Below are positions 1 to 64,000 of a DNA stretch of 64,000 bases, piece by piece. The notes under the pieces are model-generated. The model ran no database searches and was not told where the DNA came from. It saw only the letters and a program-made list of their open reading frames with translations. Source of the DNA: Rubripirellula obstinata. GTDB taxonomy: Bacteria > Planctomycetota > Planctomycetia > Pirellulales > Pirellulaceae. The DNA is taken from assembly GCF_001642955.1 (NCBI RefSeq), contig NZ_LWSK01000019.1:1-64000 (forward strand), given 5' to 3'. A program made the position numbers and the translations under genes. The first letter of the stretch is position 1. The number at the start of each line of letters is the position of its first letter.

Positions 1-165
1 GGCCTCGGTGTTGATTGCAAATTGCAAAATGAACACTGAAAAATGTAAATTGACCAGCAAATACCGCTTCCCAAGAATTTTCAGTTTGCAATGTTCATTT
101 TGCAATTTGCAATGTTTAACTGGTTCGCGAATACCATCACCCACCGCATTTTCATCAGCCCAGGC
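1..165. repeat. Family D palindromic element, copy 1
   Basis: This stretch is nearly identical (about 4-5 mismatches over 165 bases) to 15470-15634. Positions 14-35 and 92-113 form a long inverted repeat (attgcaaattgcaaaatgaa against ttcattttgcaatttgcaat), so the core 14-113 can fold into a hairpin with a spacer. Short ORFs inside it are artefacts of the repeat. It lies upstream of the desaturase gene and runs into a half copy of the GC-rich family B repeat at about 166-215. No transposase or coding content is visible. It may be a MITE or REP-like element. Confidence 0.85.
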
Positions 166-215
166 GATACCCTCGCGGTTAAACAGTTTAAAAACCCTTC
201 ACGGCGTTGCGGAAC
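166..215. repeat. Partial family B repeat
   Basis: It contains ccctcgcggttaaac followed by cccttcacggcgttg. Both strings occur in reverse complement at 3075-3118, next to a full family B hairpin. The segment abuts the family D element exactly as a family B copy abuts D at 15632, so D and B seem to occur as a composite. Confidence 0.55.
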
Positions 216-240
216 GCCCCTAACCACCACGGAATTTTGG

Positions 241-1203
241 ATGGACGCCAACCTGTTAACCGATCAAGTCGCTGAGCCAACCAGGGTTCGTCAGGCACGG
301 CCGACGTCGGCGTCGCCGGTTCGCGTTCGCTGGGATTACGTGATCGTTTTTGGCGTCACGCATGTCTTTGCTCTGCTGATCTTTTTGCCGTACTTCTTTA
401 GCTGGACCGGCGTCGCGTGTTTTGCGATCAGCGTTTTTGTGTTTGGCTTGTTGGGGATTCCGATCGCCTTCCATCGCATGTTGGCTCACAAGAGTTTTAA
501 GTCACCAAAATGGTTTGAGCGAACGTTGGTGACGTTGGCGATGTGTACGGCTCAGGAAACGCCGGCCCGCTGGGTCGCCTGGCATCGCAAGCATCACAAC
601 CACAGTGACGAACGCGAGGATCCGCATTCGCCGCGAGTCAGTTTTTTCTGGTCGCATTTGGATTGGTTGTTCCACGAAAACATTTCGCCGCTGGCAACGT
701 TTTCGTTGTACCAAAAGTACAGCAAGGACATTTTGGCTGACCCGTATTATTTGTGGATCGAACGTTTGCCGCAGGCCGCCGGGATCATCTTTTTTGTTCA
801 CGCAATGTTGTACGCGTTGATCGCGGGCATCGGATCGGTGATCGCGTTTGGGTTCACGCCCGAAGCGGTTCAGATGACGGCCAGCATTTTTGTCTGGGGT
901 GTGATCGCGCGAACGGTTTACGTTTGGCATATCACTTGGGCTGTCAATTCAGTGACCCATTTGTTCGGCTACCGCACGTATGACACCAGTGATGACAGTC
1001 GCAATTGTTGGCCCGTCGCAATTTTGACGTTGGGCGAAGGCTGGCACAACAATCACCACGCCGACCCTGCCGCCGCAACGGTGCAACACCGATGGTGGGA
1101 ATTTGACCCGAACTATTACATCATCAAAGTGTTCAGTTGGTTCGGTTTAGCGTACGACATCATCGAACTCCGACACGTCCGCAAGGCGCGGGCAAGTCGT
1201 TAG
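241..1203 (+). CDS. Membrane fatty-acid (acyl-CoA type) desaturase
   Basis: A 320-residue integral membrane di-iron desaturase, expected to introduce a double bond into acyl chains and so adjust membrane fluidity. All three histidine boxes of the family are present: HRMLAH (78-83), HRKHH (115-119) and HNNHH (269-273), plus the NSVTH stretch at 236-240. Hydrophobic segments lie at about 33-77 and 180-225. I chose the ATG at 241; the frame stays open upstream to 91, but that part lies in repeat DNA. The stop codon overlaps by two bases the stop of the convergent Dop-like gene. Substrate (acyl-CoA, acyl-ACP or phospholipid) cannot be told from sequence. Confidence 0.9.
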   Translation: MDANLLTDQVAEPTRVRQARPTSASPVRVRWDYVIVFGVTHVFALLIFLPYFFSWTGVACFAISVFVFGLLGIPIAFHRMLAHKSFKSPKWFERTLVTLAMCTAQETPARWVAWHRKHHNHSDEREDPHSPRVSFFWSHLDWLFHENISPLATFSLYQKYSKDILADPYYLWIERLPQAAGIIFFVHAMLYALIAGIGSVIAFGFTPEAVQMTASIFVWGVIARTVYVWHITWAVNSVTHLFGYRTYDTSDDSRNCWPVAILTLGEGWHNNHHADPAAATVQHRWWEFDPNYYIIKVFSWFGLAYDIIELRHVRKARASR

Positions 1204-3050
1204 ATTTCCTCGGCAAAGTCCACTCGGCGTCTTGCTTTGCCGTTGCCGATCATTGCGTACGCCCATTCACTTTGCATCGTTTCGTCGCCGCCTGCGAATT
1301 CGCGGATCAGCCAACCTCGACGGGCGGCGGGTGAACCGGCGGGTGGCGATTTGCGGCGGCGTGCGATTTGTTTGTCATCGACCAAACTCAATTCTGGACG
1401 GCTTTCCATCAGCATGTAGTAGTAGCCTTCGTCGGAAAGTTCGTGATACCGCAGGTCCACTTTCTTGCGAGCCGCCCAGTGGTTCGTTGATGACTCGCTG
1501 GCGGATGGCGGGTCATGTTCAGAGAGCGTTTCCGGGTCCAGCGAATCCATCAGGTGCCGCTTGGTCAACCAATCGATCCGGCCGATCGCCAGTCCCGTGT
1601 CGGTCGCGTTTTTGCGAAAGCGGGCCGCGCCGTCGTAGAGTTCCTGCCACCGATACAGCACCAATTTGGCTTCGCCACGCAAGTTTGCTGGAACCGAATC
1701 CACGAACGCTCGGGCCGTCGATAGATACAGCTTTTGAATCTGCAGCGCCGACATCGGCCCCTGGTTCGTTGGCACTTTGGTCACCAGGTTCCAATCGGAA
1801 GCTAACCGATGAAGCGAATCGACAGGCTTTTGGACGATCGGTAAACCATGAGTGAAATTGGCCTCGATCATGTCCAGCAACAACGACACTGAACCGACTT
1901 TGACGTATTCGGCCAAGTCCGACATGTTGGAATCCGACAACGCGATCTGCATCCGCTGGCGACGGCGGAACATCTGCTTGGTTGACCCGAGCGAGAAGAA
2001 TGACTTCGCACAAAACTGACTAAGCCAATGACCAAAAACGTAGATCGGTCGCTCGCCGCGAAAGCCGCCCATGTGAGCGATCGAGTCGACCGCCATCGCC
2101 TTGGCACTGGTTTGATAACAACCATCGGGGCTAAGGTTTCCCGCACCGCACAACGCGACACGTGAAATCAACATCGCGGTCAAGTACTTACGTTGCCGGC
2201 GAAACGCGATGTGCTGGGCCACAAACGTCAACGTGATCACGGTCGGCAAATGAACCAGACGCAACAGCCCAACTAATGTGACCGACAACCATCCTGGCAT
2301 CGCTTCGTAGAACTCTTCGGACTGGCTGGCGTTTGCGTCAGTGCTGTCGCGGCCAAAATCGCTCTCATCAAAAAAGGAACCCGATTCAGTTTCATCTGCC
2401 GCACTTTTGTTTTTCGATTTCCTCAGCCGCGACAATCCCATCATGCCCAAGACAATCATCATCAACGGCATCGCCACCAGCAAGCTGATTGTCTGGATCA
2501 ACCACAACAACAAAACGAAGCAGCGATAGACCAACAGCATCACCCCGCTGCCGACTTCGGTTTCGTAGTTTTCGTGGCAGCCGTAAACATGCCCCATCGC
2601 ATCGCTGCTGTTTTTCAGAATTCGCAGATCGAACGATGTTTCAGAATCGGCGGTCGCTTCGGCTGCCAATTCATCGATCGAACGCTGGCACGCCAACAGT
2701 TCACTTGGGCTGCGGACTTCCGGCGTCGCGATTTCGACCAAACCACCCGGTTGCGACGACACCGACGGATGCGATTCAAAGCTGACCGCGCCGCCGTTGG
2801 CCAGAAACATTTGTTCGCGATCAAAAACACCGGCAACCGTCGGTTGTTCTCGCCGGATCGCTTCGCAGATTTGTTGGTAAACGAATCTGGCCGACGGCAA
2901 ATCTTCGATTTCCAACATTTGCGGGTCGGCCACCATGGTGGCGTATTCGGTTTCCAGGCCGATTAATCGCGAAACCAGCGGCCGGCGTGGCTGGACATGC
3001 AGCCGACGCCTCGCACGCAGATTTCTTTCGTTTCGACGTTTCTCCGCCAA
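1200..3050 (-). CDS. Dop/PafA-family (pupylation) protein with membrane insert
   Basis: This 616-residue protein belongs to the Pup ligase/depupylase family, which has a glutamine-synthetase-like fold. Matching motifs are GLETEYA (31-37), GHVYGCHENY (153-162), SRVALCGAGN (296-305), SDSNMSDLAEYVKVGS (372-387, close to the family GDANMSEVATYLKVGT) and VDLRYHELSDEG (531-542). The usual catalytic-loop LYVDxxxPEY is divergent (AVSFES then HPSVSSQ at 88-100). Between HENY and SRV lies an extra stretch of about 130 residues with hydrophobic segments at about 168-205 and 253-283, joined by an acidic Ser/Asp-rich linker. I infer that it spans the membrane. No Pup, proteasome or ARC/Mpa gene is visible in the window. 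The start is a TTG; the next ATG lies after the GLETEY motif, so TTG is preferred. Confidence 0.82.
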   Translation of the reverse strand: MAEKRRNERNLRARRRLHVQPRRPLVSRLIGLETEYATMVADPQMLEIEDLPSARFVYQQICEAIRREQPTVAGVFDREQMFLANGGAVSFESHPSVSSQPGGLVEIATPEVRSPSELLACQRSIDELAAEATADSETSFDLRILKNSSDAMGHVYGCHENYETEVGSGVMLLVYRCFVLLLWLIQTISLLVAMPLMMIVLGMMGLSRLRKSKNKSAADETESGSFFDESDFGRDSTDANASQSEEFYEAMPGWLSVTLVGLLRLVHLPTVITLTFVAQHIAFRRQRKYLTAMLISRVALCGAGNLSPDGCYQTSAKAMAVDSIAHMGGFRGERPIYVFGHWLSQFCAKSFFSLGSTKQMFRRRQRMQIALSDSNMSDLAEYVKVGSVSLLLDMIEANFTHGLPIVQKPVDSLHRLASDWNLVTKVPTNQGPMSALQIQKLYLSTARAFVDSVPANLRGEAKLVLYRWQELYDGAARFRKNATDTGLAIGRIDWLTKRHLMDSLDPETLSEHDPPSASESSTNHWAARKKVDLRYHELSDEGYYYMLMESRPELSLVDDKQIARRRKSPPAGSPAARRGWLIREFAGGDETMQSEWAYAMIGNGKARRRVDFAEEI

Positions 3051-3071
3051 AATCGTTTGCCTGGGAAAAAT

Positions 3072-3197
3072 AAGCTGTTAAACCGCGAGGGCATCGCCCA
3101 ACGCCGTGAAGGGTTTCTGGACTGTTTAACCGCGTGGGCATCGCCCCGCGCGTCCATGCGGGGCGAAACGCGCGGGGCGATGCCCACGCGGCTAAAC
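3072..3197. repeat. Family B GC-rich inverted repeat, copy 1, plus half copy
   Basis: 3124-3197 is an almost perfect palindrome. It reads gtttaaccgcgtgggcatcg outward-in, has cgccccgcgcgt and acgcgcggggcg around the loop, and ends in cacgcggctaaac. The flanking 3072-3123 carries a diverged half (gttaaaccgcgagggcatcg) that matches 166-215 in reverse complement. It lies between the divergent starts of the Dop-like gene and alaS, so it could affect both promoters. Related copies are at 15347-15406 and 15632-15692. Confidence 0.8.
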
Positions 3198-3322
3198 GAG
3201 CATTCCTTCACCGCGGTGCATTGTAGACGCATTCCAAGCAAGGGGCATCACGGGATATCATCTGTTTGAAAATGAAATGAATCCTTCGACAATCCCTCGC
3301 CCGCTTTTGCAATCCAGCGAAC

Positions 3323-6163
3323 ATGAAAACTGACGAACTACGCGAAAAGTACCTCGACTTCTTCCAATCCAAAGGCTGCACCCGCTGCCCCAGCGACGTG
3401 CTGGTGCCTGCCTGGGACCCATCGGTCCTGTTCACGCCCGCGGGGATGAATCAGTTCAAAGACCACTTTTTGGGCAAGGTAAAACTGGACTTCACCAAGG
3501 CCACGACCTGCCAAAAATGTCTCCGCACCGGTGACATCGACAATGTTGGCCGGACCGCGTTCCACCACACGTTCTTTGAAATGCTGGGTAATTTTTCGTT
3601 CGGCGATTATTTCAAAGAAGAAGCGATCCATTGGGCGTGGGAGTTTCTGACGGACAAAAAATGGCTCGGCATTCCAGGCGAACGGCTCAGCGTGACCGTT
3701 TACAAGGACGACGACGAAGCCCACGGCATTTGGCATAACAAGATCGGACTGCCTGACGCTCGCATCGTTCGCATGGACGAAGACGAAAACTTTTGGCCAG
3801 CGTCCGCGCCCAGCGAAGGGCCCGACGGCGTTTGCGGTCCCTGCAGCGAGATTTATTACCAGCTCGAAGGCGGCGGCGAAGTCGAAATCTGGAACCTGGT
3901 CTTCACCCAGTTCAACCGCATCGGCGACCCCGTCAAAGGCGACCCGGCGGGCAACCTGCATCCGTTGCCCAGCAAGAACATTGACACTGGGATGGGGTTG
4001 GAACGGACCGCCAGTGTGCTGCAGGGCGTGCCGACGAATTTTCATATCGATTCGTTGTTTCCGATCGTCGAAGCGGCCGCGGAAGTCTGCGGAGTCAAGT
4101 ACGAATACCAGTCCGACAACGGCCGCCGCCTGCGCCGCATCACCGATCACGCTCGTGCCAGCGTTTTCACGATTCACGAAAACGTTTACCCCGGTGCCAA
4201 GGACGCGCGTTACGTCATTCGTCGTCTGATCCGACGCGCGGTGTTGGACGGTTACCAAATGAATTTGCGAGAACCGTTTCTGTACAAGTTGACCGAAGCG
4301 GTTGCCCAGTCGGCAAAGGTTCCCTATCCCGAATTGTCGCAAACAACGGCGCGGGTTGCCGAAGCGATCCAGGCCGAAGAAAAAGCGTTCTTCGACACGA
4401 TCGATGGCGGGATGAAGCGAATCGAAAAACTGTTCACGCAGATGAAGTCGGATTCGCAAGTCATGGTGCCCGGCATCGAAGCGGCCGATTTGCAAAAGAC
4501 TTATGGCGTACCACCAGAATTGGTGCAAACGCTGGCCGCCGAACAAAACTTTACGTTCGATTGGAACGGCTACGGCGAAGCGATGGATCAACACGCCAAA
4601 GACAGCGGTGCGGGGCAAGTCGTGCTGTTCCAAACCGGACCGCTGGAAACGCTGAAGGAAGCTCTGCGCGAAACGCCGTTTGTCGGTTACGAGAAAACTC
4701 AATCCGATGCGGTCGTCAAAGGCATCATCACGGGCGAGAGCGAAAAGGGCGACGAAGGCAAGTTGTTGTCGCACGTGGGCCGACCGAGTGACACGCCGTT
4801 GCGATTGGTGCTGAATCAGTCGCCGTTTTACGGTGAATCGGGCGGCCAAGTCGGCGACGTGGGCGTGATCGAAAGCGATGGGTTCACGTTCCAGGTCACC
4901 GATACTCAGCGTCACGCGGCCCTGATCGTTCACCACGGCACTCTGGTCCGCGGCGCGATCCGCGAAGGCGACGAAGTGACGGCGAAAGTCGATATCGATC
5001 ACCGAACGGCACTCGCACGAGCCCACTCGGCCACGCACATTCTGCATCACGCGTTGCACAACCACGTTGGCCGTCACGCGGAACAGCAAGGCAGTAAGGT
5101 CGAAGCCGATCGTTTGCGTTTCGACTTCACCAACCCCAAAGCGATCCCGGACCCAACGCTGGCGTTGATCGAGACTGATGTGTTGGCGATGGTCAATGAT
5201 TCCAAAGAGATTCGTTGGGACACGGTTTCGCTTGCGGACGCTCGCGAGGCCGGTGCGATGATGTTGTTTGGCGAAAAGTATCCTGATCCGTGTCGCATGG
5301 TTTCGATGGGCGATTTCAGCCGCGAACTTTGCGGTGGTACGCACCTGACCAACACGTCGCAGGTCGAAGCGTTCGAGGTCGTCGTCGAAGAATCAGTCTC
5401 GACCGGCACACGACGCATCGAAGCCCTGACCGGCAAGCGAGCGTTGGAACATCGCAAGCAAACCCAGGAATTGCTGGCCTCGGTCGCCAAACGAATCGGT
5501 TGTGATCCGTCGCAGGCGGAAGCGGCAGTGGTTCAATTGACCACCGAAGTGCGGGCTTTGAAAAAAGAGGTATCGGCTGGCAAGTCGGCGGAACATCCCA
5601 ATGAGTTCACAGTCAGCAAGTCAGAATCGTCCACGGACACTTCCGATTACCAAGCCGTTCGCGGCAGCGTGCGTGCGATCACTCGTCGTTTGAATGTGTC
5701 GATCAGCGATGTGGTCGAACGCATTGATTCGTTGCTGGCCGATCGAAAGCGTTTGATCGAAGAATTAAAGACCGCGACTGCCGGCGGCCAATTGTCAGCC
5801 GATGACCTGATCGCCGGTGGCGAAACGATCGGTGATACTTTGGTCGTCGTCGCCGAAACGCCCGGTGCGAACCCGAATATCATGCGAGGTTGGATCGATC
5901 AGATTCGCAAAAAGAGCGACGGCGGGTCGGCGGTGTTGTTGGCGTCAGTGGCCGGCGAAAAAGTCGTCCTGGTCGGCGGCCTGAGCAAATCACTGGTCGC
6001 TCAAGGCCTAAAAGCAGGCGATTGGGTCGGAGCGGCCGCGTCCGCAGTCGGCGGCGGAGGCGGAGGCCGTCCCGACATGGCCCAAGCCGGAGGAAAAGAC
6101 CCATCAAAGCTACCGCAAGCGTTAGAACAAGCGAAAGCAACAATGCGAAAAAATCTCGGCTAG
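3323..6163 (+). CDS. alaS: Alanyl-tRNA synthetase
   Basis: Class II synthetase charging tRNA-Ala with alanine in the cytoplasm. The 946-residue protein starts with the family N-terminus and has the typical TPAGMNQFKDHFLG block at about 37-50. The editing domain carries the zinc ligands HSATH (about residues 572-576) and CGGTH (about 672-676), which deacylate mischarged Ser- or Gly-tRNA-Ala. The C-terminal oligomerisation part ends in a Gly-rich stretch followed by KATMRKNLG. It is longer than the common 870-880 residues, partly because of insertions around 390-450 and a Ser/Thr-rich linker near 755-775. The gene stands alone, and a family A palindrome follows its stop. Confidence 0.97.
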   Translation: MKTDELREKYLDFFQSKGCTRCPSDVLVPAWDPSVLFTPAGMNQFKDHFLGKVKLDFTKATTCQKCLRTGDIDNVGRTAFHHTFFEMLGNFSFGDYFKEEAIHWAWEFLTDKKWLGIPGERLSVTVYKDDDEAHGIWHNKIGLPDARIVRMDEDENFWPASAPSEGPDGVCGPCSEIYYQLEGGGEVEIWNLVFTQFNRIGDPVKGDPAGNLHPLPSKNIDTGMGLERTASVLQGVPTNFHIDSLFPIVEAAAEVCGVKYEYQSDNGRRLRRITDHARASVFTIHENVYPGAKDARYVIRRLIRRAVLDGYQMNLREPFLYKLTEAVAQSAKVPYPELSQTTARVAEAIQAEEKAFFDTIDGGMKRIEKLFTQMKSDSQVMVPGIEAADLQKTYGVPPELVQTLAAEQNFTFDWNGYGEAMDQHAKDSGAGQVVLFQTGPLETLKEALRETPFVGYEKTQSDAVVKGIITGESEKGDEGKLLSHVGRPSDTPLRLVLNQSPFYGESGGQVGDVGVIESDGFTFQVTDTQRHAALIVHHGTLVRGAIREGDEVTAKVDIDHRTALARAHSATHILHHALHNHVGRHAEQQGSKVEADRLRFDFTNPKAIPDPTLALIETDVLAMVNDSKEIRWDTVSLADAREAGAMMLFGEKYPDPCRMVSMGDFSRELCGGTHLTNTSQVEAFEVVVEESVSTGTRRIEALTGKRALEHRKQTQELLASVAKRIGCDPSQAEAAVVQLTTEVRALKKEVSAGKSAEHPNEFTVSKSESSTDTSDYQAVRGSVRAITRRLNVSISDVVERIDSLLADRKRLIEELKTATAGGQLSADDLIAGGETIGDTLVVVAETPGANPNIMRGWIDQIRKKSDGGSAVLLASVAGEKVVLVGGLSKSLVAQGLKAGDWVGAAASAVGGGGGGRPDMAQAGGKDPSKLPQALEQAKATMRKNLG

Positions 6164-6183
6164 GCAAATCTTCAAGTAGCCAA

Positions 6184-6257
6184 GTAGGCCGTAGCGAGCC
6201 AAAGCGAGTTACGGCATTGCGCATTGCCGTAACTCGCTTTGGCTCGCTACGGCCTAC
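6184..6257. repeat. Family A palindrome, copy 1 (convergent intergenic)
   Basis: A 74-bp near-perfect inverted repeat. The left arm starts GTAGGCCGTAGCGAGCC, the right arm ends GGCTCGCTACGGCCTAC, and a short loop (ttgcgcatt) lies between. It fills almost all the space between the convergent ends of alaS (6163) and argJ (6263). It could act as a bidirectional terminator, though no T-run is present. Full relatives are at 18449-18524, 23993-24067 and 30246-30322. Confidence 0.92.
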
Positions 6258-6262
6258 ATTTG

Positions 6263-7462
6263 CTACGTCGTGTATTCCGAATTAAACCGGACATAATCAC
6301 ACGTCAAATCACTGGACCAATACTTCGCTTGTCCGGGGCCCGTTCCGACTCGCAATTCGATCTCCACTTCTGGGTTCGACTTCATCGACTCACTTAGCGA
6401 CTTCGCATCAAACGGTTCGGGTGATCCGTCGCGATAGATCGTGACGCTACAAATTTTCAGCGACGTCTTGGTCGGATCAATTTTCGGTCCGGCGTAACCG
6501 GTTGCCGAAACGATTCGGCCCCAATTCGGGTCTCCGCCGGTGATAGCCGTTTTGACTAGCGGGCTGGCGGCGACCGTTTTTGCGATCAGCTCTGCGTCGG
6601 CTTCGTTCGCTGCTCCGGTGACGTTGATCGCCATCACATGCGTGGCTCCTTCACCGTCAGCGACCAATTTTTTCGCTAGGTCAATGCAGACTTCATTCAC
6701 GCGGTATTGAAATTGGTCCAACTCATCGCCGTCCAGGAATTCTCCTTCGCCGCTGGAAAGCAGCAACAGCGTGTCGTTGGTGCTGGTGTGACCGTCCACG
6801 CTGACTCGGTTAAAACTCAAATTCGCAGCCGTCTTCAAAACGTCCGCTGCAACGTTGGCTGATAAAGGCGCGTCGGTCAGCACGACGCCCAGCATGGTTG
6901 CCATGTTGGGCGCGATCATTCCGGCTCCCTTTGCCATCGCTGCGATCGTGTAGGTTTGGCCGTCGATCTTGATCTGGGTCGAGACGACTTTTCGATCGAC
7001 GTCGGTTGTTAGAATTCCGTCCGCCGCCGAAAGGAACGACGACTCGGAATCTGACAGAGCCTCAGTGGCCGCGTCGATGCCGGCGGTGACCTTTTCCATC
7101 GGCAAAGCGTGCCCGATGATGCCGGTGGACATGACCAACACGCCGTCTGGATCGCAACCGATTTTGTTGGCGACTTGAGCGGTCATTGCGAGGGCATCTT
7201 GCGTCCCTTGGTCGCCGGTGCAAGCATTCGCGTTGCCGCTGTTGGTCACGATCGCTCGAATTTCCGATGACGGCGTTCGGCTTTGCGAGATCAAGACCGG
7301 AGCCGCGACAATTTGGTTGGTTGTGTAGACGCCGGCACCGCGGACTGGACGGTCGGCGACAATGAGTGACAAATCGAGCTTGCCGCTTTTTTTGATGCCG
7401 CAGGCGGTGGCAGCGAAACGGAAACCGCTTGGAATAAACACGGGAAGCGATGGCTTTTGCAT
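6263..7462 (-). CDS. argJ: Bifunctional ornithine acetyltransferase / N-acetylglutamate synthase
   Basis: ArgJ transfers the acetyl group from N-acetylornithine to glutamate, recycling it in arginine biosynthesis; bifunctional forms also use acetyl-CoA. The 399-residue length is normal for the family. The autocleavage site ATMLG is at 188-192, with Thr189 expected to become the N-terminal nucleophile of the beta chain. MAKGAGMIAPN just before it and the oxyanion-hole region STGIIG (112-117) are typical. The start is ATG at 7462. The gene is divergent from the ABC transporter ATPase gene, with only about 31 bases between the chosen starts. No other arg genes are nearby. Whether it is mono- or bifunctional cannot be decided from sequence alone. 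Confidence 0.96.
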   Translation of the reverse strand: MQKPSLPVFIPSGFRFAATACGIKKSGKLDLSLIVADRPVRGAGVYTTNQIVAAPVLISQSRTPSSEIRAIVTNSGNANACTGDQGTQDALAMTAQVANKIGCDPDGVLVMSTGIIGHALPMEKVTAGIDAATEALSDSESSFLSAADGILTTDVDRKVVSTQIKIDGQTYTIAAMAKGAGMIAPNMATMLGVVLTDAPLSANVAADVLKTAANLSFNRVSVDGHTSTNDTLLLLSSGEGEFLDGDELDQFQYRVNEVCIDLAKKLVADGEGATHVMAINVTGAANEADAELIAKTVAASPLVKTAITGGDPNWGRIVSATGYAGPKIDPTKTSLKICSVTIYRDGSPEPFDAKSLSESMKSNPEVEIELRVGTGPGQAKYWSSDLTCDYVRFNSEYTT

Positions 7463-7493
7463 GGTAAATGATCAGAATTTGGAAAAGAATCAA

Positions 7494-8393
7494 ATGACGC
7501 CCGATATCGTAGTGACTGAAGGTCTAACCAAGCGATATGGGGACTTTACCGCTTTGTCGGATTGTTCGATGTCCGTCGTTCGCGGAGAAGTGTTCGGATT
7601 GCTGGGGCCCAACGGAGCTGGCAAAACCACGTTGATTCGCCTGTTGCTGGGCCATTTGCAGCCGACATCGGGACAGCTTTCCATCGACGGCATCGACCCT
7701 CGCGTTGACGGCGTCGAACTGAGAAAACGGGTCGCGTACTTGCCTGGCGATGCACGGTTGCCGCGACACATGAAAGGCGGCGCGGTGCTGCGGTTCTTTG
7801 CCGACATGCACCCCAGCGGAAATCTGGACCGCAGTTTGGAAGTCGCCGAGATTCTGGAATTGAACACTCGAACCAGAGTCGCATTTATGTCCACCGGAAT
7901 GCGGCAAAAATTGGCGTTGGCCGTCGTGTTTGGCGTCGATACTCCGCTGTTGATTCTGGACGAACCGACCGCCAACTTGGATCCAACGGTTCGCGGGAAC
8001 GTGCTGAACCTGGTCATGGACGCGAAACGTGTCGGGCGAACGGTGATGTTTTCGTCGCATGTGTTGAGCGAGATCGAAGACACCTGTGATCGAGTCGCGT
8101 TCTTGCGAAAAGGAAAGTTGGCACATCGGCTGGCAATGAAAGATCTGTACCAGCGACATCGGATTACCGCGTTGGTCGATCAGGCTCATGCGAACATGGA
8201 AGCACCTGAAACGATCGCCAGCCGAATTCACACAACGATCGACGGCCAATCGGTTGCCATCGTGACCGACGGAGACCTGGCACCGATGTTGTCCTGGGTG
8301 GACTCGTTGGCGTTGTCGCAGGTTCGCATTGAACCGCTAGGTTTACGAGCGGTTTACGACGCGGTTCATACCGGTCAGGCGGTGGCGCTATGA
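7494..8393 (+). CDS. ABC transporter ATP-binding protein
   Basis: A 299-residue ATPase subunit of an ABC-2 type exporter. Walker A is GPNGAGKTT (38-46), the signature is a variant MSTGMRQKL (132-140), Walker B is LLILDEP (152-158), and the switch His is in SSHVLSE. The ABC domain occupies about 5-215, followed by a C-terminal extension common in Nos/Ccm-like exporter ATPases. I chose ATG 7494 because ggaaaag lies 7 bases upstream; an in-frame ATG at 7461 would overlap the argJ start. The gene overlaps the permease gene by ATGA, so the two are co-translated. Substrate unknown. Confidence 0.92.
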   Translation: MTPDIVVTEGLTKRYGDFTALSDCSMSVVRGEVFGLLGPNGAGKTTLIRLLLGHLQPTSGQLSIDGIDPRVDGVELRKRVAYLPGDARLPRHMKGGAVLRFFADMHPSGNLDRSLEVAEILELNTRTRVAFMSTGMRQKLALAVVFGVDTPLLILDEPTANLDPTVRGNVLNLVMDAKRVGRTVMFSSHVLSEIEDTCDRVAFLRKGKLAHRLAMKDLYQRHRITALVDQAHANMEAPETIASRIHTTIDGQSVAIVTDGDLAPMLSWVDSLALSQVRIEPLGLRAVYDAVHTGQAVAL

Positions 8394-9370
8394 TCAGTGG
8401 CACCTTGATCGATCGAGTGTTAATCCGAAAGTACATCGGTCAGTCTTCGTTGTTGTTTCTGTCCTGCGGCGCGGCGATGTTTGCGTTCGCTTGGGTTCGC
8501 GTTTGGGTGGTCAGCTTGCTGGACATGGGACAGTTCCAAACGATCCTGGAACAGTTTCGCGACTTTGAAAAGTTCGCACCGATCAGTTTCGACGCACTGT
8601 TCACCTACGTCGGCCGCGTCGGAATGACCTACGACGAACCGATCGTGATTTTGTGTACGGTGATTTGGTGCGTTGCACGCGGCAGCGATGTGGTCAGCGG
8701 TGAACTTGGCCGCGGCACGTTGGAAATGATTTTGTCGCAGCCGATCACGCGGAAGACATTGCTGCTGTCGCACGCGACGGTTTCGGTCGTCGGTTTGGCG
8801 TTGTTGTGTTTGTGCGTTTGGGCGGGCATCGGGGCAGGCGTTTATGCGACGACGTTGGAAGAGTCGATTGAACAGCCCAGTTTCCGAATTCCGATCATCA
8901 ACATCGACGTACCGCTGACCACCGATTCGCCTGAAACACAAACGATCCGCTTGCGTGACCGCGTTGAGGTTGAAACGTACGCCAGTTCGACGTTTCATTT
9001 GTTCGCGTTCGGTTTTTTCTTGCTGGGATTGGCGACATTGCTTAGCAGTATGGATCGTTACCGATGGCGAACGGTCGGCACGGTCGTCGCGATCTATGTC
9101 GCTCAATTGGTGATGTTTGGACTCGGGAAAGCGGCACCGACGTTGGAATGGTTGTTGTCGATGAGTTTTTTCAGTTGCTATAAGCCTCAAAAAATGACGT
9201 CGATGGTGGTCAGCGACGGTTTGGCGGCTCCGTGGAGTGTGACATCGATCCCGCCGGACTGTGCGTTACCAGCATTGTTCTATCCCATGATCTTGATCGG
9301 ATTGGGGTTAAGCTTTTACATTGCAGCCACCATCATTTTCACCCGGCGTGACCTGCCAGCTCCGTTGTAA
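8390..9370 (+). CDS. ABC-2 family transporter permease
   Basis: A 326-residue membrane protein with about six hydrophobic segments (starting near residues 17, 78, 115, 200, 230 and 300) and the ABC-2 permease pattern, including SGELGRGTLEMILSQPITR at the coupling-helix region. It overlaps the ATPase gene by four bases and must be its partner in an exporter of unknown substrate; NosY-like and gliding/antibiotic exporters share this architecture. A loop of about 50 residues between the third and fourth segments faces outside by inference. A hairpin array begins 17 bases after the stop. Confidence 0.85.
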   Translation: MISGTLIDRVLIRKYIGQSSLLFLSCGAAMFAFAWVRVWVVSLLDMGQFQTILEQFRDFEKFAPISFDALFTYVGRVGMTYDEPIVILCTVIWCVARGSDVVSGELGRGTLEMILSQPITRKTLLLSHATVSVVGLALLCLCVWAGIGAGVYATTLEESIEQPSFRIPIINIDVPLTTDSPETQTIRLRDRVEVETYASSTFHLFAFGFFLLGLATLLSSMDRYRWRTVGTVVAIYVAQLVMFGLGKAAPTLEWLLSMSFFSCYKPQKMTSMVVSDGLAAPWSVTSIPPDCALPALFYPMILIGLGLSFYIAATIIFTRRDLPAPL

Positions 9371-9484
9371 GGATCGTGGGGAAATTGATAGTCGCCTTTC
9401 GCTCCGCGAAAGTGTGAATCGACACACTTTCGCGGAGCGAAAGGCGACTATTAATGAACGCTCTTTTCTAAGGCTAACTTTCCA

Positions 9485-9562
9485 ATGAACATTGATCCTG
9501 ATTCCATTTCTGCTGGCCGTATGTACCGATGGATAGTCGCCTTTCGCTCCGCGAAAGTGTGA
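9485..9562 (+). pseudogene. Truncated duplicate of the flavin reductase 5' end, copy 1
   Basis: An ATG followed by codons for MNIDPDSISAGRMYRW, identical to the N-terminus of the real gene apart from Asn6 to Asp, then nine codons read from the next hairpin and a TGA. It encodes 25 residues. The leader is the same as that of the functional gene, so it could be translated if the RNA covers it. It has no function of its own that I can support. Confidence 0.75.
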
Positions 9563-9630
9563 ATCGACACACTTTCGCGGAGCGAAAGGCGACTATTAAT
9601 AAACGCTCTTTTCTGAGGCTAACTTTTCCA

Positions 9631-9708
9631 ATGAACATTGATCCTGATTCCATTTCTGCCGGCCGTATGTACCGATGGATAGTCGCCTTTTGCTCCGCGA
9701 CAGTGTGA
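9631..9708 (+). pseudogene. Truncated duplicate of the flavin reductase 5' end, copy 2
   Basis: The second 25-codon remnant, exactly 146 bases after the first and 146 bases before the true start. It has the same N-terminal 16 codons, then IVAFCSATV and stop from the following hairpin. Ribosome binding context is shared with the true gene, so the three starts may compete or act as a translated leader. The two substitutions in its hairpin part show that the copies have begun to diverge. Confidence 0.75.
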
Positions 9709-9776
9709 TCCGACACACTTTCGCGGAGCGAAAGGCGACTATTAATAAACGCTCTTTTCTAAGGCTAACTTTTCCA

Positions 9777-10382
9777 ATGAACATTGATCCTAATTCCATT
9801 TCTGCTGGCCGTATGTACCGATGGATGGTGGGATTAATCACGCCGCGGCCGATCGCTTGGGTTTCGACGCAAGATGATCAGGGTGTTTGTAATCTGGCAC
9901 CGTTTAGTTTCTTTAACGGTGTCGGTGCCAACCCACCAACGGTGATGTTTTGTCCGGCCAACCGAGGCGATGGGACGCCGAAGGATTCACACGCGAACGT
10001 GCTTCGCAATGGCGAGTTCGTGGTCAACATCGTGACCGAAGATTTGGCGGCGGCGATGAACAAGACGTCAGAAGAGCTGAAGCCTGACGAGGATGAATTC
10101 GACTGGGCAGGTCTTGCGAAGGCGGATTCGACGATCGTGAAACCACCACGAGTCGCGGTCGCGGCGGCGGCGATGGAGTGCGTTCTGCATTCGTCGATCA
10201 CGCTGGGCACGGGACCGGGCGGATCAAACTTGATCATCGGCCGAGTGGTACACATGCACGTCGATGATCAATACATCGACGGCGAAGTTCTGGCGGCGGA
10301 ACGATTGCACACCGTCGGACGAATGGGCGGCGCGGATTACAGTCGAACGACCGATCGGTTCAGGCTGGATCGACCTGGGTAG
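9777..10382 (+). CDS. Flavin reductase-like (FMN-binding split-barrel) protein
   Basis: A 201-residue protein of the flavin reductase family, whose members bind FMN and reduce it with NAD(P)H or serve as partners of monooxygenases. The N-terminal block GLITPRPIAWVST (19-31), NLAPFSFFNGV, the NGEFVVNIV block and the C-terminal HTVGRMGGADYSRT region fit the split barrel. The start is set at ATG 9777 by its conserved N-terminus; the frame is open upstream only because it runs through the repeated hairpin. Its first 16 codons also occur at 9485 and 9631 as truncated duplicates. No partner oxygenase is adjacent. Confidence 0.88.
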   Translation: MNIDPNSISAGRMYRWMVGLITPRPIAWVSTQDDQGVCNLAPFSFFNGVGANPPTVMFCPANRGDGTPKDSHANVLRNGEFVVNIVTEDLAAAMNKTSEELKPDEDEFDWAGLAKADSTIVKPPRVAVAAAAMECVLHSSITLGTGPGGSNLIIGRVVHMHVDDQYIDGEVLAAERLHTVGRMGGADYSRTTDRFRLDRPG

Positions 10383-10522
10383 ATGCGATTTTGGTCAACT
10401 TCTCTGGCTCCCCTCTCCCCATCATAAAAACGCACGCCGGAACTGCGCTTCGCTTGTTCCGGCCTACTTTTAACTAGCGTTACGCAACTTTTAACTAGTA
10501 TTCCGCGTCACCTCAATTTTCG

Positions 10523-10590
10523 GGTAGCGGAACTCGCCAAGAGTTTCGGCTACGAGGGGGACGCCGAAAGTCTACGCGACTTCCGCTACC
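10523..10590. repeat. Imperfect hairpin in convergent intergenic region
   Basis: Left arm ggtagcggaactcgcc and right arm ending gcgacttccgctacc pair with a few mismatches; the inner gagtttcggc and gccgaaagtc also pair. It sits between the convergent flavin reductase and GT9 genes and could terminate both. The stretch 10430-10466 before it resembles a degenerate half of family A (ccggaactgcgcttcgcttg then ttccggcctac). Otherwise 10383-10627 holds nothing I recognise. Confidence 0.6.
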
Positions 10591-10627
10591 TCCTAACCGA
10601 AGATTGAGCTGACATGGACTACTAGCC

Positions 10628-11680
10628 TTACGCGGCCGCCAACAGCATGCTGCGTTTCTGTTCGATGTTGTCGATCACTTCGCAAACGTGTTCGACGCCG
10701 ATTGCTCGCATCGCTGAATTGTCGGCTCGGCGACGTTGTTTACGCGAGCCCTTTTGGTACTGGTTCTGGATCGCGGTGTGTCCGTAGGGGCCTGAATCGC
10801 CAGGCTTGGTTGAACCGTACAGGCCGATCGTGTCGGTGCCGACGGCGACCGCCATGTGCAACGGTCCGGTATCGCCGCTGATGAACAGGTGCGATGTTTC
10901 GATCAACGCACCGAGATGATGCAAGTCGGTGTCGGGTGCCAGCGATACTGCGCCACCGGATCGGGCAACAATTTGCTCGGCCATCAAACGTTCCTCGAAC
11001 GTGCCCCAAACCGCGACGCTGTGATAGGCGTATCGATCACGAAGGTACATCGCGGTGGCGGCGAAGCGATCGACTTCCCACAGCTTCGACGCCCAAGTTG
11101 CACCGGGGTTCATCACGGCAATTTTGTTGGACCGGATTCCACGTCGCCAACGAACCGCCCACGCTCTTGCGGCCGACGTCAGCGGAAGTTGCCAACGCAC
11201 TTTTGGCGAATGAATTTCGAGTGGGATCAGTAATTCCAGGCTGCGATCGGTGACGTGATTAAAGACCGGTGTGACTTTGGTGTTGTTGAGCAACTTGGAC
11301 AGTTCGCCGCCGGCTGGACCTTTGAAACCGATCCGTTGTTTGGCACCGGACAAGTATCCCGCCAGAGCTGATTTGGTCAGCCCTTGGCAATCGATTGAGA
11401 TATCGAAGTTATGTTCTTGAAGTGTTTGACTGGTGGATTTGATTCCGGAGGGCGATGTGAACCAACCCCGCTCGATTTCGATCACGGCATCGAGTGCTTG
11501 ATGGCCGCGGACCATCGGTGCAGCCTTCTTTTCGACGACCCAACCGATGTAGGCGTTCGGGAATTGCTCGCGAAGGGCACACGCAACCGGCAGCGTCAAA
11601 ATGCAATCGCCAATCGCACTCATGCGCGAGATCAGAATACGCGGTTGGTCTGGATCGTGCGTTTTGAGATTCTGGTTCAT
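10628..11680 (-). CDS. Glycosyltransferase family 9 (heptosyltransferase-like)
   Basis: A 350-residue GT-B glycosyltransferase of family 9, the family of LPS heptosyltransferases I, II and III (WaaC/WaaF). The N-terminal acceptor half starts ILISRMSAIGDCILTLPV (15-32), and the C-terminal donor half has HLFISGDTGPLHMAVAVG and GLYGSTKPGDSGPYG, both characteristic. It is expected at the inner face of the cytoplasmic membrane adding a sugar to lipid A core or a related glycolipid. No other LPS genes adjoin it, so the acceptor is uncertain. It is divergent from the S46 peptidase gene (243-base gap). Confidence 0.9.
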   Translation of the reverse strand: MNQNLKTHDPDQPRILISRMSAIGDCILTLPVACALREQFPNAYIGWVVEKKAAPMVRGHQALDAVIEIERGWFTSPSGIKSTSQTLQEHNFDISIDCQGLTKSALAGYLSGAKQRIGFKGPAGGELSKLLNNTKVTPVFNHVTDRSLELLIPLEIHSPKVRWQLPLTSAARAWAVRWRRGIRSNKIAVMNPGATWASKLWEVDRFAATAMYLRDRYAYHSVAVWGTFEERLMAEQIVARSGGAVSLAPDTDLHHLGALIETSHLFISGDTGPLHMAVAVGTDTIGLYGSTKPGDSGPYGHTAIQNQYQKGSRKQRRRADNSAMRAIGVEHVCEVIDNIEQKRSMLLAAA

Positions 11681-11923
11681 CGAAAGCGGTCCGTGGGATA
11701 ATGGGTTCAGTCGCTGGCCGCACGTTACCGAATTGGGAATCGCAATCGCTAGGTCGAAACCGGTGCTGACGATGGATGTTTCACGGTGTTATGATTGTGG
11801 ATGGCATCGCACTGGCCGGGTGAGGCAGCGATTGCAAGCTGCAATGATCTTCTTGCAAGTTGCAACAAAAACCGGGTTCGCCACCAAACCTTCACGACTT
11901 CCTCAACTAACAATCCTGACACC

Positions 11924-13993
11924 ATGAGAGCATTTCGCTTCCTATCACTGATCATGTTTCACACCGTTTTCGCATTTTCTTCGTCATTGTCGCCGCTGGT
12001 CGCATCGGGTGACGAAGGCATGTACTTGTTCAACGATCTGCCGACACAGCAATTGAAGGCTGATCACGACTTTGAACCCAGCGAGGATTGGGCGGACCAT
12101 TTGCGGTTGTCTTCGGTTCGTTTCAACAGCGGAGGATCGGGGTCGTTTATTTCGTCCGACGGCTTGGTGCTGACCAACCACCACGTCGCCAGCGATACGC
12201 TGCATAAGCTCAGCACGCCTGAGCGGAATTTGATCGACGATGGTTTTCTGGCGACCAGCACGGACCAGGAATTGAAGGCACCCGATCTGGAATTGAACCA
12301 GTTGGTTTCGATCGAAGATGTGACCAAGCAAGTCAACGACGCCGTCGATTCAGACGCATCCGCCGAAGACGCAGCCGAACAGCGACGGGCGGTGATCGCA
12401 AGGATTGAAAAAGCGTCGAAGGATGAAACCGGACTTCGCAGCGATGTGGTGACTCTGTTCGGTGGCGGCAAATACCACCTCTACCGCTACAAAAAATACA
12501 CCGACGTCCGTTTGGTTTGGGCTCCTGAAACCGCGGCGGCGTTTTTTGGTGGCGACGCGGATAACTTTGAATACCCGCGATACAACTTGGACGCGACGAT
12601 CATGCGTGTCTACGAAGACGGCAAACCGGCCAAGCTGGATCACTTTCTGAAATGGTCTCGCGACGAACTGACCGAAGGCGAATTGGTTTTCGTCAGCGGT
12701 AACCCTGGACGGACGCAGCGAATCTTTACCGTCGCGGCGCTGAAGTTCCTGCGCGACGATCGGATGCCGTATGTACTCGATTACCTGCGCCGCAAAGAAA
12801 TCCTGATGCAACAGTTTGGTCTGGAAGGTGGCGAACAGGAACGTCGGGCTCGTGATGAATTGTTCGGCATTCAGAATTCTCGCAAGGCCTACACCGGGAT
12901 GCTGGCGGGTCTGCAAAACCCCAAAACGATCGCCACCAAACGCGGGCGCGAAGACCGGTTGTTGCAGGCGATCAGCGAAGATGAATCGATGCAGGCATTG
13001 GCGTCCGCATGGGAAGACATCGAACGGATCCAGGCGGAGAATCGCGAAATGCTGGGCAAGACCGTGTCGCTGCGGAGCACGTTGTTCGAGATCGCGATGC
13101 AGATCGTGTTGCTGACGGCCGAAGATGCGAAGCCGGATGAAGAACGATTGAAGGGCTACACCGATTCGGCAAGAGAATCGTTGCTGCAGCGGTTGTTGAG
13201 TCCGGCACCGGTCTATGCCGACTTGGAACAGGTCAAGCTGGCTGATGAGTTGTCGCGGCAGATCGAAAGTCGTGGTGCGGAAGACGCGTTGATCGTGGAG
13301 ATCCTGCGAGGTCGCGGGCCGCGTGAGCGTGCGGCTGAATTGGTGACCGGAACTCAGCTTGCCGACGTTGCTGCTCGTCAAGCATTGATCGACGGCGGGC
13401 TGGCTGCGGTTTTGGCCAGCGATGATGCGATGATTGAATTGGCCCGAACGGTTGAGAGCGAATACAGGCGGCTGAGAAAACGGAACGAAGAAATCGAAGA
13501 GCGAGAACGGCAAGCTTACGCCAAGATCACGCAGGCCACGACCGCAATCGAGGGCACCGGCGGATATCCGGATGCTACGTTTACTTTGCGTTTGGCGTTT
13601 GGAACGGTCAAGGGTTACCAGGAAGGCGGGCAGTACGTCGAACCGTTTACGAATTTCGCTGGTGCGTATCAACATGGAATGGATCATGCCGGCCAAAAAG
13701 ATTTTGATCTGCCCAAATCATGGATGGAAAACAAAGCGGCCGTTGACTTGGACACTCAATTGAACTTCGTCTGCACCGCCGACATCATCGGCGGCAACAG
13801 CGGTTCGCCGGTCGTCAATCGCGACGGTGAACTGGTGGGCCTGATCTTTGACGGAAACATCCAAAGCCTGACCAGCGACTACGTCTATTCCGACGAACAA
13901 GGCCGAGCCGTCAGCGTGTCGGGCGTCGGAATTCTGGAAGCCCTGCGTTCGATCTACGGTGCCGGCGATCTAGCTGATTCAATCGGCAAGTAG
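11924..13993 (+). CDS. S46 family dipeptidyl-peptidase (DPP7/DPP11-like)
   Basis: A 689-residue secreted serine exopeptidase. A signal peptide covers about residues 1-28. The catalytic His is in TNHH (84-87) and the catalytic Ser in GGNSGSP (623-629, Ser626). Eighteen residues after that Ser lies a Gly (644, in FDGN), the position known as 673 in Porphyromonas S46 enzymes: Gly in DPP7, Arg in the acid-specific DPP11. I infer DPP7-like hydrophobic specificity. The all-alpha lid domain lies between the two halves of the double beta barrel. I chose ATG 11924; the upstream open frame lacks a signal peptide context. It probably acts in the periplasm on oligopeptides. Confidence 0.93.
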   Translation: MRAFRFLSLIMFHTVFAFSSSLSPLVASGDEGMYLFNDLPTQQLKADHDFEPSEDWADHLRLSSVRFNSGGSGSFISSDGLVLTNHHVASDTLHKLSTPERNLIDDGFLATSTDQELKAPDLELNQLVSIEDVTKQVNDAVDSDASAEDAAEQRRAVIARIEKASKDETGLRSDVVTLFGGGKYHLYRYKKYTDVRLVWAPETAAAFFGGDADNFEYPRYNLDATIMRVYEDGKPAKLDHFLKWSRDELTEGELVFVSGNPGRTQRIFTVAALKFLRDDRMPYVLDYLRRKEILMQQFGLEGGEQERRARDELFGIQNSRKAYTGMLAGLQNPKTIATKRGREDRLLQAISEDESMQALASAWEDIERIQAENREMLGKTVSLRSTLFEIAMQIVLLTAEDAKPDEERLKGYTDSARESLLQRLLSPAPVYADLEQVKLADELSRQIESRGAEDALIVEILRGRGPRERAAELVTGTQLADVAARQALIDGGLAAVLASDDAMIELARTVESEYRRLRKRNEEIEERERQAYAKITQATTAIEGTGGYPDATFTLRLAFGTVKGYQEGGQYVEPFTNFAGAYQHGMDHAGQKDFDLPKSWMENKAAVDLDTQLNFVCTADIIGGNSGSPVVNRDGELVGLIFDGNIQSLTSDYVYSDEQGRAVSVSGVGILEALRSIYGAGDLADSIGK

Positions 13994-14067
13994 TTTCGGC
14001 TGGCTTTCAACGCAGAACGGAATGAATTGCGTTCTACGAGTGAAGGCGTAAAGTCTGCCCAGTTTGC

Positions 14068-14103
14068 CCCTTCAGCCCGTGGGGGCAAAAGGCTGTTGAA
14101 GGG
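14068..14103. terminator. Possible hairpin after the S46 peptidase gene
   Basis: cccttcagcc (14068-14077) pairs with ggctgttgaaggg (14091-14103), apart from one bulge, across a short loop. There is no T-run, so it is a weak terminator candidate or a repeat remnant. The rest of 13994-14243 shows nothing I recognise. Confidence 0.35.
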
Positions 14104-14243
14104 TCGTCTGAAACGCCGATCGTCCTCAATGGTGAACGGCTGTATGTGGCCGCAATGCGACTTCTTTCTCCTCTGTTACGCAAGCGATCGTCGCCATTTG
14201 TATTGAGCCACATCTGTCGTCAGTCCTTCCTCGCAGTCCGCAA

Positions 14244-15323
14244 ATGCGGACCCAGCGGCGGTTCGTTAATTGGTGCGGATTGCGGAGACTGTGCGTCGCG
14301 GTTGTCTTGCTGTGTGTCACCGGTGCGGATTCTTTCGCTGAGTTTCACGAGCAGTTGCAAAACAGTTTTGTTCAGCGGGATTTGGTCAGCGATTCGATGA
14401 TGCTGGAAAGTCCCATCATCGATTTCGATTCGGCTTGTGAATCTTGCGAGCCGATCGTTGGCAGCCAAGTTATTGGCAGCCAAGTTATTGGCAGCCAAGT
14501 TATTCACGGCCATGACGTACCTACTCAACAACATTGCCGCAACGCAGCCTGCCGCAACGAAGCTTGGGATTGGCATCTGTTGCCCGACGGCTTGCTGTGG
14601 CATTCCTACTTGGCCGATCCGCACGACTCGCGAATGTCGTTGACGGTGTTTCAGGATGACAATGACGGCCGGTTCTGGGACGCGGTGTTGGGTGGTCGCT
14701 TTGGATTGCTGCGCTATGGAACTGGCGGTGCATCGAACCCACGCGGCGTGCAATGGGATTTGCAAGGCGCGGTGCTGACGCGGTTGGACATGGACCATTC
14801 GCAAGACGTCGAATCGATGGACTATCGTTTCGGTACCGAGATCACGGCTGCCGACGGACCTTGGGCGATGAAGCTGGGTTACTTTCACGTCAGCTCTCAT
14901 GTGGGCGACGAATACATCGAACGCAACCCAACGTTCCAGCGAATCAATTACGTGACAGAATCGTTGATCGTCGGTGGCAGTTTCCGGCCCACCAACGCGA
15001 CTCGGTTGTACGCGGAATTCGCTAACGCATTCATCATTGCGGGCGGAGCGAAGCGGTATCAATTTCAAACCGGAGCCGAGTACGCGCCGATTGCCAAAGT
15101 GGCGATGAAGGGAGCCCCGTTTGCGGCGATCAACCTGAACTTCCGCGAAGCCGTCGACTATGACGTCTCAACGACCGTGCAAGCCGGTTGGTCGTTTTGG
15201 AGTCCCGAATCGGAGCGACGTTTGCGTTTCGGCGTTCAGTTCGGTGACGGTCCCACCAGCCAATTTCAATTCTTCGATCGCCGAGAAACCTACCTCGGCC
15301 TGGGCATCTGGTACGACTATTAA
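14244..15323 (+). CDS. DUF1207 family protein, predicted outer-membrane beta-barrel
   Basis: A 359-residue secreted protein of the DUF1207 family seen in planctomycetes; function unknown. A signal peptide lies near residues 13-33 (LRRLCVAVVLLCVTGADSFA). From about residue 110 the alternating hydrophobic pattern with aromatic strand ends (SRMSLTVF, GTEITA, WAMKLGYFHVSSHVG, TRLYAEFANAFI, LRFGVQFGDG, TYLGLGIWYDY) suggests a porin-like barrel ending in an aromatic residue. Before it is a three-fold repeat VIGSQ encoded by a 15-bp DNA repeat. The gene is monocistronic: repeats lie downstream and the previous gene is 250 bases away. Confidence 0.8.
   Translation: MRTQRRFVNWCGLRRLCVAVVLLCVTGADSFAEFHEQLQNSFVQRDLVSDSMMLESPIIDFDSACESCEPIVGSQVIGSQVIGSQVIHGHDVPTQQHCRNAACRNEAWDWHLLPDGLLWHSYLADPHDSRMSLTVFQDDNDGRFWDAVLGGRFGLLRYGTGGASNPRGVQWDLQGAVLTRLDMDHSQDVESMDYRFGTEITAADGPWAMKLGYFHVSSHVGDEYIERNPTFQRINYVTESLIVGGSFRPTNATRLYAEFANAFIIAGGAKRYQFQTGAEYAPIAKVAMKGAPFAAINLNFREAVDYDVSTTVQAGWSFWSPESERRLRFGVQFGDGPTSQFQFFDRRETYLGLGIWYDY
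14461..14505 (+). repeat. Three tandem 15-bp units inside the DUF1207 gene
   Basis: The unit gcagccaagttattg is repeated three times (the third ends in c), encoding GSQVI repeats between the signal peptide and the barrel. The unit length keeps the reading frame, so copy number could vary without breaking the protein. Confidence 0.9.
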
Positions 15324-15346
15324 ATAGGACGTAGGTCCGGTTCCCA

Positions 15347-15406
15347 GTTTAACCGCGTGGGCATCGCCCCGCGCGTCCACGCGGGATGAAACGCGCGGGG
15401 CGATGG
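15347..15406. repeat. Family B inverted repeat, copy 2 (incomplete)
   Basis: The left arm is intact (gtttaaccgcgtgggcatcg then ccccgcgcgt). The right arm has acgcgcggggcgatgg but loses the outer end, passing instead into gctgggctgacgaaaacg, which resembles the reverse complement of the attttcatcagcccagg string found at the end of family D. It lies just after the DUF1207 stop codon. Confidence 0.75.
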
Positions 15407-15469
15407 CTGGGCTGACGAAAACGTTAGCGCGGAGGAAAGTTGGACGGCTCTGGGGGGGTGTGGCTGACC

Positions 15470-15634
15470 GGCCTCGGTGTTGATTGCAAATTGCAAAATG
15501 AACACTGAAAAATGTAAATTGACCAGCAAATACCGCTTCCCAAGAATTTTCAATTTGCAATGTTCATTTTGCAATTTGCAATGTTTGACTGGTTCGCGAA
15601 AAACATCACCCACCGCATTTTCATCAGCCCAGGC
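15470..15634. repeat. Family D palindromic element, copy 2
   Basis: Second copy of the 1-165 element, with the same boundaries at ggcctcggtg and catcagcccagg. The palindromic core is 15483-15582. Directly after it starts another family B hairpin, as at the beginning of the window. The near identity of the two copies 15 kb apart suggests recent duplication or gene conversion. Confidence 0.88.
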
Positions 15635-15692
15635 ATCGCCCCGCGCGTTCGGGGCCGCACGACGCGCGGGGCGATGCCCAACGCGGTTAAAC
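15632..15692. repeat. Family B inverted repeat, copy 3
   Basis: ggcatcgccccgcgcg pairs with cgcgcggggcgatgcc across a loop, followed by caacgcggttaaac, the usual outer end. The left outer arm is replaced by the end of family D. This lies in the 598-base gap between the DUF1207 gene and rpmB, which is made up mainly of repeats B, D, B and a half A. Confidence 0.75.
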
Positions 15693-15736
15693 GAAAAACA
15701 ATGCCTCGCGGTGTTCTATGGGGGTGCTGCGAAACC

Positions 15737-15767
15737 GCCGTAACTCGCTTCTCTCGCTACGGCCTAC
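15737..15767. repeat. Half copy of family A palindrome
   Basis: gccgtaactcgcttctctcg followed by ctacggcctac matches the right arm of family A. No left arm precedes it. It lies about 155 bases before rpmB, and the remaining bases up to 15921 must hold the rpmB promoter, which I cannot place with confidence. Confidence 0.7.
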
Positions 15768-15921
15768 AAACAAATGGCCGTTTAGGGGGCCCTGACCTCC
15801 GTAAATGGGCACTGTGTTCTTCATGCTGTTTTTCGTGCTTCACGAGATCGCCCTTGGTCGCTATAGTGCGGAGCCAGAAAAAACTCAATTCAACACACAT
15901 CATCTAATTCGGATCAGCTCC

Positions 15922-16191
15922 ATGGCACGCCAATGCGAGATTTGCGCCAAAAAAGTCCAAATGGGCAACCGCATCGAAACACGCGGTAAGGCGAAGTATT
16001 TGGGCGGCGTTGGTACCAAAATCACCGGTATCACTCGACGCAAATTTGTTCCCAACCTGCAAAAGATTCACGTCACGTTGCCTAACGGCACCAACAAATC
16101 GATGCGGGTCTGCGTTCAATGCATCCGCAGCGGCGTGGTTCGCAAAACGGTCAAAACGAAGCCGTTCGACGTCAGTGGCGCATCAAAGTAG
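15922..16191 (+). CDS. rpmB: 50S ribosomal protein L28
   Basis: An 89-residue ribosomal protein with the L28 start MARQCEICAKK, RRKFVPNLQKIHV in the middle and the MRVCVQCIRSG block. Four cysteines in two CxxC pairs (5 and 8; 68 and 71 approximately) mark the zinc-binding C+ form. The start is ATG 15922; an upstream extension in frame is not conserved. gatC follows 29 bases later and is probably cotranscribed. L33, the common neighbour of L28, is absent here. Confidence 0.96.
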   Translation: MARQCEICAKKVQMGNRIETRGKAKYLGGVGTKITGITRRKFVPNLQKIHVTLPNGTNKSMRVCVQCIRSGVVRKTVKTKPFDVSGASK

Positions 16192-16220
16192 TCGTCATCC
16201 AGTAGCTCTCGAAAGCTCTT

Positions 16221-16514
16221 ATGTCACTTTCTGATGACGATGTCCGAAAACTGGCCCTCTTGGCTAGGCTTGAACTGTCCGACGACGAGGTCACTTCGAT
16301 CCGTCCTCAATTGGAAAGCATTTTCGGATTCGTACAAACGCTATCGGAACTCGATACCGATGGCGTCGAGCCGATGACGATGGCGTTGGAAGTCGACAAT
16401 TGTTGGCGTCCCGACGCACCAGTCGCCAGTCTGCCCCGCGATGCGGCACTGCGAAATTCTCCCTCCACCGATGGCCAGTATTTCTTGGTGCCACCGGTTC
16501 TGGGGTCAAAGTAG
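16221..16514 (+). CDS. gatC: Asp-tRNA(Asn)/Glu-tRNA(Gln) amidotransferase subunit C
   Basis: A 97-residue GatC, the small subunit that stabilises GatA against GatB in the GatCAB complex that makes Gln-tRNA-Gln and/or Asn-tRNA-Asn by transamidation. The N-terminal helix MSLSDDDVRKLALLARLELSDD is reduced here to its key features: VRKLALLARLEL (8-19) and the conserved VEPM (49-52) and LRxxSP-like end. gatA does not follow, so the complex genes are scattered in this genome. It sits 29 bases after rpmB. A hairpin repeat follows the stop. Confidence 0.93.
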   Translation: MSLSDDDVRKLALLARLELSDDEVTSIRPQLESIFGFVQTLSELDTDGVEPMTMALEVDNCWRPDAPVASLPRDAALRNSPSTDGQYFLVPPVLGSK

Positions 16515-16573
16515 ACCTACGGGTTAGAAACTGTCTTGAAACGACCTAGGAGGTTGCTGGCAACCTGTCCGTC

Positions 16574-16637
16574 GCTGATCCCGCCGGGGTTCAGTCGAGC
16601 TTCATCCGATCGTGGACTGAACCCTGGCGGGATCAGC
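16574..16637. repeat. Inverted repeat after gatC (family E)
   Basis: gctgatcccgccggggttca at the left pairs with tgaaccctggcgggatcagc at the right across a 20-base loop, ending 35 bases before the NhaC start. A diverged half (gactgaatcctggtggaatc) lies at 36765-36784 between convergent genes, so this is a dispersed family too. It may terminate rpmB-gatC transcription. Confidence 0.8.
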
Positions 16638-16671
16638 TACGCTTTAAAACAGTCTCTTAGAACGATTCATC

Positions 16672-18300
16672 ATGACTAGCGGAGCTGAAAGTTTGCTGCC
16701 GCCGCTGGTCGCGATCGTCTTGGCAATTCTCTTTCGCCGAGTCGTGCTGCCGCTTGCTGCGGGCGTCTTTGTCGGCGCGGTTTTGATCGCTTGGAAAATC
16801 GATCTTGCTTGGCATGGTTCGCTGACGGTTTTTTACGATGAGATTTACGAAGCGGTGTTTTCATCGTCTCACTTGCAAGCCTTAGCGTTCAGCTTGCTGT
16901 TGGGAGCCATGGTCGGCGTCCTGGAAAGCGGCCGATCGATGCATTCGCTGATTCGAATTTTCTCGCGACGAATCCGATCACGCCAAGGCGGCCAGACATT
17001 GATCGCGGCATCCGGCTTGGCGATCTTCTTTGACGATTACGCCAACACGTTACTGGTCGGCGGCACGATGCGTTCCAGTGCAGATCGCTACGGAATCTCA
17101 CGCGAGAAACTGGCCTACCTAGTCGATTCAACAGCGGCACCGATCGCGGGTTTGTCCGTCGTCAGCACCTGGGCGGCGATCGAGATCAGCTACATGGCCG
17201 ACGGACTTCGCGCCGCCGGGATCACCGAATCGTCGGCCGCGTTCGAGATGTTTCTGCAATCGATCCCGTACCGTTTTTATCCGTGGGTCGCGTTGGCAAC
17301 GGTGTTTATGATTGCCATCAGCGGACGCGACTTTGGCCCCATGCGAATCGCTGAACAGAAAGCGAGTCGAGGCCATCGGGAATCCGAATTGAACAGTGTC
17401 GGTTCGAATCCGGTTGCGGAAGAAGACACGAACGATTATCCCCAGCGTCGATTATGGATCGCCGCTGTCTTGCCGGTCGCGTTTTGTTTGATTGCGGTGG
17501 CGGTGGTCCTCGTTCAAACAGGTCTTCAGGCGATCAACTCAACCGCGACGTCGCAGGAGTTGTCAGCCACAAGCGAGGTGTCTCGGTTGCAATGGTTCAG
17601 TGATGTGCTGGGCAACGGAGATTCCTATCTGGCGTTGATTGCCGGTGGCGTTGTGGGATTAGCCACGGCGATTTTGTTGCACTTTCTGATTGCCAAGATG
17701 TCGGTAAAGCGTCTCGGTTTGGCCAGCGCCAAAGGCGCAGCCCAGATGATGCCCGCGATGTTGATCTTGTGGTTTGCATGGGCGTTGTCGTCGATGACCG
17801 AGCCCGATCGTTTGGACACCGGCGGTTATTTGTCGGCTCTGCTTTCTGATCGCATTGCCACCGAGATGTTGCCAACGGTCGTCTTTTTGCTTGCCGGAGC
17901 GATGGCGTTTTCGACGGGAACCAGTTGGGGCACGATGGGAATCTTGACGCCGCTTTCGGTTTCCCTTGCCATCAAGCTTGACCCAGTCGGTGGTGCTGGC
18001 GGAGCGATCGCGTTGTCAACTTGCGGCGCTGTTTTGGCGGGAGCGATCTTTGGCGATCACTGTTCGCCCATTTCTGACACGACGGTGTTATCAAGTCGAG
18101 CAAGCGAGTGTGATCATTTGGCTCACGTCAAAACACAATTACCCTACGCGCTGACCGTGGCATTGGTCTGCATCTTTGCCGGAACGATCCCAACCGCATT
18201 TGGAATCTCGCCCTGGTTGTGTTTACTCACCCAAGTTCTGTTGATGGCATTGGTGCTATGGAGATTCGGTCAGCGCCCAGACGACCTACCACTTTCGTGA
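16672..18300 (+). CDS. NhaC-family Na+/H+ antiporter
   Basis: A 542-residue inner-membrane protein with about 12 hydrophobic segments. Family signatures include SGLAIFFDDYANTLLVGGTM (114-133 by count), DSTAAPIAGLSVVSTWAA and, near the C-terminus, STGTSWGTMGILTPLSVSLA with GAIFGDHCSPISDTTVLSS. It probably exchanges sodium for protons or an organic substrate pair, helping ion balance in a marine or brackish habitat; some relatives carry amino acids instead. A hydrophilic loop at about 220-262 separates the two halves. Single gene; its downstream region is a long nested palindrome. Confidence 0.9.
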   Translation: MTSGAESLLPPLVAIVLAILFRRVVLPLAAGVFVGAVLIAWKIDLAWHGSLTVFYDEIYEAVFSSSHLQALAFSLLLGAMVGVLESGRSMHSLIRIFSRRIRSRQGGQTLIAASGLAIFFDDYANTLLVGGTMRSSADRYGISREKLAYLVDSTAAPIAGLSVVSTWAAIEISYMADGLRAAGITESSAAFEMFLQSIPYRFYPWVALATVFMIAISGRDFGPMRIAEQKASRGHRESELNSVGSNPVAEEDTNDYPQRRLWIAAVLPVAFCLIAVAVVLVQTGLQAINSTATSQELSATSEVSRLQWFSDVLGNGDSYLALIAGGVVGLATAILLHFLIAKMSVKRLGLASAKGAAQMMPAMLILWFAWALSSMTEPDRLDTGGYLSALLSDRIATEMLPTVVFLLAGAMAFSTGTSWGTMGILTPLSVSLAIKLDPVGGAGGAIALSTCGAVLAGAIFGDHCSPISDTTVLSSRASECDHLAHVKTQLPYALTVALVCIFAGTIPTAFGISPWLCLLTQVLLMALVLWRFGQRPDDLPLS

Positions 18301-18629
18301 GCCACGACGCGTAAGCGGCCGGCCCTACTCTGGGCTGATGAAAATCATTGCAACGCAGCAAATTGGGCAAGCGGCACCATGGCAGACAACACAAATTGCA
18401 GCGCTGTAAAGCATAGTGGCCACGGCACATTTCCCTATTCGCCAGCATGTAGGCCGTAGCGAGCCATAGCGAGTTACGGCGTTGCGCACATTGCCGTAAC
18501 TCGCTATGGCTCGCTACGGCCTACTTTCAAGGGGCGTGACAAGTTGACAACAACACATTTTCATCAGGCCAGGCCCTACCTCTTTACCGGGCAACGCGTG
18601 CTAACCCGGCCGCTCACGCGTCGCGGCTC
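18299..18629. repeat. Nested inverted repeat of about 330 bp
   Basis: Outer arms 18299-18322 (gagccacgacgcgtaagcgg then ccgg) and 18606-18629 (ccgg then ccgctcacgcgtcgcggctc) are reverse complements with two mismatches. Inner arms 18323-18345 (ccctactctgggctgatgaa then aat) and about 18557-18580 (attttcatcaggccaggccc) also pair. At the centre is a full family A palindrome. The arrangement looks like insertion of one repeat into another. It starts on the NhaC stop codon. The remainder of 18630-18910 has only a half family A repeat and shows no gene. Confidence 0.8.
18449..18524. repeat. Family A palindrome, copy 2
   Basis: Arms GTAGGCCGTAGCGAGCC and GGCTCGCTATGG-type right arm ending CTCGCTACGGCCTAC, with loop gttgcgcacatt, match copy 1 closely. 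It forms the core of the nested repeat 18299-18629, between two genes on the same strand. Confidence 0.92.
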
Positions 18630-18758
18630 ACCATTATCGCTGGGATATCGACAAATCGACCGGCCGCCGGGCAACTGGTCATGGAGTGAAGATCTTTCGT
18701 GATCTTGTAAGATGTTCAACTCGTACAAGCCAGTTGTGTCACGGCAAGATCGCACTTT

Positions 18759-18789
18759 GCGGTCACTCGCTTCACTCGCTACGGCCTAC
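18759..18789. repeat. Half copy of family A
   Basis: gcggtcactcgcttcactcg followed by ctacggcctac matches the right arm of family A; the expected left arm is missing. It lies about 120 bases before the start of the proline-rich secreted protein gene. Confidence 0.65.
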
Positions 18790-18910
18790 TTTTGAACTCG
18801 CCGATGAACGTGCCTGAACCAAAATCAACTTCGGCATCAATCTTGCATTGGTAGACGTCCAACGATTACGCCTGTCACAAGAGGCGGTACTTACCTAGGA
18901 AGGATATGTG

Positions 18911-19843
18911 ATGAATCGACCTGAGAAATGGATGTTCGCGATTGTTGGATCGGTTGCGATCATGACCAGCAGTACCGCGTTTGCGCAAAACTACTCCCGG
19001 CCAAACGATTCACCCGCCGCTCGGATGCGTCCGATCGGATCGGCCAGCGTGGTTGACCAATACCGAAATTCGGCAAAAGCCTCGCCCGCGATCCTGCGTG
19101 AAACTGGTTACCAACCATACGGCTCTGGATCGGGATCGGTGCGTCAAACGGCGATGCAGTTTGCGTTTCCCGGTGGTCCAGTTCCCAGTGGTCCAGTTCC
19201 CGGTGGTCCGGGGGCCAACGTGGGGCCTCCGGTGACAACACCTGCGCCGAACTTCAATCCACCCAGCGGAACAACGGTCACGCCGATGCCGCCAGGCCCT
19301 CTTTCGGCTGGCCCCGTTCCGCAACAACCCGTGCCGCAACAACCGCTACCGCAACAACCTGCCACCCTGCCCTTCCCCGGAACCTCCAGCGCTGTCCCAT
19401 TGCCGCCTCGGTCTGACTACGCGCCGATGAACGCACCCTCGCTGGGTGATTCAAGACTGGGTGGCGGTTCAATTGCGAACATTAACAATTGTGCAAACGT
19501 GACAGGCCCAAGCGGTTACTCGGCCGCATTCTCATCGCCATGTGGCGGTTGTGCGCCGGTCGGCTATCAGGCTCCGGTGCCGCAAGGATTCCAGGCTCCG
19601 CAGAACTTTCAAGCTCCGCAGAATTTCCAAGCTCCGCTGGCACAAATCCCAGCGCCGGCCATCATGCCCGCCGCACCTGCCACAGGTCCATCGGCGGCAT
19701 TGAATCCTGCGCCGGTTGGTTCCTTGCTAAGCTTTGGTCAAGAACGTTACCCAGTCCAAGTCGGACAAGGATTGCTCGGACAGCCGAAAGCCTATGTGCC
19801 CGGACAAACGTTTCGCAACTGGCTTCGCTACTTCACTCCGTAG
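18911..19843 (+). CDS. Secreted Pro/Gln-rich protein, function unknown
   Basis: 310 residues with an N-terminal signal peptide (about 1-25, ending SSTAFA before QNY). The mature protein is low in complexity: GPVPxGPVPGGPG, three PQQP units (VPQQPLPQQPATL) and three QNFQAP-like units, then a conserved-looking C-terminus GQERYPVQVGQGLLGQPKAYV and RNWLRYFTP. I know of similar planctomycete secreted proteins but no function. The start is ATG 18911, with aggaagga a short distance upstream; GTG 18908 is also possible. The repetitive DNA may vary in length between strains. comB follows 11 bases after the stop. Confidence 0.75.
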   Translation: MNRPEKWMFAIVGSVAIMTSSTAFAQNYSRPNDSPAARMRPIGSASVVDQYRNSAKASPAILRETGYQPYGSGSGSVRQTAMQFAFPGGPVPSGPVPGGPGANVGPPVTTPAPNFNPPSGTTVTPMPPGPLSAGPVPQQPVPQQPLPQQPATLPFPGTSSAVPLPPRSDYAPMNAPSLGDSRLGGGSIANINNCANVTGPSGYSAAFSSPCGGCAPVGYQAPVPQGFQAPQNFQAPQNFQAPLAQIPAPAIMPAAPATGPSAALNPAPVGSLLSFGQERYPVQVGQGLLGQPKAYVPGQTFRNWLRYFTP

Positions 19844-19854
19844 TTCAGAATCGA

Positions 19855-20589
19855 ATGCAAATCACGACGTCTCTGTCGCCTCATGATCCGCTGCCGTCGT
19901 TGTCCGTCGATGTTGCGATCGTCATTGATGTGCTTCGCGCGACGACGGTGATGACGACCGCAATGGCGTCAGGTGCAAATCAAATCACAACGGTCGCTGA
20001 AATCAGCGAAGCGTTTGCGATCGCCCAGAACGCGCAAACGAGACCGCTGTTGTGCGGCGAACGTCACTGCAAACCAATCGATGGATTTGATTTTGGCAAT
20101 TCGCCATCGGACTATGTTCGATCAACGGTTGGCGATCGAAATCTTGTTTTGACCACCACCAATGGCACGCAAGCGATTGTGCGAAACGAGTCGGCAAGGC
20201 AGATGTTAGCGGTCAGCTTTTTGAATTTGTCCGCAACCGCGATGGAAGTTGCCCACGCCAATACCGTTCACCTAGTTTGTGCTGGGACCAACGGCTCAAT
20301 CAGCGGTGAAGATGTTTTATTGGCGGGCGCGGTTGTCGAAAAGTTGATGTCAAAGCAGCCTTCGGCACAGGCGTGCGATAGTTCTCGTATTGCCCAAGCG
20401 TTTTGGAACAACAATCCAAAACGAATGCCTCTGGAAGATCGTTTAAGAGAGTCGCTAGGAGCACGCAACCTGATTCGGCTGGGAATGACATCGGACATTG
20501 GTCTCTGTGCGGCGGTCGATCAAGCCAGTGTAATCGTTCGGCGTGTTCGCCGCGTTCCCGCGACCTTTGTGGGTGAGATGATCAGATAG
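19855..20589 (+). CDS. comB: 2-phosphosulfolactate phosphatase (ComB family)
   Basis: 244 residues of the ComB family, known from coenzyme M biosynthesis, where it dephosphorylates 2-phosphosulfolactate using Mg2+. Typical blocks are VDVAIVIDVLRATTVM near residues 15-30, LLCGERHCKPIDGFDFGNSP (cysteine-containing active-site region), LTTTNGTQA and VCAGTNGSISGEDVLLAG. Planctomycetes lack methyl-coenzyme-M-dependent methanogenesis, so the substrate may be another phosphosulfonate or sulfolactate may be an end product. The start is ATG 19855; a longer frame from 19489 overlaps the upstream gene and is rejected. Confidence 0.88.
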   Translation: MQITTSLSPHDPLPSLSVDVAIVIDVLRATTVMTTAMASGANQITTVAEISEAFAIAQNAQTRPLLCGERHCKPIDGFDFGNSPSDYVRSTVGDRNLVLTTTNGTQAIVRNESARQMLAVSFLNLSATAMEVAHANTVHLVCAGTNGSISGEDVLLAGAVVEKLMSKQPSAQACDSSRIAQAFWNNNPKRMPLEDRLRESLGARNLIRLGMTSDIGLCAAVDQASVIVRRVRRVPATFVGEMIR

Positions 20590-20606
20590 GCCTCGGGTAA
20601 GCCGCT

Positions 20607-20637
20607 GCCGTAACTCGTTTCACTCGCTACGGCCTAC
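20607..20637. repeat. Half copy of family A
   Basis: gccgtaactcgtttcactcg then ctacggcctac, followed by a second short acggcctac at 20640. Only the right arm of family A is present. It lies between comB and the TPR gene. Confidence 0.65.
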
Positions 20638-20743
20638 TTTACGGCCTACTTTTGCGTGAAACTGATCTCGACTGCACTCTGATCTTGCCTGGTTTGCCAG
20701 CCTCTGGTACTGACCCGTTGTACGCATTGAAGGGCAAACCAAC

Positions 20744-23479
20744 GTGGCTGAACCAGACGACCAACAATCCAACGACATCCCGGCATCCCAGCGGGATCGG
20801 TTTACCAATATCGCTTTGGCGTTGACCGCGATCATTGCGGTGGCCGGGTTCGGTGCGATGTTTTCGCGTTGGTGGCAAAGTAGCATCAGCGATCCGCAAG
20901 AGATCCTACGAATCGCATCTCAGGAATTTATTGCCGGAAACCCGATCGTTGCTGGTGACCTTGCCGAAACAGTGACGTTTGATTTGGACCCCGAAATGGT
21001 TCCAGACAATCCTGATGATCCGGTCACCCCAGAAGAAGATAATCCGCCCGAAGAGAACGCGGCCGACTCAGACGAATCGGCCGATTTGGATTCTGATGAA
21101 AACGCCCCAAAAACGGAAGCTGCAAAAGAACTTGCAAAGCAGGCTGAAAAGGAATCGTGGATTCGGTTGCGAGACTTCTTGGTGGGCGCGGGCCTTTTCG
21201 CACAGGCTGAAGATGAAAACGAACCGCGTGCCAGACGTGGCTTGTTTCTTGATGCAGCCGAACCGCTGCAGAAATCCGCTATCGGTGGTTTCCCCGACGG
21301 CCAAGTGACTCGCGGTCACCAGATGCTTGGCGAAGTGCTCTATGAACTCGGCCGCCATGACGACGCGATCGGTCCACTGACCGATGCCACGCGGCGAGAT
21401 CCGACACTCCAGCGGCGTCTGCTGCCCAAAACCGCGGATGCCCAACTGCGTTTGCTCTCTCCCATGGCGGGCGAAGCTCTGAAAACAATCGATCGTTACT
21501 TGGCCATTCCCGGCCTGCAGGACACCGATCGATGGCTCGGAGAATTGATCCGCATTCGCGCGTTGACTGAACTGCAGCGATACAAAGACGTGGACCAATT
21601 CGTCGATCAAATTCGTTCTCGACCGCGATTAAGCAACGCGATGTTAGAGGGAGCGGAGATTGGATTTCGGCATCAAGTGGATCTGCTGGCGGCGATTCGC
21701 ATCGTCAAACAGGTCATTGCGCGTCAGCCGCGATCCGCGGTTTCGGATTTTGGTCCAACCTATTCCAATTCCCCGGATGTTGGAAACGAAGATTCAGAAA
21801 AGCCCGACGTTGACCCTGAACTGCAGCGGGCCATCAGCATCCTTGGCGAACTAGGACGCGAGGCATCGCCACGAACTTCATCGCGCGCCCGTCTTTGGCA
21901 GGCGCGAGCGTTGCAGGTTGCCGGTCAAGACGACGAAGCCCTGATTCAATTGACCACGGTTCGTCAACAGCGTCCTTTCAGTGCCGAAGCGATCATTTCT
22001 GGCTTGGAAGAAATCGAATGGTTGGCCAAGCGAGGTCGCGGTCGCGAAGTCTTGCAAACAGCTCGCTACATGATTCGTGAACTCGGTGATCAGAGTGGCT
22101 TTGATGCCGAACTGGTTAGCTTCGAAGAGTTTCAACGTCGCATGCTTGAAGCCATCGCGGCGCTTCGCGTTGCCGAGGAATATGAAAATGCCATCGATAC
22201 CGCTCGTAGTCTTCCACCCGTCTTCGAGATTTTCGATGCGTTGACTCAAGAAGGAATTTCGTATCAGCAATGGGCGGAATCGACCCTGAAGGATGGCACG
22301 GACATCAATGGCGAAGTTTCTCGTGGATCGTCGGTGCTAGCGCGTTCACGTTTTCGTGCTTCAGGCGACGCGTTCGCCGCGGCCGCCAAAGCGAACTTCA
22401 ACACCGAGGATTTCTTGCCGGCGCAGTGGGCCGCGATCGAAGCTTATCAAAAAGGCCGACACTTCCGCCGCAGCATCGCATTGCTAAAAGAGTACTTGCG
22501 ATACGAACGTCGCGGCAGGTTGCCTCGCGGGCTGGTTGCCTATGGACGAGCTCTGTTGGCCGAGGGCAAAGAAGAGGAAGCGATGAAAGCGCTCGTCAGT
22601 TGCATTGTCGAATATCCGCGTGACCCGCTCCGCTATGACGCACGGTTGATGGTCGCGATGGCCAAGATCGAAGACAAGAAACCGGACGAAGCGATCGAGT
22701 ATTTGATGGAGAACCTGCAGGACGGCGAACTCACCCCGGCTAGTCCCGCCTGGAAGAATTCGCTGTTTACGATTGGCGAATTGCATTACGAATTAGCGCT
22801 TCAAAAGCAACTGGAAGCCAAAGAGATGCCGGCGGAAGACCGCAGCAAGCTGTTTCTGGAAAACCAAGCGGTGTTGGAACAAGCGATTCGATTCTTGGAT
22901 CAAGCAGTCGCTCGTTACTGGCCCGAATCGCGTGCCGAAGCAGCGGCCTACATGTCCGCCAGGTCACATGTGCTGGCGGCCCAATTGCCAGAAGCGGAAT
23001 CTGAATCGCCAGGAATTTTAGAGGCCGCCCGTCGTTCGCTTCGCACTCAGGTTGACCAGGAATTGCAAATCGCGATGGACGGATTTTCAAACCTGAAACG
23101 CCATCTGCTTGCCCGTGAAGACGAAGTGCGATTGTCGCCCAAGGAAAAAGCGATGCTGCGAAACTGTTTCATGTCCGAAGCTGAAATGCTTCGCGAAATG
23201 GATCGGTTGGAGGAAGCCGCGCAAGCGTACCGAACGGTCGAACTGCGGTACATGAATCAACCCATTGCATTGGAAGCGATCTTGCATCGTGCAAATTGTG
23301 TTCGGCAATTGGGGCGAAGCGAAGAAGCTGACTTATTGGTTCGTCAAGCGAGCGTCGTGTTGGATCGAATCCCTGAAAGCTGGAACGGCCGCTTTCAAGA
23401 AATTACCCGCTTTGATCGAAACGGGTGGCAACAATATCTGACCTGGATGAACGGCCGCGCCGCCGCTCGCGGGGCTTAG
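20744..23479 (+). CDS. Large tetratricopeptide-repeat membrane-anchored protein
   Basis: 911 residues starting at a GTG (20744); no earlier ATG is suitable. A single membrane segment at about 21-40 (IALALTAIIAVAGFGAMF) is followed by an acidic Asp/Glu/Pro-rich linker (about 70-125) and then helical TPR-type repeats to the end. Examples are GHQMLGEVLYELGRHDDAI, RALLAEGKEEEAMKALVSC and YKDVDQFVDQI-like helices. The repeats probably form a scaffold outside the cytoplasmic membrane. No enzymatic domain is seen. The FlgN-like gene follows after 22 bases and is likely cotranscribed. I recognise no specific function. Confidence 0.82.
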   Translation: MAEPDDQQSNDIPASQRDRFTNIALALTAIIAVAGFGAMFSRWWQSSISDPQEILRIASQEFIAGNPIVAGDLAETVTFDLDPEMVPDNPDDPVTPEEDNPPEENAADSDESADLDSDENAPKTEAAKELAKQAEKESWIRLRDFLVGAGLFAQAEDENEPRARRGLFLDAAEPLQKSAIGGFPDGQVTRGHQMLGEVLYELGRHDDAIGPLTDATRRDPTLQRRLLPKTADAQLRLLSPMAGEALKTIDRYLAIPGLQDTDRWLGELIRIRALTELQRYKDVDQFVDQIRSRPRLSNAMLEGAEIGFRHQVDLLAAIRIVKQVIARQPRSAVSDFGPTYSNSPDVGNEDSEKPDVDPELQRAISILGELGREASPRTSSRARLWQARALQVAGQDDEALIQLTTVRQQRPFSAEAIISGLEEIEWLAKRGRGREVLQTARYMIRELGDQSGFDAELVSFEEFQRRMLEAIAALRVAEEYENAIDTARSLPPVFEIFDALTQEGISYQQWAESTLKDGTDINGEVSRGSSVLARSRFRASGDAFAAAAKANFNTEDFLPAQWAAIEAYQKGRHFRRSIALLKEYLRYERRGRLPRGLVAYGRALLAEGKEEEAMKALVSCIVEYPRDPLRYDARLMVAMAKIEDKKPDEAIEYLMENLQDGELTPASPAWKNSLFTIGELHYELALQKQLEAKEMPAEDRSKLFLENQAVLEQAIRFLDQAVARYWPESRAEAAAYMSARSHVLAAQLPEAESESPGILEAARRSLRTQVDQELQIAMDGFSNLKRHLLAREDEVRLSPKEKAMLRNCFMSEAEMLREMDRLEEAAQAYRTVELRYMNQPIALEAILHRANCVRQLGRSEEADLLVRQASVVLDRIPESWNGRFQEITRFDRNGWQQYLTWMNGRAAARGA

Positions 23480-23501
23480 GAAATAACAGGATAACCATTC
23501 A

Positions 23502-23972
23502 ATGGACTCTACTACTCTTGCCGATCTGATCAGCGAACGTCACGCGACGCTGGTTGAACTGCTTGACCTTAGCAAAGATCAAGTTGCAGCCATCAAGTCA
23601 GGTCGAATGACGGACTTGATGAGCATTTTGTCCACCAAGCAACGGCCGATTAAGAAGCTATCGCAAATCACCGAAAGCCTTCGTCCAGCACTGGCCGACA
23701 AACCCGATTCAAGGGCCTGGCCCGATCCGTCACGACGCGAACGTTGCCGGGAACAGCAGAATCAATGCGAAATGATGCATGCGAAATTATTGGAAATCGA
23801 AGCGGCTTGCGAAGCGTTGTTGGAAGAAAACCGAACGGACATGACTCAGCGATTGGAACGGCTCAGCAGCGGCACCGATGCAACCTCTGGTTATTCACGA
23901 GCCCAAAGCTTTTCACCGCAATCATCCACGCCTTCAAGTTCCGGAAGCCAGTTGGATCTTTCGAGTAATTAG
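23502..23972 (+). CDS. Small coiled-coil protein, FlgN-like (tentative)
   Basis: 156 residues, mainly helical. The heptad-like pattern LADLISERHATLVELLDLSK, then IKSGRMTDLMSILSTKQRPI, resembles the FlgN export-chaperone pattern (long helix, gd-e-L-l-tKq segment), and a Ser-rich tail occupies 130-156. FlgN keeps hook-filament junction proteins unfolded for export. No flagellar genes are in the window, so this remains a pattern-level guess; any helical protein of this length is an alternative. The start is ATG 23502, 22 bases after the TPR gene. Confidence 0.5.
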   Translation: MDSTTLADLISERHATLVELLDLSKDQVAAIKSGRMTDLMSILSTKQRPIKKLSQITESLRPALADKPDSRAWPDPSRRERCREQQNQCEMMHAKLLEIEAACEALLEENRTDMTQRLERLSSGTDATSGYSRAQSFSPQSSTPSSSGSQLDLSSN

Positions 23973-23992
23973 TTTTTAACAACCACCGATCC

Positions 23993-24067
23993 GTAGGCCG
24001 TAGCGAGTGGAGCGAGTTACGGCAGGGATGCAAAATGCCGTAACTCGCTCCACTCGCTACGGCCTAC
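23993..24067. repeat. Family A palindrome, copy 3
   Basis: Arms GTAGGCCGTAGCGAGTGG and CCACTCGCTACGGCCTAC flank the loop cagggatgcaaaatg. The inner part of both arms differs from copies 1 and 2 by compensating changes (tgg with cca), so base pairing is kept. It lies 20 bases after the FlgN-like gene. Confidence 0.92.
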
Positions 24068-24146
24068 AACTGATTGGCACCGCGGACTCTCCGGGGACTC
24101 TCCGTGAAACTCGGATTCCCCTTGCGTTTCGGCTGCTCTTTGGACT

Positions 24147-25253
24147 ATGCGAACGGGTATGACGTTTGTTCGTATTCAATTTGTCGCTGTTCTCATGCTG
24201 GTGGTTTCATCAGCGACGAGCGAAGAGCCCGCTGCAACGCCGTTTCGTTTGCCCGAGACTAGCGGTGGACAATTGCTGCCCGCCGGTGAAGAGGATTTGC
24301 CATCCTGGTTGCAGGTCGCGGACACGCCGTCGTGGTCTGCCAGTACGGATGACAGTGATTCTGAAACGGACCCGCTGCCCATCACTCAAGCGATCGCCAA
24401 CGTTGATCCGCAGGCTCCGTCTGCTGTCACGCTGATACCGAGCTATTCGATCAACCAGACGCATAGCAACCGAGTCGTTCGATACGAAGTGCCGCTTGAT
24501 GATACGCAATCGCATGCCGACTTTGCCTCGCTTGGGGTTCAAGGCAAGCTGATGAGCATTGAAAAAGAGGATCCGAGCGATCGCAGTTCAGGTGAGCGGT
24601 GGCGAGGATTCTTGAGTCCGATGTGGCGTCAACGCGAAGCCGAGATGATTCAAGTGGTTCGCTACGAAGTTCCCGCCGACCAAATCAACTTTCATGCTCA
24701 AATGCAATCATCTGGCGGTCGTCGGTTGACAGGCGAAATCGTCAATCACGGGTTCATGCCGATGCCCGAGGTGCGGTTTTTTCAGCCCAAGGCTCGCGTC
24801 TTCATGGATCTGAAAAGTGGCAACGATAGCGAGTTCGATCTTTTCGCTGACGGTGCAATTTTAGCTTCGCTCGACGTGATCGAATTGCACTTTCCAATGC
24901 CGCTGATCAGCGAACGATTCGGTGAACTGCTGGGCACCCCATCCCAGCTTTCTAATCTGGGTTGGCGAGTCGGTGGAACGGTGGGGCTGGGAATTGCAAC
25001 GGCACTGAACAACGGAACTGAAAACGGAAGCGCACCCGTGACGACGCTCTCGTCAGGCATCCGCTATGAATTTCCGTTGGGACGTCCGTCTCGCGAAGTG
25101 CTGGAAACCGGCGACTTACGACTGGACCAAAGAACACGAGTTGGCATTGAATTGGGCATTCAAGGCGGAATTTCGACCCGCGAATCGCTGAGCGATAAAA
25201 CGGATGTTGGGATGTACTTTGGTTTCCAGGTCGATACGCCCTGGGGCGGGTAG
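24147..25253 (+). CDS. Secreted protein of unknown function
   Basis: 368 residues with a signal peptide (about 5-26, VRIQFVAVLMLVVSSATSEE). A Ser/Asp-rich region follows, then two copies of a VVRYEVP motif (at about 110 and 173) each preceding a charged stretch. The C-terminal half alternates strands (VRFFQPKARVFMDLK, GWRVGGTVGLGIATAL, SSGIRYEFPLG, TRVGIELGIQGG, VGMYFGFQVD) in a way that suggests an outer-membrane beta barrel. I do not recognise the family. ATG 24147 is used; ATG 24159 is equally possible. Confidence 0.7.
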   Translation: MRTGMTFVRIQFVAVLMLVVSSATSEEPAATPFRLPETSGGQLLPAGEEDLPSWLQVADTPSWSASTDDSDSETDPLPITQAIANVDPQAPSAVTLIPSYSINQTHSNRVVRYEVPLDDTQSHADFASLGVQGKLMSIEKEDPSDRSSGERWRGFLSPMWRQREAEMIQVVRYEVPADQINFHAQMQSSGGRRLTGEIVNHGFMPMPEVRFFQPKARVFMDLKSGNDSEFDLFADGAILASLDVIELHFPMPLISERFGELLGTPSQLSNLGWRVGGTVGLGIATALNNGTENGSAPVTTLSSGIRYEFPLGRPSREVLETGDLRLDQRTRVGIELGIQGGISTRESLSDKTDVGMYFGFQVDTPWGG

Positions 25254-25309
25254 CAGTGCATTATTTTTGTTGGCGGGGTCAGTGTCGCTTTGGCAATTGA
25301 CTTTTCGCG

Positions 25310-25315
25310 TATAAT
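25310..25315 (+). promoter_or_regulatory. Candidate sigma70-type -10 box (TATAAT)
   Basis: A perfect TATAAT, 71 bases before the start of the cysteine-rich secreted protein gene. TTGGCA lies 14 bases upstream and CTTTGG 16 bases upstream as weak -35 candidates; neither spacing nor sequence is ideal. It is reported because this gene also has a clear terminator, which makes it a self-contained unit. Confidence 0.4.
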
Positions 25316-25385
25316 CCAACGACCGAATCGGCATGTTGTCCGCATTCGTCCGACTACCCGTCTACTACTGACCCAAGAGACCAAC

Positions 25386-26078
25386 ATGACTCGACAAATC
25401 ACTTCTTTGCTTGCATTGGCACTATTCGTATCGCCGACTTTTGCTGACACAGGCGTTGAGGAAGCTGTATCGACCGAAACGGGCAAGTCTTGCTCGGCAG
25501 AATCCTGTTCCATGAGCAGTTGTTCGGGCGGTGTCTGTCCCATCGAATCGGCCATGGCAAAGCTGCCGAAGATGACTTACCTGATCGGGACCGAATCGAC
25601 TTGCTGCAGTGCATCCGCGGAAACCCTTGCGACCAAGCACGACGCACCGATTCAATTCGTCGTCGATGAAGAGACTTACGATTCCAAAGAAGACGCGATG
25701 GTTGCGCTTGCTGAATCGACCGAAACATTTGTCAGCACCTTTGCATCGACTCACAAGTGCGAAGCAAGCGGCACCATGACCGTCGCTGGCATGTCCACCA
25801 GTTGCAGTGTAACGGCCGGCAAGCGAGCCGCCGTGGCCAAGAAGGCAATGGACAGCGTTGACATGACTTACCTGGTCGGCACTGAATCTTGCTCGTGCCC
25901 CATGCAAGCCGCATCGATGGCAAAGACATCGGGCGAAAAGCAACAGTTCATGATCGCTGGCGAAACAACCTGCTGCAGCATCGACGCCCGCGTCCGCTTG
26001 GCTCACGCCAAGTACAAGGCCGCAGTCGAAGCATTGGCCAAAGCCGACGCAGGCACCGAAGCTGACGTCCAAATGTAG
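25386..26078 (+). CDS. Secreted cysteine-rich protein with internal duplication
   Basis: 230 residues with a signal peptide (about 1-20, LLALALFVSPTFA). The mature part starts with a cysteine cluster (KSCSAESCSMSSCSGGVCP). It then repeats a module beginning MTYLIGTESTCCSASA (about residue 60) and MTYLVGTESCSCPMQA (about 160), with a further TCCSIDARVRLAHAKY block near 198. The spaced CC, CSC and CxxC pairs could bind metal (copper or iron-sulfur type) or form disulfides. I recognise no named family. A good -10 box upstream and a strong terminator downstream suggest a single, well-expressed gene. Confidence 0.78.
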   Translation: MTRQITSLLALALFVSPTFADTGVEEAVSTETGKSCSAESCSMSSCSGGVCPIESAMAKLPKMTYLIGTESTCCSASAETLATKHDAPIQFVVDEETYDSKEDAMVALAESTETFVSTFASTHKCEASGTMTVAGMSTSCSVTAGKRAAVAKKAMDSVDMTYLVGTESCSCPMQAASMAKTSGEKQQFMIAGETTCCSIDARVRLAHAKYKAAVEALAKADAGTEADVQM

Positions 26079-26124
26079 TTCAGCAAATTCTCGGCTTTGT
26101 CCGAGATAGATGACCTCAACAAAC

Positions 26125-26160
26125 AACGCAGTTTGCAAAACCAGCAAGCTGCGTTTTTTT
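26125..26160 (+). terminator. Rho-independent terminator
   Basis: aacgcagtttgc pairs with gcaagctgcgtt across aaaacca, followed by a run of T residues ending at 26160. It lies 46 bases after the cysteine-rich protein gene and is the clearest plus-strand intrinsic terminator in the window. Confidence 0.9.
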
Positions 26161-26330
26161 GTGCGCTAACAGCATCCCAGGACAGCACCGCTGGGTGTGT
26201 CAATGATACAAACCGGGGGTGGCTGGAAATGATGCCATAACCTTTTCTGTTGCGATGCTATTCGCCATCAACGCGGAGCTCGCATTTTGAAGGAGCATCG
26301 TTTTCCGTTCTCCATCAACTCGGCATCCGT

Positions 26331-29300
26331 ATGAAAGACGCTCAGGCGAATCGTTTTGTTTGGCAGCCCAAATCTGGTTCCAAGAAAAAACGGTCTGGTA
26401 AGGGCAAACGCTCACGCTCCGAACTTCGCACTCGATTGAGCTGCGAGCGTTTGGAAGATCGACGGATGTTGGCATCGGTGACGTTGCTGACGCCGTCGTC
26501 TGGTATCGGTGATGGAACGTGGACGCAAGAGCAACGCAGCGGTCAGAGCGTCTTCGTGGGCCCAGTGTATCTGTATTACGACGTGGATCTTGCGTCCGAT
26601 TTTCCTGACTTTCAGGTCGGCGATTCGTTGTTTGCTAAGGTGAACTATTTCGACGAAGGCTCCGGGATTTTGCGGTTGCAGTATGACAGCGTCATCGGAA
26701 ATTTTGATCAGACCGAATTCAATTCTCGGTCCAGTCGCGTCGATTCCCAGCAGTTTGTTAGTTCGTTTCATATTCTAAACGATGTTGAATTTGCCGACGG
26801 CACGAATGGTCGTGACTTTCGAGTGGCTGCGGACGGTGCGCCGATTTCGAGTGTCGAGATTTCAGATCAGCCTTTCCCGGCGAGCGGTTTAGAATGGGTG
26901 AACAACATTCCTTGGGAATCTGCCTACGTCGGACCTAGTCGCGATGATGTCGACGCGACCACAATTTCAGGAAAAGTGCTGGCGGGTTATCAGGGTTGGT
27001 TCGACACTCCCAACGATGCGCAAGGCGGCGGATATCGTCACTGGGGTGAACCCGGCGATTGGAGCGTCGATGCTTGGCCCGACCCAAATGACTACGACGC
27101 GACTGAGTTGTTCGCTGTTCCCGGGGCGACGACGGCCAGCGGCGAACCGGCGTATCTAATTTCATCGAACAACCAAGATGTGGTTCGGCGTCACTTTCAG
27201 TGGATGCGGCAACACGACATCGACGGTGTGTTGCTGCAACGGTTTTCGGAATCCTTCATGTCGCCGAATCCTGATGGAAGCTATTCCGGCGAAAAGCAAT
27301 GGGCGCTGGTGAACGCCCGCAGCTCGGCTCATCTCGAAGGTCGTACCTGGGCGGTCGAGTATGACATTCAGATGAGCGATGTCACCGCGGAGCAACGAGA
27401 AACCCGGATCCAACAAGTGAAGGACGACTGGGATTTTTTAACCAACTCGAACGGCTTTGATCTGCTGTCCGATACACGCTACCTGCGACAAGACGGCAAG
27501 CCGGTCGTGGCGATCTTTGGTTTGTACATTAGTGGCAACAACTCCTACACGACCGCGCAGCAAACCGATCTTACGGATTTCTTTCGGTCACGCGGAGTCT
27601 ATTTGATTGGTGCGGGGCGTCACAGTGAATCCGCCAATCACGTTGCCGACGCGGGCCTCAATGACGCCTACATTCCCTGGATGGGCTACTTCAGCGGCGG
27701 ATCGTCCTTCACACCTGCCGATGATGCGTTGGATGGGATTACCGAACACATACCGCACGTGTCGCCAGGTTTTTCGTGGACCCAACTGAAAGAAGATGCC
27801 GATTCGGCGTTTCGCGATCGCGAAGACGGAAGCCATTATTGGCAATTGATGCACGACGCGGTCCAAGAGACCGATTCGTCTTGGATCTTCGTTGGCATGT
27901 TCGATGAATACGACGAAGCAACTCACATTATGCCTGCCAGCGACGATCCACCGATCCCTGAAACTGATGATGAGGGCAACTCGTATCGCTTCGTCACCAA
28001 CGGTCCTCGGCCCAACGATTGGTGGCTTGCCCTTACCGGCCAGGGCAAAAAGGCGTTGCAAGGCAAAATCTCAATCACAGACACCCAGCCGACCGAAGCG
28101 GAATTGGAAAACCGATCCAACACCGGCGGTGAAGTCCGATGGAGTGTCAACGAAAGCCAACGACTGTCAGCCGTCGAGTTTGCTGACGGCCAAATCGAGA
28201 CCATCGAAGTCAATCACAATGGCACTACCTTTGACGCCAACTTTTCACTCGATCCCAATCTGTATTTTCAGGTCGACGACGCGTTTGTGTACCAAGAATC
28301 AGATGGTCGCGATCTAACGGTCGAAGTCGAGTATCTTGACTCGTCGGTTGGATCGTTCGCTCTTCAGTACGATTCGGTCGATGGAGCGTATGTGCAAACG
28401 GCATCCGCGTTGTTGACCGACAGTGGTCAGTGGCGGACGCATCGGTTCGAGCTGTCAGATGCCTACTTTGGCAATCGTCAAAATGCTGCGAGCGATTTTC
28501 GACTCGTCAAGAGTAGCGGAAACCTTCTCGTTCGTCGCTTGCGTCTATCAAAGGAAAGCGTGCTCTCGGTCCAAGCGGATCTTGGGGCCACCAACATTAG
28601 CGACGGTTTGCGGCATCAAGCTAGCGGTGGTGACGGTCAGAGCTTGTCGACGAATAGCGGCGAGCGCGATAGCAGGATACTGACCGGCGATCCATCATCG
28701 CTGTATCTGTACATGCAGCTCGATGACGACTTTGCTCATCAAGTCGCAGCCGGACTCAACGCGATCGTGGAAGTGGTTTACCAAGACGTTGGCAACGGAA
28801 ACCTGAACATTCAATACGACTCGGTGGATGCAGCGTATCGGTCGGCTGAATCGGTGTCAATGGAGAACACGGGCCAGTGGCGAACGGCGCGGTTCTACCT
28901 TGACGATGCCTACTTTGGTAATCGCCAAAACGATGGTTCCGACTTCCGAATTACGGGCAGCAACATCCCGATCGATCAGGTCCGAGTGCTGCGAGATTTC
29001 GGTGATTTGCTGGCTCCCGAGTTACAGACAGCTTCCGCTTCGATCAATGTTGCTCCTGACACCACTTCGATTGGCTGGTCATTTAGTGACGACTGGAAAA
29101 CGGGGTTGATGGACCAATGGACGACGCAAGAAGACAATCGCGTTCGGCTGGAGTGGTCCCGGAGCGGTAACGATGTTTGGAACTTGATTGACGATGTTTT
29201 TGAAAACAGTAGCTCTGGTTCGCAAAGCGGTTACGACGTTTCCACCGGCCGCAACACGTGGGCTGGCGAGTACCTATGGGATACGTCGGGGCTTGCGCCG

Positions 29301-30242
29301 GGGGCTTATCAGGTTCGCGTGACGCCAATAGACGGTCGCGGCAATCTCGGGGAGCCCAACGATTCAACGGAGCTCGATTTGCAGCCTCCGAAACTGTTGG
29401 GAATCACTCGCGAGTCACCGCTGCAGCAAAATACTCAATCCAACAGGCTTGTTTTTCGAGCGACCTTCGACGAGCCCATCGTGGAGTTGCAGGCTGCTGA
29501 CTTCAAGCTTTTTGGCGGTTCGTCCGCAGTCGTTGCTGATGCCAGTGCCGTCGCTGGAACGGGTGAAACGGTCTATCTGCTGACAGTCTCCGGTGGAGGA
29601 CTCTCAACCTATAAGGGGGTTGTCGGACTTGATCTTGCACCCTCGCATGACATTTCCGACATGGCATTGAATCAACTTGGGATCAGCGAGCCAGCAATCG
29701 ACGAAGTCTTCGTCGTGGGCGATGCACCGCAAGTGCAAAGCTTAGCTACCGACGGCGGCAACAGCATCGTTCGGTCCATCACGATCGACTTTGACACCGA
29801 GGTGATGATTGCAAGTGATGCATTCGAGCTGACCAATTCGCTAGGCGTGCCGGTCTCGGTCATTCACTCTTCGACGACCGTGAACCACAAGACGCGGGCA
29901 TCCTTGTTTTTTACCGGATCGTTGGTTGATGAAACTGGATCGTTAGTCGATGGGGATTACCAGTTGAAAATCATCGGAACCAAGGTTCAGGATCTTGGTG
30001 GAAAGAATTTGGATGGAAACGGTAGCAACGCACATGTCGACGACTTCTTCCGGCTATTTGGTGACAGCAGTGGCGATCGCAGCGTTGGCCTGACGGACTT
30101 TGCTGGATTGCGTCAATCGTTTGGTGCGAACGAGTCAGGCAACAATTTCAACTCGGCGTTTGATGCAGATGGAGATGGAACCATTGGCTTGGCCGACTTC
30201 GCCGCGTTTCGTGCGAACTTTGGCAAGCAATTGGACCCGTAG
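26331..30242 (+). CDS. Giant secreted GH99/GH71-like glycoside hydrolase with dockerin-like end
   Basis: 1303 residues. The N-terminus has a basic stretch and CERLEDRRMLA (about 42-52), the planctomycete extracellular signal (Planc_extracel). A beta-sandwich module at about 80-160 (LRLQYDSV) recurs at about 645-740 and 795-885 (both with QYDSVD and AYFGNRQN). The catalytic domain starts at KVLAGYQGWF (about 213), contains WMRQHDIDGVLLQRF and ends near MFDEYDEAT (about 523); this fits the GH99/GH71-like group acting on alpha-mannosides or alpha-glucans. Then come Ig-like and SwmB-like regions (about 900-1235) and a dockerin-type pair of calcium loops (DSSGDRSVGLTDF and DADGDGTIGLADF). Start ATG 26331 was chosen by the signal. 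It is convergent with a shorter homologue at 30345. Confidence 0.85.
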   Translation: MKDAQANRFVWQPKSGSKKKRSGKGKRSRSELRTRLSCERLEDRRMLASVTLLTPSSGIGDGTWTQEQRSGQSVFVGPVYLYYDVDLASDFPDFQVGDSLFAKVNYFDEGSGILRLQYDSVIGNFDQTEFNSRSSRVDSQQFVSSFHILNDVEFADGTNGRDFRVAADGAPISSVEISDQPFPASGLEWVNNIPWESAYVGPSRDDVDATTISGKVLAGYQGWFDTPNDAQGGGYRHWGEPGDWSVDAWPDPNDYDATELFAVPGATTASGEPAYLISSNNQDVVRRHFQWMRQHDIDGVLLQRFSESFMSPNPDGSYSGEKQWALVNARSSAHLEGRTWAVEYDIQMSDVTAEQRETRIQQVKDDWDFLTNSNGFDLLSDTRYLRQDGKPVVAIFGLYISGNNSYTTAQQTDLTDFFRSRGVYLIGAGRHSESANHVADAGLNDAYIPWMGYFSGGSSFTPADDALDGITEHIPHVSPGFSWTQLKEDADSAFRDREDGSHYWQLMHDAVQETDSSWIFVGMFDEYDEATHIMPASDDPPIPETDDEGNSYRFVTNGPRPNDWWLALTGQGKKALQGKISITDTQPTEAELENRSNTGGEVRWSVNESQRLSAVEFADGQIETIEVNHNGTTFDANFSLDPNLYFQVDDAFVYQESDGRDLTVEVEYLDSSVGSFALQYDSVDGAYVQTASALLTDSGQWRTHRFELSDAYFGNRQNAASDFRLVKSSGNLLVRRLRLSKESVLSVQADLGATNISDGLRHQASGGDGQSLSTNSGERDSRILTGDPSSLYLYMQLDDDFAHQVAAGLNAIVEVVYQDVGNGNLNIQYDSVDAAYRSAESVSMENTGQWRTARFYLDDAYFGNRQNDGSDFRITGSNIPIDQVRVLRDFGDLLAPELQTASASINVAPDTTSIGWSFSDDWKTGLMDQWTTQEDNRVRLEWSRSGNDVWNLIDDVFENSSSGSQSGYDVSTGRNTWAGEYLWDTSGLAPGAYQVRVTPIDGRGNLGEPNDSTELDLQPPKLLGITRESPLQQNTQSNRLVFRATFDEPIVELQAADFKLFGGSSAVVADASAVAGTGETVYLLTVSGGGLSTYKGVVGLDLAPSHDISDMALNQLGISEPAIDEVFVVGDAPQVQSLATDGGNSIVRSITIDFDTEVMIASDAFELTNSLGVPVSVIHSSTTVNHKTRASLFFTGSLVDETGSLVDGDYQLKIIGTKVQDLGGKNLDGNGSNAHVDDFFRLFGDSSGDRSVGLTDFAGLRQSFGANESGNNFNSAFDADGDGTIGLADFAAFRANFGKQLDP

Positions 30243-30245
30243 TGT

Positions 30246-30322
30246 GTAGGCCGTAGCGAGCTTCCAGCGAGTTAGGGCATTGGGCATGTTGCCGTAACTC
30301 GCTAAAGCTCGCTACGGCCTAC
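30246..30322. repeat. Family A palindrome, copy 4 (convergent intergenic)
   Basis: Left arm GTAGGCCGTAGCGAGCTT, right arm AGCTCGCTACGGCCTAC followed by a T-run (tttttt). The arms contain an unpaired change (gagttagggc against gccgtaactc). It fills the gap between the two convergent GH99-like genes and, with the T-run, resembles a plus-strand terminator. Confidence 0.9.
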
Positions 30323-30344
30323 TTTTTTCTACCTTTCTTCAAAT

Positions 30345-31595
30345 TCAATCCAGGACCGGCAAACTTTCGGTCAAGGGAATTTCGCCACGCAACAACTTCC
30401 CTGCCGCACCGACGATTTTTAGATAGTGGTCAGTCGGTACGCCTTCGATCCCGATAAACTTGGCACCATCATTGACGGGTGGATCGTCGGTGCATTTAAA
30501 GATGGCTGTGCCTTCGTCCACTTCGTCAAACATCGCGACGTAGATCATGTCACAGCCGATCTTTTTGGCACTGCTGATCTGTGACCACAGAAACTCACCT
30601 TTCAAACGCGGGATCGCGGCGTCCTGATTTCCCTTTAGGTTGTACCAACTGAAACCTGGGAAAACGACGGGCAAGTAGTCTAGGTTTCGCTTCTTGCACC
30701 AAGCTAGATCTTTTGCTGAAACTTCGGTCGCATGCCGGCGTGCTTGTTTCGGAGTTCGGTAACGACCTACCGTCCATGGCGAAACAATGTCGGCCGAGGC
30801 AATCGTTTCGTGCAGTGCTTCGTCTTCCATCGTGTCGCGTGTTTGCGTTCGCCAGTAAGTTGGAATGCCAATCATCACAGTGCAACCTTGTGATTTGAAC
30901 CATTTGATCAGGTTGTGACAGTACTCCAGCGAATACTTGCGACCGTCGTTAAATCCGATTCCCCAAATCGATACGACCGGTTTACCGTCGTGATGCAGGT
31001 AAGCTTCGTTGCCCGCGATTGCTTGCTGTTTTTGAAGGGCCAGCCAATCTCGCTGAACCAAATTTGCGTCATCAGATTTTATCCCCGACAAATCGTACAT
31101 CACTGCGAACGTTCGACCGTGTTGGTTGGCGCCTTTGGCCGCGTTGGCGAGGACGCTGTTTTTGTGAGCGCGATGTTTGGGGTTTTTTAGTCCATTCGCA
31201 AATCGTTGAACGAAGGCACCATCAATTCCATATTGCTGCATCCATTGGAAGTGTCTTAGAACCGTTTTTTCATTCGCACTACTGAACACCTCCGCCGTCC
31301 GTCCGTCGGCGTGTTTGAACTTGGTTTCATAGAGTTCGTCGTCATCGTATTCAGTCAAATCGGGCCACATGTCGACCGTCACGTTGCCAGGTCCAGGTGG
31401 TTGGTTTCGCGACCAGTGGATCCAGCCCAAATCGGCACCATCGCCGGGGCAGTTGAACCAACCCTGGTAGCCGCACATGACTTTCCCAGTCAGCGTGGAT
31501 CGATCAACCACGTCGTTGCGGTTGTTTGTGTCATCGGCGAGGGAAAATCCGCCCATGAGTAACAGGGGCAGGAACGAAAGGAGGGGCCTGTGCAT
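30345..31595 (-). CDS. GH99/GH71-like glycoside hydrolase
   Basis: 416 residues, secreted: signal peptide about 1-20 (LLSFLPLLLMGGFSLA). The single catalytic domain carries the same landmarks as the giant protein next door: KVMCGYQGWF (38-47), WMQQYGIDGAFVQRF, HHDGKPVVSIWGIG, VFPGFSW and AMFDEVDEG (354-362), where acidic residues probably catalyse. GH99-type enzymes cleave endo-alpha-mannosidic bonds; some relatives act on other alpha-glycans. The start is ATG 31595, with agga 6 bases upstream; a longer frame to 31652 has no signal. It is divergent from the sugar transporter, and a LacI-type operator candidate lies between them. Confidence 0.85.
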   Translation of the reverse strand: MHRPLLSFLPLLLMGGFSLADDTNNRNDVVDRSTLTGKVMCGYQGWFNCPGDGADLGWIHWSRNQPPGPGNVTVDMWPDLTEYDDDELYETKFKHADGRTAEVFSSANEKTVLRHFQWMQQYGIDGAFVQRFANGLKNPKHRAHKNSVLANAAKGANQHGRTFAVMYDLSGIKSDDANLVQRDWLALQKQQAIAGNEAYLHHDGKPVVSIWGIGFNDGRKYSLEYCHNLIKWFKSQGCTVMIGIPTYWRTQTRDTMEDEALHETIASADIVSPWTVGRYRTPKQARRHATEVSAKDLAWCKKRNLDYLPVVFPGFSWYNLKGNQDAAIPRLKGEFLWSQISSAKKIGCDMIYVAMFDEVDEGTAIFKCTDDPPVNDGAKFIGIEGVPTDHYLKIVGAAGKLLRGEIPLTESLPVLD

Positions 31596-31720
31596 GGGGA
31601 ATCCTGGTTGGGAGGTAGTGGGCGACTCGTGACACCAGGCACATAGCACCACCCATTTTTTAGTTACTCGGCTTAGAAATTGGATTTCTTTCCTACCTAT
31701 GGGAAACCGGACGGCGAAAT

Positions 31721-31734
31721 CGTAACCGATTGCA
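31721..31734. promoter_or_regulatory. Candidate LacI-family operator
   Basis: CGTAACCGATTGCA matches the LacI/PurR-type palindrome TGNAANCGNTTNCA at every fixed position but the first. It lies in the 175-base space between the divergent GH99-like and FucP-type transporter genes, 37 bases before the transporter ATG. A further imperfect inverted repeat (atgggaaaccgg against ccggctatttccctat) surrounds it. No LacI-type regulator gene is present in the window. Confidence 0.45.
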
Positions 31735-31770
31735 TTTACCGGCTATTTCCCTATCAGAGATAAGGCAAAC

Positions 31771-33240
31771 ATGGAAAACACAACCACTCAATCAGCGACA
31801 CCGGATTACCGGCGTCCTTTCATCACGATCACGCTGCTGTTTTTCCTATGGGGATTCATCACGGTGATGAACGATGTGTTGATCCCTTACTTGAAGGAAA
31901 GTTTTGAACTGAGCTACTTCCAAGCCGGGTTGGTGCAGTTTGCCTTCTTCGGAGCGTTCTTTTTCGTATCGCTGGTGTATTACTTCGTGTCGCTTTCCAA
32001 AGGCGATCCGATCAACCGAATTGGATATAAGCTTAGCATCATTATCGCGTTGTTGATTTGCGGAGCTGGCTGCGCGATGTTCTTTCCTGCGGCTGAATTT
32101 CGGTCTTATCCGTTCTTTTTGGCGGCGCTGTTCCTGTTGGCGACCGGTGTGACGCTGTTGCAGATCGCTGCGAATCCTTACGCAGCAATTTTGGGTAAAC
32201 CGGAAACGGCATCCAGTCGTCTGAACCTTGCGCAGGGTGTGAATTCACTCGGTACGACAATCGCGCCGATCGCTGGCGGCTTGCTGCTTTACAAAGTCTT
32301 TGCACCCGGCGGCGAAGTCACGATCGATTCAATAAAACTGCCGTACTTGATTTATGGCTCACTCTTCGTGCTGCTGGCAATCATTGTTTGGCGAAGTCAT
32401 CTGCCAAGCTTTTCCAAGGATGACGAAGATACGAACGATCAAGGCGGCGACGGTTCGTTGGGAGCACTGAAGTTTCCGCATCTTCGATTCGGAATGATCG
32501 CAATCTTTATGTACGTCGGCGGCGAAGTTGCGATCGGCAGTTATCTGATTAGCTTCATGATGCACGATTCAATCATGGGATTGCCTGAAGCAACTGCCAG
32601 CATCTTTTTGGCGTACTACTGGGGCGGTGCGATGATCGGCAGGCTCTGCGGCGCGATCTCGTTAAGCGGGTTGGCCAGCCAGTCACAAAAGTACGGCTAC
32701 ATGGCGATCACTGCGATCGTGGTTCTGCTGGTCGTTTATACGGTCACTGCTATTCGCATCGAAGAAGGTGCGTTTGCGATGGACTTTTTGTCACCGGTGC
32801 AGGTGTTGCCGTTCTTGGGATTGATCGCGATCAATTTTGTGGCCTTCATCGCCGGTCGTGGAAATGCGGCTCGAGTGCTATGGGTGTTTTCGATCAGCAT
32901 GGTGGTCTTGCTTTGCATCGCCTCGTTTACCGGTGGGTCGCTAGCGTTTTGGGCGGCACTAGGCACCGGGCTATTCAATTCAATCATGTGGTCCAACATC
33001 TTCACGTTGGCGATCAAGGATTTAAAACAGCACACATCACAGGGATCTTCGCTGCTGGTGATGATGATCGTCGGCGGAGCGATTGTTCCATTAATCATGG
33101 GGGCCGCAGCCGATCGTATCGGGATTCAGCTTGCTTTTGCCGTTCCCATCGTGAACTACGTCTACATCGCTTTCTACGGATTGATCGGCCATCGCGTGCA
33201 GGAAGCGACGCCTGCGGTCGGCACCTTGGAGACAGCCTGA
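31771..33240 (+). CDS. Sugar MFS transporter, FucP/GlcP family
   Basis: 489 residues with about 12 hydrophobic segments. It begins with RRPFITITLLFFLWGFITVM and contains NDVLIPYLKESFELSYFQA and LLQIAANPYAAILGKPETAS, the signature blocks of the L-fucose/glucose:H+ symporter family. It imports a hexose released by the glycoside hydrolases; which hexose cannot be told. A cytoplasmic loop around 205-225 is acidic. Its TGA shares bases with the ATG of the ROK kinase gene (TGATG), so uptake and phosphorylation are translationally coupled. Confidence 0.92.
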   Translation: MENTTTQSATPDYRRPFITITLLFFLWGFITVMNDVLIPYLKESFELSYFQAGLVQFAFFGAFFFVSLVYYFVSLSKGDPINRIGYKLSIIIALLICGAGCAMFFPAAEFRSYPFFLAALFLLATGVTLLQIAANPYAAILGKPETASSRLNLAQGVNSLGTTIAPIAGGLLLYKVFAPGGEVTIDSIKLPYLIYGSLFVLLAIIVWRSHLPSFSKDDEDTNDQGGDGSLGALKFPHLRFGMIAIFMYVGGEVAIGSYLISFMMHDSIMGLPEATASIFLAYYWGGAMIGRLCGAISLSGLASQSQKYGYMAITAIVVLLVVYTVTAIRIEEGAFAMDFLSPVQVLPFLGLIAINFVAFIAGRGNAARVLWVFSISMVVLLCIASFTGGSLAFWAALGTGLFNSIMWSNIFTLAIKDLKQHTSQGSSLLVMMIVGGAIVPLIMGAAADRIGIQLAFAVPIVNYVYIAFYGLIGHRVQEATPAVGTLETA

Positions 33241-34346
33241 TGCGAGATAAGCGGATCGTTTTAACGTTGGACGCTGGCGGCACCAACTTTGTTTTTTCAG
33301 CCGTCGATTCAAGCGGAGAGGTAATCTCGCCGGTGCGTTTGCCTGCTGAAACAAAGGATTTGAACAAGAGTCTGCAAACGATCACGAGCGGTTTTGAGCA
33401 AGCGATTGAGAAGTCGCCACGTCCCCCGGTTGCAATCAGCTTTGCGTTTCCTGGACCTGCTGATTATCCCAGCGGCATTATCGACAATGTGGGCAACCTG
33501 CCTGCCTTTGCCGGTGGAGTCGCTTTGGGGCCCTATCTTCAATGGCAGTTCGGATTGCCAACGTTCATTAACAACGACGGCGATCTGTTTGCCTACGGCG
33601 AAGCGATTGCTGGGTTGTTGCCAGATGTGAACAAGCAGCTTGAACTCGCTGGAAGCAAGAAGCGATATCGCACGTTGTTCGCAATCACCCTGGGCACAGG
33701 ACTGGGCGGAGGTCTGGTCCACAACGGCGAACTTTTTATCGGCGACAATTCCAACGCCAGTGAAGTCTGGTTGCTTCGCAATCGGTTGCGGCCGGAGTGC
33801 TTCGCCGAAGAGGGTGCCTGCATTCGTGCGGTCCGAGGTAGCTATGCCAAGCATGCCAACATTTCTTTCGATGATTCGCCAACACCGCAGCAGATCGCGG
33901 CAATGGCAAAGGATACGGGCGAAGCAACGAATCAACACGCCGCGATTCAGGCCTACCTTGAACTGGGTCAAGTTGTTGGCGGCGCGCTTGCCAATGCGAT
34001 CACGTTGCTGGACGGATTGGTTGTGATCGGTGGCGGTATCTCTGGTGCGTACGAACTCTTCATGCAGCCATTGCTCGACGAAATGCAAGGCAAAATCGAA
34101 ACGTATGACGGCAAGCCAATTTCGCGAATCATGCAACGCGTTTTTAACTTGCAATGTAATCAGCAAAGAGCCGTTTTCATGGAAGGTGCGACAAGGACGC
34201 TGACAATTCCAGGTAGCAAAAAAGAGATCACGTACGACCCCATGAAACGCATCGGTATCGGGATTACTCGACTGGGCACCAGTCGGGCGATTTCCATCGG
34301 AGCTCACGCATTCGCAATACACCAAATCGACAAGGCCGTGGCATAG
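33240..34346 (+). CDS. ROK-family sugar kinase
   Basis: 368 residues. The ATP-binding DAGGTNF (11-17), the catalytic stretch INNDGDLFAYGEA (around 100-112), ITLGTGLGGGLV (around 145-156) and VVIGGGIS support a sugar kinase (glucokinase-like). The usual ROK zinc motif (ExGH followed by CxCGxxGCxE) is not intact: here NASEVW is followed by RPECFAEEGACIRAV, so one or more zinc ligands are missing. It overlaps the transporter gene by one base and probably phosphorylates the imported sugar in the cytoplasm. Mannose or glucose are likely substrates by context. Confidence 0.87.
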   Translation: MRDKRIVLTLDAGGTNFVFSAVDSSGEVISPVRLPAETKDLNKSLQTITSGFEQAIEKSPRPPVAISFAFPGPADYPSGIIDNVGNLPAFAGGVALGPYLQWQFGLPTFINNDGDLFAYGEAIAGLLPDVNKQLELAGSKKRYRTLFAITLGTGLGGGLVHNGELFIGDNSNASEVWLLRNRLRPECFAEEGACIRAVRGSYAKHANISFDDSPTPQQIAAMAKDTGEATNQHAAIQAYLELGQVVGGALANAITLLDGLVVIGGGISGAYELFMQPLLDEMQGKIETYDGKPISRIMQRVFNLQCNQQRAVFMEGATRTLTIPGSKKEITYDPMKRIGIGITRLGTSRAISIGAHAFAIHQIDKAVA

Positions 34347-34402
34347 GCTTCCAGCCCGTGTTTGACCCTATGTCATATTAAACGAAACCAAGGACTAAAC
34401 CA

Positions 34403-36724
34403 TTGAAGATTCTATATTCAATCTCACTACTGCTTTTCACTCTTTCAAGTCTCTGGGTGTCGCCATGCGAAGCAGTAGAATCTGTCGCCGTTAATTCACA
34501 AACCACTCGTGATTCGCAAACCACTCGCGTTTCTCAAGTCAATCCATTCATCGGGACCGGCGGCCACGGTCATACGTTCCCCGGTGCGACGACTCCCTAC
34601 GGAATGGTCCAGCTAAGCCCTGATACGCGAACCGAAGGTTGGGATGCTTGTGGAGGATACCATTACAGCGATTCGTCGATCCTAGGTTTCTCGCATACAC
34701 ATTTGAGCGGTACTGGCATTGGCGATTTGGGTGATGTCCTATTCATGCCATTCGTCGGTGATGCACAAACGACGGCTGGTTCAGTCGAAGATCCCGATAG
34801 CGGATACCGATCGCGGTTTAGCCACGACGACGAAGATGCCGAACCTGGATACTACCGCGTTCACCTGAATGATGATGATATCGAAGCTGAATTAACTGCG
34901 ACTCCGCGTGCAGGTTTCCATCGCTACACGTTTCCTGAAAACGCAGCCCCAAGTCTGGTGATCGACCTTGCGCACACGATTCATGGTCATCGCAATCCAG
35001 TGACGGAATTGCGTGTCATCAATGATCGCGAAATCGAAGGCTACAAGCGAACCCGCGGCTGGGCATCGAATCACCATGTCTATTTCCACGCCAAGTTTGA
35101 CCGTCCGTTCAAGTGCGAGCTGTTTGAAAACGGAAAGGCAATGCCGGGACACTGGTCAGTGGCAAGCGGGAATACTCAAGCCGTTTTGCGATTCGATTCA
35201 AGCGATCAAACCACGGTGATGGCGAAAGTCGGTATCTCTGCAGTCGACTATGCAGGTGCTCGCAAGAACGTGGAAACTGAAATTGCAGGCTGGGACTTTA
35301 ATGGTGTTCAGCGTTCGGCGAGTGAAAGCTGGGAACAACAACTTAGCAAGATCTCAGTCGGTGGCGGCACTCTCGATGATCAGACGATTTTCTACACAGC
35401 CCTTTATCACACGTCCATCAGCCCCAACGTCTTTACCGATTGCGACGGGCGATATCGAGGGATGGATCAACGGATTCATCAATCAACCGACGGTCCGATG
35501 TACACCGTGTTTTCGTTGTGGGACACGTTCCGTGCGTTTCATCCCTTGATCACGATCATTGATCCAGAGCGGGACGAGGAATTTATTCGCACCCTGCTGA
35601 CTCAATACGATCAAGGCGGGATGCTGCCCAAGTGGGAACTGGCAGGCAACTACACCGGAACCATGATCGGATATCACGCCATCCCCGTCATCGTCGATGC
35701 TTACCAAAAGGGAATCAACAGGTTCGATGTCGAGAAAGCGTACGAGGCGATCATCAAATCGGCTCACGCTTGTCCGGATGACTTCCTGTTTCCATCGGAA
35801 GTGGTTCGGGAAAAACTAAATCCGAAAGCCAAGCATTACAACGACACTCTAGGGTTTGTCCCCTGTGATTTGGAGAACGAATCGGTTTCGAAAGCACTCG
35901 AATACGCCTACAACGATTGGTGCATCGCAGAACTGGCTGAAGCATTGGGGAAAACCGATGACGCAACAAAGTACCGTCAGCAAGCGAAGCGTTATCAGCA
36001 GTACTACGATTCCAAGACCGGATTCATGCGAGGGCTTAACCAAGACAAGTCATGGAAGTCACCCTTTAACCCGAAGTTTTCTCAGCATCGCAAAGATGAA
36101 TATACCGAAGGAAATGCCTGGCAATGGACTTGGTTTGTGCCTCACGATGTACCGGGTTTGGTCGACTTAATGGGCGGCAAGACTGCTTTTCAAACAAAGC
36201 TAGACGCGCTGTTCAATGAGGATTCGTCTGTCGATGGGGAAGAGAGCTCCGTCGATATTTCAGGTCTGATCGGTCAGTACGCTCACGGCAATGAACCGAG
36301 TCACCACATCACTCATATGTACAACCATGTCGGTCAACCTTGGAAAACACAAAAGCTGGTCGACGAGATCCTGACCACGCTGTACTTCAATGATCCCAAT
36401 GGATTGTCAGGCAATGAGGACTGCGGCCAAATGTCAGCATGGTACATTCTGAACGCCATGGGCTTCTATTCGTTCTGCCCCGGTGACCCAACGTATTCGA
36501 TCGGACGACCCATGTTTGACAAGGTTAAAATTGACTTGGCTGACGGAAAGAAGTTCACCGTCCTGGCCGTCAACAACAACGCAGACAACAAGTACATTCA
36601 GTCGGCTAAGTTGAATGGCAGTACCTTGAAGTCACCCTTCTTCACCCACCAGCAGTTGATGCAAGGCGGAACGCTAGAACTGGAGATGGGGCCGGAGCCA
36701 AACCAAAACGCATTCGATGACTGA
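34403..36724 (+). CDS. GH92 family alpha-mannosidase
   Basis: 773 residues. GH92 enzymes are calcium-dependent exo-alpha-mannosidases, most often alpha-1,2. Family blocks are NPFIGTGGHGHTFPGATTPYGM (here NPFIGTG, 47-53, then FPGATTPYGMVQLSPD), GGYHYSD, FSHTHLSGTG, and near the C-terminus AHGNEPSHH and NEDCGQMSAWYI. A signal peptide (about 3-24) points to periplasm or outside. The start is a TTG at 34403 with aagga 10 bases upstream; no ATG precedes the mature part. It follows the kinase gene by 56 bases in the same operon. It converges with the sulfatase operon. Confidence 0.93.
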   Translation: MKILYSISLLLFTLSSLWVSPCEAVESVAVNSQTTRDSQTTRVSQVNPFIGTGGHGHTFPGATTPYGMVQLSPDTRTEGWDACGGYHYSDSSILGFSHTHLSGTGIGDLGDVLFMPFVGDAQTTAGSVEDPDSGYRSRFSHDDEDAEPGYYRVHLNDDDIEAELTATPRAGFHRYTFPENAAPSLVIDLAHTIHGHRNPVTELRVINDREIEGYKRTRGWASNHHVYFHAKFDRPFKCELFENGKAMPGHWSVASGNTQAVLRFDSSDQTTVMAKVGISAVDYAGARKNVETEIAGWDFNGVQRSASESWEQQLSKISVGGGTLDDQTIFYTALYHTSISPNVFTDCDGRYRGMDQRIHQSTDGPMYTVFSLWDTFRAFHPLITIIDPERDEEFIRTLLTQYDQGGMLPKWELAGNYTGTMIGYHAIPVIVDAYQKGINRFDVEKAYEAIIKSAHACPDDFLFPSEVVREKLNPKAKHYNDTLGFVPCDLENESVSKALEYAYNDWCIAELAEALGKTDDATKYRQQAKRYQQYYDSKTGFMRGLNQDKSWKSPFNPKFSQHRKDEYTEGNAWQWTWFVPHDVPGLVDLMGGKTAFQTKLDALFNEDSSVDGEESSVDISGLIGQYAHGNEPSHHITHMYNHVGQPWKTQKLVDEILTTLYFNDPNGLSGNEDCGQMSAWYILNAMGFYSFCPGDPTYSIGRPMFDKVKIDLADGKKFTVLAVNNNADNKYIQSAKLNGSTLKSPFFTHQQLMQGGTLELEMGPEPNQNAFDD

Positions 36725-36803
36725 CTTGGAATGCGAGTCCAATATCCGCCATTGGATCAAGCTCGACTGAATCCTGGTGGAATCAGTGACGGCCAGACGC
36801 CAA

Positions 36804-38273
36804 CTACGGTTGTGCCGTTCGGTGGCGTCCATCATTGATGACGTCTTTGAGTTCATGTAGCAAGTCGCCAACAATTTCAGGTTCTGTCGCAAATTGATTG
36901 TTGGTTTCGCCTAGATCGATTTCGAGGTCATAGAGTTGCCCGGTCACGCCGTCTGACTTTGCCGAAACCCGAGTGGGTTTGGAAAACCCGCCTGATCCGA
37001 GACCGGTGATTAGTTTCCACTTGCCGCGGCGGATGAACTTGACTTGATCATCGCTGCCGGCTTGCATGACGAGTGATTTGCGTGACGGGTAGTCGGAAGA
37101 TGCCTGCGGTGTCATTGCCTTGATAAAACTAAAACTGTCGGGGCCGTCTTCTTTGGCAAGGCCAGCGTCCCAAAGGTCTGCGAATGTCGCCAAGAAATCA
37201 GTGAAACAAACGAGCTGGTTGGATGTTGTGCCAGAGACGACTTGGCCCGGGTATCGCACGATCATCGGCATTCGATGTCCTGCTTCCCATGCATCGGATT
37301 TCATGCCACGAAGTCCGCCGGCTGAATCGTGTCCCAATCGATCCACGTCAGCATCAAACCAAACGGGGCCGTTGTCGGAAGTGAAGATTACCAGGGTGTC
37401 ATCTGTCATCTTTGCCTCGTCAAGCTTTGCGAGCACGCGTCCAATTTCTGCGTCCACCATCATCATGAAATCGCCGTACATTCCGGCTTCGCTTTTGCCC
37501 ACAAACTCTGGTGAAGGAAGCCAAGGCGTGTGCGGCGCGGGATAGGCCAAGTAAAGAAATAGCGGAACCGACTGCGCGTCACGCCGGTGACGTTCGATGA
37601 CATCAACGGCTTCATCGGTAAACCGAGGCAATACACTTTTCAGTGTTAGGTCGTCGGCAATTCCGCCGGCCCGCCAAAACTGCCCTTGAATCGGTGACCA
37701 TCCATTGCTCTGGCTCGCAGTGATCGTTTGTGTCGGCTGCGACACGGCTTGGTCATTGCGGATGTAAAAGTACGGTGGAATGTCAGTGGAGGCTCGGATG
37801 CCGAAAAATTGGTCAAAGCCGCAATCCACGGGACCACCGGGTAGCGGACGATCGTAGCCATCTTCCTGAAACCCGAGGTGCCACTTTCCAACCATCGCGG
37901 TTTCGTAGCCGACCGATTTAGCCAGCGTCGCAATCGTCGTTTGCTCTGCTGCGATCAACGGTTCGGTAGGCCAACGAGTCACGTCGGTACGAAAGGGATA
38001 CTTTCCCGTCATCAGTCCATAGCGTGACATGTGGCAAAGTGGACCGGGGGCATGGGCGTCGGTGAAACGCATACCATCGCGGGCCAGTGAATCAATGTTC
38101 GGCGTCGCGATTTTTGACTTCGGATTGAAGCAGCCTGGATCGCCATAGCCCATGTCATCGACCAAGATTAGAACGATGTTGGGTGACTTGGCTTGCTCAG
38201 GATTCTGGGCTTTTGCAACGTCGCAAAGACAGGCGAGGAAAAGAGTCGTAAGAAGCGGAATCAGGTGTCGCAC
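36804..38273 (-). CDS. Sulfatase with non-canonical CHMSR active-site motif
   Basis: 489 residues with signal peptide (about 1-22). The alkaline-phosphatase-like sulfatase fold is clear: PNIVLILVDDMGYGDPG (31-47), metal-binding DD, FTDAHAPGPLC, GKWHLG and FTSDNGPVW. The formylglycine motif is CHMSR (80-84) instead of CxPSR, so proline is replaced by methionine. Whether the cysteine is still oxidised by a formylglycine-generating enzyme is open. Last gene of a four-gene minus-strand operon; only three bases separate it from the next sulfatase. It probably removes sulfate esters from the glycan attacked by the locus. Confidence 0.9.
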   Translation of the reverse strand: MRHLIPLLTTLFLACLCDVAKAQNPEQAKSPNIVLILVDDMGYGDPGCFNPKSKIATPNIDSLARDGMRFTDAHAPGPLCHMSRYGLMTGKYPFRTDVTRWPTEPLIAAEQTTIATLAKSVGYETAMVGKWHLGFQEDGYDRPLPGGPVDCGFDQFFGIRASTDIPPYFYIRNDQAVSQPTQTITASQSNGWSPIQGQFWRAGGIADDLTLKSVLPRFTDEAVDVIERHRRDAQSVPLFLYLAYPAPHTPWLPSPEFVGKSEAGMYGDFMMMVDAEIGRVLAKLDEAKMTDDTLVIFTSDNGPVWFDADVDRLGHDSAGGLRGMKSDAWEAGHRMPMIVRYPGQVVSGTTSNQLVCFTDFLATFADLWDAGLAKEDGPDSFSFIKAMTPQASSDYPSRKSLVMQAGSDDQVKFIRRGKWKLITGLGSGGFSKPTRVSAKSDGVTGQLYDLEIDLGETNNQFATEPEIVGDLLHELKDVINDGRHRTAQP

Positions 38274-38276
38274 AGA

Positions 38277-39692
38277 TTAGTCCTTCAAGGCGGGAAAGCC
38301 ATGTTCGAGCAATTCGTTGAGCCGATTACGGGTTCCCAAGTGTTCGGGCCGATCCGCTAGGTTGTTGTATTCGAGGTGGTCTTGGGTGTGATCGTAGAGT
38401 TCGTAACCGCCTTGCCCTTCCCTGCCCCAACGGGTCAACCGCCAATCACCACTGCGGACACTGTAACCCATCCCGACGCCACCGCGGACAACTTGGGTAT
38501 ACGCCGGTTTTTCAATCGTCACTGAAGGAGTTTCGATCACCGCGCGTAAGCTATCGCCAGCATGTTCGTGCGGTGGCGTCAGGCCGAAGTAGTCACACAG
38601 CGTTGGATAGACATCCAATAGTTCGACCACTGAATTAGTTTTCTGACCCATTCCCTCACAGCCTGGCACCCACAAGATCATCGGGACGCGAGCGCCGAGT
38701 TCAAACACCGTCACCTTGTTCCACCATCGATGTTCGCCAAGATGATACCCATGGTCGCCTACCATCACGACAATCGTGTCGTCCCAGAGCTTCAGCCGAT
38801 CCATCGCGTCAAACAACTTGCCAACTTGGGCATCTGAAAAAGTCGTGCAGGCTTGGTAGGCTCGCTTAAACTCGCGTTGATCTTGTTCTGTCAATGAATT
38901 GAAAAAGTCCTTGTTCGATAACGCATGACGCAGCAGTGGCACTCGATCCTTCGGTTCCTTGGCGAGCTGGATTTCGTCGATCGGATAGTGATCGAAGTAT
39001 TCCTTGGGCGCGATGAACGGATCATGCGGTTTATGGAAACCAACGCCGATAAAGAACGGTTGGTTTGAGTGTTCTTTCAGCACTCGAACCGCTTCGGCGG
39101 CGATCATTCCATCGGGCTGTGCTTCGTCACCGCCCTCTGCTGCCAACCATTTGCACCAGGGAATGCTGCCATCGCCAAGGATGCGGCCTTGGCCCTGTTT
39201 TCCGATTTCAGGATTCTTTCTGAGCGCGTCGTAGAAGTAATCGAACGAAACCGAATCACGAAAAAGTGCTGGCGATCCGTTGTCATCCAGGCCCGCATGG
39301 AACAGCTTTCCCAGCCCTGCGGTGTAAAAGCCGTTCTCGCGAAACAGTTGCGGCAGTGTGGTCAGATCAGGCCACTTCTTCCGAAGAGCGACCGTGTTGG
39401 AAACAATGCCCAATTGATCGGGACGTTTGCCCGTCATCATCGACGAACGGCTCGGGTTGCATACCGGGTACTGGCAGTAAGCACGTTCGAACTTCACGCC
39501 TTTTTTCGCCAACCGATCCCAGTTTGGCGTGACCATCGAATCCTGCCCGTACGCGTTAACTTCAGGTCGCAAGTCGTCAATGACGATAAACAACACATTC
39601 TTTGGTTTCACTTGGTCGGCGTTCGCAAAGCCTTCAAAATGGCAGGCGAATGCAGCACAGCAAACCAAGGCGATGAAGTTGAGGCGAAACAT
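38277..39692 (-). CDS. Sulfatase (iduronate-2-sulfatase-like)
   Basis: 471 residues with signal peptide (about 1-26). NVLFIVIDDLRPEVNAYG at about 32-49 and the canonical formylglycine motif CNPSR (78-82) within QYPVCNPSRSSMMTG; further metal or substrate residues in GDHGYHLGEH. The nearest type by these blocks is the iduronate-2-sulfatase-like group (S1_7). It should be modified by a formylglycine-generating enzyme and exported. The start is ATG 39692; the ORF extends upstream to 39773 but that part lacks a signal. It lies between the Gfo/Idh gene and the second sulfatase. Confidence 0.92.
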   Translation of the reverse strand: MFRLNFIALVCCAAFACHFEGFANADQVKPKNVLFIVIDDLRPEVNAYGQDSMVTPNWDRLAKKGVKFERAYCQYPVCNPSRSSMMTGKRPDQLGIVSNTVALRKKWPDLTTLPQLFRENGFYTAGLGKLFHAGLDDNGSPALFRDSVSFDYFYDALRKNPEIGKQGQGRILGDGSIPWCKWLAAEGGDEAQPDGMIAAEAVRVLKEHSNQPFFIGVGFHKPHDPFIAPKEYFDHYPIDEIQLAKEPKDRVPLLRHALSNKDFFNSLTEQDQREFKRAYQACTTFSDAQVGKLFDAMDRLKLWDDTIVVMVGDHGYHLGEHRWWNKVTVFELGARVPMILWVPGCEGMGQKTNSVVELLDVYPTLCDYFGLTPPHEHAGDSLRAVIETPSVTIEKPAYTQVVRGGVGMGYSVRSGDWRLTRWGREGQGGYELYDHTQDHLEYNNLADRPEHLGTRNRLNELLEHGFPALKD

Positions 39693-39747
39693 AGAGAGCC
39701 TTCTGGTGGGGTTTGCAGGAGCAGTCGCGCGGCGGCCGACACAACTT

Positions 39748-41214
39748 TTAATCATCGGCGGGATCGTTTCCATCGATCCAAGGCCCCGCGTATTTCATGT
39801 ATGACGGGTCGACCAGGGTGCTGCCGTAATCGCCTGCTGTCCAACCAGGGATATGCTTGGGTTGCCCCCGTGATTCAGAAAGTGCTTCCCACTTCTTGGC
39901 CCAACCAGGATCCTCCGTTGAAATCTGTCGTTTTTCACCATCGAGGAAAAAGACTTTGCCTTTCCGGTAACTCTGAGCCCCCAAGTTGACCACGGCCATC
40001 GCAGCGGCGCCCAGGTCGGGTGGATTGTTGCACATCATCGGTTCGTTGGCTTCGCAAGCGTCAAGCCAGTTGGCAAAGTGCGCCAGCGTTGTGTCTTCCA
40101 CCTTTTTAGTTTTGATTCGCTCGGCTTTCTGACGAACATGCGTCACGGGACCACGTTCAGGCATGAAATCAAAACCGTCAAACTCTTCGCCGTTACCAAA
40201 CGTGAAGGTGCCAAAATGTCCTCGGATCAATTGATTGATGCGAGACTTTTCGTTGCACATGGTCGCCGTTACCAAGCCCTGAACTCCTTCGTCGAAATCG
40301 GCAACAACCGTTGCGACATCTGGTACATCTCGCCCGTCGTATTCTAGGAAAATTCCTCCCGCGCCCACAACACGGCCGGGCAGTCGCAGCCCGGTGGCTT
40401 TCAGCATCGATGTGGTCCGGTGGACGAACAGGTCGGTGAACATCCCGCTTCCATAGGGCCAGAATCGTCGCCACTGAGCGTAGATTTCTCGATCAAACGG
40501 CACGTCCGGAGTCAAGCCTTCGTTGCTTCCCAGCCATCGTGCCCAGTCGATCGTTGATGGCTTCATGTCTTGGGACAGTTGATAGTATCGCCATTGGCCC
40601 ATGTCGCTATTGCGAAAGAACTCGGTTTGGTAGCCCATGACTTTGCCAAGCTTTCCTGCTTGCAGCAACGCACGCACTTCATCCCAAACGGGCAAGCTTG
40701 TCGATTGCACGCCGACCTGCATGACCTTGCCACTTTTGTTCCAGCTTCTCTCGACACTGAACGCTTCTTCAACCGTTTTGGTCATCGGTTTTTCACAGTA
40801 GACATTCAGTCCCGCGGCAAGCGAGTCGATCGTTTGCTTGTGGTGCCAATGGTCGGGAGTGCCAATGCAAACCGCGTCAAGGTTCTCTTTTTCGATCATC
40901 TCGTTGTAGTCAACGTAACGACCTGGGGCGGTACCGGTCTTGTCTTTGATGTGATCGGCAACTTTGTCTCGCTGAGTCTTGTAGACTTCCGCGACACCGA
41001 CCAATTCAACCTTTCGTCCGGATGCGTGAAGTTTGCACAGAGATTTCACATGCGCACCAAACCCGCGACCACCGGGGCCAATGAATCCAATTCGCATGTG
41101 CTCGTTTGATCCACCAAACGCCTGGGCATGTTTGGCGGGCAAGCCAAAAGCAGCGGTCGTCGCAGCAACTTTGGTTGTATGGCTCAGGAATGTTCGACGA
41201 TCAGAAGATTGCAT
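39748..41214 (-). CDS. Gfo/Idh/MocA family oxidoreductase (TAT-exported)
   Basis: 488 residues. A twin-arginine signal is visible (DRRTFLSHTTKVAATTAAFG, 5-24), so it is likely exported folded with its NAD(P) cofactor. The Rossmann start IGFIGPGGRGFGAH and the family EKPM motif (VYCEKPMTK) are present. Planctomycete members next to DUF1080 proteins are thought to oxidise a sugar hydroxyl to the 3-keto form, which lets DUF1080 (3-keto-disaccharide hydrolase) cleave the glycoside. Here the DUF1080 gene is directly upstream (38 bases), supporting the pairing. Substrate unknown. Confidence 0.92.
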   Translation of the reverse strand: MQSSDRRTFLSHTTKVAATTAAFGLPAKHAQAFGGSNEHMRIGFIGPGGRGFGAHVKSLCKLHASGRKVELVGVAEVYKTQRDKVADHIKDKTGTAPGRYVDYNEMIEKENLDAVCIGTPDHWHHKQTIDSLAAGLNVYCEKPMTKTVEEAFSVERSWNKSGKVMQVGVQSTSLPVWDEVRALLQAGKLGKVMGYQTEFFRNSDMGQWRYYQLSQDMKPSTIDWARWLGSNEGLTPDVPFDREIYAQWRRFWPYGSGMFTDLFVHRTTSMLKATGLRLPGRVVGAGGIFLEYDGRDVPDVATVVADFDEGVQGLVTATMCNEKSRINQLIRGHFGTFTFGNGEEFDGFDFMPERGPVTHVRQKAERIKTKKVEDTTLAHFANWLDACEANEPMMCNNPPDLGAAAMAVVNLGAQSYRKGKVFFLDGEKRQISTEDPGWAKKWEALSESRGQPKHIPGWTAGDYGSTLVDPSYMKYAGPWIDGNDPADD

Positions 41215-41252
41215 TTTAAATCACGGGTTGTAGTTAAGGAGAAACCTTCGAT

Positions 41253-41924
41253 TCAATCATCCAGCGGCATGACTTCAACGCTGCGAATCTGCACGGTGCT
41301 GCCGGGGTCATGTTGTTGAAACGCAAAGTGCCCCGCAGAGTGCGTTTTGGCGAAATCCATGTACTCGTACAATTCGTTACCGTCGACGGTGATCTTGATC
41401 CGCGTCATCTCACGGCCACGCCAAACGTCGTCGCGGACTTCAATTTCGTAGGTAAACCAAGTGTCGGGTTTGACATGTTGTTGGTAAACGTGACAAAACC
41501 CATATAACGATCCAGTACGAATTGGATCGGTATGAGTGCTGTCGACTTGGGCTTCATAGCCATCCGAAAAGCTGGGTTTGCGAGTCGTTCGGAAGTAGAC
41601 ACCAGAATTCCCACCGTCGTTAATTTTGACGACGGCGCGGTATTTGAAATTCTTGTAAGTTTGGCCGGTGGACACCAACATGGATTGCGATCCTGAGCCA
41701 ACAATCACACCCTGATTGATGTTCCAATGACTGTCGTCCTTGCCGACTTTTTCCCAGCCATCAAGCGATTGTCCATCGAATAGGCGCACCCAGTCTTCGC
41801 TGTGATTGTCTTCGCTGTGATGTTCGTCGCTGTGATGTTCGTTGGCCGACACTATCACGCACCAGAACAGTGCAACCAAGGTGGAGAAAGCTAGGAACCA
41901 TGATCGTTGTTTTTTGATGAACAT
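41253..41924 (-). CDS. DUF1080 (3-keto-disaccharide hydrolase) domain protein
   Basis: 223 residues. A signal peptide (about 1-28) is followed by an acidic histidine-rich tandem (HHSDEHHSEDNHSED), possibly metal-binding, then the concanavalin-like DUF1080 domain starting WVRLFDGQSLDGWEKVG and containing YFRTT, WFTYEIEV and AGHFAFQQHD. DUF1080 enzymes cleave 3-keto-glycosides in concert with Gfo/Idh oxidoreductases. First gene of the four-gene minus operon. ATG 41924 fits the signal peptide; the frame to 41972 runs through the terminator of the upstream gene. Confidence 0.9.
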   Translation of the reverse strand: MFIKKQRSWFLAFSTLVALFWCVIVSANEHHSDEHHSEDNHSEDWVRLFDGQSLDGWEKVGKDDSHWNINQGVIVGSGSQSMLVSTGQTYKNFKYRAVVKINDGGNSGVYFRTTRKPSFSDGYEAQVDSTHTDPIRTGSLYGFCHVYQQHVKPDTWFTYEIEVRDDVWRGREMTRIKITVDGNELYEYMDFAKTHSAGHFAFQQHDPGSTVQIRSVEVMPLDD

Positions 41925-41954
41925 GACGGTGTGTTTGATACTTGGGTGAGGTAC

Positions 41955-42001
41955 AAAAAAAGACCTGGCCACGCGCCATTGAATGGCCGAGCGGTCAGGT
42001 C
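41955..42001 (-). terminator. Rho-independent terminator for the DUF1559 gene
   Basis: On the minus strand gacctgaccgctcggccat pairs with atggcgcgtggccaggtc, then a run of seven T (41955-41961 read in reverse). It stands 24 bases after the DUF1559 stop codon and separates it from the DUF1080 operon, whose start is at 41924. Confidence 0.88.
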
Positions 42002-42024
42002 ACAGGGTCACCATTGAAAAGAGC

Positions 42025-43275
42025 TTAAAACTCTCCTTCGATGATCTCTTTGTTAGCCCGTGTCCCAAGTGATCCCCAAAGCCCATAAGGACTGGCGGTT
42101 CCACCGGGCAAGAATAACGAAGCATTCCCGAACCGCACTTGCTGGCTATTTTGATTGCCGGCTTCGATTGAGTCGGTAACAAACTTCACTGCTCCATCGG
42201 CCATCAGAATGTGGACGCCACCTTGGTGACGGCTGCTTGGCGGATAGATGCCCTCGGCCTGCCCGAATTCGGAACCGCCCCCATTCTGACAAGTCTCACT
42301 GTTGGGCGGACGAATGGTGAAGACACCGGAATGGATGGCACGACTGTCGGCCCACTTGAATCCGCGCCGATGCTCGGCTGTGGTAACAAGCGTGGCAGCA
42401 TTAGGGGCAGGGGCAACGGCCCAAAACTGCGGCCGAAGTGCATCGACACTGTTACTACATGCAAGTGCACCATTGGCAACCATGATGTCCGAACCACCGG
42501 ATGCCGGTTCAGTTCGGGTGTCACGGTCTCCCAGGTCCGTTGTAATTTCGCCCATGCAGATGGTGTTGGAAAGACCGTCCAAGATGTCACGGAATTTCGC
42601 GGTGCGACGAGAAACGAAGACACCGCGGCAAGACGCACGTGCCCACTGCGAGTAAACCGACGAAGGAGATGACGGTGGTTCGATAAAGGTTCCATCTTCT
42701 CGGGTGCCCGCATCAAAGCTGCGGTGGATTGCATCGCCCAAGCAGGCTGCGTAGTTTGTTCGCCCCTGTGCCGGTAACCCTGTGCCAGGATCGCTGGGGC
42801 AACGGAACGATACAATTTCGGTCAGCCAAGGGTCATACCGGCCGAAAGCAGGTGTGTTGTGGTGTGCGATATTTTTCAGCGTGCGTGGTCCCATTGCGGG
42901 GAAAACACCAGCACCGATTGGGTTCTGAAAAGGATTGCTAATCTGTTCCCAAAGTGCTTGTTGCTCGATGAACGGTGTCAGTCCAACCAACATGCTCAGT
43001 TCCAACCAGTTGTTACCGGTGCCCACGTCATTGGGTGGACCAGCGCCGGTTGCCTGGGTGCCGGTGCCGTGCTTGGGCAGTCTCTGATAAGCAGAGTGAT
43101 AGTTGTGAATCCCCAAACCAATCTGTTTGAAATTGTTACTGCAACTCATTCGCCTTGCCGCTTCACGGGCGGCTTGGACCGCAGGCAGTAAGAGTCCGAC
43201 AAGGACTCCGATAATCGCGATCACCACAAGAAGTTCCACCAAGGTGAAACCTCTCGACCTAGAATGTCTTGACAT
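42025..43275 (-). CDS. DUF1559 pseudopilin-like protein
   Basis: 416 residues. The N-terminus is a type IV pilin/pseudopilin methylation and helix signal (RGFTLVELLVVIAIIGVL then GLLLPAVQAAREAARR), followed by the DUF1559 domain and the C-terminal HQGGVHILMADGAVKF (H-x9-DG) motif. Such proteins occur in many copies in Planctomycetes and are presumed secretion-system or surface pseudopilins. ATG 43275 with aggag 7 bases upstream is the start; GTG 43281 would leave almost no spacing. It is followed by the terminator at 41955 and preceded by the lipoprotein gene. Confidence 0.95.
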   Translation of the reverse strand: MSRHSRSRGFTLVELLVVIAIIGVLVGLLLPAVQAAREAARRMSCSNNFKQIGLGIHNYHSAYQRLPKHGTGTQATGAGPPNDVGTGNNWLELSMLVGLTPFIEQQALWEQISNPFQNPIGAGVFPAMGPRTLKNIAHHNTPAFGRYDPWLTEIVSFRCPSDPGTGLPAQGRTNYAACLGDAIHRSFDAGTREDGTFIEPPSSPSSVYSQWARASCRGVFVSRRTAKFRDILDGLSNTICMGEITTDLGDRDTRTEPASGGSDIMVANGALACSNSVDALRPQFWAVAPAPNAATLVTTAEHRRGFKWADSRAIHSGVFTIRPPNSETCQNGGGSEFGQAEGIYPPSSRHQGGVHILMADGAVKFVTDSIEAGNQNSQQVRFGNASLFLPGGTASPYGLWGSLGTRANKEIIEGEF

Positions 43276-43345
43276 CTTCACTCTCCTTAGAATTACAAAT
43301 AAGTACTACCTACAGCCATCAAAAACAGGCCGCAAAGATTTACTA

Positions 43346-43528
43346 TCAGTCGGTCGTAACAGCATCTTTTTCGTAGCTTGGATTAGGGTCAGCCATTTCG
43401 GGATGCTCTTCGAGATACCGAGTCATCTCGTCTTGCGTTGCAGTCGTCCCGTTTGATCCATCGCCGCAACCTACGGCGAAGAAAAGCAGGGCCGAGGGCA
43501 AACACGCGATCAGGTGGAATAGCTTCAT
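43346..43528 (-). CDS. Small lipoprotein (60 residues)
   Basis: Short protein with signal peptide and lipobox FFAVGC (Cys21), then an acidic, disordered-looking tail (TATQDEMTRYLEEHP, then EMADPNPSYEK). Tiny lipoproteins of this kind are common directly upstream of DUF1559 genes in planctomycetes; role unknown. aggga lies upstream of ATG 43528. The gap to the DUF1559 gene is 70 bases, so the two are probably cotranscribed. Confidence 0.7.
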   Translation of the reverse strand: MKLFHLIACLPSALLFFAVGCGDGSNGTTATQDEMTRYLEEHPEMADPNPSYEKDAVTTD

Positions 43529-43740
43529 ACTTTAGTCCCTGTGAAAATACTGAACCAATCATCGAAGTAGTCAGGCTAGCTAACAATTCGGCGAAAAACC
43601 AAAAAGCTACTTAAATTCCTGTCTGAAGGCTAACAGCGGACGGTGAGATGAAGTTACTCTGATTTCCGCGAATTACTGACACTTCTTGGTGAACGCCAGC
43701 TACATGCGGCCTACGTTTGTGAATCGCCACGTTCATACGA

Positions 43741-43778
43741 AAAAAGCCGCAGCGATATCCAATGGACTCGCTGCGGCA
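43741..43778 (-). terminator. Rho-independent terminator for the PEP-CTERM gene
   Basis: gccgcagcg (43747-43755) pairs perfectly with cgctgcggc (43770-43778), and six A residues at 43741-43746 give a T-run on the minus strand. It lies 45 bases after the PEP-CTERM gene's stop codon. Confidence 0.9.
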
Positions 43779-43822
43779 ATTGTGTATTCGTCAATGCTTC
43801 CAGTTAGTCGTTACCGCTGGGG

Positions 43823-44737
43823 CTATGACTTGCGACGTCGAGCGCAGATTCCGCTGACGCCCAGGCCAAGCAGCAATGCCGCGCTGCCCGGTTCAGGAAT
43901 GGCAGTGACGGAAACGGTCGTGAATCCTGGATTTGTCGTGTTGAAGTCAATCAGCAGATTTGACACGCCGGCAACGCCATTGCCTGAGAGTTGGTTGGCT
44001 TCGGCGTAGCCGGTCAGAGTTCCCACCAGATCGCCAGGCACGGTCAACTGCCCAGTGCCGAGAAGATTGATGCTGGACCCAGCTTGGATCGAGGTACCTG
44101 GCGCGATGTTGTTCAACGCCAAGAGTCCACCATCAAGAATGTTGACCACTGCCGTTCCGCCTGATGGAGTGGACGCGTTGGTTGTACCGAGACCAAGAAT
44201 TCCGCCGGTCTGATTAAGGACACCGCCAATGCTAATGGTCGCTGATCCCAGCGAACCCAACCAAAGGTGATTTCCAACATTGGCCGTGCCGCCACTATTG
44301 ATTTCGATGACACCCGTTGCGGCGGCATCATTTGCAGCCCAGAGGATATTTTCGACGTTTAGGGTTCCGCCGTTGTTGACTCGAAGCGTTCCCGTGACGG
44401 CACCGTTGTTGCCGGCAAAGACATTGCCATTTTGCGAACCAGAGCTATCCGTCGTGACGACGCCACCACTGTTGATCTCAAGCGTGCCACTTTCATCAAC
44501 GCCAATTTGAATTCTGCCAACATTTGGAACGGTACTTGTTGCCGTCACGGTGGCACCGCCCCAATTCATTCGTGCGGTGTCGTTCACCCCGGGTATAACG
44601 CCACCTTGCCAGCCGGATGCAGTTGCCCAGTCGCCGTTGCTAATGTAGCGAATGTCCGCCGCGTCGGACCGTTGCACCATCGTTGCACTAAGCAGGCTGC
44701 CAAGCACTGCACAAACCATCATCATTTTTAACTTCAT
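43823..44737 (-). CDS. PEP-CTERM sorting domain protein with repetitive beta-structure
   Basis: 304 residues. Signal peptide about 1-26. The body has glycine/asparagine-rich short repeats (LEINSGGVVTT, LRVNNGGTLNVEN, IEINSGGTANVGNH) typical of autotransporter-like or polymeric beta-helix proteins. The C-terminus is IPEPGSAALLLGLGV followed by CARRRKS, the PEP-CTERM signal for exosortase-mediated export/anchoring. Function unknown; likely a surface or extracellular matrix protein. Own terminator downstream; the start is ATG 44737. It is divergent from the sigma factor gene. Confidence 0.88.
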   Translation of the reverse strand: MKLKMMMVCAVLGSLLSATMVQRSDAADIRYISNGDWATASGWQGGVIPGVNDTARMNWGGATVTATSTVPNVGRIQIGVDESGTLEINSGGVVTTDSSGSQNGNVFAGNNGAVTGTLRVNNGGTLNVENILWAANDAAATGVIEINSGGTANVGNHLWLGSLGSATISIGGVLNQTGGILGLGTTNASTPSGGTAVVNILDGGLLALNNIAPGTSIQAGSSINLLGTGQLTVPGDLVGTLTGYAEANQLSGNGVAGVSNLLIDFNTTNPGFTTVSVTAIPEPGSAALLLGLGVSGICARRRKS

Positions 44738-45110
44738 AACTATCTAGCCTTTTGCGATTGCAGTCCGCCTCGTACTCAACAGCGAACCAGGTAAAATGAA
44801 TACGACGAAGCTCGTTACCAGAGCTTTCCACGTGTTTGCCAAAAGCCAAGCAATGCGTATGGTTACGCTTAATGCGGGTTTTTTTCGCAATTATCTAGCA
44901 GACTGCGCCGGAAAGCGGCTTACGAGGGAATCGGCAGGTTTGCGTTTGTCGCTAAGCTGCCATTCAGATTTCCGCGATCTAGATATTCCACGGTTCGCAA
45001 GTAACCAAATCACTGTGGTGGCTATCTTTAATCAGACGGATAGAAAGCGGGGCTGGTGGAAGTCACGATTCAAAAACGGTCTGAGACTCATGGCGATTGG
45101 CAAGGTTGAG
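44738..45110. other. Intergenic region between PEP-CTERM and ECF sigma genes
   Basis: 373 bases holding the divergent promoters of both genes. The plus frame stays open here from 44796, but the composition and lack of a ribosome-binding site argue against coding. No repeat family, hairpin or operator is recognised. Confidence 0.6.
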
Positions 45111-45623
45111 ATGAGAACCCCTGAATTCATCCAGCTTTTGACGAGCAATCAGTCTCGGCTGTACGGGTACATCCTCTCGTTGACATTCGACCCAGATCAA
45201 GCGAATGACGTTCTGCAGCAGACCAATCAAATTCTGTGGCAGAAGGAAGAGGACTTTGAAATTGGGACCAACTTCATCGCTTGGTCCTTTCGAATCGCCT
45301 ACTTTCAAGTTCTCGCCCATCGAAAACGAATACAACGTGATCGATTGGTATTCGATGAAGACGTCCTTCGCGATATCGCTGATGTGCCCAGCAGCAGTGA
45401 CGAGACGTTTGAAATTCGCCAGCGACTCCTTCGTCATTGCCTAGAAAAACTAACTGAACATCAACGTCAATTTGTTCGCCTGCGTTATTCGAAAGGCTTA
45501 AAATTGGACGCTATTGCAACGGAAACCGACAGAAACGTGAACGCTGTTAAACAAATACTTTTTCGCGCACGTGCAGCTTTAATGGCCTGCGTCAGCGATT
45601 GTCTTCCAGAGGAGGCAAAGTGA
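45111..45623 (+). CDS. ECF-type RNA polymerase sigma factor (Rhodopirellula/Verrucomicrobium family)
   Basis: 170 residues. Sigma region 2 is seen in FIQLLTSNQSRLYGYILSL and QANDVLQQTNQILWQK (about 5-52); region 4 in LEKLTEHQRQFVRLRYSKG and KLDAIATETDRNVNAVKQIL (about 110-155). Planctomycetes encode many of these. I chose ATG 45111 because of aagg five bases upstream; ATG 45090 is an alternative. The stop codon overlaps the ATG of the next gene, a FecR-type membrane protein that probably acts as its anti-sigma factor. Confidence 0.9.
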   Translation: MRTPEFIQLLTSNQSRLYGYILSLTFDPDQANDVLQQTNQILWQKEEDFEIGTNFIAWSFRIAYFQVLAHRKRIQRDRLVFDEDVLRDIADVPSSSDETFEIRQRLLRHCLEKLTEHQRQFVRLRYSKGLKLDAIATETDRNVNAVKQILFRARAALMACVSDCLPEEAK

Positions 45624-47293
45624 TGGACGAATCAAAACGTGCTGAATTGCAAGAGCTGATGCAACTTCAACTCGATCAAGGGTTGGAAACGCAGCAACGC
45701 GTCAAGCTGTCTGATCTTCTGCGCGACGACCAACAGGCACAAGAATTTTATGTCGAATTTTGCCAACTGCACGCGATGTTGGCGTGGGAACATGGTGTGC
45801 TTCCCGAGGTGGCGTTCGATTCGGACCCGACCACTGCTGGATCTAAAACGACTCAGCGAATGGTTTCTTCGCACAACGTAACACGCCGTTGGAAAGGCTT
45901 GGCCATCGCCGCGACCACCATTCTTGTCGCATCGACGCTGTACAGTCTCGCTAATCAATCCAAGCTTGGTACGTCGGTAAGTCAGGACGCTTCGCCGCCA
46001 ATCCAAGCGATCGCAACGCCGTGGGAATCAAGATCGGTGGTTGCCTCTTTGGTCAACAAGGTCGGAGCAAGGTTGACTGTGCCTGGGTTGAAGCTTGATT
46101 TGTCGGTGGATGACGAAATACGAAACGGTCGATACGAATTGAGCAATGGACTGGTTGAAATCCGATTCATGAATCGTGTCGAGATGATTGTTGAGTCGCC
46201 CGCTTTGTTTGAGATTGAATCCAAGGATCGGGTCGTGCTGCATCGTGGTAAGATTTCTGCAAAAGTCTCGCCCGAAGGCAAAGGCTTTGTTGTTGATACG
46301 CCATCGTCCTACGTGACTGACTACGGCACTGAATTTTCTGTTTCTGTATTGTCAGATGATTCAAGCGAAGTGCATGTTCACAGTGGCGAGGTCGATGTGA
46401 AACCAAAGCGTGCACCGGAGAATACCGATGCGGTCCGGCTTGTCACCGATCAGGCGACGTTGGTGGAAGGAAACGGAGTCGTTCCGCAGGGAATCGATAT
46501 TGCGAAGGATCGCTTTATGCGAAGCTTGTCGGAATCTGATTCCGAGAGCGGTCGCTACGAAGAACTTTTTGCTGAACTTGCCCCAAGAGTGTTGTTTCAA
46601 ATGGCACCCAATCGCGATGGACTGACTTTGGTCGGAAACGGATCCGCGAAGCTGAGGGGACACTTGCATTACGAACAAATGGATACACCGATTTACGCAC
46701 CTGGACGAGTCGGCAGCGCCATTCGTTTGGATGGGCCGGCACGAGAAGCTTACGCAACCGTGGACGGCTACCCCAAATCTGAAACTGGTCAACTTTCAGT
46801 CAGCGCTTGGGTCCGCGCCGATAGTAGGCCGCGCTGGGCCGCGATCGCGAAGCACTGGGCGGTCGAACTGGTGCTGGATGATCAACAGCAAGAAACTTCT
46901 GAAAATGAAGGGCTGGGCGGGCAATTTCACTTTGGACTGCACGAAGACGACGGCGATTTGGAAATTCAGGTTCGTGACGAACGAGGCAAAATCGCGAAGA
47001 TTCGTGAGGGCACCCCGCTGACGCTTCGAGGCTGGCAACACGTCGCTTTCGTTGCTGATGGTCGGACGTTGACTCTTTATCGCAACGGCGAAGCTGTCGG
47101 TTCAACGCCCTGTGTCGGCGTTGCCGTGGACGGACCCGATCGAATGGGGATCGGCGTGAAGCTTAACCCCAAGGGAGATCGACCAGACGCCCGCAATCCC
47201 GGCTATTGGCACGGCCGAATTGACGAACTCGCAATCTTCCACCAAGCACTCTCCACCGACGATATCAAGCGACTCGCCAAACCAGCAAAGTAA
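45623..47293 (+). CDS. FecR-domain membrane protein with LamG domain (probable anti-sigma)
   Basis: 556 residues. A cytosolic N-terminal part (1-95) with the ASD-like helix DESKRAELQELMQLQLDQGL precedes a single membrane segment (about 95-115, GLAIAATTILVASTLYSLA). Outside lie a FecR-type region (about 150-290, including GLVEIRFMNRVEMIVESPA and VDTPSSYVTDYGTEFSV) and a LamG/concanavalin-like domain (about 360-545, with LSVSAWVRAD and GWQHVAFVADG). The overlap with the sigma gene (TGATG) and aggagg upstream indicate coupling. It probably senses an outside ligand, perhaps a glycan, and controls the sigma. Confidence 0.85.
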   Translation: MDESKRAELQELMQLQLDQGLETQQRVKLSDLLRDDQQAQEFYVEFCQLHAMLAWEHGVLPEVAFDSDPTTAGSKTTQRMVSSHNVTRRWKGLAIAATTILVASTLYSLANQSKLGTSVSQDASPPIQAIATPWESRSVVASLVNKVGARLTVPGLKLDLSVDDEIRNGRYELSNGLVEIRFMNRVEMIVESPALFEIESKDRVVLHRGKISAKVSPEGKGFVVDTPSSYVTDYGTEFSVSVLSDDSSEVHVHSGEVDVKPKRAPENTDAVRLVTDQATLVEGNGVVPQGIDIAKDRFMRSLSESDSESGRYEELFAELAPRVLFQMAPNRDGLTLVGNGSAKLRGHLHYEQMDTPIYAPGRVGSAIRLDGPAREAYATVDGYPKSETGQLSVSAWVRADSRPRWAAIAKHWAVELVLDDQQQETSENEGLGGQFHFGLHEDDGDLEIQVRDERGKIAKIREGTPLTLRGWQHVAFVADGRTLTLYRNGEAVGSTPCVGVAVDGPDRMGIGVKLNPKGDRPDARNPGYWHGRIDELAIFHQALSTDDIKRLAKPAK

Positions 47294-47365
47294 CGCTGCT
47301 ACCAATTGGGGCTATTACCGAACGATTGGCGGAATCTCGCGAAATCAGATCGTTCGGTGCTCAAT

Positions 47366-47390
47366 TACGGCACACTTTGCTACGGCCTAC
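47366..47390. repeat. Degenerate half of family A
   Basis: tacggcacactttgctacgg then cctac resembles the right arm of family A. It lies in the 294-base convergent gap between the FecR/LamG gene and the next operon. Confidence 0.4.
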
Positions 47391-47533
47391 TTTTAAGGAT
47401 CGCTAAAACATCCTTATGCAAATGCAGGTGATCGCGGAGAAGTGTTGTGTCAATGATTACCAACTGGACTGCAACGGTACGGACTGCAAGCTGTCAGGTA
47501 CGCTCTTTCGGCAGGGGCCGGCAAGGCCCGGTC

Positions 47534-47566
47534 GGGCAATGGCTGGGCAATGGCTGGGCAATGGCC
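47534..47566. repeat. Three tandem 11-bp units
   Basis: gggcaatggct is repeated three times (the last ends in c) just before the end of the 1331-residue protein gene, inside a GC-rich stretch of imperfect inverted repeats (ggccggcaaggcccgg). No coding function; it may be part of another repeat family. Confidence 0.7.
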
Positions 47567-47587
47567 TCGCCCGGTTGCCTTGTTTGG

Positions 47588-50500
47588 CTACTCTTTGGCC
47601 TGGGCGTTTTTTAGCTTGCTGATTTGATCAGAGTAATGCTCGATTGCTGCGCGATAGCGTTCCGGAGGATTCTTTTTGTCGCCTTGCAGCATGTCGTCGC
47701 CCAATTGTCCAACCAATAAATTCCAACGTTGGTTTTCCTTCGCTAACTTTGGCTGGTTCGATGGGTTTTTAACGCGAGCACGATTCATGGCGTTGCGATA
47801 AGCCAAGTTGCTTAGACGCCCCATGCGTTGCTGCAATTGGTTCAGCCGACTCGACATTCCGCCGCGGTAATTGGACCAGTCACCCATGATCCGCAGGTTG
47901 CTGGGCCGTCTGCTAATCCCAAGCTCTTCCAGAAAGTCTTGTTCGTTTTCCAATTGAGCAAGAATCTGGTCGAGTGTCGGGTCGCGTAGCAACGATGCGA
48001 TGGGGTCTTCCGGTGGAATCTTGTCTAGTTCGTCGGCAATCGTTTGCAGGATTTCATCAAATGTTTGTTCGGCTTGATCGAATTTTTGTGTCATGGATTC
48101 TTGCTGGCGATTGGCCAGAGTCGAGTCGGCATCCAGCAACGTTTGAGCCGCAAACAATTGCGCCGCAGGAATCTCTACATCCAAAGACTTTTGCAGCTCT
48201 TTTGTTTTAGCACCGACACCGACAGGTAATGTCCCGTCTTGGTTCTGCAGTGCGGCCACCAATTGGCTTTCTAGGGAAGCGAGCTTTACGGAATACTGAA
48301 GCATCTGTTGCCGCTGGTCTTCCTGTTCAACCGAGTAGACTTCGTGAACAAGACCCTCTTGCAGCAAGTCCAACTTGCCCGTCCATCGCTGCAGTCCCTG
48401 CTGAACCTTCTCTAATTCTGGTAACCGTCGCGCCGTGTTGTTGACGACTTCGGGTTGAGTTGAAGAACGATTGAGACGTCTCAAGGCCTGAGCCACGTTG
48501 TCTAATTGCTTTTCAACCAGGATTGCCTTCGACAACAACGGTTCAAGTTTTCCAGACGCATCTGACCCCCAGGTTCCGTCCAAGATCATGGTCTCAACGT
48601 CCGCCACAACTTCGGTTAAGGCACTGCCCGTTGATCGAAAGTGGGTGACGAGGTCAGCAAACTCATTTTTTTCAGCGTCTTCTTTCAGCGGCAACCACGA
48701 TAAGAACTCATTGCGAACGTCAGCCAGTTCGTTGGCCAATTTTTCGACTTCAATCAAATGCAGTTCTGTGGCGTTGTTCAGATGGTTTGCTAGTTCGTCA
48801 GGCTGATCTGCAGCGGCCGACCACTGTGATACTTGCCTAGACAGCTGACGTTGCTCGCTGGCAAGCAGGGTCAATTGATCGCGGATGCTCCAGGTGCGTT
48901 GGTTCATGCGGTTCATGTAACGGCGTAGCAATTTGGGATCGTCAGCCAAGATGCGGGCGAGTTCGGCCATCATGTCCTGCTGCATTTGCAGCACCTCCTT
49001 TAGCCGCTTCAGGTACTCTTCGTCCAAATCAAATTCAGCACCCTTACGGTTTTGTCCATTGAGTGAAAAGCTCTCAGGATCAAGCATCGCCAGCGTATTT
49101 TCGATGAAGACCCGGTGCATCTTTTTGAATTTTAAAATGTCGTCCGCACGCTTTAGGTTGCGTTTGACTTGATCGAATTGCTCATCAATTTTCGCCAGCG
49201 TTGCCAGGGCGCGGCTGATGTGATTCCAGACGGTACGTGCATGCTGCAAACGAGCTTCGTCATGTGTGTTGATGGCTTTTTGAATTTCCGACCACGCCGG
49301 GGCGACATCCGCGGAACGGATGGATTCCAATCGCAAGCCAACAAAAGCATAAGGCGTGTTCTTGGTTTTCTCCTTAAGCAAAATGACGGCCTCGGAAGCC
49401 GCTTTTAATTTATCGGAAGCGCTTGTGAAAGCTAACTCAGCCGATTGATCGACCGTTGGCCCTGACATGACACTCTTCACGCTCTTTCCAGCGCTGGTCA
49501 AGGAATTTCTGAGCAAATCGAGTGTTGGTGAGATCGCAAGCTCTAATTTTTGACGGTCGTCAGAATTGAAACCGCCCGCATACTGGTCGACCTTAATCTG
49601 TTGCTGGCCACTGCTGGAGGATTGGCCTCCCACGTCCAAGGAACGCATTGCCATTCTGACCGGATCGCTCGCAGGTTTTGTTGGTTCTTTGTCGATGAGT
49701 TCTGGTCGGGATCGCTGCATCTCGGTCGAAGCAGTTTTCTCGCTCGCAGGTTTTGTCGATGAGGTCGATCGTTGTGACGAACTCGTTTGGCTTGAAGGTG
49801 CATTTGCATGCGAAGGTGCACTTGCATGCGAAGTTGCATTTGCATGCGAAGTTGATGAAGGCGGTTGATTTGCGTTGGTTGGATTTTTTTTCTGTGTCGA
49901 TGAGGCTGATTTCCCGATTGCGGATGAAGGTGATGATGGCTTGGTTGTTTCACCTTTCATGGATTTCGGATCTGGCAAACCAGGCGATTCTTTTCGAGTG
50001 GTTGCATCGTTTTTCTTTTGTGGCGAGACCGCTTGAACCATTTCGACGTCTTTCATCGGGTGCAATCCAGTCTGCTGGGACGCATCTTGAAGAGGTTGGA
50101 AGTTATCCCTAACGCGGATTTCGTAACGAATCTTGTCGCCGTTCTTTAGATCAAACTGAGCTAAATCCAGTTGAACGACGCCTTTGATTCGGCGTCGATC
50201 TGTGTTCGGTGCAATCGGGATTGGGACTTCATGTACTTTGGCTTCCAAGTCATCGGCCTGCTGCGTCGTCACTCGCAATGCCATTTCCTGAACGCCGAAA
50301 TCGTCGGTTGCGACAAAGTGAATGTCGATCGCCTCGTCCGGCAAAAGCACAGCAGTCTTGGTCGGTTTGACAATCTTGATTTTGGGAACTTGGTCTGGCA
50401 CCACCTGCAAGAAACACTCCGGTGCGCGACGATTGACCAGGCCATGCAGCTCTGTCAATTGGACTTCTACTTTGATTGGCTGTCGCAATTCAAGCGATCC

Positions 50501-51583
50501 GTCATAGAAACCGCTGGGGGAAAGTGCCATCGAGATCCAGTCCGTTTTCCCCATCACCAGGCGTGCCGTCCGCACCGACGTCTTGGGTTTGACTGCGACT
50601 TCTAAACGACTGCCCGCGACCACTCTCAATTTCTTCGGTAAGCGTTGGAAAGTCTGCGTTGGTTTGCCCGTGTATGCCGGCGGGACGATCCGCATGGTCA
50701 GATCTTCAATTTTCGGTCGATCGGCCACCGTTACCCGATGCCAATCCGTCTGGCCATCTCCAGCGCGAAACCGATAGTTGAACGATTCGAGTGCTTTGGA
50801 CGGTCGAAGGCGGGCAACGGAGCTGTCATTCTTGGATGGCCACAGTCGAGTTGTGGAGGGATTTGCACTGTCCAGGCGATTGGAAATGAATGCGACCTCA
50901 TCAACAGGTCGCCCTGAAAGCGAGGCCGTTAACTTAAACATTTCGTGGCGAGCGACGACATGATCGGCTTCGACTGCCGTCACTTTGGTCGTAGACAAGT
51001 TTGACCATGGCGCGAAAAAACGGCCCAACTGAACTAACGTTTTGGGTGTGTCCCAAGCGAACATCCCAAGCAACGTCACCGCAGCCAATGCCAAACACGC
51101 CATCGGAAGCTTCAGCATCCGGTACGTGACGATCGGTTTGCTCTCGACACCTTGATGCACCGTCAACGTTTCTTCGGTCAATCGATTCAACATCGCTGGA
51201 TGAAACAAGTTTTTTGATTCCAGGCGATCTTCGTGGCAGCTCATCAAGGTTGATACTCGCTGCTGATACGCAGGGTAAGTCGCATCAATATCCTTCGCCG
51301 CCGTCACCAATCGTTCATTGCTGTGCGTTCCACGTTTCCAAAGCGTCCAGGTGCAAAGGATGGCGGCCACCAGCGACAGAAAGCTCAAACTGAAACGCAG
51401 CGTGTAGCTAAACAAGTTCAACTGAGATTCAACAATCATCGCAACCAACATCATGATCGCCAACACTGCAGCACCTACTAGCCAGCTATATCGCCGATCG
51501 CGAATTTGCTTGGACCGACGAACCTGGTTCACCTGCCGCAGGATCGTTTCTTGGTTCGGTGTGTGCATGGTTTCTTGAATCAT
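47588..51583 (-). CDS. Large membrane-anchored coiled-coil protein (DUF4175-like)
   Basis: 1331 residues. Two N-terminal membrane segments (about 32-52 and 60-80) and a third near 155-175. Next are beta-rich parts with ExxxLDTxG-like extracellular repeats (about 200-480), a Ser/Thr/Ala/His linker (about 490-620) and long helical coiled coils to the end. It resembles planctomycete DUF4175-like proteins that follow MoxR/VWA operons. I chose ATG 51583 because ggagg lies five bases upstream; a TTG 12 bases earlier is possible. Last gene of the minus-strand operon. It probably forms an envelope scaffold; no enzymatic motif is seen. Confidence 0.75.
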   Translation of the reverse strand: MIQETMHTPNQETILRQVNQVRRSKQIRDRRYSWLVGAAVLAIMMLVAMIVESQLNLFSYTLRFSLSFLSLVAAILCTWTLWKRGTHSNERLVTAAKDIDATYPAYQQRVSTLMSCHEDRLESKNLFHPAMLNRLTEETLTVHQGVESKPIVTYRMLKLPMACLALAAVTLLGMFAWDTPKTLVQLGRFFAPWSNLSTTKVTAVEADHVVARHEMFKLTASLSGRPVDEVAFISNRLDSANPSTTRLWPSKNDSSVARLRPSKALESFNYRFRAGDGQTDWHRVTVADRPKIEDLTMRIVPPAYTGKPTQTFQRLPKKLRVVAGSRLEVAVKPKTSVRTARLVMGKTDWISMALSPSGFYDGSLELRQPIKVEVQLTELHGLVNRRAPECFLQVVPDQVPKIKIVKPTKTAVLLPDEAIDIHFVATDDFGVQEMALRVTTQQADDLEAKVHEVPIPIAPNTDRRRIKGVVQLDLAQFDLKNGDKIRYEIRVRDNFQPLQDASQQTGLHPMKDVEMVQAVSPQKKNDATTRKESPGLPDPKSMKGETTKPSSPSSAIGKSASSTQKKNPTNANQPPSSTSHANATSHASAPSHANAPSSQTSSSQRSTSSTKPASEKTASTEMQRSRPELIDKEPTKPASDPVRMAMRSLDVGGQSSSSGQQQIKVDQYAGGFNSDDRQKLELAISPTLDLLRNSLTSAGKSVKSVMSGPTVDQSAELAFTSASDKLKAASEAVILLKEKTKNTPYAFVGLRLESIRSADVAPAWSEIQKAINTHDEARLQHARTVWNHISRALATLAKIDEQFDQVKRNLKRADDILKFKKMHRVFIENTLAMLDPESFSLNGQNRKGAEFDLDEEYLKRLKEVLQMQQDMMAELARILADDPKLLRRYMNRMNQRTWSIRDQLTLLASEQRQLSRQVSQWSAAADQPDELANHLNNATELHLIEVEKLANELADVRNEFLSWLPLKEDAEKNEFADLVTHFRSTGSALTEVVADVETMILDGTWGSDASGKLEPLLSKAILVEKQLDNVAQALRRLNRSSTQPEVVNNTARRLPELEKVQQGLQRWTGKLDLLQEGLVHEVYSVEQEDQRQQMLQYSVKLASLESQLVAALQNQDGTLPVGVGAKTKELQKSLDVEIPAAQLFAAQTLLDADSTLANRQQESMTQKFDQAEQTFDEILQTIADELDKIPPEDPIASLLRDPTLDQILAQLENEQDFLEELGISRRPSNLRIMGDWSNYRGGMSSRLNQLQQRMGRLSNLAYRNAMNRARVKNPSNQPKLAKENQRWNLLVGQLGDDMLQGDKKNPPERYRAAIEHYSDQISKLKNAQAKE
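49801..49854 (-). repeat. Three 18-bp tandem units within the linker
   Basis: Units catttgcatgcgaaggtg, cacttgcatgcgaagttg and catttgcatgcgaagttg encode SHANAP-type repeats in the Ser/Ala/His linker of the 1331-residue protein. Unit length keeps the frame, so copy number can change without disrupting the gene. Confidence 0.85.
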
Positions 51584-51605
51584 TGCTTCCTCCAAGTTTG
51601 GTTGA

Positions 51606-54422
51606 TCATGTCAAACCTTTCATTCTTCGTACGCACCATTCGGTAACCAAACAACCCATCGCCACCCACAAACAAGACCAGCGATTCCAAAGCGGAACCC
51701 GTTCGGTTTGCGAGATGGTTTCCGGCATGCCAGCTTGAAGCGTCAACCATTCCGCCAACGCAGTTGGTGGAATCACATACCCACCACTGGCCTGAGCGAT
51801 TTGTTTCATCAAAGGTCGGTTGCAAGTCGTACTCACACGCTCGATGCCAGGCGACGTGACCACGTTGACAAAGGTTTCCACCTTTGCGCCGATGCCAATT
51901 GGATTATCCGGATTGTCTTGCAACGAGACGCGGTAGGCCCCCGCCTGCAAGTCATCAACTTTGGCAACGTACCGCCCAGGTTGCGTTTCGTCGGCTGCCA
52001 ATTCAAACCCTTGCGGTTGCTGTTGTCCGCCTTGGAATGACACTTGCAATTCAGCGTTCTGGACCGGTTCCCCGGAAGGTTCGGACAGGAACACTGAAAC
52101 CAGAATAGATTCTCCCACGTCGTAGCTAACCTTGTCGGTTGATAACCTAGCCAGCCCACTGTCGCTGCCTGGGTCGCTTGAAGTGATCCAGCGAAAAAGT
52201 TGTGCCCAAAAACGATGATGCAGACGATCCCCACGCCGATAACGCAGTCGGTAGGTGTCCGGTGCCGACAAGAAAACTACTCGTCCAGCACCCAATTGCT
52301 GCCAGCACAGCCATGTCGGCTTGGCGTTTGGATCCGTCGCAAGATTCCTGCCATCCGACGTGATTGCATCCGCGGGAACGGCATCCAACAATCGGCGGGC
52401 TGACGGACGAGGGACCGAGTACTGCGACAACCATGTGATCGGTTGCTCCTCAAAAACTTGCTTCCATAGCAGTTCTGATTTCGGCTTTGACTCGTCCAGC
52501 AAGACCGATTCCAGATCAGTCGCCAATCGGTTGACGCTAACGTGGTATTTGTCTGCCATTGCACCGGATTCAGATTTCTGAACAGGTAACAGACCTGCCA
52601 GCGGTTGGTCCTCGAACGCAGCGGGCATTCCGCTGCGCCCGGCGATCAAAATCGCAACGCCTCCTTTTTCTTTGACAAACTCAACCAACGATTCTTGGGA
52701 TTCGACAGGAAACTGATCCGGCGTCAGGTCGCCAATGACCGCGACGTCGTAGTCATTCCAAGCTTGCGAGGTGACCGGCAAGGCTGATTCGTCTTGAAGC
52801 TTGCCAGTCGCACGCAAACGCGGGTCGAACAGAATCATTTCATGTTCCAAGTGCTCATCACGAAAAAGTAATTGATCGAGATAACGGTATTCCCAGCGGC
52901 TGATTCGATCAGCAAGCATGACGCGGATCTTTGCTCGCACCACGCCCACGCGAAAAATGGCTCGGTTATTCGTCGTCGATGCCTCGCCCGCAAGCGGTAC
53001 GATCCTCAGCTCAAATTCGATTGAACCCCGCTGATTTGTCGGCACGGTGAAAGAGTGCCTCAAGTCCATCATTTCAGAATCCACCGAAAGTTGCTTCTGA
53101 TCAATTAATTCGTCGTCGGCTCGCAATTGCAGGTCAATTGTTTGGCCTTCGAAACCACTCGCAGAAACAAAGGTCTCGATCAAGATTTTGTCACCAAGCA
53201 TCACCGAACGCGGGTGGCCGACGTGGTAGAGCGACACATCACGGGGACGTTTCAGGCTGCCGATCGGGACAAAACTAATTGACAAATCATTTCGTTTTCT
53301 TGCGGCGTCGACTGGACTGGCGGTATCGGGAGCGTTGTGTGCCCCATCGGTCAAGAAAACGACGGACTGGATCGATTGACGGTGGGTGAGTTGCGTGATT
53401 TGCGTGATCGCAGCGGTCAGGTTCGTTGGCGAAGGCGTCTGCGTTTCCTGTTCTTTATCAACGTCAAACTCACTCTCGTCACTATCCATGTTTCTAGGTT
53501 TCGGCCATTGATGAGGCGATAAAACCGGCTTCAGTTCTTCGTCAAACGTAAATCGTTGAATGCTCACATGCGAATTGTCGGTTCCTGATTCGTTGCTTTC
53601 AGTTTGCCGCACCAACTGCATGACATCGGCACGCCGATCGACGCGTTCGGATGACGGCATCGATTGAGAAATCGTATCGCTCACTACTCGAGACCAAGTC
53701 TTGGTAAGTCGATTGAGATTCACTAACGCTTGCAGATACTCCAATGAGGTTTGAATTCGATCGCGTGAGTTGGCCTTTGATTCCTTCAAGTCAAGTTCAG
53801 TCACGAACTCGGCCAAATCATCACATTGCATGGCAAAGTCCTTGGCCCGTCCTTGGTCGCTCGAATCGTTCCAGTGATCACAAAAACGCTCGCCTAGCAG
53901 GATCGACGCGCGATTCAGTGCAAATGCGACTTCGTTAAATCTTTCTCTCAGTGCCGTCGAATTGGAACCTGTTTGCAATTGAGCCTGGGCCAAGGTCCAT
54001 CGCGATTGGGCAACATCCAGTGCCAAGGTCGCTGAATCGAGTGCGACTTGGGCATCGCGATCATCAGAGTTATCGGTGTTGTCGGATTCCAGGTTCGCCA
54101 GTTGCCAACGAACTCCGTGCCCTTCAATTACTGGATCGATGACATTCATGCTGTCGCTGTTGTCGACGACTAACGCAACCGATTTGGGTAACGTTGATCT
54201 GGTTTCTGTCATCCGAGCAGGTTGCAGGAACATCCACACCAACACACACAACGCGATCGCCCGCAAGCACCAGAATCCAAGTGCCCAACCCAGCCCGATC
54301 GCCTTTCGTTCCCGAACCAACATCCACCCACAAAGCATTAGCAATGCGGTTGCTGGTAAAACGACCGTCGGCGTTTGCAGGCCGCATTCAAAGACGAGTT
54401 GTTGGATTGTTTCAGTGTTCAT
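51606..54422 (-). CDS. Membrane protein with VWA-like (MIDAS) domain
   Basis: 938 residues. Two N-terminal membrane segments (about 15-35 and 45-65). A von Willebrand factor A-like domain starts with VALVVDNSDSM (MIDAS DxSxS) and includes VVFLTDGAHNAPD. Beyond it lie beta-sandwich regions and a part resembling glutamine-amidotransferase-like VWA proteins of planctomycetes (VKEKGGVAILIAGRSGMP, GRVVFLSAPDTYRLRYR). A final hydrophobic segment near 915-935 probably spans the membrane. It ends 23 bases before the 1331-residue gene. It is part of the MoxR-BatA operon, where VWA proteins act as metal-dependent interaction partners. Confidence 0.82.
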   Translation of the reverse strand: MNTETIQQLVFECGLQTPTVVLPATALLMLCGWMLVRERKAIGLGWALGFWCLRAIALCVLVWMFLQPARMTETRSTLPKSVALVVDNSDSMNVIDPVIEGHGVRWQLANLESDNTDNSDDRDAQVALDSATLALDVAQSRWTLAQAQLQTGSNSTALRERFNEVAFALNRASILLGERFCDHWNDSSDQGRAKDFAMQCDDLAEFVTELDLKESKANSRDRIQTSLEYLQALVNLNRLTKTWSRVVSDTISQSMPSSERVDRRADVMQLVRQTESNESGTDNSHVSIQRFTFDEELKPVLSPHQWPKPRNMDSDESEFDVDKEQETQTPSPTNLTAAITQITQLTHRQSIQSVVFLTDGAHNAPDTASPVDAARKRNDLSISFVPIGSLKRPRDVSLYHVGHPRSVMLGDKILIETFVSASGFEGQTIDLQLRADDELIDQKQLSVDSEMMDLRHSFTVPTNQRGSIEFELRIVPLAGEASTTNNRAIFRVGVVRAKIRVMLADRISRWEYRYLDQLLFRDEHLEHEMILFDPRLRATGKLQDESALPVTSQAWNDYDVAVIGDLTPDQFPVESQESLVEFVKEKGGVAILIAGRSGMPAAFEDQPLAGLLPVQKSESGAMADKYHVSVNRLATDLESVLLDESKPKSELLWKQVFEEQPITWLSQYSVPRPSARRLLDAVPADAITSDGRNLATDPNAKPTWLCWQQLGAGRVVFLSAPDTYRLRYRRGDRLHHRFWAQLFRWITSSDPGSDSGLARLSTDKVSYDVGESILVSVFLSEPSGEPVQNAELQVSFQGGQQQPQGFELAADETQPGRYVAKVDDLQAGAYRVSLQDNPDNPIGIGAKVETFVNVVTSPGIERVSTTCNRPLMKQIAQASGGYVIPPTALAEWLTLQAGMPETISQTERVPLWNRWSCLWVAMGCLVTEWCVRRMKGLT

Positions 54423-54437
54423 GCTGCTTTTTGGGAA

Positions 54438-56777
54438 CTAGCGATAGCCGGGTGATTGCTGAATCCATTCCAACTGTTTGGCCGCAGTGTTGCTGACTCC
54501 ACTTCGGCGTTGGCTCACGCGGCCCGCCAACAGCAATTCGAATATCAACAAGGCTACCAGTGACAACAGAATCCATTGCCAGATTGGGAAACCGCCGGTG
54601 CTAGATGCCGAAGGGCTGTATTGCAACCAGAATGTTTGGGCATCTTCTTGTAAGTCTTTACTGGAATTTGCTAGATCGAACTGGCCAATGTCTTTTAGCC
54701 AAGAACGAGTTTCCGCGAGTAACGGCTGGGCCAATAGTTCTTCGCGAGCGGGTTGGACGTAGAACGGGATTTCAATTGGATCGCTGGACATCGCGGACGC
54801 CTTGGCCCGGTACAGTCCTGGCAAACGAGTTTCAAAGAAGCGAAATGTTCCGACAGGCTGATCGACGCCGTGCGATTGCGGGTCTTCGGTAAGATCAATG
54901 CTGGTGCCGTTGGGAAAGCGGAGCAAGGCTGGTCGAGAACTGCGATCCGCAAATTTCCAGACCAACGGGGATCCCGCTGACAAGTTCAAATTTGTCGCCG
55001 ACGGTTGACTTAAGTATGTGATCCATTCATGGACCGTCACGACAAAACTGTTTGTCACCGGCCAATTCGTCGTTTCGATTGCGATCGGAACCGCTTGAAA
55101 CAGAACTCGTCCCTGACCAATCGAATTTTCGACCACCAAAGGCACATCGTTGCTTGATCGCAGAGGAATTGACACTTCATCCCCCAACAGCAACGGGCGA
55201 AACATCGCGTGCTGCTTTATTGTTACCTGATCCAAATCAATGCGTTGCTGGTCGGATAAAACTCGATTCGCCGGATGCTGTTTTGAAGGTGGATGGATGC
55301 GTATGGCAGTGGTTTCCACCTCTGCTTCATCGGGGGATTTTTCCTTGGGCGAATCAACGAGCGGCAACGGGCTTAGCCCATTGCCATCTTGAAACCAGCA
55401 AGAGTTGAATGCATCAACATCGGGATCTGGACTGATGATGACCCAAACGCCACAACCTCGGCGTACTTCTGGCAACAGGAGGTCGGAAAATTCTGGCGAT
55501 TCATTGTTGGTGCCGACCACGATGATCGCACTGTATTTCGCCAAGTCTTCGCTGCCGACCTCGGTCGCGGAAATGATCGTTGGTGCAAAAACAGAGTGGT
55601 AATCTCCACTCGCTTCCTCGCCTTGATAGCCGAGAGCCAAGGTTAGGAATTTGATCTGCTGAGATTGTAGATCGGTAGTGGCGGACGGGGACTGATTGTC
55701 GACAAACAAGATCGGGATCTGCTGAACAACTTCAATGATCTTGGTCGCTGATGAGTCCTCCGGCAAATCGTCTGGTTTTTCCTGTTCCAATCTTCCATCG
55801 ACCACGACCGGTCCCTCGGTCTTTAACTTTGCCGACCAGAACACTTCGGTCGATTGGCCCGGTTTCAGACCCGTTACGCTGCTGTGACCCGCCACTTCTC
55901 CGTCCAGTTGCCACGCCAGTTGACAGGCGTCTGAAGCGACCGTCCCGGTGTTGCGAATCTCGGCACTCATCCGCACCGATTCCTTCACGCCAATTCGATC
56001 ATTGTCGGAATTTAATTGAATCACCGACAGGTTCCTGAACGAACTGGATGCCGATTCGATTTCCAGCACTTGAATCTGCACTGGCAAGTTGCTTTCATCG
56101 ATCATCGATCGCAATCGCGCAAGCGTCGCTGGACTTGAACCGAGCCAAGCGGGTGTCGTGCCGTCGGTAACGACAACGATGCGTTGAGCTGGACGCGGAC
56201 GCGTTGAAGTTTCGCGATCGCCTGCGGCACTGATCGCTTTTTGCACGCAGCCCATCAGATTCGCCGTTCCCAGAGTCGCGTGGTGGTTGGCTAGTTCCGC
56301 CAACGCACTTTTTCCTGGCAATGATTCAGCCAATCGCGGCTGATCGCCAACCCAACGCCCACCTCCGCTGGCCAACATCAACTGAAAAGGTAGGTCCTTG
56401 GGCGATTGAGAGATCGTTTCCTGTGCAGCGTTACGGATTTGATCAAACACGGGGTTGCCCCCGAATCGCCGAGCGGTCGAGAGGGAGTCATCGACGATTA
56501 CAATCAGCTCGCGGTTGGAAGAACCACCGCTGCTGCCCCAAAGAACCATTGGGCGAGCGAGCGCGAACACCAAACCGGCGACGAACAAGCAACGAGCCAG
56601 CAACAACAGTAACGATTCGGGAAATCGCATGCGTCGTCGATCGTTGACTGCGGCCTGCATGAATCGCATGGCACCCCAGTGCATGGTATTCCGCTGACGC
56701 CGCCGCATAAAATGCAACAGCAGCGGGACCGCGATCAACGGAAGAGCAAACAAAAAAAGGCTGCTGAGAAAGGTCAT
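54438..56777 (-). CDS. BatA-type membrane protein with VWA domain
   Basis: 779 residues. The N-terminus LFALPLIAVPLLLHFMRRRQ is the aerotolerance-regulator (BatA) N-terminal segment, with a second membrane helix near 58-78 and a C-terminal one (WILLSLVALLIFELLLAG). The VWA MIDAS motif is VIVDDSLST. A periplasmic beta-rich domain follows. The start codon is ATG 56777 (a TTG directly precedes it). It is followed by the second VWA gene after 15 bases. With MoxR and DUF58 it forms the conserved MoxR-VWA assembly seen in many bacteria, thought to be chaperone-like for envelope or metal-cofactor proteins. Confidence 0.85.
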   Translation of the reverse strand: MTFLSSLFLFALPLIAVPLLLHFMRRRQRNTMHWGAMRFMQAAVNDRRRMRFPESLLLLLARCLFVAGLVFALARPMVLWGSSGGSSNRELIVIVDDSLSTARRFGGNPVFDQIRNAAQETISQSPKDLPFQLMLASGGGRWVGDQPRLAESLPGKSALAELANHHATLGTANLMGCVQKAISAAGDRETSTRPRPAQRIVVVTDGTTPAWLGSSPATLARLRSMIDESNLPVQIQVLEIESASSSFRNLSVIQLNSDNDRIGVKESVRMSAEIRNTGTVASDACQLAWQLDGEVAGHSSVTGLKPGQSTEVFWSAKLKTEGPVVVDGRLEQEKPDDLPEDSSATKIIEVVQQIPILFVDNQSPSATTDLQSQQIKFLTLALGYQGEEASGDYHSVFAPTIISATEVGSEDLAKYSAIIVVGTNNESPEFSDLLLPEVRRGCGVWVIISPDPDVDAFNSCWFQDGNGLSPLPLVDSPKEKSPDEAEVETTAIRIHPPSKQHPANRVLSDQQRIDLDQVTIKQHAMFRPLLLGDEVSIPLRSSNDVPLVVENSIGQGRVLFQAVPIAIETTNWPVTNSFVVTVHEWITYLSQPSATNLNLSAGSPLVWKFADRSSRPALLRFPNGTSIDLTEDPQSHGVDQPVGTFRFFETRLPGLYRAKASAMSSDPIEIPFYVQPAREELLAQPLLAETRSWLKDIGQFDLANSSKDLQEDAQTFWLQYSPSASSTGGFPIWQWILLSLVALLIFELLLAGRVSQRRSGVSNTAAKQLEWIQQSPGYR

Positions 56778-56832
56778 CAATCAAGCGTAAAAAAGGAAGT
56801 CGGGCAAGTGACGGTCGCGGCGGTTGGAATCG

Positions 56833-57834
56833 CTAATTTCCTTTGCCGTGCATGGATTGGCGGCGCAGCAAGTATTTCGACAACACGTCCGCCAACGGTT
56901 GATCAGTCGTGATCACGATGTGGTCGCAGCCAGTCTTGCGAATTTCCTCGCCTAAATCATTCATGTGTTGCTGATAGCTGGCTTGGTAAGCATTGCGAAT
57001 TCTTGCGAAATCGACCTCCATCGACGGTAGCGTTCTCTCAAGATCAATGACTTCACCACCGCCTGGAAGGTCAAGTGTAAGTTCCTCGGGGGCGATGATT
57101 TGAAACACGATCACATCGTTGCCTCGCGTCCGCAGGTGTTTCAAACGCGTCACCAACGGCTCGATGTCGCCGTAACAATCCGAGAAAATGATCACCAAAC
57201 CTTTTCGCCGCATGCGATGCGACAAGGTGTCCAGCGAAGCCTCCACCCCGTTTGCGCCTTCGGGCTGTGTCTGCGTTAAATGTTGCAACAAAGTTTGAAA
57301 GTGACTCGATCGCGGTTGAGCGGGAAGGAAGATCGATCGACCTTTGCCCTGCATCGAAAGCCCGACTGAATCTCTTTGTTTTAGCAACAGCCGGGCCAAA
57401 CAAGCTGCGGCCGTGCGGGCGTAGTCGAATTTGGATACCGTCGCCATGCCGAACTGCATCGAGCCGCTGGTGTCGACCACGATCCATCCTTGCAAATTTG
57501 TTTCGTCCCGAAACTGTTTGATGTAGTAACGGTCGCGTCGTGCGAACAGTCGCCAATCAATGTGTCGCAATTCATCTCCATTGACATAAGGACGATGGTC
57601 TTCAAATTCGCTGCACCCGCCCTTGTGAGTCGATCGGTGGATGCCTGACATCGTGCCGTCGACCATCATGCGCGACACGAAATCCAAACCGCCGATGCTC
57701 GATAGCACCTTTGGGTCAAGTAAATCGTTCGTTGATGTTTGGTTGGACTGATTGATCGCCACCGGGGCATCAAGCTGCGAACGATTGCTTCCGCGGCTGA
57801 TGGATTGAATAAAGTTCTGGACACGGTTGATCAT
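56833..57834 (-). CDS. DUF58 domain protein
   Basis: 333 residues. The DUF58 core FEDHRPYVNGDELRHIDWRL is present (77-96, then FARRDRYY), followed by the VWA-like DTSGS (121-125, in VVDTSGSMQFG). DUF58 proteins accompany MoxR AAA+ ATPases and act as their partner. No membrane segment is evident, so it probably works at the cytoplasmic face. Only two bases separate it from the MoxR stop codon. A 55-base gap leads to the BatA gene. Confidence 0.92.
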   Translation of the reverse strand: MINRVQNFIQSISRGSNRSQLDAPVAINQSNQTSTNDLLDPKVLSSIGGLDFVSRMMVDGTMSGIHRSTHKGGCSEFEDHRPYVNGDELRHIDWRLFARRDRYYIKQFRDETNLQGWIVVDTSGSMQFGMATVSKFDYARTAAACLARLLLKQRDSVGLSMQGKGRSIFLPAQPRSSHFQTLLQHLTQTQPEGANGVEASLDTLSHRMRRKGLVIIFSDCYGDIEPLVTRLKHLRTRGNDVIVFQIIAPEELTLDLPGGGEVIDLERTLPSMEVDFARIRNAYQASYQQHMNDLGEEIRKTGCDHIVITTDQPLADVLSKYLLRRQSMHGKGN

Positions 57835-57836
57835 GG

Positions 57837-58859
57837 TTAGACCACCGACGCCAATAAGTCATCGATCATCTGCTCGATACCAACGCCGGCGGCTTCGGCG
57901 TTAAACGTGGGAACCAAACGGTGTCGTAGAACAGGTCGGGCGATCGCGATCAGGTCATCGGTTGTTGCGTGAACTCGCTTGTTTAAGATCGCTCTCGCTT
58001 TGGCTGCCATCAAAAGAGCAATCGTGGCCCGTGGGCCTGCACCATATTGAATCATGTTTTTCAACGAGTCCGGCAAACGACCTTCGTCGGGTCGCGAAGC
58101 CCGGACTAGGTCCAAGGCAAGTTCGTAGACAGGATCGCCAACGATCACTTCGCGTACAAGCGTCTGCATTTGGCAGATTCGAGTCGCGTCCATGACGGGC
58201 GTAGGTTGCGGGCGATGACTGGAAACTTGGCGGCGACAGATCTCTTTTTCATCCGCCCGCGATGGATAGTCGATGTTGACCTTAAACAGAAAACGGTCCA
58301 GTTGAGCTTCTGGAAGCGGGTAGGTTCCTTCCACTTCGATCGGGTTTTGCGTCGCCAACACAAAAAACGGCGATGCCATCGGATAGGTTTCACCGCTGAT
58401 GGTCACTTGGCGTTCTTCCATGGCTTCCAACAAAGCACTTTGGCTCTTGGGAGGCGTGCGGTTGATCTCGTCAGCCAGCAATAAATTGCAAAAGATCGGT
58501 CCTTTGATGAATCGCAATTCGCGTTTGCCTGTCGATCGGTCTTCTTGCAACACTTCGCTGCCGGTGATATCGGCCGGCATCAAATCAGGCGTAAACTGAA
58601 TGCGATTAAAGCTCAAATGCAACAACTGTCCCATTTGCGAGATCAGCAGCGTTTTCGCCAAACCCGGCATGCCCTGCAAAATACAGTGACCACGACAAAT
58701 CATCGCGATGGTTAGCTGCTCGATGACATCCTCCATCCCAACGATGGTCTCACTAAGTTGATCGCAGAACGCTCGATAATCGTGATGGATTTGTTCGACC
58801 GCTCGCTCAACTTCCGCGGGTGATGAGTGATTCGTGATGACAGGTTCGGGATGATTCAT
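57837..58859 (-). CDS. MoxR family AAA+ ATPase
   Basis: 340 residues. Walker A is GMPGLAKT (63-70), Walker [10 protein letters not shown] (125-133), and sensor/arginine-finger regions include [20 protein letters not shown] and [16 protein letters not shown]. MoxR ATPases remodel or activate client proteins together with DUF58/VWA proteins. I chose ATG 58859, with gagg 7 bases upstream; a TTG at 58880 lacks a ribosome-binding site. The clients are likely the downstream-encoded envelope proteins. Upstream, a 120-base gap separates it from the EF-hand gene. Confidence 0.95.
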
Positions 58860-58979
58860 CAATGCCTCGAAGTTGGACAAGGGAGGTAGTTATTGATTCG
58901 TGCTGTTGTGTTCTGCGTTTGACATCGGCGACGGTTCGATTCGGGGACGTTCTTTCGTCGAACGTTCTATCTGGCCTGT

Positions 58980-60554
58980 TCAATCTGGTTGGGCGTTTAG
59001 AACTTCTTCGACTGACAATCGATCGTTTTGGTCTGCATCGATTTTGTCGAATGATTCGCGAACGCCAAGAAACTCTTCTCGTGTCAATGTTCGATCGCCG
59101 TCTTGATCCATGCTGGAAAACCAAGCGGGGGAATTCTGAATGGCTTGCCGATTTTTTTGCTCGGACTTTCGGGTGATTGTAATGTCATCTGACAGAGCTT
59201 GATGAGCGCTGACGCCGCGACCGACGCACAGTCGCACCAGGACGGGCAATTCGGCGGTGGTCAGGATGCCGTCGGCGTTGTCGTCCAGCGCCGTGATGAT
59301 CTCGCTGACGCGACGGCGTTCGTTGGCACTTAGCGTCCAGTTGCCGTCGCTGTCGACTTGTTGGAACAACGCGTTCGCTTCCAGTACCACGCCAATCGAA
59401 ACCTGGTCAGGTTTTTTGTGACTGCTATCGTTTTGAGCTGCATTGATCGCAATGGCGAAATGGGGGCGAGAAAGCAGAGCGATCTGACTGCTTGTCGAAT
59501 CTGCGTCCAGTGATTGCATGGTTGCTGTTGATAGGTTCCACGATTCGTCCAAGTGACATTCTTTGACCGCCAAGCCTGAAATTTTCGTGTCATTGTGAAA
59601 AGAAACCGTGATGTTCAAGTCAGCGGTAAGCTTGGATTGATTCGCGTCCCAGGATTTCCAACGAACGGATTCTGAACTTCGGTTGCGATGAGTGGTCCGA
59701 GAGTTCATGCCCTGCTTCAGCTCAAACCAATCCAGTCGCCCATTGGAATTCGCATCGCAATCATTCAATGCGTTTAGCGCAGCGTCACGCTCCGGTGAAG
59801 AAATCGAACCGTCCTGGTTGGTGTCCAGGAAAGCAAACAGGGGCAAGGTCTCGTGTCTTTGTGATCCAAATTCGTAAGTGGTCTTCAACAACGCGGGGCC
59901 GCCAGCAATGTCTGCGAAACGGCGACGTAGTTCGTGCCGCGTCAGTCGGTCGCCCCGTGAACGAGCGTAGGAAGCCAATCGTTGGTGGACGGAAGCCTTG
60001 ATGTAGGCCTTGGGGGCCAGATTCTTGGGTGGCGGGGAACTTTCGCTTGCAGACTTATCGAAGGTGTCTTGGTTTTGCTCATTTGGCTTGTCTCGGCTTG
60101 CTTCATTTTTTTTGGCCATGCTCGCAAGCTCTAGCAAGTCATCAATCGTTCTTTCTCGATCAGCGCGGAATGCCTTTCCATGGATGGTCGTTTCGAATCG
60201 AAGATAAATGGGGCCGGACGGAGTCGTTAACTCGATGCCAAACAACGCGTCGTTAGGATCGGATTCGGTGGCGATTTCCCAACGCCCCAGCCGAGAACGT
60301 TGGTAGTGCGAAAGCGGATCGATCCGTGTCGTGCTGGTCGCGTAGCCCGGATAGCCGGGCATCAACGAATTCTTCGTGGTCGTTTTCAGAACCTGAACAG
60401 GAATATGCTGGACCGAATCACTTGATTGTCCGTGCGACACTTTCACGTTCGCGCATGTTGTCAACACAACGGCCAACACCAATCCGATGAAACCAGATCG
60501 GTAGCTGGCCGCTAGGGTGGATGCATCGATCGAACTGTCAGGGAGGTGCAACAA
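58980..60554 (-). CDS. Secreted EF-hand (calcium-binding) protein
   Basis: 524 residues, TTG start at 60554 (no ATG before the signal peptide FIGLVLAVVLTTCANVKVSH, about 22-41). Six EF-hand-like loops are visible: DTNQDGSISSPE, DANSNGRLDWFE, DSDGNWTLSANE, DDNADGILTTAE, DQDGDRTLTREE and DADQNDRLSVEE. Several have all the usual acidic positions. The family is common in planctomycetes near DUF1501/DUF1549 genes, where it may bind calcium or link proteins at the cell surface. It is 47 bases downstream of the DUF1501 gene. No enzymatic domain. Confidence 0.85.
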   Translation of the reverse strand: MLHLPDSSIDASTLAASYRSGFIGLVLAVVLTTCANVKVSHGQSSDSVQHIPVQVLKTTTKNSLMPGYPGYATSTTRIDPLSHYQRSRLGRWEIATESDPNDALFGIELTTPSGPIYLRFETTIHGKAFRADRERTIDDLLELASMAKKNEASRDKPNEQNQDTFDKSASESSPPPKNLAPKAYIKASVHQRLASYARSRGDRLTRHELRRRFADIAGGPALLKTTYEFGSQRHETLPLFAFLDTNQDGSISSPERDAALNALNDCDANSNGRLDWFELKQGMNSRTTHRNRSSESVRWKSWDANQSKLTADLNITVSFHNDTKISGLAVKECHLDESWNLSTATMQSLDADSTSSQIALLSRPHFAIAINAAQNDSSHKKPDQVSIGVVLEANALFQQVDSDGNWTLSANERRRVSEIITALDDNADGILTTAELPVLVRLCVGRGVSAHQALSDDITITRKSEQKNRQAIQNSPAWFSSMDQDGDRTLTREEFLGVRESFDKIDADQNDRLSVEEVLNAQPD

Positions 60555-60601
60555 GGATTTGCGTGATTAGGTTTTGTGGTGAGAAGATGAGATCGCGGTC
60601 T

Positions 60602-61942
60602 CTATGCCAGGAGATCATCAATGGGGTCTGCATCGACAATCGCGACGGGCCGGCCGGTATTGGTTTCGTGTTGGGTTGCTGGATCGACGCCCAATGCGGA
60701 ACACAGCGTTGCCAGCACGTTGCCGACCCCGCACTTGTTTTCTTCCACATGCACCCCATCGGCGCTGGTGCGTCCGTAGGCTTGCCCGCCCGCGATTCCG
60801 CCACCACCCAGCACACAGGTCCAGGCTTGTGGGAAGTGGTCGCGTCCGCCCTGGCTGTTGATGTTGGGCGTGCGACCGAACTCTCCCATCCAAAGAATCG
60901 TTGTCGATTCCAGCAACCCGCGGTCTTCCAGATCACGCATCAAGGTGGCCCAGCCTGAATCGAGTTCCTGCGACAATGATTTCACGGACTCGAAAATGTT
61001 GGAGTGCGTATCCCAGCCGACGCTGGCTGTCGTTGAACTATCAAGGTTCACTTCGACGAACGCGGCACCATGTTCGACCAATCGTCTTGCCAACAGGCAG
61101 CCTTGTCCAAAAACGCCGCCACCATAATCTTGTCGAAGCTTTTTAGGCTCCTTCGACAGATCAAACGCGGACGCAGAATCGCCGTTCATCAACTGAACGG
61201 CTCCTTCATAAACTGTTTGATGTGCCAAAGCAGCGGGTGAGACGTGTTGGCCAACGAACGATGCTTGATGTGACTTTAACAGGTCTAACCGCCTCGCCAT
61301 TCGATCCGTTTCCACGCCCGCTGGAGGCCTGAGACCGGGGACATTTAAGCTGGCGAAGTTGCGAGACGAATCTTGATTCGAGTCGTTTCCGGGACGCTGA
61401 AATTGACCACCCGATCCGGTCACCCGAAGCGGACTGTAACGAGGCCCCAGAAAGCCCGACCCGGTCGAAGAATCTGAAAAGAGTTGCCCCTGACCGACGC
61501 TGATGAAGTTTGGAAGCGCGTCTTTCGTGTCGCCAAGCTCTCGAGCCAACACCGAACCCATCGACGGATAGTCGATCGCCCCCATCGGCGTCTGCCCGGT
61601 TTGCATGAGGTGCGTGCCGCGAGTGTGGTCGCCTTCCTTGGTGCTGAGACTTCGGACAATGGCTAACTTGTCCGCCTGTTTGGCTAATTGAGGAAGATGC
61701 TCGCTGATGCGAATACCAGGCACATTGGTCACGATCTCGCCGAATTCACCACCGTTTTCGTGATTCGGTTTGGGATCAAAGGTGTCAAGTTGGCTTGGGC
61801 CACCGCCCATCCACAACACAATGCAGTGGCGGCGACGATTCGGATCCTCCGCGACCCGATCGGCGAATGCGGGCATCCAACCACTTGCGGTAACCGTGCA
61901 AACGCCGGTCGCGGCTGCCTGAAAAATGCTTCGACGGTGCAT
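60602..61942 (-). CDS. DUF1501 domain protein (sulfatase-like fold)
   Basis: 446 residues. The TAT-like start MHRRSIFQAAATGVCTVTAS is followed by the DUF1501 landmarks HCIVLWMGGGPSQLDTFDPKP (40-60 region), THLMQTGQ, WDTHSNIF and GEFGRTPNINSQGGRDHFP. The fold is alkaline-phosphatase-like, probably an exported enzyme or carrier partner of DUF1549 proteins, with which it is always found in planctomycetes. The start is ATG 61942 (aggag 7 bases upstream). It lies 10 bases after the DUF1549 gene's stop. Confidence 0.93.
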   Translation of the reverse strand: MHRRSIFQAAATGVCTVTASGWMPAFADRVAEDPNRRRHCIVLWMGGGPSQLDTFDPKPNHENGGEFGEIVTNVPGIRISEHLPQLAKQADKLAIVRSLSTKEGDHTRGTHLMQTGQTPMGAIDYPSMGSVLARELGDTKDALPNFISVGQGQLFSDSSTGSGFLGPRYSPLRVTGSGGQFQRPGNDSNQDSSRNFASLNVPGLRPPAGVETDRMARRLDLLKSHQASFVGQHVSPAALAHQTVYEGAVQLMNGDSASAFDLSKEPKKLRQDYGGGVFGQGCLLARRLVEHGAAFVEVNLDSSTTASVGWDTHSNIFESVKSLSQELDSGWATLMRDLEDRGLLESTTILWMGEFGRTPNINSQGGRDHFPQAWTCVLGGGGIAGGQAYGRTSADGVHVEENKCGVGNVLATLCSALGVDPATQHETNTGRPVAIVDADPIDDLLA

Positions 61943-61952
61943 CACTTTGCTC

Positions 61953-64000
61953 CTAGTGGTTCATCGTGAATTCGGTGCTGTTTAGTAGTACCCAAAGTAC
62001 GTCGCCCAATGTTTCACTTTGTTGGGCCCCCGCCGGTTGGCTGCTCAAAAACTTAGCGTAACGAGTTCGCTCTTGTTCGGTTGGCTTTCGAGTCAGCGTT
62101 GCGACAAACAGTTTTTCGATTCTGGTTTCATCGTCAAAGAATGGCGACGACAAACTTCGCAAAATGCCTTTGGGGGCATCCTTGGTGACCGACGCGATCA
62201 TGGGCCCGTTCATCAGGGTCAGCGATTGTGGAATTCCGCCTTGGTAGTCTGTTCGCTGATCGATCGAAGTCCGAAACTGGGCCAAAAATGCAGTGCGAAC
62301 CGAATCCGAAAAGCGATCGACATTGGGCGCAGATTTCGATTGCACTGATGCACTCATTCCGCTGCCCAAGTCGGCTCGGCCGGTGGACATTGCCAAGCAA
62401 TCGTAGAGCTGTTCTGCGGTCAGCGGCTTTAGTGACATGCGAGCAAAGAAGTTGACTTCGCGTTGTGCCGCTTTGTTCTGATTTTCGCTCGACAACTGAT
62501 AGGCTTGGCTGTTCAGCAAGACCCGCATCAGCGATTGCAAATCGAAATCAGTTTTCACAAAGTAACGTCCAAGCTGGTTCAGCAATTCAGGACTTACCGG
62601 CGAATTGTGGCCGCCCATGTCGTCAACCGGATCGACGATACCTCGACCAAACAAATGAGCCCAGATGCGATTGACCGTTGCTTGAGAAAAATGATTGTTC
62701 TGCGGATGAGTGATCCATGCGGCCAACTGTTCGCGACGTGAAAGTCCGGTGGCTACGATGTCTTCGAACATCGCAAGGTCGGATTCATCCATGCCGTGTT
62801 CACCGTTCCGGTTGATGGGCAAGCTTGGTGGAATCACGACATCGGTTTCAGGCAGCTTCACGTCGCCAAAGTCTGCGTCACGGACACGCAACACTGGGCT
62901 GACCATTTCGATCTTACCTTGTGGGCGAGAAATCTGAGCGAAGTAGGCAGCCAGGCCCCAAAAGTCTTCCTGCGACCAATGATCAAACGGGTGGTCATGA
63001 CACTCGGCACATTCCATCCTCATGCCAAGAAAACAACGCGACGTGCGAGCCGCCAATTCTTCCGCATTCATTTTCGCCGCTGCGTAAAACAGCAACGGTC
63101 CCGATTCATTGACTCGACCTTGCGCCAATAACAATTTGCGAACCATCTGATCGTAAGGCTGATGGGTTGCAAATGAATCCGCCAGCCACTTTTCCAACTT
63201 GCCCGATCCACCCAAACGCGAAATTGCTGTTTCGTCATCCGGAACGAGCACCCGTTTCCAAACACCACCCAGATGTAGCGCGTGCTCGCGACTGTCCAGC
63301 AACTTGTCGATCAACTCGCGGCGACGCGTCAGCGAATCCGATTCAAAAAACTGATCGTATTCTGCGATCGAGGGGACTCGCCCGATCACGTCCAGGTAGA
63401 CCCGGCGCAGGAACGTTTCATCCGAAGCTAGACCGACCGGCACGACATCGTTTTCCGCCCACAGCTTTTCCAACAACTGATCAACTCGCTCTGTCATCGC
63501 GATCAAAGTGTCTGGAATGGGAACGAGTGGATCTGTATTGCTTACAGCGGTGGCTTTGGGATTCGATGCGACTGCCTTGTTCTTTTCAGTAGCATCTGCT
63601 GCCGGTTTCTCATCTTCTGATGACAGTGTTGTTGATGCTGGTTCAGATTTGGCAGGCTGTTCCTCTGATATCGCAAGTTTTGCAGTTGGTGGGTTCGTTG
63701 AAACGATTCCAGAATTTGAATCCGAATCCGCCATCTCAATCGGTGTGTCGGCGGCGATTCCCAAATCGAAGATGTTTGCTGGTCCTTCGCTTGGATAGTC
63801 AAAACTGACCTGCTGCCAACTGCTTGGTGCGATCACACGTGCAGACGCCAATGCCCCTTGGTGGACGCGGCATGAAACCGGCAATTTTGTTCTCGGGTCC
63901 AGCAGAAAAACTGCAGTGAATGCTCGACTGGGTTGTTGGTTCGACTCGAATGCAACCGTTAGCTCCAGCCAACGTCCCGAGGCGTCGTCGATGCTCCTTG
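61953..64000 (-). CDS. DUF1549/DUF1553 domain protein, 5' end outside the window
   Basis: The frame is open to the window edge (at least 682 codons), so the N-terminus is missing. The visible part has a Ser/Thr-rich linker, then a DUF1549 domain (FLRRVYLDVIGRVPSIAEYD, REHALHLGGVWKR) with a CAECH sequence in MRMECAECHDHPFDHWS. The CxxCH looks like a haem-binding motif, common in this family, in which it may ligate metal. The DUF1553 domain follows (LAAWITHPQNNHFSQATVNR and IWAHLFGRGIVDPVDDMGG), and the C-terminus ends with FTMNH. The gene heads the operon with DUF1501 downstream. The protein is probably exported. Confidence 0.9.
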   Translation of the reverse strand, partial: RSIDDASGRWLELTVAFESNQQPSRAFTAVFLLDPRTKLPVSCRVHQGALASARVIAPSSWQQVSFDYPSEGPANIFDLGIAADTPIEMADSDSNSGIVSTNPPTAKLAISEEQPAKSEPASTTLSSEDEKPAADATEKNKAVASNPKATAVSNTDPLVPIPDTLIAMTERVDQLLEKLWAENDVVPVGLASDETFLRRVYLDVIGRVPSIAEYDQFFESDSLTRRRELIDKLLDSREHALHLGGVWKRVLVPDDETAISRLGGSGKLEKWLADSFATHQPYDQMVRKLLLAQGRVNESGPLLFYAAAKMNAEELAARTSRCFLGMRMECAECHDHPFDHWSQEDFWGLAAYFAQISRPQGKIEMVSPVLRVRDADFGDVKLPETDVVIPPSLPINRNGEHGMDESDLAMFEDIVATGLSRREQLAAWITHPQNNHFSQATVNRIWAHLFGRGIVDPVDDMGGHNSPVSPELLNQLGRYFVKTDFDLQSLMRVLLNSQAYQLSSENQNKAAQREVNFFARMSLKPLTAEQLYDCLAMSTGRADLGSGMSASVQSKSAPNVDRFSDSVRTAFLAQFRTSIDQRTDYQGGIPQSLTLMNGPMIASVTKDAPKGILRSLSSPFFDDETRIEKLFVATLTRKPTEQERTRYAKFLSSQPAGAQQSETLGDVLWVLLNSTEFTMNH

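Follow-up and report, generated by a model that had tools for sequence, protein, structure and literature searches.

Results

The enzyme gene and its core

The window, i.e. the whole stretch of 64,000 nucleotides of Rubripirellula obstinata analyzed here, carries close to its start an enzyme gene flanked by a desaturase-like ORF and an alaS-like ORF, both names being presumptive. The gene and its landmarks within the catalytic core are as follows.

1200..3050, minus strand: membrane-insert Pup ligase (PF03136), 616 aa, an ORF with a TTG start at 3050
2931..2963, minus strand: core strand 1, IGLETEYATMV, its two Glu invariant in 70/70 alignment rows
2775..2777, minus strand: codon of Glu72 (alignment A4 numbering), aligned with the proposed catalytic Asp of PafA/Dop
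2565..2576, minus strand: HENY, the [HQ]x[NH] motif of core strand 4 (Iyer et al.), placed by sequence and alignment

From the upstream stop to the GLETEYA block, no ATG, GTG, or TTG occurs other than the TTG at 3050. An earlier note on this DNA had described the product as a membrane-spanning Dop/PafA homologue on the strength of its GLETEYA, HENY, SDSNMSDLAEYVKVGS, and VDLRYHELSDEG blocks, all of which are present, as are the GhExE (strand 1) and [HQ]x[NH] (strand 4) motifs given in the 2008 account of Iyer et al. The PF03136 (Pup_ligase) profile matched the 616-aa protein with an E-value of 8e-66 and 223 bits (gathering cut-off 25) over residues 28-597 and model positions 1-438 of 441; the NCBIfam equivalogs for PafA (TIGR03686, 119 bits) and Dop (TIGR03688, 113 bits) stayed far under their cut-offs of 551 and 492 bits, respectively. 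The host genome (6.58 Mb, with a listed completeness of 99.99%) has no PF03136 match other than the window enzyme. The closest relatives that bear a name are metagenome-assembled genomes (MAGs) of Rhodopirellula and Rubripirellula, at 62-68% identity.

An AlphaFold2 model of 596 residues, numbered along window positions 1203-2990 of the minus strand and computed from a 70-sequence alignment, reached a pLDDT of 90.9 and a pTM of 0.91. Foldseek searches against the PDB placed Dop (4b0r) first, with an E-value of 1.7e-27, and PafA-Pup (4bjr) next (E 4.4e-26), whereas gamma-glutamyl ligases were only weak matches (E 6.5e-5). In this model the window protein keeps the glutamine-synthetase-like Dop/PafA core, which is predicted to be intact, and the PF03136 match together with the Dop/PafA-like model thus bears out the homology that the earlier note had proposed. 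Residues E13, E15, E86, E91, E140, R277, D353, D512, and H516 are invariant in all 70 rows, and the Glu pair of strand 1 would, by analogy, provide metal/ATP ligands. Because dS was high or undefined for pairs that include the window sequence, pN/pS is reported instead; against ten clade relatives it was 0.26-0.41 in the core and 0.47-0.62 in the insert. The enzyme is maintained, with purifying selection on the core and a freer insert sequence.

The membrane insert

Between core strand 4 and the SRV block lies an insert whose parts were assigned from the model and the alignment.

2397..2546, minus strand: first insert helix, 50 residues (model 149-198)
2343..2396, minus strand: acidic linker at the insert tip, residues 199-216, low-confidence
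2208..2342, minus strand: second insert arm, helices 217-230 and 233-261

HENY and the SR of SRV are separated by 134 aa in the window protein and by 104-178 aa (median 125) in the 70 rows. Within residues 157-187, a charge occurs at any position in at most 13% of the 70 rows, and in the second arm Pro249 is invariant and Arg or Lys occupies position 244 in 83% of rows. Hydropathy analysis gave three windows in the protein studied here and one to three across the 70 rows, and the AlphaFold2 model renders the insert as two long helical arms joined by the low-confidence linker. Sequence and model concur in an insert of membrane-like, hydrophobic character placed after core strand 4. The two-armed hydrophobic insert that the earlier note had seen between HENY and SRV was recovered, but its acidic linker is not shared across the family, positions 199-203 being filled in 13 of 70 rows and positions 204-210 in only 1-3.

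A Pup-like tag gene beside the enzyme in relatives

Small ORFs ending in G[EQ] were initially sought at the enzyme loci of 30 family genomes, and a Pup-like ORF was found upstream of the enzyme at 26 of them. At 24 loci a complete, aligned tag shares the enzyme's strand and lies 16-196 nt away from the match to the enzyme; the other two are L013, where the tag is complete, and L011, where it is cut by the contig end. No upstream tag was found at the remaining 4 of 30 loci (L025, L029, L030, and L032). The 24 tags share an invariant Asp and a Gly-Glu end, the latter partly a result of the G[EQ] selection rule, so that only the tags found later by profile are independent evidence on the G-E tail.

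A wider scan of contigs yielded 123 relatives; 80 were retained. An upstream, same-strand tag ORF was present at 54 of these 80 loci and ended in GE at all 54, one match being weak (L121, 0.022). The largest real distance between tag and enzyme was 410 nt (L140), since the larger values at L119 and L122 reflect a split enzyme match and their tags end at most 2 nt from the survey match. The hosts of these 54 loci include Myxococcota, a Thermoanaerobaculia MAG, and Uabimicrobium. With this first tag profile, no adjacent tag was found at 26 of the 80 loci (L065-L085, L087, L088, L089, L102, and L117), at three of which (L088, L089, and L102) the contig breaks off upstream; a profile that included tags of the window's clade added L084 (Rhodopirellula europaea) and L087 (Laterigemmans), bringing the loci with an adjacent tag to 56 of 80. 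A small protein ending in G-[EQ] is thus encoded together with the Pup ligase.

The profile libraries tested do not name this protein. The Pup profile PF05639 did not pick the tag in the host genome, its best match (0.458) lying at another place; no Pup family was named for the four tags tested in Pfam or the nine tested in NCBIfam, and sequence searches of the PDB did not recognize the tag. Kinship with Pup rests therefore on context, size, and the G-E tail, and we call the protein Pup-like and keep it out of PF05639.

The relocated tag of the window's clade

The earlier note was right that no pupylation gene adjoins the enzyme in the window: all six frames directly upstream were read without meeting a Pup-like ORF, and two tag profiles found no match on the window's contig. 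A tag hidden just upstream of the gene was considered and rejected, as the GGE found there in another frame has no stop after it. Where relatives carry the Pup-like gene, the window has repeats, and a related repeat occurs at 163-219. The idea that no tag exists at all was likewise rejected, because a profile of enzyme-adjacent tags found one in the host genome where PF05639 had failed.

3075..3197, no strand: short repeats, 30-bp direct and 30-bp inverted
G000:C10:8631-8837 (another contig of the host genome), minus strand: host Pup-like tag, found with a profile of the tails of 24 adjacent tags, E 2.5e-4

The profile contained no row from the host genome, and its match reaches the last position before the stop. 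The tag is a 68-codon open frame, 66 aa from the first ATG, and ends RSNVGHDGE at the stop; the tags of the window's clade end mostly in DGE. It sits between ORFs that we take to be hisA-like and rpsL-like, and in a genome of the same genus (L056) the tag adjoins the same hisA-like ORF. A second candidate in the host, at C269 (E 0.009), was rejected, the frames read at that place having no GE end. The search of the genome for Pup-like peptides that the earlier note had advised therefore failed with PF05639 and succeeded with the adjacent-tag profile, and the absence of pupylation partners that the note had implied is misleading, given the 56 of 80 relatives with an adjacent tag and the host tag on another contig.

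With the clade-inclusive profile, a tag was found in 17 of 20 genomes taken from among L065-L088, and all 17 tags end in GE; two of them adjoin the enzyme, and one of the 17 genomes (G066) had given a profile row. No tag was found with this profile in the other three (G061, G068, and G079); the G079 contig starts at the enzyme (L088), L066 and L073 belong to genomes without a tag match, and the genomes of L076 and L081 were left out of the search. In a tree built by a quick method, the window, L065-L083, L029, and L030 formed one group of 22 (99% SH-aLRT). Two soluble homologues shared a branch of 7.6 changes per column; another, with 7.1, fell within the membrane group, and the tree was therefore not used for rooting. 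Judging from these sequences, one loss of linkage would explain the 22-member group, and the differing present neighbors of the tag between subgroups make further moves likely.

Another reading would make the clade's enzyme a relic, decaying or turned to another use, that has ceased to act with a Pup-like tag. In its favor, the tag gene has left the enzyme's side and repeats lie there instead, the Rhodopirellula maiorica enzyme (L085) is split across two frames, and the PF03136 score of the window protein is the third-lowest among the membrane-type matches of a 60-genome search (range 218-303 bits). We consider this very unlikely, however, with the core under purifying selection, its ligands conserved, and a GE-ending tag kept by most clade and near-clade genomes as well as by the host. 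Besides the enzyme itself, no protein cluster exceeds 9 of 81 loci, and so no conserved neighbor was found, nor was a target.

Co-occurrence of enzyme and tag

PF03136 was present in 33 of 60 family genomes and matched a single protein in 28 of these 33. The tag profile (E ≤ 0.05) likewise matched 33 of the 60, of which 32 overlap with the enzyme-positive set; 16 of these 32 had given rows to the profile and 16 had not. In the remaining enzyme-positive genome (G059), missed by the profile, an upstream ORF overlapping the enzyme and ending EAVGE was found by eye, so that the tag occurs in 33/33 enzyme-positive genomes, one of them by eye only. The one match in an enzyme-negative genome (G051, 0.045) lies inside a 932-aa frame, and at E ≤ 0.01 none of the 27 enzyme-negative genomes was matched. 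Weak tag matches include G003 (1.2e-4), where the contig stops within the gene, and G008 (0.006). These co-occurrence counts were made by eye from the enzyme and tag match tables.

This pairing bears on whether the enzyme might instead act on a small molecule or another amine in the manner of a gamma-glutamyl ligase, the small gene being a neighbor or regulator. The fold is indeed common to bifunctional glutathione synthetase and YbdK, both among the weak Foldseek matches. Yet Dop is far closer than these ligases, and the tag accompanies the enzyme in every enzyme-positive genome, even when unlinked, with its GE terminus kept at the stop; we regard this reading as very unlikely.

Signatures of PafA and Dop

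At the cradle-loop position 72, 69 of 70 rows have Glu and one (L125) has Asp. A conserved Asp of this loop has been proposed as the catalytic base of PafA and Dop (PMC3511204); it is numbered 64 here, by counting on chain 4b0t in the alignments. The earlier note had remarked on an altered catalytic loop, and the alteration is this Asp-to-Glu change, which, being common to 69 of 70 rows, characterizes the family and does not point to decay. Glu at the position that aligns with the proposed catalytic Asp counts against reading the enzyme as a ligase.

The enzyme could also be a Dop-like hydrolase, or work in both directions, removing or processing the tag alone or besides ligation. The family profile scores Dop at 245 bits against 196 bits for PafA, Dop ranked first in Foldseek, and the alpha-loop region of the membrane family aligns with that of Dop with a one-residue gap, model residues 307-314 being coil; the higher Dop score and the Dop-like alpha-loop region make hydrolase activity possible. 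The segment ATPEC/ATPEV mixes the signatures, having the Dop-type Pro in 66/70 rows and the PafA-type Ala in 56/70. On the other hand, the membrane family has no Dop-loop, and its N-terminal part can be aligned with PafA without a break. Deamidation would be purposeless, as the tags found carry a terminal Glu, and in the enzyme-positive genomes, most of which have a single PF03136 match, an enzyme that only hydrolyzes would lack an opposing ligase. We therefore regard a hydrolase or two-way enzyme as rather unlikely. In published work, a Dop with its alpha-loop replaced and its Dop-loop deleted gained ligase activity in cells (PMC7947786); given this result and the PafA/Dop mosaic seen here, direction is not decided by sequence alone.

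Proteasome partners in the host genome

No protein of the host genome exceeded the pup_AAA (Mpa/ARC) cut-off. Four weaker matches were seen, the best two of which, tested as fragments, name FtsH first; the presence of an Mpa/ARC is not supported. PF00227 matched one host protein of 247 aa, which we take to be an Anbu-like relative; NCBIfam gave no name to the 189-aa stretch matched by PF00227. No pair of 20S proteasome and Mpa was recognized in the host genome.

Discussion

Our analyses suggest that the window encodes a membrane-anchored ligase that probably joins the C-terminal Glu of a Pup-like tag to amines, without a recognized Mpa/20S proteasome. In such a mechanism, the insert would hold the core at the membrane, and the core, taken as cytoplasmic, would bind ATP and Mg and phosphorylate the tag's C-terminal Glu on its side-chain carboxylate. 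The activated Glu would then pass to an amine, most likely on a lysine of a protein in or near the membrane. Because the tags already end in Glu, no deamidase would be needed. Since no 20S proteasome/Mpa pair was recognized, the mark would probably be regulatory, or be recognized by a protease of the membrane, FtsH for example. The direction (ligation), the amine as target, the purpose of the mark, and the side of the membrane on which the core lies are our inferences from these data. If conjugates form, bacteria would use a ubiquitin-like membrane mark for something besides degradation by the 20S proteasome. The earlier note had suggested an amidase or ligase acting on another small peptide, which came close, the peptide being the Pup-like tag; an amidase role is not favored.

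A further possibility, which we consider highly improbable, is that the Glu is joined to a membrane amine such as an aminophospholipid headgroup instead of protein lysines. If so, the system would be a bacterial counterpart of Atg8 lipidation, marking or shaping planctomycete internal membranes.

The earlier note regarded a Pup ligase fold embedded in a membrane protein as a new use of the fold, which it is not. The text of Iyer, Burroughs and Aravind 2008 (PMC2588565) describes Pup ligases of Rhodopirellula and Plesiocystis with a four-membrane-segment insertion after strand 4, free of proteasome linkage and adjacent to a Pup and a linked membrane-protein gene, and suggests modification of membrane proteins. 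The window enzyme belongs to this membrane-insert group as described there, and the headline is therefore theirs. The present work pairs the enzyme with a probable tag family-wide and shows the tag to be retained where the two genes are no longer linked; the Asp-to-Glu change and a tag missed by the profile libraries tested were also seen. In open-licence PubMed Central we found no experiment on a membrane Pup ligase and, supplements excluded, no report of tag relocation, of Asp-to-Glu as a family trait, or of family-wide co-occurrence.

Compared with known systems, the window enzyme is most like the Rhodopirellula baltica and Plesiocystis pacifica enzymes as presented in PMC2588565, with which it shares the core, the hydrophobic insertion, the lack of proteasome linkage, and a Pup-like partner. 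It differs in that the insertion of those enzymes is given as four transmembrane segments, whereas the window model has two long helical arms, and in that their Pup and membrane-protein genes are adjacent, whereas the tag of the window's host lies on another contig and no conserved neighbor was found. The single Planctomycetes homologue that serves as outgroup in the Dop/PafA tree of PMC7947786 is likewise a relative of Dop and PafA alike (about 29-31% identity), and the passages on that outgroup mention neither a membrane insert nor a tag gene. Dop (4b0r, 7oxy) is the best structural match and has a similar alpha-loop region, but the window enzyme, unlike Dop, lacks the Dop-loop, carries a membrane insert, has Glu for the proposed catalytic Asp, and is accompanied by no second PF03136 enzyme in its host genome. 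With PafA (4b0t, 4bjr), on the other hand, it shares the core fold, the metal ligands, and an N-terminal region without a Dop-loop, and it departs from PafA in its membrane insert, in Glu for Asp, in an alpha-loop that is not PafA-like, and in a host genome in which no 20S proteasome or Mpa was recognized.

Repeat upstream of the window enzyme

In relatives, the region 5' of the membrane-insert Pup ligase is occupied by the gene for the tag (the small Pup-like protein ending Gly-Glu), whereas in the window it holds a short interspersed repeat whose arms are inverted; the core of this repeat, GGGCATCGCCC, has 5 matches in the window against 0.06 expected. The repeat was located at:

Window 163-219, short interspersed repeat
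Window 3075-3197, short interspersed repeat
Window 15359-15679, short interspersed repeat

At L053, a locus from a related genome, a stretch near the relocated tag has a translation resembling that of the window repeat.

Other forms of the enzyme and a PF00227 protein

In phylum genomes G080, G085, G097, G099, G140, G160, G197, G208, and G227, the PF03136 match is interrupted near profile position 360 and resumes at about 340-370 with the frame unchanged, in open frames of 641-740 aa; this is apparently a different kind of insert, placed elsewhere in the enzyme than the membrane insert. The Rhodopirellula maiorica SM1 enzyme (L085 2176-4063) is split, with matches in two overlapping frames, and is therefore either frameshifted or affected by a sequencing error. 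The host genome also encodes a PF00227 protein, whose matched stretch received no name in an NCBIfam search and which is possibly an Anbu-type protease:

L149 6538-7281 (-), PF00227 protein, 247 aa

A separate PF03136 enzyme pair

The profile search additionally found a separate pair of PF03136 enzymes in three family genomes, scoring lower (111-133 bits), and a single enzyme of this lower-scoring type in a fourth genome (L148). Between the paired enzymes lies a small ORF of 67-92 aa with the C-terminal end RRNxSGQ:

L145 8381-8659 (-), small ORF with PF03136 pair
L146 1898-2104 (+), small ORF with PF03136 pair
L147 8932-9135 (+), small ORF with PF03136 pair

A putative ARC-like ORF may also lie near the pair and this ORF. 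Searches against Pfam and NCBIfam gave no name for the L147 small ORF, and the RRNxSGQ tail at all three loci presumably resembles that of UBact.
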